The translations under genes were made by a program, and so were the position numbers. From Spirochaetaceae bacterium (GTDB taxonomy: Bacteria > Spirochaetota > Spirochaetia > Treponematales > Rectinemataceae), in the NCBI GenBank assembly GCA_025355995.1, contig JANXYQ010000126.1:1-35670 (forward strand): a stretch of 35,670 nucleotides of DNA. Direction: 5' to 3'. A model generated the notes under the pieces. The model worked only from the letters and a program-made list of their open reading frames with translations, had not been told where the DNA came from and did not search any database. Shown here one piece after another: positions 1 to 35,670 of the stretch (position 1 is the first letter of the stretch; every line of letters begins with the position of its first letter).

Positions 1-439
1 GGTGTCCCGGGTCCGTGCGCCTGATGAAGTCGAAGGGCCGCACCTGGAGCGAGGACGTCAGGCGATTTATGATGTCGATCGCGCGCTGCGAGCCCAGCGA
101 CTTCTCGAGGAGCTCCCGGGCGTAGTCGATGCCGCCGGAGGAGATAAAATCCGAGGCCATCATGAGGTCCTGGAACTCGGCCAGTACCTGGTCCTTCTGC
201 TCCGCCTCGACGGAATCGAGCCTGGCGATCTCGAAGGTGAGGGTCTCGATCTCGTCCTCGCGCAGGTGCTTGAAGATCTCGGCGGAGATGTCGGACCCGA
301 GGGAGACGAGGAAGACCGCGGCCTTCTGCCTACCCGGCATGTCCTTGACGTTCTTGGGCTTCTTCGAGGTCCCGGGTTCCGCCCCCGACGAGGAGGCCGC
401 CGCGGGCCCCCTGCCTCTCGCTTGGGCTTGCTGCGGCAT
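1..439 (-). CDS. fliG: Flagellar motor switch protein FliG, N-terminal part (cut by window edge)
   Basis: FliG sits on the cytoplasmic face of the MS-ring, binds the FliF tail and forms the rotor part that meets the stator and switches rotation. Only the first 146 codons are visible; the frame is open to the window edge. After a low-complexity Q/A/G/S/P-rich leader of about 28 residues comes the FliG N domain, with KAAVFLVSLGSDISAEIFKH, then LMMASDFISSGGIDYAREL and LGSQRAIDIINRL, ending in VRPFDFIRRTDP, all typical of the family. The ATG lies 3 bp after the fliF stop, so the two are translationally close. This is the last visible gene of the minus-strand flagellar block. The identification is firm; the product length is unknown. 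Confidence 0.95.
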   Translation of the reverse strand, partial: MPQQAQARGRGPAAASSSGAEPGTSKKPKNVKDMPGRQKAAVFLVSLGSDISAEIFKHLREDEIETLTFEIARLDSVEAEQKDQVLAEFQDLMMASDFISSGGIDYARELLEKSLGSQRAIDIINRLTSSLQVRPFDFIRRTDPGH

Positions 440-442
440 CTA

Positions 443-2149
443 TCATTCCTCCCGAAGCCAGGTGCGGATGAGCTGGGCGACGTCCTCCGGGTGCTCCTTC
501 GCCATGTTGATCGCGTGCTCCTGCAGCTCGAGGCGCTTGCGCTCCTCGACCGACATCGAGACCTCGATGTTCTGCTCCTCGGCCTGGCGTATCGCGTTCT
601 CGCGGAGCATGCTCTGCTCGATCGCCCGCTTCTCCTCCGCGATCCGCCTGCGCCGCTCGAGCTCGCGCGAGACGACGCGGAAGACGATGAAGGCGATCAT
701 CAGGATCGCGAGGCCGATCAGGGAATAAAGGACTATCTGCTTGACCTGGACGTTGCGGAGGTAATCGGAATCCTCGGCCTTGAACTGGGCCGTGCGGTCG
801 AAGGCTATGTTCTGGACGGTGACCGAGTCGCCCCTGTCCTTGTTGAAGCCGATGGAGTCCTGGATGAGGGACTGCGCCTTCTTCACGTCGTCGGCGGGCA
901 CGGCGACGTACTCGCGGTCGACCCCGCCCTGGGGCAGCATCTTGAGCCGGCCCTTGTCGTCGTACTTCCATCTCCAGACGCCGTCGATATTGACCGAAAC
1001 GGTTACCCTCTGGATCGTCGGCGAGCTGACCTCGTCGATGTTGCGCTTGTTGATCTCGTTGTTCTGCACCACCGACTTCTGGATCATCTTGCCCTGCATG
1101 TTCTGCAGGTCCTTGTAGGCCGGCGCGGTCTGGCCCTCCGTCCCCGCGGGCCCCTCGGGATTGAAGCCGGTGCCCGTCCACTCCGTGCTCGTCTGGGTGC
1201 TGGAGCGCGTGACCGTGGGCTGGATGTCCGAGTCGTCGTAGGGCGATCCGGGCGTGCGCGGCTTGATCGTGATGGGGTAGAACTCCTCGGTCTTCACGTT
1301 CTTCTTCGACATGTCCATGTCGATCTTTATATTGAGGTCGCGCACGCGGTCGGTCGTATAGATCTGCTGCAGCGCCTTGAGGACCTTGGCGCGGTACTGC
1401 GCCTCGAGCTCCTGGATCAGCTTCTGCTCGCTCTTGGTCTGCTGGATGCGGTCGAAGTCCGCCAGGTTGGCGAAATCGTTGAGGATGAGGCCGTTGCTGT
1501 CGGTTATGACGATGTTCTCGTCGGCGAGCCCCTGGACCGCGAATTTGAGGATCTTCTGTATTCCCTCGACCTTCTTGCGGTTCTGCGCGAGGTCCGAGCC
1601 GGGCTTGGCGAAGAGTATCACGCTCGCCGTGACGGGCTTCTGGTCCTGCTGGAACAGCTCCTTGTCGGGCATCACGAGGGTGACGGCGGCCTTGTCCACG
1701 TCGTCGAGCGCCTCGATCTGCTGCGTGACCTGGCCGATGATGGCCCGCCTGAGGTTGACGTTGCGCTCGAAGTCGGTAGTGGTCCATTTCTGCACGTCGA
1801 AGATGGCCCAGGGATCGGTGCCCTTGGGGATGAGGTCGTCGCGGATCAGGATGCCCTTCGCCCTGAGGGCCGTCTTCTGGTCCTTGACGTAGAGCTGGTT
1901 AGTCTCGCCGAGCGTATACGGGATGTTCTCGCTGTCGAGCTTGCTCGTGATGAGCCGGAGCTCTTCCTCGGTCTTGATGGGCGTGCCGATCAGCTTCACC
2001 ATGGTCGGAGCGGCCGAGATCCTGACGAGCAGCACTACGGCGATTATCGCGACGAGTATCACGCCGCCCAGGATGAGCTTCTGCACCAGCGTCCATTTCC
2101 CCCACAGGGCCTTGACCTGGTCGACGAGCTTTTTGAAGAAATCGTTCAT
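443..2149 (-). CDS. fliF: Flagellar MS-ring protein FliF
   Basis: FliF forms the membrane ring on which the basal body and export gate are built. The protein has 568 residues, a usual length. It has one membrane segment near residues 22-46, a long periplasmic part with the ring-building region (DVDKAAVTLVMPDKELF and similar stretches), a second membrane segment near 471-493, and a charged cytoplasmic tail ending HPEDVAQLIRTWLREE, the FliG-binding end. The start ATG follows a run of eight G that can serve as a ribosome site, though the spacing is very short. It is separated from fliE by 153 bp, the largest gap in the minus-strand series, which holds two hairpins; fliG follows at once. Confidence 0.97.
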   Translation of the reverse strand: MNDFFKKLVDQVKALWGKWTLVQKLILGGVILVAIIAVVLLVRISAAPTMVKLIGTPIKTEEELRLITSKLDSENIPYTLGETNQLYVKDQKTALRAKGILIRDDLIPKGTDPWAIFDVQKWTTTDFERNVNLRRAIIGQVTQQIEALDDVDKAAVTLVMPDKELFQQDQKPVTASVILFAKPGSDLAQNRKKVEGIQKILKFAVQGLADENIVITDSNGLILNDFANLADFDRIQQTKSEQKLIQELEAQYRAKVLKALQQIYTTDRVRDLNIKIDMDMSKKNVKTEEFYPITIKPRTPGSPYDDSDIQPTVTRSSTQTSTEWTGTGFNPEGPAGTEGQTAPAYKDLQNMQGKMIQKSVVQNNEINKRNIDEVSSPTIQRVTVSVNIDGVWRWKYDDKGRLKMLPQGGVDREYVAVPADDVKKAQSLIQDSIGFNKDRGDSVTVQNIAFDRTAQFKAEDSDYLRNVQVKQIVLYSLIGLAILMIAFIVFRVVSRELERRRRIAEEKRAIEQSMLRENAIRQAEEQNIEVSMSVEERKRLELQEHAINMAKEHPEDVAQLIRTWLREE

Positions 2150-2162
2150 GTCCCCCCCCAGC

Positions 2163-2180
2163 GCGGGATTTCGCTCCCGC
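2163..2180 (-). other. Small GC hairpin just upstream of fliF
   Basis: A 6-bp stem (gcggga / tcccgc) with a 6-nt loop lies 14 bp before the fliF start codon in the fliE-fliF gap. It could shape the fliF leader. It is short and GC-rich, so chance occurrence is possible. Confidence 0.3.
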
Positions 2181-2219
2181 TTGAATGGCGCCGCAGCCGC
2201 TCGATCAGGAGCCAGGGGC

Positions 2220-2249
2220 CTCGGATTCCCTTCCCCAAGGGAATCCGAG
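2220..2249 (-). other. 13-bp perfect hairpin in the fliE-fliF gap
   Basis: The arms ctcggattccctt and aagggaatccgag pair perfectly over 13 bp around a 4-nt loop. No T-run follows on the minus (transcribed) strand, so it does not look like a simple intrinsic terminator. Position within a flagellar operon, between a very abundant-subunit block (flgB, flgC, fliE) and fliF, suggests an mRNA-stability or processing element that sets relative levels. That role is inference; the stem itself is read directly. Confidence 0.6.
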
Positions 2250-2302
2250 CCGTCCTTCGCATCGAGCGCCTACGCGCCCCATAAAACGCCTAACGCCGCG
2301 CC

Positions 2303-2746
2303 TTAGCGCGTATTGATGACATCCTTCCATGCGGTCACGATCCGCGACATGATCGTCTTCGCCAGGTTGAGCGACATATTCGCCTCCGCCATGGCGATCG
2401 TGACGTCCTGCGCGTCCACCGAATCCGGGTTCGCGACGACCTGCTGGAGCAGGCTGTCGCTCTTGGTCTGAGAGGCGCTGACGCCGTCGATCGCCTTGAG
2501 CAGGGCCGACTCGAAGGACGAGCCCTTGGAGCCCGCCGCGGCCTTGCCGATGCCGGCGAAGCCGGTCCCCGTCAAGCCGGCTCCAACGATGTCGGTGCCT
2601 ATCGAGATGCCGTCGGAGGCATCGTCGGCCTGGCCCAGCATGCCTTCCGCAGTGTAGTGCATCGCGTTCGTGCGCGCAAGCGAGGCGAGTTGGGCGGCCG
2701 AGTTCGGAGTCAGGGCGGCGCTCAGCGAGCTGATGTTCAGGGCCAT
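2303..2746 (-). CDS. fliE: Flagellar hook-basal body protein FliE
   Basis: FliE joins the MS-ring to the proximal rod and works with the export gate. The product has 147 residues, longer than the roughly 104 of the Escherichia coli protein, with extra low-complexity Gly/Ala sequence in the N-terminal half. The C-terminal half carries the recognisable family part: SFESALLKAIDGVSASQ, then QDVTIAMAEANMSLNLAKTI and a tail ending WKDVINTR. The ATG lies 3 bp beyond the flgC stop, so it is read from the same message as flgB and flgC. Confidence 0.94.
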   Translation of the reverse strand: MALNISSLSAALTPNSAAQLASLARTNAMHYTAEGMLGQADDASDGISIGTDIVGAGLTGTGFAGIGKAAAGSKGSSFESALLKAIDGVSASQTKSDSLLQQVVANPDSVDAQDVTIAMAEANMSLNLAKTIMSRIVTAWKDVINTR

Positions 2747-2749
2747 TCA

Positions 2750-3205
2750 CTACCTCCCGATCTCGAGCGCTTTCATGAACATGGCCTTCGATCCGTTGGC
2801 CATGGTCGAGTTGGCCTCGTAGGCGCGCGAGGCGGCTATGAGGTCGACCATCTCGGTCACGATGTTGACGTTGGGCATCTCGACGTAGCCGGCCTTGGGC
2901 CCGACCTTGATGGCGTCGGGATGGGTCGGGTCGTACACGAGGCGCGAGGGCGAGCTGTCCTTCTCGACGCTGGACACGCGGACGCCCTTTCCCGCGCCGT
3001 TGTCGAAGCCCTCGGGCTGGAAGGGCAGGCGGAAATAGGGCTGGGCGTTCATGGGCCTGAGGACGACGCGGCTCCGCTTGAAAGGACCGCCGTCCGGAGT
3101 CCGCGTCGTGCTGGCGTTGGCGATATTGTCGGCGATCACGTCGCTCCGGAGCCTCTCTGCCGCCAAGCCGGACGCGGCGATGTTGATCGAAGTGAACAAT
3201 CCCAT
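2750..3205 (-). CDS. flgC: Flagellar basal-body rod protein FlgC
   Basis: FlgC is a proximal rod subunit exported by the flagellar type III system. It has 151 residues. The N-terminal rod motif is clear (INIAASGLAAERLRSDVIADNIANASTTRT, here with ERLRSDVIADNIANA as its core), as is the C-terminal heptad part (VEMPNVNIVTEMVDLIAASRAYEAN and on to the end), both of which form the coiled coil of rod proteins. A purine-rich ribosome site (GAGGGGAGAGA) stands just before the ATG. It follows flgB after 32 bp. Confidence 0.97.
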   Translation of the reverse strand: MGLFTSINIAASGLAAERLRSDVIADNIANASTTRTPDGGPFKRSRVVLRPMNAQPYFRLPFQPEGFDNGAGKGVRVSSVEKDSSPSRLVYDPTHPDAIKVGPKAGYVEMPNVNIVTEMVDLIAASRAYEANSTMANGSKAMFMKALEIGR

Positions 3206-3237
3206 GTCTCTCCCCTCTTCCTAGCCTTTCTCTTCCG

Positions 3238-3660
3238 CTAGTTTCTCAGCACGAGGCTGACTTGGTTGTATTCGTAATTGACCGCCTGGGCCTGGAGCGT
3301 ATAGGACAGCTGGTTGGTCAGGCTGTCCATCATCTCCTGCTCGGCGTCCACGTTGTTCCCGTTATTCTTCGAGGTGGTGAGGTAGTCCAGGACTCGCCGC
3401 GGCTCCACCGTGCGGTAGTCTGAGGGCGCGAAGCCCTTGATATGCCGGGGATCGGTGGTCTCCATGGCGAGGACGGGCTCCGCCTTCTCGGATTCGAGGG
3501 CCTTCTTGAGGGAGGCCTCGAAATTCACCGTGGAGCGCTTGAAGTTCGGCACGTCGGCGTTCGCGATATTGTCGGAGATCACCTGCCGCCGAAGGACGGC
3601 GACATCCATCCCGCGATGGAGGATCTCGACCGTCTTCCCGAATGTGCTGTTCTCGAACAT
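3238..3660 (-). CDS. flgB: Flagellar basal-body rod protein FlgB
   Basis: FlgB is the rod subunit nearest the MS-ring. The product has 140 residues, a usual length. The N-terminal motif is MDVAVLRRQVISDNIANADV followed by PNFKRS, and the C-terminal part ends in YTLQAQAVNYEYNQVSLVLRN, typical of FlgB. It is the first flagellar gene of the block and lies 63 bp downstream of hslU. That gap holds a sigma28-like promoter and a ribosome site (AGAGAGGTAG), so it may be expressed both from read-through and from its own promoter. Confidence 0.97.
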   Translation of the reverse strand: MFENSTFGKTVEILHRGMDVAVLRRQVISDNIANADVPNFKRSTVNFEASLKKALESEKAEPVLAMETTDPRHIKGFAPSDYRTVEPRRVLDYLTTSKNNGNNVDAEQEMMDSLTNQLSYTLQAQAVNYEYNQVSLVLRN

Positions 3661-3681
3661 TCCGTCTACCTCTCTACTTTT

Positions 3682-3709
3682 TTATCGGTATTCGGGCCCC
3701 TCGGCCTTA
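3682..3709 (-). promoter_or_regulatory. Sigma28 (FliA/WhiG)-like promoter upstream of flgB
   Basis: Reading the minus strand in the hslU-flgB gap there is TAAG, 16 nt, then ACCGATAA. The flagellar sigma factor consensus is TAAA, about 15 nt, GCCGATAA, so 3 of 4 and 7 of 8 positions match. The expected start of transcription falls about 15 nt before the flgB ATG, leaving room for the AGAGGTAG ribosome site. The match is visible; activity is inferred, and no sigma28 gene lies in the window. Confidence 0.6.
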
Positions 3710-3723
3710 GCGAAAACCGGATC

Positions 3724-5142
3724 CTATAATATATACCTGCTCAAGTCCTGGCGCTCCGCGAAGTCCTTAAAGCGCGAGTCGACATAGGCCTGATCCACGC
3801 TGACCTTTACCCCCGCCATCGACGGAGCCTCGAAGGAGAGCTCCTCGAGGAGGCGCTCCATCACCGTCGCCAGCCGCCGGGCCCCGATATTCTCGGTCCT
3901 CGCGTTGGCGGAGGCCGCGATCTCCGCTATGCGCGACACGGCCGCGGCGTCGAACCCGAGCTCCACGCCCTCCGAGGACAGGAGCTGCGTGTATTGCTTC
4001 ACGAGAGCGCTCTTGGGCTCGGTGAGGATCCTCTCGAAGTCCTTGGCCGAGAGGGCCTCCAGCTCGACGCGGATGGGGAACCTGCCTTGAAGCTCGGGGA
4101 TGAGGTCCTGGGGCTTCGAGACGTTGAAGGCACCGGCCGCGATGAAGAGGATGTGGGAGGTGTCCACCGGCCCCCATTTGGTGCTGACGGTGGAGCCCTC
4201 GACGATAGGTAGGATGTCCCGCTGCACGCCCTCGCGCGATACGTCGACGCCTCCCGAGCTGCGGCCCTCCCGGTTGGCGATCTTGTCGATCTCGTCGATG
4301 AACACGATGCCCGTCTCCTGCACGCGCCTCCTCGCCTCCTCGGCGGCCCGCTCGGGGTCGACGAGCTTGTCGAGCTCCTCGGCGGCGAGGGCGCGGCGCG
4401 CCTCGGCCACGGAGACGGATTTCTTCTTGCGCTTGCCGCCGAAGAGGCCGGAGAGGCCTCCGAGGGCGACCTCCATCTCCTCCATCTGGTTGCCCGAGAA
4501 GATCTCGATGGCGGGGCTGTTGCCCTGCACGGTTATCTCGACCTCCCGGGCGTCGAGCTTGCCGGCGCGGAGGAGCGCCCGGAATTTCTCCCGGCTGTCG
4601 CTGGCGGAGCCGGCCGAACCGGCGGCCGCGTCCGGGAGGGAGAGCGAAGGCTGCGCGTCCTCGGGCCTTTTTATGCCCGGCAAGAGGAGGTCGAGGACAC
4701 GTTCCTCGGCTCGCCTGTCCGCCTCCTCCCTCACCCCGACCTGCATCTCGGTCTTGACCATCGCGAGGCCCGCCGCCATGAGGTCGCGGATCATCGATTC
4801 GACGTCGCGCCCCACGTAGCCCACCTCGGTGTATTTGGTGGCCTCCACCTTGATGAAGGGCGCCTGGCAGAGCTTGGCCAGGCGTCGGGCTATCTCCGTC
4901 TTGCCGACGCCCGTCGGGCCGATCATGAGGATGTTCTTGGGCACGATCTCGTCGCGGATATCCGCAGGCAGGCGCTGGCGCCTCATCCTGTTGCGCAGGG
5001 CTATCGCCACCGCTCGCTTGGCCTTTTCCTGCCCGATAATGTACCTGTCGAGCTCCTCGACGATCTTGCGAGGGGTCATGAGCTCGAAGCTCGAGCTCGC
5101 GAAATCAGAATTGGGGCGCGCGGGCGCGAAATCGTCGCTCAT
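3724..5142 (-). CDS. hslU: ATP-dependent protease ATPase subunit HslU (ClpY)
   Basis: HslU is the AAA+ unfoldase that feeds substrates into the HslV protease. The product has 472 residues, slightly longer than the usual ~445 because of a longer N-terminus and inserted I-domain. The Walker A motif GPTGVGKT is at about residues 75-82, followed by the family stretch [20 protein letters not shown]. Walker B is FIDEIDKI, and the C-terminus DLSRYIL is the conserved tail that docks into HslV. Its start codon overlaps the hslV stop by 4 bp, as expected for subunits made together. The gene ends in the AT-rich codons of RYIL. Confidence 0.98.
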
Positions 5143-5681
5143 GAGAGCTCCTCCGCGGTGATGTTGCCGTTGGTGTAGATGCAGATGCCCGAGGCGATCC
5201 GCAGGCTCTTCTCGGCTATCTCGCGGGCCGAGAGTCCGGAGGTCTCGAGGTAGGCGAGCGCGGCTGCATAGGCGTAGTTTCCGCCCGAGCCGATCGCGAT
5301 CACGTCCTCCGCCGGCTCGATCACGTCGCCCGTGCCTGAGAGGAGGAGGGTCTTGGAGGCGTCGGCTATGAGGAGTAGGGCGTTGAGGTTGCGCAGCGCC
5401 TTCTCCATCCTCCAGGCCTTGGCCAGCTCGACCGCCGCGCGCTCGAGGTCGCCGGAGTATTCCTTGAGCTTGGTCTCGAAGAGCTCGAATAGCGTGAAGG
5501 CGTCGGCGGTCGCCCCCGCGAAGCCGATGAGGACCTTGCCGTCATATATGACGCGGACCTTTTTCGCGTTGTTCTTCATGACGGTCTCGCCCATCGTGAC
5601 CTGACCGTCCCCCGCCATCGCCACCTTGCCGCCGCGGCGCACCGCGATGACCGTCGTCGACCTTATCTTCGCTTCCTTCAT
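5139..5681 (-). CDS. hslV: ATP-dependent protease proteolytic subunit HslV (ClpQ)
   Basis: HslV is the two-ring peptidase of the HslUV complex, a Thr-type enzyme related to proteasome beta subunits. The product has 180 residues. The family start [19 protein letters not shown] begins at residue 9, so an 8-residue leader must be removed to expose the catalytic Thr9; in E. coli only the Met is removed. Also visible are [17 protein letters not shown] and the [10 protein letters not shown] motif. It overlaps xerC upstream (ATGA) and hslU downstream by 4 bp each, indicating coupled translation. Confidence 0.98.
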
Positions 5682-6673
5682 TTCCTATTCCCTTCCCCCG
5701 TAGGCCCTTGCCTGCCGCCATGAGGCGCTTGGCTGCCGCCATGCGGGTGTGCCTGGTCGTATACCTTGCGGAGTCTCTCCATGTCGACGTGCGCGTACAC
5801 CTGGGTGGTCGATACGCTGGCATGGCCGAGCAGCTCCTGAACCGCCCTGATATCCGCTCCCCTTCCCACGAGGTGGGTCGCGAAGCTGTGCCTGAAGGCG
5901 TGGGGCGAAACCGAGCGCGGCGAGCCCGATCGCGTCGAGTAGCCCTGGATAATCCACTCTATGCCCCGTTCCGTCAGGCGCCCTCCCCTCGCGTTGACGA
6001 AGAGGTACTCCTTCGCGCGGGCAGGCGCCGCTTCGCCGGCCTTAGCCGCCGCGAGGGACGCCCCGAGGCGCAGCAATCGCTCGGATCGCAGCGGGAGATA
6101 AGCGCCGAGCGCCGCCTTCGCAGGGCCGGCCAGGAAGACGACCCGCTCCTTCGAGCCCTTGCCCATGACCCGGGCGGAACCGCCAGCCAGGTCCAGCTTG
6201 TCGAGCGCGAGGTTCGAGGCCTCGGCCACGCGGCAGCCGGTGCTGTACAGGAATTCGAGCATGGCCCTGTCGCGCGAGGGCGCGAAGCCCTCGCCCTCGG
6301 GAAGGGACATGAAGGCGCTGGCCTCGTCCTCGAAGAGGAAGCGCGGCAGGGGGCGCTTCGAGGGCAGGCCCTCGACGTCCCGCGAAGGGTCGATCGCGAG
6401 GCCGCCGTAGCGCACGCGGTAGCGGAAGTAGCCGCGGAGGGCCGAGAGGGCGCGGTTCACGCTCGAGCCCGCCTTGCCTTCCGTCACCAGTGCGGCGGCG
6501 AAGGCGCGGAGGTCCATGGCACTCGTCGCGTCCATATCGCCGGCCGCCGCGGCCGCGGGGACGCGTCGCTTCTCGAAGTTCTCGAAATCCTCGCGGTAGG
6601 AGCGCAGGGTCCGGGGAGAGAGGCCCCGCACGGCTCCGAGGTAGGCGAGGTACTCCTCAATCCTCCTGTCCAT
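5678..6673 (-). CDS. xerC: Tyrosine recombinase XerC
   Basis: XerC resolves chromosome dimers together with XerD at dif. The product has about 331 residues. The N-terminal SAM-like DNA-binding domain spans roughly the first 110 residues ([18 protein letters not shown]). The catalytic domain shows Arg in [13 protein letters not shown], Lys in [32 protein letters not shown] and the nucleophile Tyr in VYAHVD. The ending [10 protein letters not shown] is XerC-like rather than XerD-like. The chosen ATG has AGAAGG 5 nt upstream. An in-frame ATG 15 bp earlier has no ribosome site and would enlarge the overlap with topA from 17 to 32 bp. Confidence 0.93.
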
Positions 6674-8876
6674 GCTCCCCTTCTTCATGCGTATGCAGGT
6701 AATCGCAGTCCGGATTGATGCAGGCCTTGTGCGAACCCGACTTCTTGTCGAACTTCTCGACGAGGAACCAGCCGCACTTGGGACAGGTAGAGCTCGTCGG
6801 CTTGTTGTAGGTGATGAAGTCGCAGGTCGGGTAGTTGGTGCAGCCGTAGAATTCCCGACCCTTGCCCTTGGCCCTGCGCCTGGCGACGATGTCGCCTCCG
6901 CAGCCCGGCTTCGGGCACTTGCCCAGCGGTATGGAGCGGGTATTGCGGCATTCCGGGAAGCCCGTGCAGGCGAGGAAGTAGCCGAAGCGGCCGAGCTTCT
7001 TAACCATGGGCTTGCCGCATTTCTCGCAGACGATGTCGGTCGCCTCGTCGAGGGTGCCCCGGTAGGATTGCAGGTCCGCGAGGACTACGTCGAGCTTGGC
7101 CTTGAAGGGGACGTAGAAGTCCCGGATCTTGTTGACCCAGTCGGCCTTGCGGTCCTCGACCTCGTCCAGCATCACCTCCATCCCGGCGGTGAAGGCAACA
7201 TTGACGACATCGGGGAAATAATCCACGAGGATGTCGCTGATCATGCGTCCGAGGGTGGTCGGCACGAGCTGGCGGTTCTCCCTCGAGACGTAATAGCGCT
7301 CGAGGAGCACCGAGATGATGGGGGCGTAGGTCGAGGGCCGGCCGATTCCCTGCTCCTCCAGCGCCTTGATGATCGAGGCGTCGGTGAAGCGGGCGGGGCC
7401 CTGGGTGAAGTGCTGCTCGGGCCGGATCAGCTCTACCTTGATCTCGTCGCCGGCCTTGAGCTCGGGCACCGAGCCCTCGGCCTTGTCCTCCTTGGTCGTG
7501 CCGATCTTGATCACCTTGTAGAAGCCCTGCTCGACCACGCGCGACGAGGCGACCCTGAATACGCCCTCCCCTATCGCGATGTCCGCGCTCGAGGTCCTCA
7601 TCTTGGCGTTGGTCATCTGGCTGGCGACGAAGCGCTCCCAGACCAGGGCGTAGAGCTTCTGCTGGTCCTTGGTCAGGTATGCCTTCACCGACTCGGGGTC
7701 GTAGGCCACGATGGTAGGCCTGATCGCCTCGTGGGCGTCCTGGGCCTTGCCGTCGGCGGCGTAGGCGTTGGGCGCGGCGGGAAGCTCGGCGGGAAAGCGC
7801 TCCGCGAGAAGAGTCCGCACCTCGGCGATGGCTGTCTCCGAGATGCGCGTGGAGTCGGTGCGCATGTACGTGATGAGGCCGATGCGCGTCGAGCCTATGT
7901 TCACTCCCTCGTAGAGCTGCTGGGCGATCTGCATGGTCTTCTTGCTCGTGAAGCCGAGGCGGTTGGCCGCAGTCTGCTGGAGTTTCGATGTAGTGAAGGG
8001 GGGCTTGGGCTTGAGGGTCTTCTCAGCCTCGCGCACCTCGCTGACCGAGGCGGGCTTGCCCTTGAGCGCGGCGACGAGGGCGCCGGCCGAGGCCTCGTCC
8101 TTGACGTCGAGCTTCTCCCCCTTGAAAAGGACGAGCTCGCCGGGAAAGGCGCCTCGACCCTTGCGGAAATCTCCTTCCACGCTCCAGTACTCCTCCGGCA
8201 GGAAGGATTCCACTTCCTTCTCCCGGTCGCAGATCAGCCGCAGCGCGACGGATTGGACCCGCCCGGCGGAGAGGCCGTTCTTGACCTTCTTCCAGAGGAG
8301 GGGCGAAAGATTGTAGCCGACGAGGCGGTCGAGCACGCGACGAGCCTTCTGGGCGTCGACCTTTTTATCGTCGATGTGGCGCGGGGCCTTCACGGCGTCC
8401 CGGATCGCCTGTGGAGTGATCTCGTTGAACACGATGCGCTCGATGGGCAGGTCGGCGAGCTTGCCGCGGATCGAGTTCTGTATGTGGAAGGCGATCGCCT
8501 CGCCCTCGCGGTCGTTATCGGACGCTAGCAGGACGAGACTGGCCTTCTTGGCGGCCTTCTGCAATTCCTTGAGCAGCTTCGCCTTTCCCCGGATGGTCAG
8601 GTACTCGGGCTCGAAATCGCCGTCGACGTCGATCCCCGTGCGGGACTTGGGCAGGTCGATGAGATGGCCCATCGAAGCGAGGACCGTGTACTTGGAGCCG
8701 AGGTACTTCTCGATGGTCTTCGCCTTGGCCGGCGACTCGACTATCACGAGGATGTTTTTCGGCGGAGCCTTGGCTTTAGCCTTTGCCTTCGCCTTTGCCT
8801 TGGGTTTGACCTTCGGCTTCGCCTCGCCCTCAACGGCTACGGCTCCTGCGCCCGCGGCGCCTTTTTTCTCTGCCAT
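6657..8876 (-). CDS. topA: DNA topoisomerase I (type IA)
   Basis: TopA relaxes negative supercoils through a covalent 5'-phosphotyrosine. The product has 739 residues. A Lys/Ala/Pro tail of about 40 residues comes first. The TOPRIM domain (NILVIVESPAKAKTIEKYLG; acidic residues in ASDNDREGE, about 119-126) follows, then GLSAGRVQSVALRL (about 201-214) and the active site ITYMRTDSTR with Tyr at about 337. Three C-terminal four-cysteine zinc ribbons follow (CEKCG...CTGFPEC, CPKPGC...CTNYPTC, CPKC...CINPDC). The gene lies 12 bp downstream of dprA and overlaps xerC. Confidence 0.98.
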   Translation of the reverse strand: MAEKKGAAGAGAVAVEGEAKPKVKPKAKAKAKAKAKAPPKNILVIVESPAKAKTIEKYLGSKYTVLASMGHLIDLPKSRTGIDVDGDFEPEYLTIRGKAKLLKELQKAAKKASLVLLASDNDREGEAIAFHIQNSIRGKLADLPIERIVFNEITPQAIRDAVKAPRHIDDKKVDAQKARRVLDRLVGYNLSPLLWKKVKNGLSAGRVQSVALRLICDREKEVESFLPEEYWSVEGDFRKGRGAFPGELVLFKGEKLDVKDEASAGALVAALKGKPASVSEVREAEKTLKPKPPFTTSKLQQTAANRLGFTSKKTMQIAQQLYEGVNIGSTRIGLITYMRTDSTRISETAIAEVRTLLAERFPAELPAAPNAYAADGKAQDAHEAIRPTIVAYDPESVKAYLTKDQQKLYALVWERFVASQMTNAKMRTSSADIAIGEGVFRVASSRVVEQGFYKVIKIGTTKEDKAEGSVPELKAGDEIKVELIRPEQHFTQGPARFTDASIIKALEEQGIGRPSTYAPIISVLLERYYVSRENRQLVPTTLGRMISDILVDYFPDVVNVAFTAGMEVMLDEVEDRKADWVNKIRDFYVPFKAKLDVVLADLQSYRGTLDEATDIVCEKCGKPMVKKLGRFGYFLACTGFPECRNTRSIPLGKCPKPGCGGDIVARRRAKGKGREFYGCTNYPTCDFITYNKPTSSTCPKCGWFLVEKFDKKSGSHKACINPDCDYLHTHEEGEHGQED
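8767..8802 (-). repeat. Imperfect hexamer repeat coding for the Lys-Ala tail of TopA
   Basis: Six imperfect copies of a 6-bp unit (plus-strand gcctt plus one variable base) encode alternating Lys and Ala in the N-terminal tail of TopA. The unit is a multiple of three, so copy-number change would alter tail length without a frameshift. Confidence 0.75.
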
Positions 8877-8888
8877 TCCGGATAACTC

Positions 8889-9923
8889 CTATGTCGCGTC
8901 GAGGAAGGCATCGCCCTCCTCGCCCGTGGTCAGCTCGTCGTAAAGCGCGGAGGCCAAACGCCCGCCTTCGTTTCCGCTATCCTGCCGCGCGCGCGGCGCC
9001 GACCCGGCGAGGACGGGACCGATGCCCCAATCCTCCAGGATATCCTCGGCTCCGCGCAGGGCGGGGGCTCCGTCCGCAGCGAGGCGGTCCACGCCTCCGC
9101 TCCTCGGCCCGCCGATGCGGTCGCCAACCACCCAGACGTCGCGCCCCTCGTCCAGGGCGTGGTCCGCCGTGATGAGGGCCCCCGACTTGGAAGGCGCCTC
9201 GACGACCACGCAGGCGCGGCAGAGGCCCGCTATTATCCTGTTGCGCTCGGGAAAGCGATATTTATGTATCTCCTCCCCGGGCGGATACTCGGAGAGGAGG
9301 AGGCCGCCGCGATCCAGTATCTCGGCTGCCAAGGTCCTATTGCCCGGCGGGTAGACCCGATCGATGCCGCAGGGCAGCACGGCGCAGGTAGCGCCCTCGA
9401 CGCGAATGGCGCCGCTCGCGCCTGCGATCGCCCCCCTATGCGCCGCGGAATCTATTCCGCGCGCCAGGCCCGAGACGACCGTCACCCCGGCCGCCGCCAG
9501 GGAGCGGGAGAGGTCGAATGCCGCTCCTAGGCCCCTGCCCGTGGGAAGGCGCGTGCCCACCACCGCGACGCGGTCGGCCAGAGGGTCGAGTCCCGTCCCT
9601 CTGGCGAAGAGCCCGAAGGGCGGGCTAGAGGTCGAGCGCAGGGCCGCGGGATAGGACTCGTCGTCGTAATGGATGAAGCTGATCCCCGATTTTTGCAGGA
9701 AGCGGGCGTCCCGGGTTGCGGCCTCCAGGAATGCCTCGGGCGACCAGGGCCTTTCTCCCAGGCTCCGCCCGACGGCAGCCTCGACATCCCTACGTAAAAG
9801 TAACGATAGGGAGAGCTCGTCGTCAACGAGATCCCAGATGAGGAGCCGCTCTTCGGCGCGCAGGAAGGCCATTCGCTGGATGGCCAGGGCGAGGACGAGA
9901 CGCTTTTCATCGATGTTCTTCAT
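8889..9923 (-). CDS. dprA: DNA-processing protein DprA (Smf)
   Basis: DprA binds incoming single-stranded DNA in natural transformation and loads RecA. The product has 344 residues. After an N-terminal helical region the Rossmann-like core shows VAVVGTR (about 119-125), SGLARGIDSAAHRGA (about 151-165), CAVLPCGIDRVYPPGN, RFPERNRIIAGL and SGALITADHALDEGRDVWVV. The sequence stops about 45 residues after the core with no recognisable C-terminal winged helix, so it seems the short form. The ATG has a strong ribosome site (AGGAGGAGGGACA). It lies 46 bp after xerD and 12 bp before topA. A ComFB-domain gene occurs further along, but no DNA-uptake machinery is visible. Confidence 0.95.
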   Translation of the reverse strand: MKNIDEKRLVLALAIQRMAFLRAEERLLIWDLVDDELSLSLLLRRDVEAAVGRSLGERPWSPEAFLEAATRDARFLQKSGISFIHYDDESYPAALRSTSSPPFGLFARGTGLDPLADRVAVVGTRLPTGRGLGAAFDLSRSLAAAGVTVVSGLARGIDSAAHRGAIAGASGAIRVEGATCAVLPCGIDRVYPPGNRTLAAEILDRGGLLLSEYPPGEEIHKYRFPERNRIIAGLCRACVVVEAPSKSGALITADHALDEGRDVWVVGDRIGGPRSGGVDRLAADGAPALRGAEDILEDWGIGPVLAGSAPRARQDSGNEGGRLASALYDELTTGEEGDAFLDAT

Positions 9924-9969
9924 TGTCCCTCCTCCTTTCCTACGCTCTCGGGGCGGTTCCCCGCTTCAT

Positions 9970-10869
9970 TCATTTCCTGGGGAAATAGTCCCTGTGGTAA
10001 TCCTGGAGGCTCTCGGCGTCGATATGCGTGTATATCTGGGTCGTAGATATGTCCGAATGCCCCAAAAGCTCCTGCACCGTCCTCAGGTCGGCTCCGCCAG
10101 CGAGCAGGTGGGTAGCGAAGCTGTGCCTGAAGGTGTGAACCTTCGCGGCGACGCCGGACGCGTCGCGCAGGCCGTCGAAGCGCTTCCAGATGCCCTTTCG
10201 GGAGATGCCCTTCCCCGCCTGGTTGAGGAAGACCCGGTCGCTCCTGCCCTTGGCGAGGGCGGGCCTGCCTTCCTCGACGTAGCGCGAGAGCCACAGCGCG
10301 GCCTCCTCGCCGAAGGGGACCAGGCGCTCCTTGCGGCCCTTGCCTATAACGCGGATGACCCGCTCCTTGAGGTAGAGCCGGTCGAAGCTGAGGTCCGCGG
10401 CCTCCGAGATGCGGAGCCCGCAGGAATAGATGAGCTCGAAGAGGGCCCGGTCGCGAAGCCCGCGCGGCGTGCTCGGGTCTATCGAGGCGAGGAAGCGGTC
10501 CACCTCCTCCGGGGCGAGCACCGAGGGCAGCGCCCTTTCCTGCTTCGGGGTCTCGATGAGCTCGCTCGGGTCGTCCGCGCGGAGGCCCTCGAGGCGCATG
10601 AACTTATAGAAGGCGTGGATGCTCGACACAACGCGGGCCATCGTCTTCCGCGAGAGGACGCTGGCGCCCTCGGACCCCGCCGCCCCGGATTGCCGCCACA
10701 CGAGGTAGCCCAGGAGCTCGACGCTCGTGGCGCGCTCGGGGCGAGCGCCCCTGGCTTCCAGGAAGCGCTGGAGGGTGGCGGCCTCGCGAAGGTACACTTC
10801 CGCCGTTAGCGGCGAGCGCTTGCGCGCGGCGATGAGGTAGCCCCGATAGCGGACCGATAGCTCGTCCAA
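9970..10869 (-). CDS. xerD: Tyrosine recombinase XerD
   Basis: This is the partner of XerC in dimer resolution at dif. The product has about 299 residues. It has the N-terminal DNA-binding domain, then Arg in YSCGLRISEAADL, Lys in [41 protein letters not shown] and Tyr in IYTHID; the ending LQDYHRDYFPRK resembles XerD. No ATG fits: the frame meets the ftsZ stop region, and the first in-frame Met is deep in the protein. A TTG just past the ftsZ stop has GAGG 7 nt upstream and is chosen; a TTG 6 bp earlier, overlapping the stop, is the alternative. XerD here joins the division cluster to the dprA-topA block. Confidence 0.9.
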   Translation of the reverse strand: MDELSVRYRGYLIAARKRSPLTAEVYLREAATLQRFLEARGARPERATSVELLGYLVWRQSGAAGSEGASVLSRKTMARVVSSIHAFYKFMRLEGLRADDPSELIETPKQERALPSVLAPEEVDRFLASIDPSTPRGLRDRALFELIYSCGLRISEAADLSFDRLYLKERVIRVIGKGRKERLVPFGEEAALWLSRYVEEGRPALAKGRSDRVFLNQAGKGISRKGIWKRFDGLRDASGVAAKVHTFRHSFATHLLAGGADLRTVQELLGHSDISTTQIYTHIDAESLQDYHRDYFPRK

Positions 10870-10871
10870 GA

Positions 10872-12062
10872 TCAAGCCTCGCTCTTCTGGCCTGCGAACC
10901 TCGGTTCGCGCAGCACGGTCGGGATGTCGAGCTCGTCCTCCGGGTCGTTGCGGCCGAGGAGGTACTGCTTGCCGCGAGGCGCGGCGGGGGTCTCGGTGAT
11001 GCGTTTCCACTCGTCGCTGGACAGGTAATCCTCGAATCCGCGCTTGCCCTGGGCGGATTCCGGGCGGGCGGCGGGCTCGGATTGCCCTGCCGTCGACCTC
11101 GCCTTGTCGAACCCGGTCGCTATCACGGTGACGCGCACCTCGTCGCCGACGCTCGGATCGATTATGAGGCCGGGTTTCTGGAAAAACTCCCGATCGGCGC
11201 TCTCAGTAATGAGGTTGAGTATCTCCTCGAACTCGGTGAGCGAGAAATCCTCGCCGCCGGTCACGTTGATGAGGAGGTTCTTCGCGCCCTCGATCCGCTG
11301 GTCCTCGAGGAGGGGATTGTTGATCGCCTTCGTCGCCGCCTCGACGGCGCGGTTGTCGCCCGTCGCCGCGCCGATGCCCATGATCGCGTCGCCCTGGCCC
11401 TGCATGACCGTCCGGACGTCGGCGAAGTCGATGTTGATCTCGCCGGGAACGGTGATGAGGTCGGAGATTGCCTGGACTCCCTGGCGGAGCACGTCGTCCG
11501 CGAGCATGAAGGCCTGCTTGATGGGCGTCCTGCGCTCGACGACCTTGAGCAGGTGCTGGTTGGGGATCACGATGAGGGTATCCACCGCCTGGCGGAGCTT
11601 CTCTATCCCCTCCTCCGCCAGGCGGGACTTGGCCCGACCCTCGAAATCGAAGGGCCGCGTGACGACGCCGACGGTGAGGGCGCCGAGGTCGCGGGCGACC
11701 TGCGCGATGACCGGAGCCGAGCCGGTGCCCGTGCCGCCGCCCATGCCAGCGGTGACGAACACCATGTCGGCGCCGCGAAGGGCCTGCGCGATCGTCTCCC
11801 TGTCCTCGAGCGCGGCCTTCTCGCCGATCTCGGGCTTCCCGCCGGCGCCGAGGCCGTGCGTGATCTTCGCCCCGAGGGGGATCCTGGTCTCGGCCCTCGA
11901 CAGGCCCAGGGCCTGGACGTCCGTGTTCGCGACTATGAACTGGACGTTCCTCACGCCCGCCGCGATCATCCTGTTCACCGCGTTCGACCCGCCGCCGCCG
12001 GCGCCGATCACCTTTATCACCGTAGGAACGATTCCCGCGTCCTCGACCACTTCGATGTTCAT
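10872..12062 (-). CDS. ftsZ: Cell division GTPase FtsZ
   Basis: FtsZ is the tubulin-like GTPase that forms the Z-ring. The product has 396 residues. It has the N-terminal nucleotide-binding part ([16 protein letters not shown], about 17-32), the tubulin signature [10 protein letters not shown] (about 108-117), the T7 loop NIDFADVR (about 210-217) that completes the neighbour's GTPase site, a variable linker, and the conserved C-terminal peptide LDIPTVLRE that binds FtsA. The ribosome site GGGAGGGAAA precedes the ATG. It follows ftsA after 64 bp, a gap that holds a 5-bp GC hairpin (12097-12111) without a T-run. Confidence 0.98.
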
Positions 12063-12126
12063 TTTCCCTCCCAGCCTTTCTCAATGCGTATCGCGACGGG
12101 CCCCCCGCCCGCCGCCGGATCGTGAA

Positions 12127-13392
12127 TCAGAAGAAGCCCTTGCGTATCCAATCGGCTATGCGGCCCAGCGTATCGCCGCCCTCGGCCCCCTTGCCCTTCC
12201 CCTTCGCCTGGCGGTCCGTCGAGCCTTGGCCCCTCGCCTCGGGCGGCATGGATTCCTCCGCGCCCATCAGGACGAGGCCGACCGCGGTCGCGTACAGGGG
12301 GCTCCTGTACTCCTCGACGAGGCCTCCGAGCGTTATCGGGTTGCCGAGGCGCACGGGCATCCGGAACATATCCTGCGCGAGCTCCGCCGCGCCTTGCACC
12401 AGGGCCCCGCCCCCCGTCAGGACGACGCCGCCCTTGATGTGCTTCCAGTGCCCCATCTTCTCGACCCGCTCCCTTACCATCCCGAAGATCTCCTCCATCC
12501 GCGGCTGGACGATGGAGCAGAGCCTGCGCCTGGGCACCTCCGCGGGCGCCCTGCCCCCCACGCCGGGGACGACCACCGTCTCGCCCGGCTCCACGGACTC
12601 GAGCCAGGCGGAGGCGGACTCGCGCTTCAGGCGCTCCGCCGCGTCCATCGGGACGCTCAGCATGATGGACAGATCGTTCGTGACCTGGGAGCCGCCGACG
12701 GGAATCACGCTCGAGAAATAGGGAGCGCCGTCGGAGTAGACGAGGACGTCCGTCGTACCGCCGCCCAGGTCCACGAGGAGGCAGCCGAGCTCCTTCTCGT
12801 CGGAGCTGAGGACCGCGCGGGCCGCCGCGAGGCTCTGCAGCATGAGCCTGTTCACCTTGAAGCCCGCGCGGTTCACGCACTTCACCAGGTTCTGGGCGGT
12901 GGTGACCGAGCCGGTGATGATGTGCACCTCCGCCTCGAGGCGCACGCCGATCATGTCCAGCGGGTTGCGGATGCCCTTCTGGTCGTCCACGATGAAGGAC
13001 TGGGGAATCACGTGGAGGACCTCGCGGTCCATCGGTATCACGACGGCTCTCGCCGCCTCGATGACCCGATCCACGTCCTCGCGCGTTATCTCCCTGCCCC
13101 TGCCGGTCACGGCTACGACGCCGCGGGAGTTGATCCCCTCGACGCTCGCTCCGGCCGCGCCGCAGTAGACGTCCTTGACCTCGCGGCCCGACATGAGCTC
13201 CGCGGCCTCCACGGCCGCCGCCACCGAGCCGAGGGTCGACTCGATGTTGACGACGACGCCCCGGCGCAGGCCGTTGGAGGGCGCCACGCCCACGCCTATG
13301 ATCTCGAGCACCCCGTTCTCGTTGTATTCCCCGACCACAGCGCGAGCGTTGCTCGTGCCGATGTCGAGGCCGACTATCAGATTGTCAGCCAG
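12127..13392 (-). CDS. ftsA: Cell division protein FtsA, with a CTG start
   Basis: FtsA is the actin-like ATPase that tethers FtsZ to the membrane. The first in-frame ATG or GTG would remove the phosphate-1 loop. Extending upstream gives MADNLIVGLDIGTSNARAVV, a perfect FtsA start, from a CTG codon placed 6 nt after AAGGAGG and overlapping the ftsQ stop. This makes 421 residues. Further landmarks are VDLGGGTTDVLVYSDG, GGVVLTGGGALVQG and the C-terminal amphipathic membrane helix IADWIRKGFF. The CTG start is inferred from the domain and the ribosome site; no ATG, GTG or TTG serves. Confidence 0.95.
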   Translation of the reverse strand: MADNLIVGLDIGTSNARAVVGEYNENGVLEIIGVGVAPSNGLRRGVVVNIESTLGSVAAAVEAAELMSGREVKDVYCGAAGASVEGINSRGVVAVTGRGREITREDVDRVIEAARAVVIPMDREVLHVIPQSFIVDDQKGIRNPLDMIGVRLEAEVHIITGSVTTAQNLVKCVNRAGFKVNRLMLQSLAAARAVLSSDEKELGCLLVDLGGGTTDVLVYSDGAPYFSSVIPVGGSQVTNDLSIMLSVPMDAAERLKRESASAWLESVEPGETVVVPGVGGRAPAEVPRRRLCSIVQPRMEEIFGMVRERVEKMGHWKHIKGGVVLTGGGALVQGAAELAQDMFRMPVRLGNPITLGGLVEEYRSPLYATAVGLVLMGAEESMPPEARGQGSTDRQAKGKGKGAEGGDTLGRIADWIRKGFF

Positions 13393-14179
13393 GTTGTCCC
13401 TCCTTACTGCGGTACACCACCGTTCCGGTCCGGAAATCGATCTCCTGGACCGAGGCGGATAGGCCCTTCGTCCCGAGGACGTCGAGGACGAGTATGATCG
13501 AGCGCAGCGTCGCGGCGTCGAGGGACGCGGCGGCGCGCACCGGTATGCGCTGGTTGAGGGGATAGATCAGGAGCTCCGGCGCCGCCGCGGGCGACGGCCT
13601 CACGATCCTGATCTCGGAAACGGCCGCGAGGAGGGCGGGCTCCGAGGCGCGGATCGCGCCGATCGCCGAGAGCACGGACGCGAGGGCCGGCGGCAGCCGC
13701 GCGCCGAGGCGGAAGCCCTCGAATCGCAGGCCCGAGAGCACGGGGACGGAGGCCGCCGACTCGGGGGAGGCTTCGGCGAAGGCCACTCCCTCGGCGTCGA
13801 GGCAGACGGCGGTCGGCCGTCCCCCGATCTCGACGAGGGCCGCGGCCACGGCCACGCGCTCCTTAATGGATATCCGAAGGGTATTAGGGAAGCGCTTCGA
13901 TACGGAGGCGGAGGCGACTCGGGGGTCCGCGGCGATCGCGGCCTCGACCCGCGAGCAGTCGAGCGCGAAGAAGTACTCCCGCTCGTGGATGAGGGCCGCG
14001 GAGAGCACGTTGTCGCGCGTCATGGAAGCGTTGCCCGCGACTTCGTAGCGAGTGATCCTAAGGGCGGGCGGGACGAGGAGGACGGCGCCGGCGACGAGCG
14101 CCAGGAGGGCCGCCGCCACGAGGACGCCCGCCAGCGCCCGCTCGGGCCGGAGGGCCGCGCGCTCGGCGTAATCAGACAT
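13385..14179 (-). CDS. ftsQ: Cell division protein FtsQ (DivIB-like)
   Basis: FtsQ is the bitopic divisome protein that links early and late components together with FtsL. The product has 264 residues, with a short cytoplasmic end, one membrane segment (about residues 17-38), then the POTRA domain beginning LRITRYEVAGNASMTRDNVL and including VASASVSKRFPNTLRISIKER, followed by the FtsQ beta domain. It overlaps ftsW by 8 bp and ftsA by 8 bp. Its last codons carry the AAGGAGG that serves ftsA. Confidence 0.92.
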   Translation of the reverse strand: MSDYAERAALRPERALAGVLVAAALLALVAGAVLLVPPALRITRYEVAGNASMTRDNVLSAALIHEREYFFALDCSRVEAAIAADPRVASASVSKRFPNTLRISIKERVAVAAALVEIGGRPTAVCLDAEGVAFAEASPESAASVPVLSGLRFEGFRLGARLPPALASVLSAIGAIRASEPALLAAVSEIRIVRPSPAAAPELLIYPLNQRIPVRAAASLDAATLRSIILVLDVLGTKGLSASVQEIDFRTGTVVYRSKEGQPG

Positions 14180-15356
14180 CGGAGGCCTCCCTCGGGAATT
14201 CGCCCGCGGGGCCGAGTCCTACCGCCGCGCTGGGGCTCGCGCTTAAGTTGTACAGGAGCCCGCAGGAGATCGCGGTGGAAATCAGGGAAGAGCCCCCGGC
14301 CGAGAAGAAGGGAAGCGCCATTCCCGTCGCGGGCACGGCGCCGGCCGCGACGGCCACGTTCACGAGGGTCTCGAGGCAGAGCAGGAAGGCCATCCCCATG
14401 CCGAGGTAGGAGCGGTAGCCGTCGCTCTCGGCCAAGGCGACCCGGAAGGCGCGCCAGGCGAGGAAGGCGAAGGCGGAGAGCACCGCGACTACGCCGATGA
14501 AGCCGGTCTCCTCGGTCCAGGCCGCGAAGATGAAGTCCGACTGCACCTCGGGGATGGACCCGCGCTTGAGCGAGCCCAGGCCGAAGCCCTTGCCGAAAAA
14601 CCCACCGGAGCGGATCGCCTTGAGCGAGCCGAGGATCTGGTAGCCCTGCCCGTGGGGCTCGTAGGCGGGGAAGAAGAAGGCGAGTATTCGCTTGAGCCTG
14701 AAATCAGAGGTCAGGACGGAGAGGGCAGCGAGGGGCGTGGCGGCGGCGCCCAGGCCGAGGAAGAAGGAGACGGGCGAGAGCGCGACCCAGAACACGGCGA
14801 TGGCGGTGAGCCCCGCGATCGCCGCGGTGGAGAAGTCGTTCTGCGCGTAGACGAGGAGGCAGCCGAGCGCCACGAGGAGGAAGGGAGGGATGAGGACCCC
14901 CGCGCTCTCGGCCATGCGGGCCCGCTTCTTGTCCAGGATGTGGGCGAGGTAGAGGACCATTGCGGGCTTCCATAGCTCGGAGGGCTGGAAGGTCGTGAAG
15001 CGCAGGTCGATCCACCGGGTCGCGCCGTTGCGGTTCTCGCCGAGGCCGGGGATGAAGGGCAGCAGCATGAGGCCGAGTGCGATGAGGGTGGCCGCGCCGG
15101 TACGCGCGCGCAGGGCATCCAGGTCGACGGCGGCGCAGGCCCAGAAGGCGAGGGCCGCGGGCAGCAGGAAGATGGCCTGGCGCAGGGCGAAATAGCCGGA
15201 GCTTCGCCCGAGCGAAAGGGCGTACTCCGAGGAAGCCGACCAGAGGGCGGCTACGCCGACGCCCGCGAGGAGGAGGATGGCGGCGAGAAAGCCCCTGTCC
15301 CCGCGCTTCGCCGCGCTCGCGCGCTCGGCCTCGAACCCCGTCCTCATCGCCGTCAT
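14172..15356 (-). CDS. ftsW: Septal peptidoglycan polymerase FtsW (SEDS family)
   Basis: FtsW is the SEDS glycosyltransferase that polymerises lipid II at the septum with its class B PBP partner. The product has about 394 residues with some ten hydrophobic segments. Family landmarks are NRNGATRWIDL with FQPSELWKPA, the loop SGGFFGKGFGLGSLK, WTEETGFIG, and the C-terminal PFFSAGGSSL. The start ATG overlaps the mraY stop (ATGA); a second ATG 9 bp on is possible. No ftsI is present next to it, unlike the classical cluster. Confidence 0.95.
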   Translation of the reverse strand: MTAMRTGFEAERASAAKRGDRGFLAAILLLAGVGVAALWSASSEYALSLGRSSGYFALRQAIFLLPAALAFWACAAVDLDALRARTGAATLIALGLMLLPFIPGLGENRNGATRWIDLRFTTFQPSELWKPAMVLYLAHILDKKRARMAESAGVLIPPFLLVALGCLLVYAQNDFSTAAIAGLTAIAVFWVALSPVSFFLGLGAAATPLAALSVLTSDFRLKRILAFFFPAYEPHGQGYQILGSLKAIRSGGFFGKGFGLGSLKRGSIPEVQSDFIFAAWTEETGFIGVVAVLSAFAFLAWRAFRVALAESDGYRSYLGMGMAFLLCLETLVNVAVAAGAVPATGMALPFFSAGGSSLISTAISCGLLYNLSASPSAAVGLGPAGEFPREASDV

Positions 15357-16438
15357 CACTGTATCTTCAGGGTGGAGAGGGCCAGGATGGCGAAGAGCCC
15401 GCCGAGTATCCAGAAGCGGGTCACTACCTTGGTCTCCTTCCAGCCCCTGAGCTCGAAATGATGGTGTATGGGCGCCATCCTGAAGAGGCGCTTGCCCTTG
15501 GTCAATTTGAAGTACCCGACCTGGAGCACGTCCGAGAGGATCTCCATCATGAAGACTCCCCCGATGAGGAGGAGGAGGAGCTCCTTCTTCACGATTAGGG
15601 AGAGGACGCCGAGGACGCCCCCGAGGGCGAGGCTGCCGACGTCGCCCTTGAAGACCTCGGCGGGGTGGGCGTTGAACCACAGGAAGCCGACGCAGGCGCC
15701 GAGGAGGGCGAGGTTGAATACGGTGAGCTCGCCCGCGCCCTTGACGTTGGGGATATTGAGGTACGATGACCAGTCCGGCCTGCCCGTGATGTACGTGAGC
15801 ACGGAGAAGGCGATCAGCGCCATGATCGTCAAGCCCGTCGCGAGGCCGTCGAGGCCGTCCGCGATATTCACCGCGTTGGACCAGTACACGACATAGATGA
15901 TAGCGAAGGGCATCCAGGCCACCCCCAGGTTGAGGACGGGGTCCTTGAAGAAGGGCACGTAGAGCATGGTCGTGGCGGAGTTCTTGGGATCGTAGATGAG
16001 CAGGGCGACGGCCGAGGCCACGAGGGCCTGGGCGGCCAGCTTGACCCAGGCCGGGATGCCGTCCGAGTTATGGAGCTTGATCTTGAGCCAGTCGTCCACG
16101 AAGCCGATCGCGCCGAAGCCGACCAGGGAGCCGAGGGCGAGCCAGACGTAGAAGCTCCGGAGATCGGCCCAGAGGAGAACGGCTATCGCCACGGCGAGGA
16201 TGATCAGGATGCCGCCCATGGTCGGAGTCCCGGACTTGACGAGGTGGGACTCGGGGCCATCCGTCCGCACCGATTGCCCGAACTTGAGGCGGCGCAGCTT
16301 GTCGATGATCATCGGTCCGAGAAGGAAGGCGATGAGCAGGGCGGTCACGGCGGCATAGGCCGAGCGGAAGGTGAGGTACTTGAACACGTTGAGCGGCGAG
16401 AAGTATTGGACGAGCGACCTGAACAGCTCAAGGAACAT
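15356..16438 (-). CDS. mraY: Phospho-N-acetylmuramoyl-pentapeptide-transferase MraY
   Basis: MraY makes lipid I by moving phospho-MurNAc-pentapeptide from UDP to undecaprenyl phosphate in the inner membrane. The product has 360 residues with about ten membrane segments. Visible landmarks are KSGTPTMGGILI, FVDDWLKIK, the catalytic NAVNIADGLDGLATG, and the loop HHHFELRGWKETKVVTRFWI. The ATG lies 1 bp past the murF stop with GGGGAGG 6 nt upstream (within murF), which fixes the start. It is coupled to murF before it and ftsW after it. Confidence 0.98.
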   Translation of the reverse strand: MFLELFRSLVQYFSPLNVFKYLTFRSAYAAVTALLIAFLLGPMIIDKLRRLKFGQSVRTDGPESHLVKSGTPTMGGILIILAVAIAVLLWADLRSFYVWLALGSLVGFGAIGFVDDWLKIKLHNSDGIPAWVKLAAQALVASAVALLIYDPKNSATTMLYVPFFKDPVLNLGVAWMPFAIIYVVYWSNAVNIADGLDGLATGLTIMALIAFSVLTYITGRPDWSSYLNIPNVKGAGELTVFNLALLGACVGFLWFNAHPAEVFKGDVGSLALGGVLGVLSLIVKKELLLLLIGGVFMMEILSDVLQVGYFKLTKGKRLFRMAPIHHHFELRGWKETKVVTRFWILGGLFAILALSTLKIQ

Positions 16439-16439
16439 C

Positions 16440-17867
16440 CTATGCCTCCCCTTTGATGGGCGCGCCGAGCCCCGCGGCCAAGGCGTCCGCGACCCTCTCG
16501 AGGGCCATGCCCCGGGAACCCTTGAGGAGCGCGAGGTCGCCTGGGGCGATATAGCCCCTGACGGCGGCGAGCAGCCGGTCGAAATCCGTCTCGAAGACGA
16601 CGAGGCCCCGGAAGCCGGCGAGCCTGGCCGCGTCGAAAGCGGGCCTGGTCTCGGCACCGAAGAAGAAGAGCGCGTCGGCCTCGGATTTGCCCGCGGTTTC
16701 GCCCATCGCGCGATGCGCCGACTCGGAGTCGTTCCCGAGCTCGAGCATGGAGCCGAGGACGTATGCGCGCCGGCCCGGCCACTCGAGCGAATCGCAGAGG
16801 CCGATCGCGGCTTCCACGCTGTCCGGATTCGCGTTGTAGCAATCGCGCAGGATGGTGAAGCTGCCCCTGAGTATCTCGGAGCGGCCGAAGAGCGGCTTCA
16901 CCGAGGCCAGGCCGTCGGCGACGTCGGCGGCGGAGGCGCCGGCCCGCGAGGAGACGGCCGCCGCGCCGATCGCGTCGAGCAGGTTGTGCCGCCCCGGGAG
17001 GGGAAAGCGGAACGCGATCCCGTCCCAGGACAGATCGTAGCCCTCGAGGCCCAGGTTCCGCAGGACGCGGAGTCCGACCGTGCTCCTCGGCCCGAAATCC
17101 GAGACGTCGCCGCGGACGCCGGACCTCAAGAAGGCCTCGTAATCGTCGTCCTCCCAGACGAAGCCGGCCTGGCGGCCGTCGAACCGCGAGAAGATGGCCT
17201 TTTTTTCCTTGGCTATGGCGTCGCGCGAACCGAGAATTCCGATATGGGCGGTCCCGACGTTCATTATGATGGCGACGTCGGGTTCGTACACCGCGGCGAG
17301 CTCGCCCATCTCGCCCGCCCTGTTCATTCCCATCTCGAAGATCCCGGCCTCGTGCGAGTCGGTTATCGCGAACATGGACAGAGGCAGGCCGATGTCCGAA
17401 TTGAGGTTCCCGGGATTCGAGATTATCGAGCGCGAGCGGCCGAGGATGGCCGCGACGCATTCCTTGGTCGTCGTCTTGCCGCTCGAGCCGGTAATCCCGA
17501 TTCGTAGGAGGCGCGGGAATCGAGCGCGATGGGCGCGGGCGAGGGCTTGGAGCGCCGCCAGGGCGTCCGGCACGAAGACCAGCGCGGCGCCGCGCTCCGC
17601 GGCCAGCGCGGCGGTGGCCGCCTCCACGGCCGCCCGGCGATCGGACCTCGCGATCACGCAGGAAGCCCCGGCGCCTAGGGCGGCCTCGATATGCGCGTGG
17701 CCGTCGGTGCGTTCGCCGGGCAGAGCTACGAAAAGCGAGCCCCGCCGGGCGGCGCGCGAGTCTACGACCACCGAGCCGATCTCCGCGGCGCCATCGCCGA
17801 CGAGCTCTCCCCCCGCGAGGGCCGACGCCTCCGCGGCGGAGAACAGGGAAGCCGTCCGCTCACTCAC
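16440..17867 (-). CDS. murF: UDP-MurNAc-tripeptide--D-Ala-D-Ala ligase MurF
   Basis: MurF adds D-Ala-D-Ala to the UDP-MurNAc-tripeptide in the cytoplasm, giving the MraY substrate. The product has 475 residues. The N-terminal domain (DSRAARRGSLFVALPG) is followed by the ATP-binding loop GITGSSGKTTTKE (about 124-136), NPGNLNSDIGLPLS and EMGMNRAGEMGELA, then the ligase C domain with NPDSVEAAI. It overlaps ftsL by 8 bp. No murE, murD, murG or murC lies in this cluster. Confidence 0.97.
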   Translation of the reverse strand: MSERTASLFSAAEASALAGGELVGDGAAEIGSVVVDSRAARRGSLFVALPGERTDGHAHIEAALGAGASCVIARSDRRAAVEAATAALAAERGAALVFVPDALAALQALARAHRARFPRLLRIGITGSSGKTTTKECVAAILGRSRSIISNPGNLNSDIGLPLSMFAITDSHEAGIFEMGMNRAGEMGELAAVYEPDVAIIMNVGTAHIGILGSRDAIAKEKKAIFSRFDGRQAGFVWEDDDYEAFLRSGVRGDVSDFGPRSTVGLRVLRNLGLEGYDLSWDGIAFRFPLPGRHNLLDAIGAAAVSSRAGASAADVADGLASVKPLFGRSEILRGSFTILRDCYNANPDSVEAAIGLCDSLEWPGRRAYVLGSMLELGNDSESAHRAMGETAGKSEADALFFFGAETRPAFDAARLAGFRGLVVFETDFDRLLAAVRGYIAPGDLALLKGSRGMALERVADALAAGLGAPIKGEA

Positions 17868-18150
17868 CGGCGCGACCCTTGGCTGCGCCGGGTAGCAGCA
17901 CGCGGACCCGGCGCTCGGGGCCGGCTTTCTGGAAATCGAGGCTCTCCGCGAGGGCGGCCGCCCTCTCCCTGCTCGACAGCACCCGGATGCCCGCCTCGAG
18001 CTTGCGATTCTCCTGCACCCAGGATTCCTGCGAGGACTCCAGCCGCCTCGCCTCGGCAGCGAGCGCGTCGAAGCGGCCCGCCTGCCATGCTACGGCCAGG
18101 AGGAAGAGGGGGATGGAGAGTATCAGCGCGAATAAGGCTACGCGTTTCAT
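17860..18150 (-). CDS. ftsL: Cell division protein FtsL (small bitopic coiled-coil protein)
   Basis: The product has 96 residues: a short basic end (MKRV), one membrane segment (about residues 5-26), and a predicted coiled coil rich in Ala, Glu, Arg and Leu (AAEARRLESSQESWVQENRK). This is the FtsL/DivIC layout; sequence alone is weak in this family, so the call relies on topology plus the conserved position between rsmH and the Mur gene. It overlaps rsmH by 4 bp and murF by 8 bp. Confidence 0.82.
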   Translation of the reverse strand: MKRVALFALILSIPLFLLAVAWQAGRFDALAAEARRLESSQESWVQENRKLEAGIRVLSSRERAAALAESLDFQKAGPERRVRVLLPGAAKGRAGE

Positions 18151-19220
18151 CCGAGCATCCTTGCGGCCGGGTCGCCGACTCGTGCGCCGCCGTCCTCGCC
18201 CTTCTTACGAGCGATGCGGAGCTTGGCGCTTCGAGAGGCGGGATTGCGAGCCGTTTCCTCGGCGCTCGGCTCCACGGGCTTTTTCGTGACGAGCTCGAGC
18301 GGGAAGGGCGACGCCCCGTCCTTGCCTACAGGTATCGGAGAATTCGAAAACGGCGACGAGCCCCTGTCGAAGGGCGCCTGCCCCGGGGACGCCCGGCGCC
18401 CGGCGAGCTCGCGCAGCACGTTCTTCGCCACCCGATCCTCCAGGGAGTGGAAGGAGATGACCGCCAGCGTCCCTTCGGGAGCCATGAGGGCCACCGCCCG
18501 GCGGATGCCTCGCTCCGCCCTTCCGAGCTCGTCGTTCACGGCGATGCGGAGGGCCTGGAAGGTCCTCGTGGCGGGATGCAGGCGGCCGTGTCGATAAGCC
18601 TCCGGCACGGCGTTCCAGACGAGCTCGGCGAGGGCGCCCGTAGTCGTGACGCCCCCCTTCCGCCTCGCCTCCACCACCGCCCTGGCGATTCGCCGCGACA
18701 TCCTCTCCTCGCCGTACTCGTAGATGATGCGGGCGATCTCCTCCTCGCCTTCCTCGGCCAGGAGGCGGGCGGCGCTCCTCGGCGCGTCGGGGGAGAGCCT
18801 CATGTCGAGCTCCTCGTCCCTGCCGTGGCCGAAGCCCCGTCCCGACTCGGCGAAGTGGTACATGGAGATGCCCAGGTCGAAGAGGACCAGCGAAGGCGCC
18901 AAGGAGGCGCCTTCGCCAGGATCCGCCCCGAAGTCCAGGCCCTGATTATCCCAATCGGCCAGCACCTCGTCGAAGTAGCCGAGCCGAAAGCTCACCCGAC
19001 CCGCGTAGGGCGACAGACGTTCCCGCGCCTTCGCCTGAATGGCGGGGTCCGCGTCGATCCCGACGTAGCTGATGCCCGGATAGCGCGCGAGGAAGGCCAT
19101 CGCGTGGCCTCCCTCCCCCAGCGTGCAATCGAGCATCAGCGCGTCGTCCCGACGGGGCACGAGGTAGGCGAGCAGCTCCTCGAGCATGACGGGCGTGTGG
19201 GCGATCCCGGCCATGGCCAT
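18147..19220 (-). CDS. rsmH: 16S rRNA (cytosine-1402 N4)-methyltransferase RsmH (MraW)
   Basis: RsmH methylates the N4 of C1402 in the ribosomal P-site region. The product has 357 residues. Motifs are HTPVMLEELLAYL, the SAM loop MLDCTLGEGGHA (about 29-40), YVGIDADP, LFDLGIS followed by the spirochaete-like MYHFAESGRGFGHGRDEELD, RTFQALRIAVNDEL, and FHSLEDRVAKNVLRE near the C-terminus. There is extra low-complexity sequence after that motif. It lies 7 bp downstream of mraZ and overlaps ftsL by 4 bp. Confidence 0.97.
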   Translation of the reverse strand: MAMAGIAHTPVMLEELLAYLVPRRDDALMLDCTLGEGGHAMAFLARYPGISYVGIDADPAIQAKARERLSPYAGRVSFRLGYFDEVLADWDNQGLDFGADPGEGASLAPSLVLFDLGISMYHFAESGRGFGHGRDEELDMRLSPDAPRSAARLLAEEGEEEIARIIYEYGEERMSRRIARAVVEARRKGGVTTTGALAELVWNAVPEAYRHGRLHPATRTFQALRIAVNDELGRAERGIRRAVALMAPEGTLAVISFHSLEDRVAKNVLRELAGRRASPGQAPFDRGSSPFSNSPIPVGKDGASPFPLELVTKKPVEPSAEETARNPASRSAKLRIARKKGEDGGARVGDPAARMLG

Positions 19221-19227
19221 CCCGACG

Positions 19228-19671
19228 CTAGAGCGTCAGGCCTCCCAGTTCTTCGGCCGCGGCCAGGAATTCAGACTCATTATCCTCGAGATACTTGCGA
19301 TAGGACTCCCCATCCCAAATTTCGATGTACTTCGAGATGCCCAGGATCACGCATTCCTTGCCGAGCCCGGCGAACTCGCGGAGGCTCTGCGGAATCGCGA
19401 TCCGCCCCAGCTTGTCGACCTCGACTTCCTGCGCGGGGGCGATGATCCGCCTCTGGACGAGTCGGGCGCGCGCCGCGAAAAGGCTCGTCGATTCCATGAG
19501 CTTCCTGGAAAGGGCAGTCCACTCTTCGGGCGGGAAGAGCCAGAGGCAGTTATCCACTCCTTGGGTCAGGACGAATTCATTTCCCGGAAGCTCTCCCCGG
19601 AGTTTCGCTGGGAGAGAAATTCGCCCTTTTTCGTCCAGGGTGTTCCTGAACTCGCCCGTTAGTAGATTCAT
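19228..19671 (-). CDS. mraZ: Transcriptional regulator MraZ
   Basis: MraZ is a ring-shaped AbrB-fold DNA-binding protein that controls its own division cluster. It has about 147 residues with the two expected repeats: TGEFRNTLDEKGRISLPAKL at the N-terminus and VEVDKLGRIAIPQSLREFAG in the middle, ending ISKYIEIWDGESY and a short tail. A GTG codon two codons upstream, 4 nt after AGGA, is an alternative start. It is the first gene of the long minus-strand series, and its operator-like repeats lie directly before it. Confidence 0.95.
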   Translation of the reverse strand: MNLLTGEFRNTLDEKGRISLPAKLRGELPGNEFVLTQGVDNCLWLFPPEEWTALSRKLMESTSLFAARARLVQRRIIAPAQEVEVDKLGRIAIPQSLREFAGLGKECVILGISKYIEIWDGESYRKYLEDNESEFLAAAEELGGLTL

Positions 19672-19707
19672 TCCCACTAGTTCCTATATTTTACCACTTT
19701 TTCCCAC
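19672..19707 (-). promoter_or_regulatory. MraZ-box-like repeats (autoregulatory operator)
   Basis: On the minus strand, GTGGGA (19702-19707) and GTGGTA (19692-19697) are separated by AAAA, a 10-bp period. A third GTGGGA (19672-19677) lies exactly two periods further, touching the mraZ start codon. Repeats of the GTGGG type on one helical face are known MraZ targets upstream of mraZ in many bacteria. Binding here is inferred. Confidence 0.7.
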
Positions 19708-19713
19708 CACAAA

Positions 19714-19744
19714 CTTATACTACTTCGCCCCGGTAAACTGTCAA
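19714..19744 (-). promoter_or_regulatory. Sigma70-like promoter of the division cluster
   Basis: A perfect -35 TTGACA (19739-19744) is followed by TATAAG (19714-19719) at a spacing of 19 nt; the overlapping AGTATA at 17 nt is a poorer -10 match. Transcription would begin near 19706, within the first MraZ box, so MraZ bound there should block or modulate initiation. Confidence 0.65.
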
Positions 19745-19818
19745 CGAAGCTAAATTCAAAAAGGCTCGACAGAACCACTATTTATGATTCAAAGACTAGA
19801 CACCTGTGTAGGTAGTGG

Positions 19819-20040
19819 ATGGTTTCTACGGATAAGAAACCTAAAGACGACAAATTAGATAAATTTGATTCATATATAGAAGGAATGCAGCAGTACTCCG
19901 CCGTGGCCCTGCATGGCGGGCGTACTGCGGGTACTGAATGCTGCGGAATAATGAGCCTTCTGTCTATCGATCCGAGCGCGGACCGCTTTGGGCATACTTA
20001 CATAATTGCTTGTCGGAGGTATAAAATCCGATCGAAATGA
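19819..20040 (+). CDS. Doubtful 73-residue ORF
   Basis: The ORF begins MVSTDKKPKDDKLDKFDSYI and ends CRRYKIRSK, with its stop overlapping the ATG of the next ORF. The ribosome site (AGGTAGTGG, directly before the ATG) is poor. The first third uses AT-rich codons unlike its neighbours (AAA, TTA, TTT, TCA), and the middle coincides with a strong inverted repeat. It could be a real small gene of foreign origin, a decayed remnant, or chance. No family is recognised. Confidence 0.25.
   Translation: MVSTDKKPKDDKLDKFDSYIEGMQQYSAVALHGGRTAGTECCGIMSLLSIDPSADRFGHTYIIACRRYKIRSK
19890..19928. repeat. 39-bp interrupted inverted repeat
   Basis: The outer arms gcagtac / gtactgc pair over 7 bp and the inner arms ccgcc / ggcgg over 5 bp, with small internal bulges (1 and 2 nt) and a 12-nt loop. 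It could fold as an RNA hairpin or act as a protein-binding palindrome. No T-run follows on either side, so a terminator is unlikely. Confidence 0.5.
19997..20025 (+). promoter_or_regulatory. Sigma70-like promoter placed for a near-leaderless transcript
   Basis: CTTACA (4 of 6 to the -35 consensus), 17 nt, then TATAAA (5 of 6 to the -10 consensus). The start of transcription should fall about 3-5 nt before the ATG at 20037, which has no usable Shine-Dalgarno (the GGAGG at 20015-20019 is too far). Confidence 0.5.
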
Positions 20041-20306
20041 CGGTCGACGAATACTATATCGTGTATCCCGACGGCGAGAGCCAGGAGCTCGAGGCTCCCC
20101 TGCGAATCGACTCACTAGTCGACCTAAACGGCCGAACCCTTGCCCTACCCCTGCCGAGTCCCCGCGTCATCGCCTACCGGGTCACCAAGATTCGGCACAC
20201 TGAGGAGCGGGGCTGCCATTCGGTATTCCATTACGTCGAGCTGGTTCCCGCTCGCGAGCTCCTGTCCTATTCGTCCTCGCCGGGCTGGCCTTCCGGAAAT
20301 AGGTAG
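20037..20306 (+). CDS. Conserved-looking small protein of unknown function
   Basis: An 89-residue product with typical high-GC codon use. It reads like a small folded cytoplasmic protein with no signal or membrane segment: MTVDEYYIVYPDGESQ, then a core with SPRVIAYRVTKIRHTEERGC and FHYVELVPARELL. No family is recognised. An in-frame stop 15 bp upstream fixes the ATG as the start. The last 40 bp overlap, tail to tail, the end of the ComFB-domain gene on the other strand. A near-leaderless promoter lies directly before it. Confidence 0.6.
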   Translation: MTVDEYYIVYPDGESQELEAPLRIDSLVDLNGRTLALPLPSPRVIAYRVTKIRHTEERGCHSVFHYVELVPARELLSYSSSPGWPSGNR

Positions 20307-20983
20307 AGATCGGGAACCTTGTGCACCCTCTGGAGCGAAAAATCCAGTCGGGGATTGCGTTCCGGCGCGATATCCATCTCCAGGTAATGCGAGAGGCTCT
20401 CGAGGCCCGGCACGTCGACCTTGACCTCGAATACGAATTTCCTCTCGCCGTCCTTTGGGGAGGCGTCCTGGTGCCGGGGCCAGAAAATGAAGGTACCCCC
20501 GGTGGCGCCCGCCAGCACGAAGGGATTCTGCCAATTCGGATCCACCATATCGGCGTCCGCGCCTTCCGAGAGGAGCCGCACGGCCCCCTCTCCCAAGGGC
20601 GCGAAGGTGCGGCCGTCGAAAACCCTGCCCATGATCGTCGGGAAATTGTAAACGGGCCCCTTGTGCTCCTCGTCCAGGGCCTTGCCCGCGAGATGATCCG
20701 AGGTGGGCCTAGGAGCGTGCGAGACCTTCCCCCAGCCCTCTTTTACGAGGGAAATGAGGTCCGCCTGGCGCTGGACCTTCTCGAGGCCTTCCATCTCGCT
20801 GTAGGCGAGGCCGCGGCTCGAAACTATATATTCAGGCTTGACCCTATTGAGCACGTAGCACTCGACATCTAGCTTGCACTGGTCGCAGGTGCAGTAGCCC
20901 AGGCGCTTCTCTTTATCCTCGCGATCGAAGAGCTCTTCCACCATGACCTTGACCGCGTCTTCCATGATGTTGCGGATCTCCAT
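20267..20983 (-). CDS. ComFB-domain protein with an extra C-terminal domain
   Basis: The product has 238 residues. The first ~80 form a ComFB domain: NIMEDAVKVMVEELF, four Cys at 31, 33, 36 and 42 in CTCDQCKLDVEC that probably hold zinc, and VLNRVKPEYIVSSRGLAY. ComFB proteins of cyanobacteria and Bacillus have been reported to bind cyclic dinucleotides. After a linker, residues ~113-230 (NFPTIMGRVFDGRTFAPLGE...FIFWPRHQD...DLYLFPEG) look like an all-beta domain resembling carboxypeptidase-regulatory/transthyretin-like folds; that resemblance is by eye. GAGGAGG stands before the ATG. It follows the HD gene after 59 bp, probably on one message. It has no signal peptide, so it should be cytoplasmic. 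Confidence 0.82.
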   Translation of the reverse strand: MEIRNIMEDAVKVMVEELFDREDKEKRLGYCTCDQCKLDVECYVLNRVKPEYIVSSRGLAYSEMEGLEKVQRQADLISLVKEGWGKVSHAPRPTSDHLAGKALDEEHKGPVYNFPTIMGRVFDGRTFAPLGEGAVRLLSEGADADMVDPNWQNPFVLAGATGGTFIFWPRHQDASPKDGERKFVFEVKVDVPGLESLSHYLEMDIAPERNPRLDFSLQRVHKVPDLYLFPEGQPGEDE

Positions 20984-21042
20984 CGCGCAGCCTCCTCATC
21001 CGTAGTAGTGTAACCATTTCGGCGAGTTCCGCAACACTCGGC

Positions 21043-22311
21043 CTAGCCGAGCAAATCCAGGGCCGCCGCCGCGAGGCGGTCGGAAGCCTCCCTCGCGAAG
21101 ACCCGGATCCTCCTCAAGGAGCGAGCGAAGCCGGCGACGACCGGCGGAGTGAAGACGGTAGGGCTCTCGGAGAAGGGCATGGCCCGCCCATCCACTCGGC
21201 GCGTATCCTCGCGCATGACCGGGAGGTCGGTCTCGAAGGACACGCCCTCGGGAACGTCGATGACCAGGTCGATGCCCCCGACCCTCCCGCCCGCCTCGGC
21301 GGCGAGGGCCTCCTCGAGCTTGAGCCTCGAGCCCAGGTCGAGAAGGCTCGCGTGGCGCGGATCGCCCGCGTCGAAGGGCAGATCGAGGACGGCGCCGTAG
21401 ATCCTCCCCTCGAAGACAGCCTCCGCCAGGGCGAAGGGCGCGAAGGGGATGGCCCGGAGCTTGGCGTAGAAGCCGTCGTCGTCGAGTCCGTAGAGATCCG
21501 CGGGAACCAGAGCCCCCTCGTTGAGGGCGAGGAGGACCGCCTTCTTGATCATGGCCGTCGCGGAGCGGACGCCCTTGTGCCAGTAGACCGAGCGGTACAT
21601 GAGGTACTTGGAGAAAAGGAGGCCCTCCACGCTCATCAGTCCCCGCTCCTCGATGGCGAGGGCGTCCCCGGGCCCGACGGCCAGGCGCTGCAGGATGAAG
21701 TCGCTGTCCTGTATCCCGTAGGGAACGCCGCAGAAGAAGGCGTCGCGGTTGAGGTAATCGAGCTTGTCCGGATCGAGGACCCCCGACAGGAGGCCGCGGA
21801 AAAAGCGGATTTCCCGGTCGCCCCCGTCGTCGGCCCTCTTGTCGACGATGGCCGCGGAGGCGACGGGGTCTGCTCCCGCAGCTCGGGCGAGGCCGCTCAG
21901 CGGCTCGGACAGGAGCTCCTTCGCGGTCAACGCCTCGTGCTCCTCGAGGGGCAGCTCTTTCAGGGAATGCGCATAGGGGAAATGGCCCAGGTCGTGGCAG
22001 AGCGCCGCCACCAAGTAGGACTGCAATCCCTCCAGCGAGCAGAAGTCCAGCTGCCCCTTGGCCGCGAGGGCCCAGGCGAGGCGGCGCGCCATATGAAAAA
22101 CGCCGATCGAATGGGCTCGCCGGGTATGCGTGGCTCCGGGATAGACGAGGAAGGCCGGCCCGAGCTGCTTGATGCGCCCGAGCTTGGAGAAGGGAGGGGA
22201 GTAGGCGAGGCGCTCGAGGGCGGGGCTCAGGAAGATATTGCCCCATAGCGGATCCCGGATGGGCTCGGTGAAGGCCGAGGAGAGGAACCGGAGGAGGTCG
22301 GGCGAGCTCAC
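21043..22311 (-). CDS. HD-domain phosphohydrolase of the dNTPase-like family (COG1078 type)
   Basis: The product has about 422 residues. The metal-binding HD residues are visible: His in THTRRAHSIGVFHMARRL (about 67), the HD pair in ALCHDLGHFPYAHSLKE (about 106-107) and the later Asp in GVLDPDKLDYLNRDAFF. The pattern R-x-x-HS, HDLGH and LDYLxRD is that of SAMHD1/YdhJ-type enzymes that hydrolyse dNTPs or related nucleotides; the substrate here is unknown. The start is a GTG 8 nt after GAGGAGG. An upstream ATG lacks a ribosome site and would add an implausible N-terminus. The ComFB-domain gene follows. Confidence 0.88.
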   Translation of the reverse strand: MSSPDLLRFLSSAFTEPIRDPLWGNIFLSPALERLAYSPPFSKLGRIKQLGPAFLVYPGATHTRRAHSIGVFHMARRLAWALAAKGQLDFCSLEGLQSYLVAALCHDLGHFPYAHSLKELPLEEHEALTAKELLSEPLSGLARAAGADPVASAAIVDKRADDGGDREIRFFRGLLSGVLDPDKLDYLNRDAFFCGVPYGIQDSDFILQRLAVGPGDALAIEERGLMSVEGLLFSKYLMYRSVYWHKGVRSATAMIKKAVLLALNEGALVPADLYGLDDDGFYAKLRAIPFAPFALAEAVFEGRIYGAVLDLPFDAGDPRHASLLDLGSRLKLEEALAAEAGGRVGGIDLVIDVPEGVSFETDLPVMREDTRRVDGRAMPFSESPTVFTPPVVAGFARSLRRIRVFAREASDRLAAAALDLLG

Positions 22312-22328
22312 GGCGAGATCCTCCTCAT

Positions 22329-22359
22329 TTGACCTGTCCGCGCATATATGATACATATT
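22329..22359 (+). promoter_or_regulatory. Candidate promoter of the lipoprotein gene
   Basis: TTGACC (5 of 6 to the -35 consensus) at 22329-22334 is followed by TACATA at 17 nt (3 of 6) or CATATT at 19 nt (4 of 6). Either -10 ends 8-10 nt before the ATG at 22368, which lacks a Shine-Dalgarno. The AT-rich patch (about 22340-22365) between the divergent genes supports a promoter, but the -10 is weak. Confidence 0.35.
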
Positions 22360-22367
22360 TACACGAA

Positions 22368-23090
22368 ATGCAGGGAAAGTACAGCGCGGCCCCTTTCTTG
22401 CGCCTCGCGGCCTTCGCGGCGGTTGCCGCGATAGCGGCAGCGCCGATCTCCGCCCTAGCCTCCTGCGCGCGCAAGACCGCCGCACCGGCGGCCCCCGGCA
22501 CCACGGCGCCCGCGGCGGCGCCAGCCAAGGCGCCCGAGCAACCGCGCGCGCAGGCCGCCCCCCAGGAGGGGGATGCTCGGTTGCAGGCGAAGGCCGCCGT
22601 ACCCGTCGTCCCTCTCGCGGCTTCGCTCCGCGCCTTCGGCTTGCGCGCAGGCGAGGCGCCGCGCATCGCCGGGGATTTCTCGCTCGGCCCCTTGCAGTCG
22701 CTCCGGCCTGCTAAGGGCGACGAGGCCGAGGCCTTCGCGGTTGCCGTGGCCTTCGCCGAGGGCATAGCCTCGGGCAAGCTCGACAAGGCCCTCCTCCTCC
22801 CGAAATCACGCGACGCGCTTTCGGTCCTCCTCGCCCTCCCCGCCCCGAGTCCCGGATCCCAGGCCGCGACACACTTCAGGCTCGGAGCCATCGAGCTGCG
22901 GGGACCGGATGCCTCCTTGCGGATCCGGCTGCCCGGCGCCGTCGGCGCCGCCCGGCGCGAGGGATTGCTCTCCCTCAGGAAAGAGGGAGAGGCCTGGTAC
23001 GTCGAGGCGCTCTCCCTCGGCCCGCCGGACTCGGCTCCTTTGGCATTCAATCCCTATTCGAGCGCCGTCGCCGCGGGGCGCGCTCCCTAG
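22368..23090 (+). CDS. Putative lipoprotein of unknown function
   Basis: About 240 residues. The N-terminus has a basic region, a hydrophobic stretch and a lipobox LASC with Cys at about 33, so the product should be lipid-anchored. A 35-residue Ala/Pro-rich linker follows (KTAAPAAPGTTAPAAAPAKA), then a globular part of about 170 residues with FRLGAIELRGPDASLRIRLP and LSLRKEGEAWYVEALSLGP; this end resembles the closing strands of small secreted NTF2- or DUF-like folds, without a firm match. The TTG start 39 bp upstream is less likely because it would spoil the signal peptide. It is the first of three closely spaced plus-strand genes. Confidence 0.75.
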   Translation: MQGKYSAAPFLRLAAFAAVAAIAAAPISALASCARKTAAPAAPGTTAPAAAPAKAPEQPRAQAAPQEGDARLQAKAAVPVVPLAASLRAFGLRAGEAPRIAGDFSLGPLQSLRPAKGDEAEAFAVAVAFAEGIASGKLDKALLLPKSRDALSVLLALPAPSPGSQAATHFRLGAIELRGPDASLRIRLPGAVGAARREGLLSLRKEGEAWYVEALSLGPPDSAPLAFNPYSSAVAAGRAP

Positions 23091-23110
23091 TCCGAGCGAA
23101 CGAGGAAAAA

Positions 23111-24361
23111 ATGGCGACTAACCTGAAGCGGATCGAGAAGGAGTTCATCCTAGGCTCTGCGAGGGACGATAAGATTCCCTTCCTGCTCATAGCCGGCTCG
23201 GGCGAGTGGCCCTGCCTCATCACGTCGATGACGGCCGACGGCATCGCCTTCTCCCACGCGATGCCCCTGCGGCTGCTAAGGCGCAGCCAGATCTACGAGT
23301 TCCGCTTCATCTACCGGGAACAGCCCATGGCATTCCGGGCGAGGATCCTCGAGGTCAAGGAATCGAGCGTCGTCACGGAGCTTCCCGAGGCGGTCTACAA
23401 GAACCTGGGCCGCCGCTACAGCCGCCGCGCGCCGCCGACCGAGCTCGGCGTGTCGTTTTCCTTCAAGGGCGACCGCTACGAGCTCTCCTTCCCGACCACG
23501 AGGGAATTCGAGCCCGTCGTCGAGCCCGAGCTCGACTCCGCCTTCGATCCCCACGACATCCGCGCCCTCGTGCGCGAGTTCAACGAGCGCGCCTCGGAAT
23601 TCGCCTCGGAACGGGCCCTGCGGATGTTCAAGGATAGGCGGCCGGAGACCCAAGAGGAACGGCTCATTGTCCGCACGGGCAAGATCTACTTCCTGCCGAC
23701 CTCCGTCGGCGGATTGCCCACGGCGGATCCCTACGTCTCCCCCAGGATAGTGACCCGCGACGTGTTCGCCGAATTCTTGCGCTATGAGGAAGTCCGGGAG
23801 GATCTCGTGGCGGACGAGGTCCTCCGCTTCGAGCGGAACAAGAAAGCCTCCGGCATACTCTCCGAGCTCATGGTGCCCCTGCTCTTCCAGGAGTACGTGA
23901 TCGGCTACGTCTACCTGGTGAATACCCAGGCGGGGAAGCCGCCCTTCGACCTGCCCGTCCTCGAGACCTTCCACCAGTTCGCGAAGGTCCTCGCCTACTC
24001 GCTGAAGGTCAACGGCTACTTCCGCAACGCGCCGAAGAAACCGCGCGATTTCGCCGCCGACGTCATCGACATAAGCGCGGGCGGCCTGCTGTTCTCGAAC
24101 TCCTCCCGCGACCTCTCCACCTCCCTCCTTCCCGGCAGCGACATGGAGCTCTCGATAAAGGCCAAGGGCAGGACCGTCAAGGCCCTCGCCTCCGTCAAGC
24201 GGGTATACAGGGACGCCTCGCGGAGCTATTTCGGCGTGGAGTACGCGGAGGTATCGCCCGAGGACTTCCGCTTCCTCTTCGAGTGCCTCTACGGCCGAGG
24301 CTTCACCGACGAGGACGCCGTGGGCATAGAGGGCCTCGGCCCCAAAGCCTCCCAGAAATAG
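23111..24361 (+). CDS. PilZ-type protein with a GAF-like insert
   Basis: The product has 416 residues. Residues ~1-95 resemble the YcgR-type N-domain found in front of PilZ (FLLIAGSGEWPCLITSM, YEFRFIYREQPMAFRARI). Then comes an Arg cluster RRYSRRAPP (about 101-109) that fits the RxxxR c-di-GMP motif. The second PilZ motif, DISAGG (320-325), comes only ~215 residues later, followed by the closing strands (KALASVKRVYRDASRSYFGV). The segment between includes LMVPLLFQEYVIGYVYLVN and PVLETFHQFAKVLAYSL, a GAF-like ending. So it looks like a split or doubled PilZ. It is 20 bp from the lipoprotein gene, with GAGGAAAAA before the ATG. Confidence 0.75.
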   Translation: MATNLKRIEKEFILGSARDDKIPFLLIAGSGEWPCLITSMTADGIAFSHAMPLRLLRRSQIYEFRFIYREQPMAFRARILEVKESSVVTELPEAVYKNLGRRYSRRAPPTELGVSFSFKGDRYELSFPTTREFEPVVEPELDSAFDPHDIRALVREFNERASEFASERALRMFKDRRPETQEERLIVRTGKIYFLPTSVGGLPTADPYVSPRIVTRDVFAEFLRYEEVREDLVADEVLRFERNKKASGILSELMVPLLFQEYVIGYVYLVNTQAGKPPFDLPVLETFHQFAKVLAYSLKVNGYFRNAPKKPRDFAADVIDISAGGLLFSNSSRDLSTSLLPGSDMELSIKAKGRTVKALASVKRVYRDASRSYFGVEYAEVSPEDFRFLFECLYGRGFTDEDAVGIEGLGPKASQK

Positions 24362-24381
24362 CCGAGAAAAGGACGGTATCC

Positions 24382-25611
24382 ATGGCCCTCATCGCCAAGC
24401 CGCTGCGCGGCCTCTTCATCGGGCTCTTCGCGGCCTTCACCCTCTTCGGCACGTCCATGACGATAGTCGGCGCGGCGCTGCCGAAGATACTGCGCGACTT
24501 CCATTGGCTCGACGGGACCGTCGGCGCCGTGATCGCATCGGCCGCGGCCGGCTACGTCCTGGCGAGCCTCGCCTCGAGCGCGGTGATGAAGCGCCTCGGG
24601 GCCAAGGCTACCCTGCTCTGCGGGTTGGCGGCCTGCGTCGCCGGCCTCGCTTTCTTCGCCTCAAGCCCCTCCTTCCTCGCGAATCTCCTCCTCAACGCCC
24701 TCATCGGCGTGGGCCAGGGACTGATCGAGCCGGTCGTAAGCTGGGCGGCGCTCAGGATGGACGACGAGGGCACGGGCAAGCCGATGAACCTCATGCACGG
24801 CGCCTTCGCCATTGGCGCGGTCGCAGGCCCCGTCGCACTGGGCCTGCTGATGACGACGGGCCTGGACTGGACGATGTTGTACAGAGCGATAGCTGCCCTC
24901 TTCGCGCTCATCGCGCTCGCGCTCGCCGCCTTGTCATTCTCGCCCCTCGGCGAGACGCACGCCGCGGCGCCGGCGAGGGCCGGCGAGCCGGGTAGCGCTC
25001 CGAGGGCCGCGTCGAAGGGAGCCGCCTATTGGCTCGGCTTCGCCTGCCTCCTCCTCTACGTCGGGACCGAGATCGGCATCTCCAACTGGATCGCGGAATA
25101 CTTCGTGCGCATCTTCGCCGCAGGCCCTGCCTTCGCCTCCCTCACCGTCTCGCTCTTCTGGATCGGCCTGCTAGCCGGGCGGCTAGGGGTTCCCGCGCTG
25201 TACAAGGGGAGGCGCCAGGAGTTCGTGCTCGTGGCGAGCTCCATCCTTCTCGTAGCCTCGACGGCCGCGCTCTGCGCGCTGGGCTTCGCGTCGGGGCCGG
25301 GAGGCGCGCTCTGGGCCCCCGCCGCCGCGACCCTCCTCGCCGGGTTGGGCTGCTCCATCATCTACCCGACGGTGATCTCGCTTGTGGGGATCTCCTGCAA
25401 GGACGCCCAGGCCGAGGCCGTGTCCCTATCGATATCGGGCGGCGGGGTCGGCCTTTTCGCCTTCCCCTTCCTTATGTCCTGGATCGCGCAGGCCTTCGGT
25501 ATCAGGGCCGGCTTCGCGAGCTACGCCCTGATCGCCGCGCTTACCGCGGCCTCCTGCGCGGTTCTGGCGAGGGCTTTCGCCAAGGAGAGGAGAGGCGAGG
25601 CCGTCCGATAG
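24382..25611 (+). CDS. Major facilitator superfamily transporter
   Basis: The product has 409 residues with about 12 hydrophobic segments in two halves around a cytoplasmic loop rich in Ala, Gly and Arg (HAAAPARAGEPGSAPRAASK). The first half has VIASAAAGYVLASLASSAVM followed by KRLGAKATLL (an MFS loop 2-3 type motif) and GVGQGLIEPVVSWAALRMD. It resembles the FucP/FGHS-like sugar transporter group (EPVV..., NLMHGAFAIGAVAGP), but the substrate cannot be read. The ATG is preceded by AAAAGGA at 9 nt. It lies 20 bp after the PilZ gene and ends a three-gene plus-strand unit. Confidence 0.88.
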   Translation: MALIAKPLRGLFIGLFAAFTLFGTSMTIVGAALPKILRDFHWLDGTVGAVIASAAAGYVLASLASSAVMKRLGAKATLLCGLAACVAGLAFFASSPSFLANLLLNALIGVGQGLIEPVVSWAALRMDDEGTGKPMNLMHGAFAIGAVAGPVALGLLMTTGLDWTMLYRAIAALFALIALALAALSFSPLGETHAAAPARAGEPGSAPRAASKGAAYWLGFACLLLYVGTEIGISNWIAEYFVRIFAAGPAFASLTVSLFWIGLLAGRLGVPALYKGRRQEFVLVASSILLVASTAALCALGFASGPGGALWAPAAATLLAGLGCSIIYPTVISLVGISCKDAQAEAVSLSISGGGVGLFAFPFLMSWIAQAFGIRAGFASYALIAALTAASCAVLARAFAKERRGEAVR

Positions 25612-25663
25612 GTTTCATTTCCATTATCGAGAGGAAAATGGATGACGGAGGTCGAGTGAATCC

Positions 25664-25706
25664 GCCGAGCTACGCCAAGCTCCGCTAGGCCTAGCCCAAT
25701 CTCGGC
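25664..25706. terminator. Cluster of inverted repeats between convergent genes, possible terminator
   Basis: The 213-bp gap between the MFS gene and the convergent kinase gene holds gccgag / ctcggc as outer arms (25664-25669 and 25701-25706), a small stem gagct / agctc (25667-25682) and the perfect 12-bp palindrome gctaggcctagc (25684-25695). A weak T-rich tract (cctttatt) follows on the plus strand. The place suits a terminator, but the classical shape is missing. Nothing else was recognised in the gap. Confidence 0.3.
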
Positions 25707-25824
25707 TCGCCTTTATTAGCGTTACTTCGCGTATGTTTGCGGTTTTCTTTCGTGCGATGGCAGCAAGGGCCTTTTGCGCGACTAGTATTTGAAGAATCGA
25801 AGGGGAGAGGCCATGAGCCCCCTC

Positions 25825-26382
25825 CTATTTCTCGCTTTCGACCTTCACTCCGCGCCTCTTCTTCGGGAAGCGCTTGAGCATGGCGACGACGTTGCGCTTG
25901 GAGTTGAATACGAAGCCGCCGTCCCAGTACTCGAGCGCCGCGAAGAGGGCGTTGCCTCCGTCGTTGTCGTCCGCGCGCTCGCCCCGGAAACTGACGTACT
26001 CGGCGAGGGCCTCGAAATCGTTGCCCTCGAGGAGGACCTGCCGCTTGCGGTTGAACTCGTTCCACTTCTCGAGGTCCTGGAAGCCGGGGCCCTCGTCCTC
26101 GACGATGAGGTGGGCGTGCTCGGGGCTGAAGTCGTACCAGACCCTCACCTTCTTCTCGGGGTCGCACTTGTTGCCGTGCTTGACCGCGTTCTTGATCACC
26201 TCGCTGATCTGCTGCTCGAGGAGGTTGATCTCCTTAATGTCCGGAGGCGCGGACTGGACGATGAGCAGGGTGAAATAGCGGATCTGCCGGAAGTCGGAGG
26301 GGAATTCCTTGTGGAGCATGCCCGTCTTCTCGAAGAGGGGGGAATTCTCGTTTACCTGGATGTCCTTGGCGGCCGGGGCCAT
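25825..26382 (-). CDS. RsbW-like anti-sigma-factor kinase (GHKL ATPase)
   Basis: RsbW-type proteins hold a target (usually a sigma factor) and phosphorylate the STAS antagonist. The product has 185 residues. The ATP-binding N box is EVIKNAVKHGNK, and the G1 box is VEDEGPGF. The following segment is longer than in Bacillus RsbW (EGNDFEALAEYVSFRGERAD), and the G2-like end reads GGNALFAALEYWDGGFVF, less canonical than GxGL. It starts 1 bp after the STAS stop, third in the module. No sigma factor gene lies nearby, so the target is encoded elsewhere or is not a sigma factor. Confidence 0.87.
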   Translation of the reverse strand: MAPAAKDIQVNENSPLFEKTGMLHKEFPSDFRQIRYFTLLIVQSAPPDIKEINLLEQQISEVIKNAVKHGNKCDPEKKVRVWYDFSPEHAHLIVEDEGPGFQDLEKWNEFNRKRQVLLEGNDFEALAEYVSFRGERADDNDGGNALFAALEYWDGGFVFNSKRNVVAMLKRFPKKRRGVKVESEK

Positions 26383-26383
26383 G

Positions 26384-26722
26384 CTACGCCTCCATCCGCT
26401 TGAGCGCGTCGTCGATCGTCGGCGTGATGGGGAAATAGCCCATGAGCTTGGTGAGCTCTATGACCTTCTTCACCGAGCCGTGGATATTCGTGATCACCAG
26501 CTTGAAGCCCATCTTCTTGATGGTCGAGCAGATGTAGATGAGGGCGCCGATACCGCTCGAGTCGATATAGTCGACGTTCTCGAGATTGATGATGAAGCGC
26601 TCGACCTTCTTTTCAAGCATCTTCATCACGAGTTCCTTGAGCTTGTACGAGTTGTACAAGTCCATCTCGCCGTTGACGTCGATGATGTAGCTCTCGCCGT
26701 TCTTGCGGATCTTTAAGTCCAT
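26384..26722 (-). CDS. STAS-domain anti-sigma-factor antagonist (RsbV/SpoIIAA-like)
   Basis: The product has 112 residues, a single STAS domain. The phosphorylation site is in DYIDSSGIGALIYI; by analogy with SpoIIAA, Ser56 (the second Ser) is the residue phosphorylated by the kinase and dephosphorylated by the PP2C protein. The Met start MDLKIRKNGESYIIDVNGEM is family-typical. It lies 19 bp after the phosphatase gene and 1 bp before the kinase gene, so all three partners are made from one message. Confidence 0.94.
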   Translation of the reverse strand: MDLKIRKNGESYIIDVNGEMDLYNSYKLKELVMKMLEKKVERFIINLENVDYIDSSGIGALIYICSTIKKMGFKLVITNIHGSVKKVIELTKLMGYFPITPTIDDALKRMEA

Positions 26723-26741
26723 TCGCTCCGCTCCTCGATGG

Positions 26742-28682
26742 TCATGCCTTGGATCTCTTCATTACCAGTACTGTCCTATCGTCGTGCGGGCGAGTCTGCC
26801 CCGCGAAGCCGAGGAGGTCTTCCTCTATCCTCGACGCGATCTGGCTCGGGCTCGAGGCCCGCGCGCGCTGGACTACGGCGCCGAGGTTCTTGCGCCCGTA
26901 TTGCTTTCCCTGCGGGTTCATCGTCTCGACGATCCCGTCGGTATAGAGCACGAGTATGTCGCCCTCGCCGAGGGCGAAGCGCGTGGAGCCGTAGACAGTG
27001 CCGCGCTCGACGCCGATGGGAACGCTCTTCGCCTCGACCGTCTCGAGGTTCCCGTCCGCCGCGCGGCAGATGAAGGCCGGCTGGTGGCCCGCATTGGCCA
27101 GCTCGACCGCACCGGATGCGGAGTCGACGGCGGCGAGGCACAGCGTCGCGTAGTGGTCGAGGTCCACCTTGCCGGTGATGCCGCGGTTGACCCACTGCAG
27201 GAGCGTGGCGGCGTCCTTGGTGGACGCGGTGATGAGCTGGAGTATGGACCGCACCATGACGAGCACGATGCTCGCGGCGACGCCCTTGCCGGCCACGTCC
27301 CCGACGGCGACGACGGCCTTGTCGCCCTTGGTGGGGATCACGTCGTAGTAGTCGGAGCAGACTCCGCGCGCCGAGCTTGCGAAGACACCGAAGGCTATCC
27401 CGCGGACCTCGGGGAGCTTCTTGGGGACGAGGTTGGCCTGGACGTCCGCGGCGATGTCCGCCTCCCGCTCGATGTCGCTGCGCTCGGCCGCCTCGAGGAA
27501 GGAGAAGGAATTGGCGACGGCGATGGAGCCGAAGTTCGCGAGGAGCTTGCAGCGGTCGAAGTCGCGCTCCGAGAAGCTTCCCTCGCCGGTCTTGACGACC
27601 GACACCGCGCCGATGATCCTGTCGCGGACGATGAGGGGCGACGCGATGAAGGCTCCGGACTTCAGCCAGGCCTCGTCGCCGTTGTCCGGCAACGGGGAAT
27701 CGGGGCCGGCTTGGGGAACGAAGACATGCTTGCCGGTCCTCGATACCTCGCCGAGGATTCCCTCGCCGAGCTTGAAGCGCGCGTGGCGGACGAAGGACAC
27801 GACGCGATCCTGGGTCTTGGGCAGGTTCTCGGGTAGCTTGAAGGGGGGCGGATAGGCGCCGCAGATGGCCCTTATCGAGACCGTCTCCTCGAATTCGTCG
27901 GCGAGGAGGAGGGCGCCGCCGTCGGCTCCCGTGCGGTCCACGACGGTGCGGATCATGTTGTCTACGACGTCCTGGAGGAAGGTCTCGCTCCGCATCGCGG
28001 TGCCGGTGGATAGGAGGAGGTCATAGAGAGAGTCTACCGACTCCTCGTAGTAGTCGACCGCGCTGACCAGTTGCCCCTGGATTATGTCGACGAAGATGAG
28101 GGCGACCGCGAAGAGGAGGCCGTAGAACGCGGGCTCGACGAGCAGGAGGAAAAGCGGCTGGCCGGTGCCGAGGAGGAAGCCGGCGACGACGTAAACGGTC
28201 GAGCCGACGGTCAGGGGCAGCCAGGTTTTTAGCGAGAGGCTGCGGGCCGTCGTGTCGGCCTGGGCCCGGAAGAGCAGGGGGAGGAGGAGGAGGCCGAGGA
28301 TCGGTACGAGGGCGGCGAGCCGGAGCAGGTCGGCGCCTAGGCCCAGGTCCAAGCCGGAGGCCTCGAGAACCAAGGCGATGAAGGCGACGAGGCCTAGGCC
28401 CTCGATTGTCCAGAAGGGCCAGCCCAGCCGGAAGGGCTTGATGCAGATGAAGAGGAGGAGGCCGAAAAAAACGAGATCGCCCGCCCCGAATAACGCCGGA
28501 TTTGGCAGGAAGGCGGAAACGACGTCGCGGAGGGCGAGAAAGCCGGAGACGAGGGCGTAGCCCGTCATCGCGCCCTCGGTATCCTTCTTTCGCAAGAAGA
28601 GGAATACCTCGATCAGGACTGCCGCGAGGACGAGCTTGGCGAGCAGAGGACCGCCCAGCACCTTGATTATGCTATCCCACAC
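26742..28682 (-). CDS. Membrane-bound GAF-PP2C (SpoIIE/RsbU-type) serine phosphatase
   Basis: The product has 646 residues. Roughly the first 205 form seven hydrophobic segments. A helical linker leads to a GAF domain (about 225-395; GADGGALLLADEF, GAFIASPLIVRDRIIGAVSV), then a second linker and the PPM phosphatase domain (about 430-646) with the metal-binding motifs VCSDYYDV, VAVGDVAGKGVAASI, LYTDGIVETMN and HDDRTVLVM. It should dephosphorylate the STAS protein in response to a membrane or small-ligand signal. The start is GTG (VWDSIIKV read as Met) with AAGAGGA about 9 nt upstream. It is the first gene of the partner-switching unit. Confidence 0.92.
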   Translation of the reverse strand: MWDSIIKVLGGPLLAKLVLAAVLIEVFLFLRKKDTEGAMTGYALVSGFLALRDVVSAFLPNPALFGAGDLVFFGLLLFICIKPFRLGWPFWTIEGLGLVAFIALVLEASGLDLGLGADLLRLAALVPILGLLLLPLLFRAQADTTARSLSLKTWLPLTVGSTVYVVAGFLLGTGQPLFLLLVEPAFYGLLFAVALIFVDIIQGQLVSAVDYYEESVDSLYDLLLSTGTAMRSETFLQDVVDNMIRTVVDRTGADGGALLLADEFEETVSIRAICGAYPPPFKLPENLPKTQDRVVSFVRHARFKLGEGILGEVSRTGKHVFVPQAGPDSPLPDNGDEAWLKSGAFIASPLIVRDRIIGAVSVVKTGEGSFSERDFDRCKLLANFGSIAVANSFSFLEAAERSDIEREADIAADVQANLVPKKLPEVRGIAFGVFASSARGVCSDYYDVIPTKGDKAVVAVGDVAGKGVAASIVLVMVRSILQLITASTKDAATLLQWVNRGITGKVDLDHYATLCLAAVDSASGAVELANAGHQPAFICRAADGNLETVEAKSVPIGVERGTVYGSTRFALGEGDILVLYTDGIVETMNPQGKQYGRKNLGAVVQRARASSPSQIASRIEEDLLGFAGQTRPHDDRTVLVMKRSKA

Positions 28683-28722
28683 CGTAGGGTTCCTCTTTTA
28701 TGTAGTGGCGGGGGCCCGTTAA

Positions 28723-28750
28723 TTGCCTGCCTGGATGGCCAGTGTAGCAT
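28723..28750 (+). promoter_or_regulatory. Possible promoter for the TPR/STAND-like gene, overlapping the opposite one
   Basis: TTGCCT (4 of 6), 16 nt, TAGCAT (4 of 6) on the plus strand. It overlaps the minus-strand -10 box, so the two would compete for polymerase. Both elements are weak matches. Confidence 0.25.
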
Positions 28751-28769
28751 TCACGATACCCGGAGTCAA
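28741..28769 (-). promoter_or_regulatory. Sigma70-like promoter of the partner-switching operon
   Basis: On the minus strand TTGACT (5 of 6), exactly 17 nt, TACACT (4 of 6). Transcription would begin near 28733, giving a leader of about 50 nt with the AAGAGGA ribosome site of the GTG-started phosphatase gene. Confidence 0.65.
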
Positions 28770-28797
28770 GTTTTTACCGCTGGACGAAAGCCGCGGA

Positions 28798-31700
28798 ATG
28801 GTGACAATTGTATCGATAGGCCTCATTTCGGAGGGGGATCCCGTGATCGGACTCTTCATGAAGATACCATTCCACTCCCAGCTCCGCGCCGCCGAGCCAC
28901 GGCTCGCGGCCGAGCTGGCGGGAGCGGTGGAGGAGGTCGTATCGGCCTTCGCCGCGACGAGGCAGGCCACGGAGGAGTCCTTCCTCCTCACCTTCGACGA
29001 GAATTCGAGGCCCTGCAGGCTTCGCGCGGCCGAAGCGGCGCGAGCCCTGGCCCAGAAACTGTCCGGAATCGGTCCGAGGCTCCACGGCTGGTCCCTCCTC
29101 CTGGACTCGGGAGCGGCGGACGCCGAGGATTCGCTGCGCGCGGTCAAGCGACTTTGGTTCGGGATCCAAGCCGACGGATTCTACATTTCCCCGCGCTCGA
29201 AATCCATTTTCGCCGATTATTTCCTCTTCGGAACCACCGGCGCCGATGCGGAGGGCAGGGGCTGCATCCCCGTCCTCGACTCGGTATACGCGCGCCCCGC
29301 CCTCCCCCCTTGCGGACCCGCCGACGAGGCGCTGGAGGAGGCCTCTTCCCAGGCCATCGACCGCCTCGTCGACGCCCTGGGGGAAATCGGTGTCGCCCAG
29401 AATTCAGACCAGGCCCTGGCCGTGCTCGGGCCGGGAAGGGGCCCTTCCCTCTGCATAGACGCGGCGCTTTCTAAGCTCTATCCCGATTCTCTCGAGCGCT
29501 TCCTGCGCCTCTCCGCCTCCGCGGTGGAGAGCGCGCCTTACGGCCCCGTCGCGAGCGCCTTCGCCGCCTTGGTCTCGCCCAAGAAGGGAGTCTCGGGCCC
29601 CGGATCCCTCCTCTCGGGCGCGGAGCGTGGCCTCCTCGAGGAACTCGCTCCCATGCTCGATTTCTTGCAGAGGTCGCCGTATCGGAGCGGGTACTCGGCG
29701 CAGATCGGGGTGCGGCTTCGCCTCTGCACCGCCGCCGCCCTGAGGTTCTACGCGAGGGAGATGCGATCGAGCGGCCTCCCCGCCTTCGTCCTGCTCGAAC
29801 GCGTAGATCGCTTCCCCGAACCGAGCCTCGAGCTGATCCTCAGCCTGGTAGCCGAGAACCTTTCCGGGGAGGGCCTCGCCATCCTCGCGGCGGGATCCGA
29901 GCTGCCGCGCTATTGGGCGGGCGCGGCCCCCCGGACATTGGAGGCCCCGGGGCCCAGTCCCTCGGCCATCGCCCAGGCCGCCCTGCGCTACGCCGAGGAG
30001 CTTCGGGCTCCCGGCGGGGCGGCGACGCTCGCCCTGGCGGCCGCCGGCGATCCCCTCCGGCTCAAGCTCGCGGTACGCCTCCTCGCCTGCGACCGAGGCT
30101 TCTCGCCCGCCGCCTCGACCGAGACCCTCGCCGCGCGGGCCCTCGAGACCTTCCCGCGCGAATTTCCGGAGCTGCTCCTCGCCCTGCGCCTGGGCGAGGA
30201 GACCCTGACGGACGAGTCGATGGAGAGTTTCCTCCGCGACATCGGCTACGTGGCGGGAGTCCGCTCGCCCGTATACGGAAGCCTCGCGGCGCTCGGCTAC
30301 ATTACGCGCGGAGAGCGTCCGCGAATAGCCGCTCCCGTCGCCGCGAGCGTTCCCGAGCAGGTACTGCCCGACGGGGGAGCCGCCTTGCGCGGCGACTTCG
30401 CGGCGCGGCTCCTCCACCTCAGGGAGCAGGGCCGCATCATCCCCTCGGGCGCCCTCTACAGGCGGATGCTCGCGGATTCCAAGGACCTCCTCCGGGGAGA
30501 GGCCGGGAGCAGCGCCCTCGCGATGGACTGTATCTCGGCCGACGCGGTCTACGGTCCCTCCGAACCGCCCGGATCCGGGGTCCTGGAGACGCCCCTCGCT
30601 CCGATGGCCGATTTCCTCCGTGCCAGCTCGATCCCCGACCGGGACAGGAGCCTCGCCGCCCTCGAGGCCCTCGAAACCTCTTCAGCAAGGCTCGGGGACG
30701 GCGGCGAGCTCGCCTCCGCGGTGACGGCCCTCGCGAGGGCGGCCTTCGACTACGCCGAGGGAAGGGCCCAGGTCGCCGCCTCCCGCGCGAAGAAATCCCT
30801 GATGCGCCTCCACGCGCTCGGCGCGAGGAAGGTCGAGGCCAAGGCGCATCGGATCCTAGGCCTCTGCTCGCTCGCCCAAGAGCAGGTTCAGGAGGGCGCC
30901 GACTACCTCGGGAACGCCTACGAAATCGCGGCGGGGATCCCCGAGCCCCTCGAATGCATATTGGCCGCGACCGCGGAAGCCGCCGCCGCCTTCGCCCTCG
31001 GCGACCTGGGGAGGGTCAGTTCGAGGGCGGACGCCGCGGCCGACTGGGCCGCCTCCTCCTTCCGCGCGGACTGGGAGTCCGCCTGCGCTTTCATCAAGGG
31101 CCGGGCCGCGCTCGAGATAGGCCGCTGCGAGGAGGCGGAGGCGAATTTCGGCCGGGTCCGCACGGTCGCGCGCGTGTATGGCCAGGCGGAAGCCTCGAGG
31201 AGGGCGGAGATATGGACGGGGCGTGCCGCCTCCTTCGCGGGCGAGTCCATGAGGGCGAGGGAGATGCTCAGGCGGTTCGGCGACGACGCCGAGGCGCTGT
31301 GGTTCCTCGCCGAGCTGGAGGCCTGGGAAGGCGCCCCGCGCGAGGCGGTAGCCCTGGCGGACGAAGCCCTCTCGATAGCGCCTCCGACAGCCTTCTTCCC
31401 CGCCGAAGCCTTCGACTGGGGCTCGGGTTTCGCATCGCTGGAGGGGCGGGCGGTCGGGTTTTTCGGGAAGCGCAGCTATCTCAGGGACCAGGTCGAGGCC
31501 TTCAGGGAATTCGCCGCGGGCATGGCCGACCCCGAGGGCTCCGGCCTCGCCTGCGCGGCCAGGCTCGCCGCCCTCGCCAGGGAGGATCGCCTCTCCGCCC
31601 TCCACCCCGCCGCCCACCTCTATCTCTTCTACCGCTACCTCATCCTCGAGCGAGTGACGCCGAGCTCGATGGACGGGGCGACAGCGCTCAGCAAGGCCTT

Positions 31701-31821
31701 CAAGGCGCTGCAGATGAGGTCCACTCGGATGGGAGAGGCCTCGCTCAAGGACGGGTTCCTGGGAGCGAACCGCTGGAACAAGGCCCTCATCGACGCGGCG
31801 CGCTCGCGGAAGCTCATTTGA
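28798..31821 (+). CDS. Large TPR protein with a degenerate STAND-type ATPase-like core
   Basis: About 1007 residues, no signal peptide. By layout it recalls STAND regulators (N-domain, NTPase, winged helix, TPR). The core shows LGPGRGPSLCIDAAL (~210-224) at the P-loop place but with Pro for the catalytic Lys, APYGPVASAFAAL, and AFVLLERVDRFPEPSLELI (~329-347) where Walker B would be, Glu-Arg instead of Asp-Asp. The last ~350 residues are Ala-rich helical repeats of TPR type (KVEAKAHRILGLCSLAQEQV...EADALFLF-like). N-terminal ~150 residues: unknown. Start uncertain: ATG chosen; a GTG 45 bp on has GGAGGGGG 5 nt upstream; a TTG 75 bp earlier is open. Diverges from the partner-switching operon. A pseudo-ATPase scaffold is inference. 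Confidence 0.7.
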   Translation: MVTIVSIGLISEGDPVIGLFMKIPFHSQLRAAEPRLAAELAGAVEEVVSAFAATRQATEESFLLTFDENSRPCRLRAAEAARALAQKLSGIGPRLHGWSLLLDSGAADAEDSLRAVKRLWFGIQADGFYISPRSKSIFADYFLFGTTGADAEGRGCIPVLDSVYARPALPPCGPADEALEEASSQAIDRLVDALGEIGVAQNSDQALAVLGPGRGPSLCIDAALSKLYPDSLERFLRLSASAVESAPYGPVASAFAALVSPKKGVSGPGSLLSGAERGLLEELAPMLDFLQRSPYRSGYSAQIGVRLRLCTAAALRFYAREMRSSGLPAFVLLERVDRFPEPSLELILSLVAENLSGEGLAILAAGSELPRYWAGAAPRTLEAPGPSPSAIAQAALRYAEELRAPGGAATLALAAAGDPLRLKLAVRLLACDRGFSPAASTETLAARALETFPREFPELLLALRLGEETLTDESMESFLRDIGYVAGVRSPVYGSLAALGYITRGERPRIAAPVAASVPEQVLPDGGAALRGDFAARLLHLREQGRIIPSGALYRRMLADSKDLLRGEAGSSALAMDCISADAVYGPSEPPGSGVLETPLAPMADFLRASSIPDRDRSLAALEALETSSARLGDGGELASAVTALARAAFDYAEGRAQVAASRAKKSLMRLHALGARKVEAKAHRILGLCSLAQEQVQEGADYLGNAYEIAAGIPEPLECILAATAEAAAAFALGDLGRVSSRADAAADWAASSFRADWESACAFIKGRAALEIGRCEEAEANFGRVRTVARVYGQAEASRRAEIWTGRAASFAGESMRAREMLRRFGDDAEALWFLAELEAWEGAPREAVALADEALSIAPPTAFFPAEAFDWGSGFASLEGRAVGFFGKRSYLRDQVEAFREFAAGMADPEGSGLACAARLAALAREDRLSALHPAAHLYLFYRYLILERVTPSSMDGATALSKAFKALQMRSTRMGEASLKDGFLGANRWNKALIDAARSRKLI

Positions 31822-31822
31822 C

Positions 31823-32803
31823 TTGACCGCCCCCGGCCAGGGCGCCCATACTCCCGCCGTGCGAGAGCTGGATGCCGCCTGTTACCACGCCGCGAGGGGC
31901 TTCCTCTCTCTCCTTCTCGACGAATTGCCCGAGCGAGACCGCGTCGACGGCGAGCTCGTCACGGTGCTCGGCTCGGCGCGCGCGGCGCTGACCGGGAAGC
32001 CGCGACCCTACTGGACCCGTAACGTCTGGGAAAAGCCCCTGCTCGTGGAATTCGCCTCGGTCGGCGAGGCGGCGAAGGCCCTGCGCTCGATCCAGAGGAA
32101 TTGGGCCTACCTCCCCTCGCGCCTCCACCGCCGCGCTGCCCTCATCGCGGACAAGCTGCCGCCCCTCCCCTCCAAGCCCAAGGCCTTCCCCTTCGTTCCG
32201 CCTAACGTTCCCATGGGCGCCTTCACCCTCCTCGACGAGAACACCATGCTCGCCAGCCCGCTCTGCTCGAGCCCCTTCCCCAACGGGGAGTTCGAGTTCG
32301 AGGAGGACAGGGAGGGGCCGCCCAGCCGCGCCTACCGCAAGCTTTGGGAGGCGCTCGTCGTGGCGGGCGCACACCCGGCCGCGGGGGAGAAGTGCGTCGA
32401 CGCGGGCGCGTCGCCCGGGGGCTGGACCTGGGCCCTCGCGCGCCTCGGGGCCGATGTCCTCGCGATCGACCGGGCGGACTTGGAGCCGCGCGTCGCGGAG
32501 CTGTCCAACGTCCGTACGATGCGCCACGACGCCTTCACGCTTAAGCCGCGAGACCTGGGCCGCGTCGACTGGCTGTGCTCGGACGTAATCTGCTACCCTC
32601 CTGCGCTCTTCGAGTGGGTATCCTCCTGGCTCGAGTCCGGGCTCGCGCGGAATTTCATCTGCACGATAAAAATGCAGGGAGCGGGCTTCGACAAGGCCAC
32701 GACCGATCGCTTCGCCTCGATCCCGGGCTCCAGGATAGTCCACCTCTGGCACAACCGCCACGAGCTTACGTGGATAAACCTTGGCAAGGACCGCACGGCC
32801 TGA
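31823..32803 (+). CDS. RlmM-like 2'-O-ribose methyltransferase (FtsJ/RrmJ fold)
   Basis: About 326 residues. The C-terminal half is an FtsJ-type SAM methyltransferase: Lys in SRAYRKLWEAL, the SAM loop CVDAGASPGGWTWALARLGA, VLAIDRADL, Asp in WLCSDVICYPP, Lys in ICTIKMQGAG and Glu in HNRHELTWI make up the K-D-K-E catalytic tetrad. Order and overall style fit RlmM (C2498 of 23S rRNA), but the N-terminal ~150 residues are divergent. The TTG start lies 1 bp after the upstream stop; a GTG 36 bp further (VRELDAACYH) is equally possible, neither having a good ribosome site. It is likely co-transcribed with the TPR gene. Confidence 0.85.
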   Translation: MTAPGQGAHTPAVRELDAACYHAARGFLSLLLDELPERDRVDGELVTVLGSARAALTGKPRPYWTRNVWEKPLLVEFASVGEAAKALRSIQRNWAYLPSRLHRRAALIADKLPPLPSKPKAFPFVPPNVPMGAFTLLDENTMLASPLCSSPFPNGEFEFEEDREGPPSRAYRKLWEALVVAGAHPAAGEKCVDAGASPGGWTWALARLGADVLAIDRADLEPRVAELSNVRTMRHDAFTLKPRDLGRVDWLCSDVICYPPALFEWVSSWLESGLARNFICTIKMQGAGFDKATTDRFASIPGSRIVHLWHNRHELTWINLGKDRTA

Positions 32804-32807
32804 AGGC

Positions 32808-32836
32808 TTGGCTTGCGGCGGCGCTCGCCTTATAAT
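32808..32836 (+). promoter_or_regulatory. Sigma70-like promoter for a leaderless PilZ message
   Basis: TTGGCT (4 of 6), 17 nt, a perfect TATAAT. Only 8 nt separate the -10 box from the ATG, so transcription should begin at or within 2 nt of the start codon. No Shine-Dalgarno is present. Confidence 0.7.
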
Positions 32837-32844
32837 CCCGGCTA

Positions 32845-33183
32845 ATGGACGAAAACAGGCGCGTGGACGAGAGGTACTCGGTCTCGCTGTACGTGGAGCG
32901 GATCGAGCCGGTAGAGGCCCCGGTGCGGATCGGCAACCTGAGCGCATCCGGCTTCCTCGTGCGCGGGGCGGTCCTGGCGGGGCAGGGCGGCGTTTTCTGC
33001 GCGACCTTCCGCGTCCACCCGGCCTCGGGCGACGTTCGCGTCACCACCAGGGGAAGGGTCATGAACTCGCGTCTTCGCGGAACCGAGATCGAATACGGCA
33101 TCAGGATCGAGGGCTTCGGCAGCCCCGAGGAAGAGAAGGCCTACCTGGCCTACGTGCGGGAGCTCTCGCTCAAGAAAGCCTAG
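32845..33183 (+). CDS. Single-domain PilZ protein (candidate c-di-GMP receptor)
   Basis: The product has 112 residues and is a stand-alone PilZ domain. The Arg motif is in RRVDERYSVSLYVE (R6 and R10 fit RxxxR) and the second motif is NLSASG (N31, S33, G36; pattern D/N-x-S-x-x-G), so both ligand-binding signatures are kept. It then has beta strands with VFCATFRVHPASGDV and GTEIEYGIRIEGF. Such proteins pass c-di-GMP signals to flagella, surface or protein-export partners; the partner is unknown. The stop overlaps tail to tail with the pcrA stop on the other strand. Confidence 0.9.
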   Translation: MDENRRVDERYSVSLYVERIEPVEAPVRIGNLSASGFLVRGAVLAGQGGVFCATFRVHPASGDVRVTTRGRVMNSRLRGTEIEYGIRIEGFGSPEEEKAYLAYVRELSLKKA

Positions 33184-35300
33184 TCCCCGCGTCCCGAGGA
33201 TCCCGCAGGAGGCGCCTCCGAGGCGGGGGCCTCGGCGAACATCTCGTTCAGCTTCCCGAAATACTCCGCGCCTTCGGCCTCCGTGAACTCGGCCTCCCCC
33301 AGGCAATTCTGGATGAGGTGGGGCGGGATCTCCTGGAGGAAGGGGCTGGGGACGCAGTCCATCGTCTGGTTCTGCTTGCGCCGGCGCAGGCAGGCGCTCA
33401 CGAGGAGGCGCCGACGGGCTCGGGTGACCGCGACGTAGAAGAGGCGGCGCTCCTCCTCGAGGTTGCCCTCCCCCTCCTCGAGCGCCCTCGCGTGGGGAAT
33501 GATGCCGTCCTCGCAGCCTGCTATGAAGACGATCTCGAATTCCAGGCCCTTAGCCGCGTGGATCGTCATGAGGTTGACCTCCCCGCCCTCCTCGTCCTCG
33601 ATGTCGTCGCGCGTGATGAGCGACACGCGGTTGAGCCATTCGAAGATGCCCGGCGACAGGTTGTCCGGGTTGGTCTCCCAGTCCTCGATGGATTTCATGA
33701 GGATCTCGAGGTTGTGGAATTTCCACTTGGCGGCCTTTTCGCTCTGCTTGTTCTCCTCGACGAGGTAGCCCCAGTAGTCGATCGCGTCGACGAGCTGTCT
33801 GACCTTCGCGGCGATGCGCTTCTTTCCGAGGAGCTCCTCGCGATACTCGTCGATGAGGTCGAGGAAGGCCGCGATGTCCGCCACCGCCTTCTCCGAGAGG
33901 CCGCCGAAGGCTAGGCCGCTCGCGCTCTCCGCAGCGCCGGAGGATAGGCTGAAGCCCTCGCCGCCGCCCTCGGCGGCCAGGGACGCGCCCGTCCGCACGA
34001 GTTCCATCGCGGCGCGAAGGGACGAGTCGTGCGCCCTCGAGATGGCGTTGAGCTTCTCGAGGGTAGTCTTGCCGATGCCTCGCCGTGGGGTATTCACGAT
34101 CCTGAGGAGATTGACGTCGTCGTCCGGGTTGGCCACGACGCGGAGGTAGGAGATGATATCCTTGATCTCCTTCCGGCCGTAGAAGGAGGTCCCGCCCGAC
34201 ACGCGATACGGCACTTGCTCGGCGAGGAGGGATTCCTCGATGCGCCTGGTGAGGTTGTTCGTCCGGATGAGTATGCCGAACTCGCCCCAGGGCACCCGGT
34301 CCTTGAGCTTGATCTCCTTGATCATCCTCGCGATGAACTCGGCCTCCTTGCCTTCGTCCTCCGGCGTGTACAGCTCGATGGGAGCGCCGCCCGCGCCCGC
34401 CTGGGTCCAGAGCGCCTTCTCCTTGCGGTTCTCGTTGTGCGCGATGATCGCGTTGGCCGCGTCCAGGATCGTCGCGGTGGAGCGGTAGTTGCGCTCGAGT
34501 TTCACTTCCTTGAATCCCGGGAAATCCCTCTCGAAGAGGCTGAAATTCTCGAAATTCGCGCCGCGCCAGGAATATATCGACTGATCGTCGTCCCCGACTA
34601 TGCACACGTTGCGCGACGCTATATGGCGCATGAAGCGGTATTGCATCAGCGAGGTGTCCTGGAATTCGTCGATCATCATGTAGCGGTAGGTCTCGCGGTA
34701 CCTTTCCGCGATCTCGGGATGCAGGTCGAAGATGTCGATCGGCAGGACGATGAGGTCGTCGAAATCCACCGCGTTGAAAATGCGCAAAGACCGCCTGTAT
34801 TCCTCGTAGAGACCGCGATAGGCATCGTCCGCCTTGGACCAGGGGCGCTGCTCGGAGCGGATCTGCGAGAAGAGCGCGCCGACCTTGTAGGCGTCGAAGG
34901 CGTCCATCTTGAATCCCAGCTCCCGCGCGCAGTCCTTGATGAGCTGGTTCTTGTCGGCCTCGTCGTAGATCGAGAAATTGTCCTTGAAGCCCAGGACCGC
35001 GATCTCCTTGCGCAAGATTTTGACGCCGAAGGCGTGGAAGGTGGATACGGTGAGGTCGCGGAGCTTCTTCGCGGTGATCGAGCGGACGCGGTCGGCCATC
35101 TCGCGCGCGGCCTTGTTGGTGAAGGTGAGGCCGAGTATCGAGTGCTGCGCTATGCCCTGATCGAGCATGTAGGCCATGCGGTAGGTGATGACCCTGGTTT
35201 TCCCTGACCCGGCGCCCGCGATGATGAGAAGGGGCCCCTCCACGCAGGTGACCGCGTCGTACTGCTCGGGATTGAGCTCCGCCTCGTAATCGATCCGCAT
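33180..35300 (-). CDS. pcrA: UvrD/PcrA-type superfamily 1 DNA helicase
   Basis: A 3'-5' ATP-driven helicase of repair and replication. The product has 706 residues. Motif Q/start LNPEQYDAVTCVEGPLLIIA leads to Walker A AGAGSGKT (about 28-35); then TFTNKAAREMADRV, STFHAFG, MMIDEFQDTS (Walker B), VGDDDQSIYSWRGAN, ERNYRST, NLMTIHAAKGLEFEIVFIAG and AVTRARRRLL. A Gly/Ser/Ala-rich insert (AAEGGGEGFSLSSGAAES) sits in domain 2B. The ATG is chosen because it begins the conserved part; the extension 60 bp upstream overlaps miaA and lacks family sequence. The tail ends near-hydrophilic (SEAPPAGSSGRGD). Confidence 0.96.
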   Translation of the reverse strand: MRIDYEAELNPEQYDAVTCVEGPLLIIAGAGSGKTRVITYRMAYMLDQGIAQHSILGLTFTNKAAREMADRVRSITAKKLRDLTVSTFHAFGVKILRKEIAVLGFKDNFSIYDEADKNQLIKDCARELGFKMDAFDAYKVGALFSQIRSEQRPWSKADDAYRGLYEEYRRSLRIFNAVDFDDLIVLPIDIFDLHPEIAERYRETYRYMMIDEFQDTSLMQYRFMRHIASRNVCIVGDDDQSIYSWRGANFENFSLFERDFPGFKEVKLERNYRSTATILDAANAIIAHNENRKEKALWTQAGAGGAPIELYTPEDEGKEAEFIARMIKEIKLKDRVPWGEFGILIRTNNLTRRIEESLLAEQVPYRVSGGTSFYGRKEIKDIISYLRVVANPDDDVNLLRIVNTPRRGIGKTTLEKLNAISRAHDSSLRAAMELVRTGASLAAEGGGEGFSLSSGAAESASGLAFGGLSEKAVADIAAFLDLIDEYREELLGKKRIAAKVRQLVDAIDYWGYLVEENKQSEKAAKWKFHNLEILMKSIEDWETNPDNLSPGIFEWLNRVSLITRDDIEDEEGGEVNLMTIHAAKGLEFEIVFIAGCEDGIIPHARALEEGEGNLEEERRLFYVAVTRARRRLLVSACLRRRKQNQTMDCVPSPFLQEIPPHLIQNCLGEAEFTEAEGAEYFGKLNEMFAEAPASEAPPAGSSGRGD

Positions 35301-35309
35301 CGGACCCGG

Positions 35310-35339
35310 ACTATAGCCCGGCTCCCCCCGCGTGGACAA
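35310..35339 (-). promoter_or_regulatory. Sigma70-like promoter of pcrA lying in the end of miaA
   Basis: On the minus strand TTGTCC (4 of 6), 18 nt, TATAGT (5 of 6). The -10 box overlaps the miaA stop codon and ends 9 nt before the pcrA ATG, predicting a leader of about 2-4 nt; no Shine-Dalgarno is visible. Confidence 0.5.
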
Positions 35340-35670
35340 TGGATCGGATGCGGGATGCAAGGCCTTTCGGATCCCTGTCGATCCATTCGACGCCGGGCAG
35401 GGCGCGGAAGAAGGTCATCTGGCGCTTGGCGTAGCGCCTCGTATCAAGCTTTATCCGCGCCGCGATCCCCGCCGAGGGCGCGAAGGCTCCTTCGGCATCG
35501 AAGAACTCCCTGTAGCCTATAGCCCGCATCCCCGGCTCTCCCGGCGTGTGGCCGGCCTCCCGGAGGGCGGACACCTCATCGGCGAGCCCTGCGGCGAGCA
35601 TGGCGTCGACCCTGGCGGCAATCATCGCGTCGAGCTCGCCCGGAGGCGGCGCGAGGGCGAGCACGGCGAA
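35311..35670 (-). CDS. miaA: tRNA dimethylallyltransferase MiaA, C-terminal part (cut by window edge)
   Basis: MiaA puts a dimethylallyl group on A37 of tRNAs that read UNN codons. The last 119 codons are visible and the frame is open to the window edge. The family-typical end is clear: ARVDAMLAAGLADEVSALRE, MRAIGYREFFDAEG, and the closing DTRRYAKRQMTFFRALPGVE followed by WIDRD. The N-terminal P-loop half lies outside. The gene ends 10 bp before the pcrA start. Confidence 0.93.
   Translation of the reverse strand, partial: FAVLALAPPPGELDAMIAARVDAMLAAGLADEVSALREAGHTPGEPGMRAIGYREFFDAEGAFAPSAGIAARIKLDTRRYAKRQMTFFRALPGVEWIDRDPKGLASRIRSIVHAGGAGL

Follow-up and report, generated by a model that had tools for sequence, protein, structure and literature searches.

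A probable double pseudo-enzyme on the soluble adenylyl cyclase plan, often encoded opposite a partner-switching operon in Spirochaetia

The window analysed here (the whole stretch of 35,670 nucleotides from a Spirochaetaceae bacterium) contains a large gene with a ruined P-loop, divergent to an operon of partner-switching type, and raises the question of what this protein is and whether it belongs with its neighbours. A sequence-only reading had taken it for a STAND-like TPR protein, perhaps a pseudo-ATPase scaffold acting as a sensor or client of the operon. To that reading the present analysis adds a cyclase identity, a class-wide spread and a tie to flagella.

Open frame and domain architecture

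The frame at 28798-31821 on the forward strand is genuinely open, as had been read, but its start is very probably GTG 28843 rather than 28798, because orthologues begin at the same column (M-I-x-x-x-x-x-I...Q) and GGAGGGG lies just upstream. The features of the locus are collected in Table 1.

Table 1. Features of the locus, with positions in the window and residue numbers of the 992-residue form (GTG 28843)
Feature	Position	Strand	Basis
DUF1577-like/PilZ protein, recurrent member of the block	23111..24361	+	domain matches, locus comparison
GHKL anti-sigma-type kinase	25825..26382	-	domain matches
STAS anti-anti-sigma protein, identity with the proteins of relatives 80-98%	26384..26722	-	sequence comparison
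Membrane-GAF-PP2C (SpoIIE) phosphatase, divergent neighbour	26742..28682	-	domain matches
Promoter of the phosphatase operon, sigma-70-type, TTGACT-17-TACACT, extended -10, conserved in relatives	28741..28769	-	sequence
Probable pseudo cyclase-STAND-TPR protein, 992 aa, very probable GTG start	28843..31821	+	AlphaFold2 model, mean pLDDT 91.4, pTM 0.88
Class III nucleotidyl-cyclase-like domain, residues 1-150, metal-binding aspartates unconserved	28843..29292	+	Foldseek, VIA-align, residue counts
Degenerate STAND/AAA_16-type NTPase core, residues 151-370	29293..29952	+	hhalign against AAA_16 paralogues; AAA_16 in orthologues; 6mfv
Ruined Walker A GPGRGPS, residues 196-202, Pro at the Lys position	29428..29448	+	profile alignment, residue counts
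Walker B place LLERVDRF, residues 317-324, Glu at the Asp position	29791..29814	+	profile alignment, residue counts
Helical / putative winged-helix part, residues 371-510	29953..30372	+	secondary structure of model, profile alignment
TPR superhelix, residues about 511-890	30373..31512	+	model; VIA-align to Rap proteins and MalT domain III
C-terminal family signature LSxAFKxLQxRxxRI..FLExNxWNRxL..AARxxKLI	31513..31818	+	most constrained part, dN/dS about 0.14
RlmM-like FtsJ methyltransferase gene, probable operon with the scaffold gene	31823..32803	+	abuts or overlaps the scaffold end in relatives

Pfam and NCBIfam named weak TPR matches alone for the window protein, phmmer found no relative in the PDB, and the only matches of a family profile search were TPR proteins. 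The full-length AlphaFold2 model, which was built with 32 sequences, had as its best Foldseek match 6mfv (E 4.5e-10), the structure of a STAND protein whose sensor is made of TPRs, followed by TPR proteins (1.5e-5). By VIA-align the TPR part resembles Rap regulators and domain III of MalT (Z 27-29); the full model gave almost solely TPR chains by this method and was therefore uninformative on the NTPase part. With AAA_16 above its cut-off in the orthologue L041 (41.2 against 32.6 bits) and 6mfv at the top of the Foldseek matches, the STAND-type core and TPR sensor read from the sequence are borne out.

The N-domain, previously taken as the first part of a STAND order, had been overlooked as a cyclase fold. 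Residues 1-152 folded separately gave a model with pLDDT 92.4, for which Foldseek returned 84 matches at E<=0.001; all 50 of those listed are class III cyclases, among them Rv1625c (E 4.5e-6). VIA-align superposed the same model on Rv1625c (4p2f) with Z 15.0 and 2.6 A over 147 residues, and on human soluble adenylyl cyclase (sAC) with Z 14.4. Judged from its model, the N-domain is thus a class III cyclase homology domain, which would make the whole protein a degenerate sAC-like protein.

Paralogues in the same genomes have about 1000-1140 residues, a PF00211 match, an AAA_16 match above cut-off and P-loops of GDAGIGKT type; L217 is such an intact-P-loop cyclase-AAA_16-TPR protein in the window's own genome, and its type recurs in relatives, apparently uncharacterised. 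The family profile aligns collinearly with these paralogues over 829 columns (98.8%), and a profile of the NTPase part from 25 orthologues does so with the AAA_16 paralogues over 295 columns (83%), as compared with 0.3% for unrelated control profiles; the cyclase part by itself gave 52% (E 1.4e-4, the E-values being those of single comparisons). The ancestor of the window protein was a class III cyclase, STAND NTPase and TPR sensor in one chain, with the architecture of sAC, and it is highly probable that what remains is a doubly degenerate form in which both sites have been lost.

The two nucleotide sites and selection on the family

Because the paralogues in the collinear NTPase alignment possess a GDAGIGKT P-loop and a Walker B with VDN, the GPGRGPS place is no chance motif. 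The alignment puts Pro201 and Ser202 on the Walker A Lys and Thr and Glu319 on the Walker B Asp, in a P-loop one residue shorter than in the intact paralogues, and so confirms both substitutions. Loss of the consensus extends to the whole family, with GxxxxGK[ST] in none of 54 distinct members. Proline occupies the Lys position in 8 of the 10 members from family f1, and GPGxxP is a new motif common in the window's family; the Treponema members have the loop region nearly deleted. The window sequence contains GDPL, a candidate for the GxP motif, in a stretch gapped in the profile alignment. A search for a second intact P-loop gave three [GA]xxxxGK[ST] strings outside the core, in outgroup frames, which were set aside as chance: two are A-led and one lies in an untrimmed upstream stretch.

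The core might nevertheless bind nucleotide without the canonical Lys and work as a slow or one-shot STAND switch. GxxxxGK is kept in seven members, followed by Glu, Lys, Ala or Arg, and those that keep GK (GPAGTGKE, GEMGMGKR) may bind nucleotide; Glu is also common at the Walker B Asp position (20/54, with Asp in 10/54). Against such a switch stand the absence of the GK[ST] consensus from all 54, the proline and shortened loop of f1 and the near-deletion in Treponema, and we regard it as very unlikely.

The cyclase domain is similarly altered. Its first metal position is hydrophobic, Thr or Ala in 54 of 54 distinct members and never Asp, Met6 occupying it in the window protein according to the paralogue alignment extrapolated by one short step, and at the second position Asp is unconserved in the same set. 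PF00211 was absent from the families listed for 32 members at E 0.1; intact paralogues match it at 74-85 bits. With its metal aspartates lost, the domain is probably catalytically dead.

Class III cyclases act as dimers, and human sAC pairs two unlike domains (PMC12802110). This precedent, the cyclase fold of the N-domain and the 14 PF00211 matches in the window's genome would all suit a protein that is the regulatory half of an active class III cyclase, the dead domain pairing with it like a pseudo-C2 and the TPR part tuning cAMP or cGMP. We consider this arrangement improbable, as a cyclase gene beside the scaffold gene was seen in none of the loci examined, and f1 genomes lacking the protein still have PF00211 proteins, if fewer (1-3).

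A single-sequence search found an orthologue in 33 of 59 close relatives, and a 32-member profile matched 95 of 149 genomes of the order (the weakest being short TPR matches and not orthologues) and 107 of 296 of the class; in a phylum-wide sample all matches lay inside the class Spirochaetia. The gene is usually single-copy, and the C-terminal motif is the best-conserved part of the family. Values of dN/dS against a congener, from N to C terminus, were 0.31, 0.29, 0.30, 0.29 and 0.14, indicating purifying selection on every domain. On these ratios and the open frames of relatives we reject a pseudogene, and by the evidence of the sequences we are dealing with a maintained pseudo-enzyme and not with a decaying gene.

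In T. pallidum the orthologue lies at 143139-145565, within which fall the coordinates of TP0123 (PMC2408589), a protein named “hypothetical protein containing TPR domains” (PMC2217670). TP0123 differs from the window protein in having 809 residues, a nearly deleted loop region and a position away from the partner-switching module. The literature on TP0123 and on dead cyclase-TPR proteins yielded no functional work.

Linkage to the partner-switching operon and to flagella

The gene is divergent to a SpoIIE-STAS-kinase operon in 21 of 21 loci from families f1, f2 and f4, a few of them cut by contig ends. Divergent linkage was also seen in 30 of 80 GTDB loci found through the STAS protein, a set that overlaps the 21, including the distant L124, L127, L131 and L140. 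The Winmispira-like genomes (f6) show a related arrangement, in which a second kinase, PilZ and STAS face the gene without SpoIIE (three genomes). The STAS protein is under unusually strong constraint, with 80-98% identity across three families where the scaffold protein has 18-68%.

Between phosphatase and scaffold, seven relatives have two additional genes, for a second GHKL kinase and a PilZ protein, which read in the direction of the operon. L035, L036, L037, L040, L041, L042, L050 and L173 have the second kinase and small PilZ gene in the operon facing the scaffold; in the window's genome a diverged relative sits elsewhere (G000:C95).

The linkage is not obligatory. It is absent from the f3 (Treponema) and f5 loci; T. 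pallidum has the protein but no first kinase, and the opposite combination, first kinase present and protein missing, occurs in several Treponema. The shared divergent control region that had been proposed found no support: a conserved promoter belongs to the phosphatase operon alone, the inverted repeat sought in the divergent gap was not found, and the gap is filled by two genes in the seven relatives. On the last two grounds a shared operator there was rejected.

Downstream the gene is packed against an RlmM-like gene, with -33 to +90 bp from stop to start in the measured f1 and f4 loci, a closer link than that to the divergent operon, and it may on this account belong to another process. 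A role in RNA modification or translation alongside this methyltransferase nevertheless seems quite doubtful to us, since neither f3 nor f5 nor the class-level outgroups were found to have the methyltransferase beside the gene, and the kinase/STAS link reappears in f6. The RlmM-like protein itself scores 78 bits against an RlmM cut-off of 176.

Both f1 and f4 retain the whole block of PilZ416, kinase, STAS, phosphatase, scaffold, methyltransferase and UvrD. The DUF1577-like/PilZ gene adjoins the block even in the distant L179, L181 and L182, with no phosphatase operon seen there. Conservation of so large a block, together with the loss of linkage in f3 and f5, would be expected if the neighbourhood were inherited synteny without functional meaning and the protein served an unrelated housekeeping process. 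We judge this rather unlikely, for f6 shows the kinase-STAS linkage again, at class depth and among different flanking genes, and the second kinase lies directly opposite the gene in 10 of the 15 genomes examined that have it. Overall we regard the linkage as real and old but non-exclusive.

Across the class the gene is nearly restricted to flagellated genomes: it occurs in 104 of 203 FliG-positive and in 3 of 93 FliG-negative genomes, the three being fragmented assemblies, with FliG only in 99 and neither in 90, counts that come from genomes not independent of one another. All 19 FliG-negative genomes among the 59 relatives, which belong to f1, lack both the gene and the first kinase. About half of the FliG-positive genomes are without the protein, and flagella occur without the gene in f7 and most of f3. 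Within the T. denticola group (L060, L061, L233, L237) the gene directly follows fliG-fliH-fliI-fliJ on the same strand, and is itself followed on that strand by a glycosyl hydrolase family 3 gene.

Proposed role and comparison with known systems

Since key residues of both nucleotide sites are lost and yet selection keeps the protein, it is probably a protein-binding scaffold and no enzyme; on sequence grounds we consider a scaffold likely in preference to a cryptic enzyme. The TPR superhelix and the highly conserved C-terminal motif would form the binding site, for a protein or for a small ligand. Dimerisation or docking surfaces would come from the dead cyclase and NTPase domains, and binding would be passed on without an ATP-driven switch. 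The likeliest clients would be the adjacent GHKL kinases, the STAS protein, the PP2C phosphatase, or a flagellar or motility programme that the module may serve. A maintained pseudo-enzyme sensor scaffold, perhaps for partner switching and/or motility, is the explanation that we favour overall, with some reserve, and the choice of partner switching or motility as its client is more tentative, at somewhat below even chances. In a fuller version, put forward as a speculation that we think unlikely, periplasmic flagella would be controlled by a module of partner switching and c-di-GMP (PilZ) with the dead sAC-like protein as its sensory scaffold; if true, an sAC-like scaffold over partner switching, PilZ and periplasmic flagella would be a signalling design undescribed so far.

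A large uncharacterised protein that occurs in many flagellated spirochaetes, TP0123 of T. pallidum included, thereby acquires a fold-level identity as a probable double pseudo-enzyme on the sAC plan, with anti-sigma kinases, a STAS protein and the flagellar programme as candidate partners. The divergent operon matches the PP2C, STAS and GHKL parts of RsbU/RsbV/RsbW and SpoIIE/AA/AB, whereas the scaffold protein corresponds to none of their components, and we know of no classical partner-switching system with a TPR-STAND pseudo-enzyme component. With STAND proteins of the MalT and 6mfv type it has in common an NTPase core, a helical and putatively winged-helix part and a TPR sensor; it differs from them in lacking the Walker A consensus, in having Glu for the Walker B Asp and a dead cyclase domain in front, and in that no DNA-binding domain was seen. 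Soluble adenylyl cyclase (ADCY10/sAC) and the bacterial cyclase-AAA_16-TPR proteins such as L217 have the same order of cyclase, P-loop NTPase and long repeat sensor, although sAC has two cyclase domains to the one of the window protein, and the latter is without the metal aspartates and P-loop consensus of these proteins. In full-length sAC the P-loop region gave no nucleotide regulation (PMC12802110). For the design as a whole a precedent, likened by description, is BcsE (PMC7439463), a signalling scaffold that joins a RecA-like ATPase domain with a diverged Walker A to a dead domain of nucleotide-cyclase type, and which differs from the window protein in that its degenerate tandem is REC-GGDEF and binds c-di-GMP.
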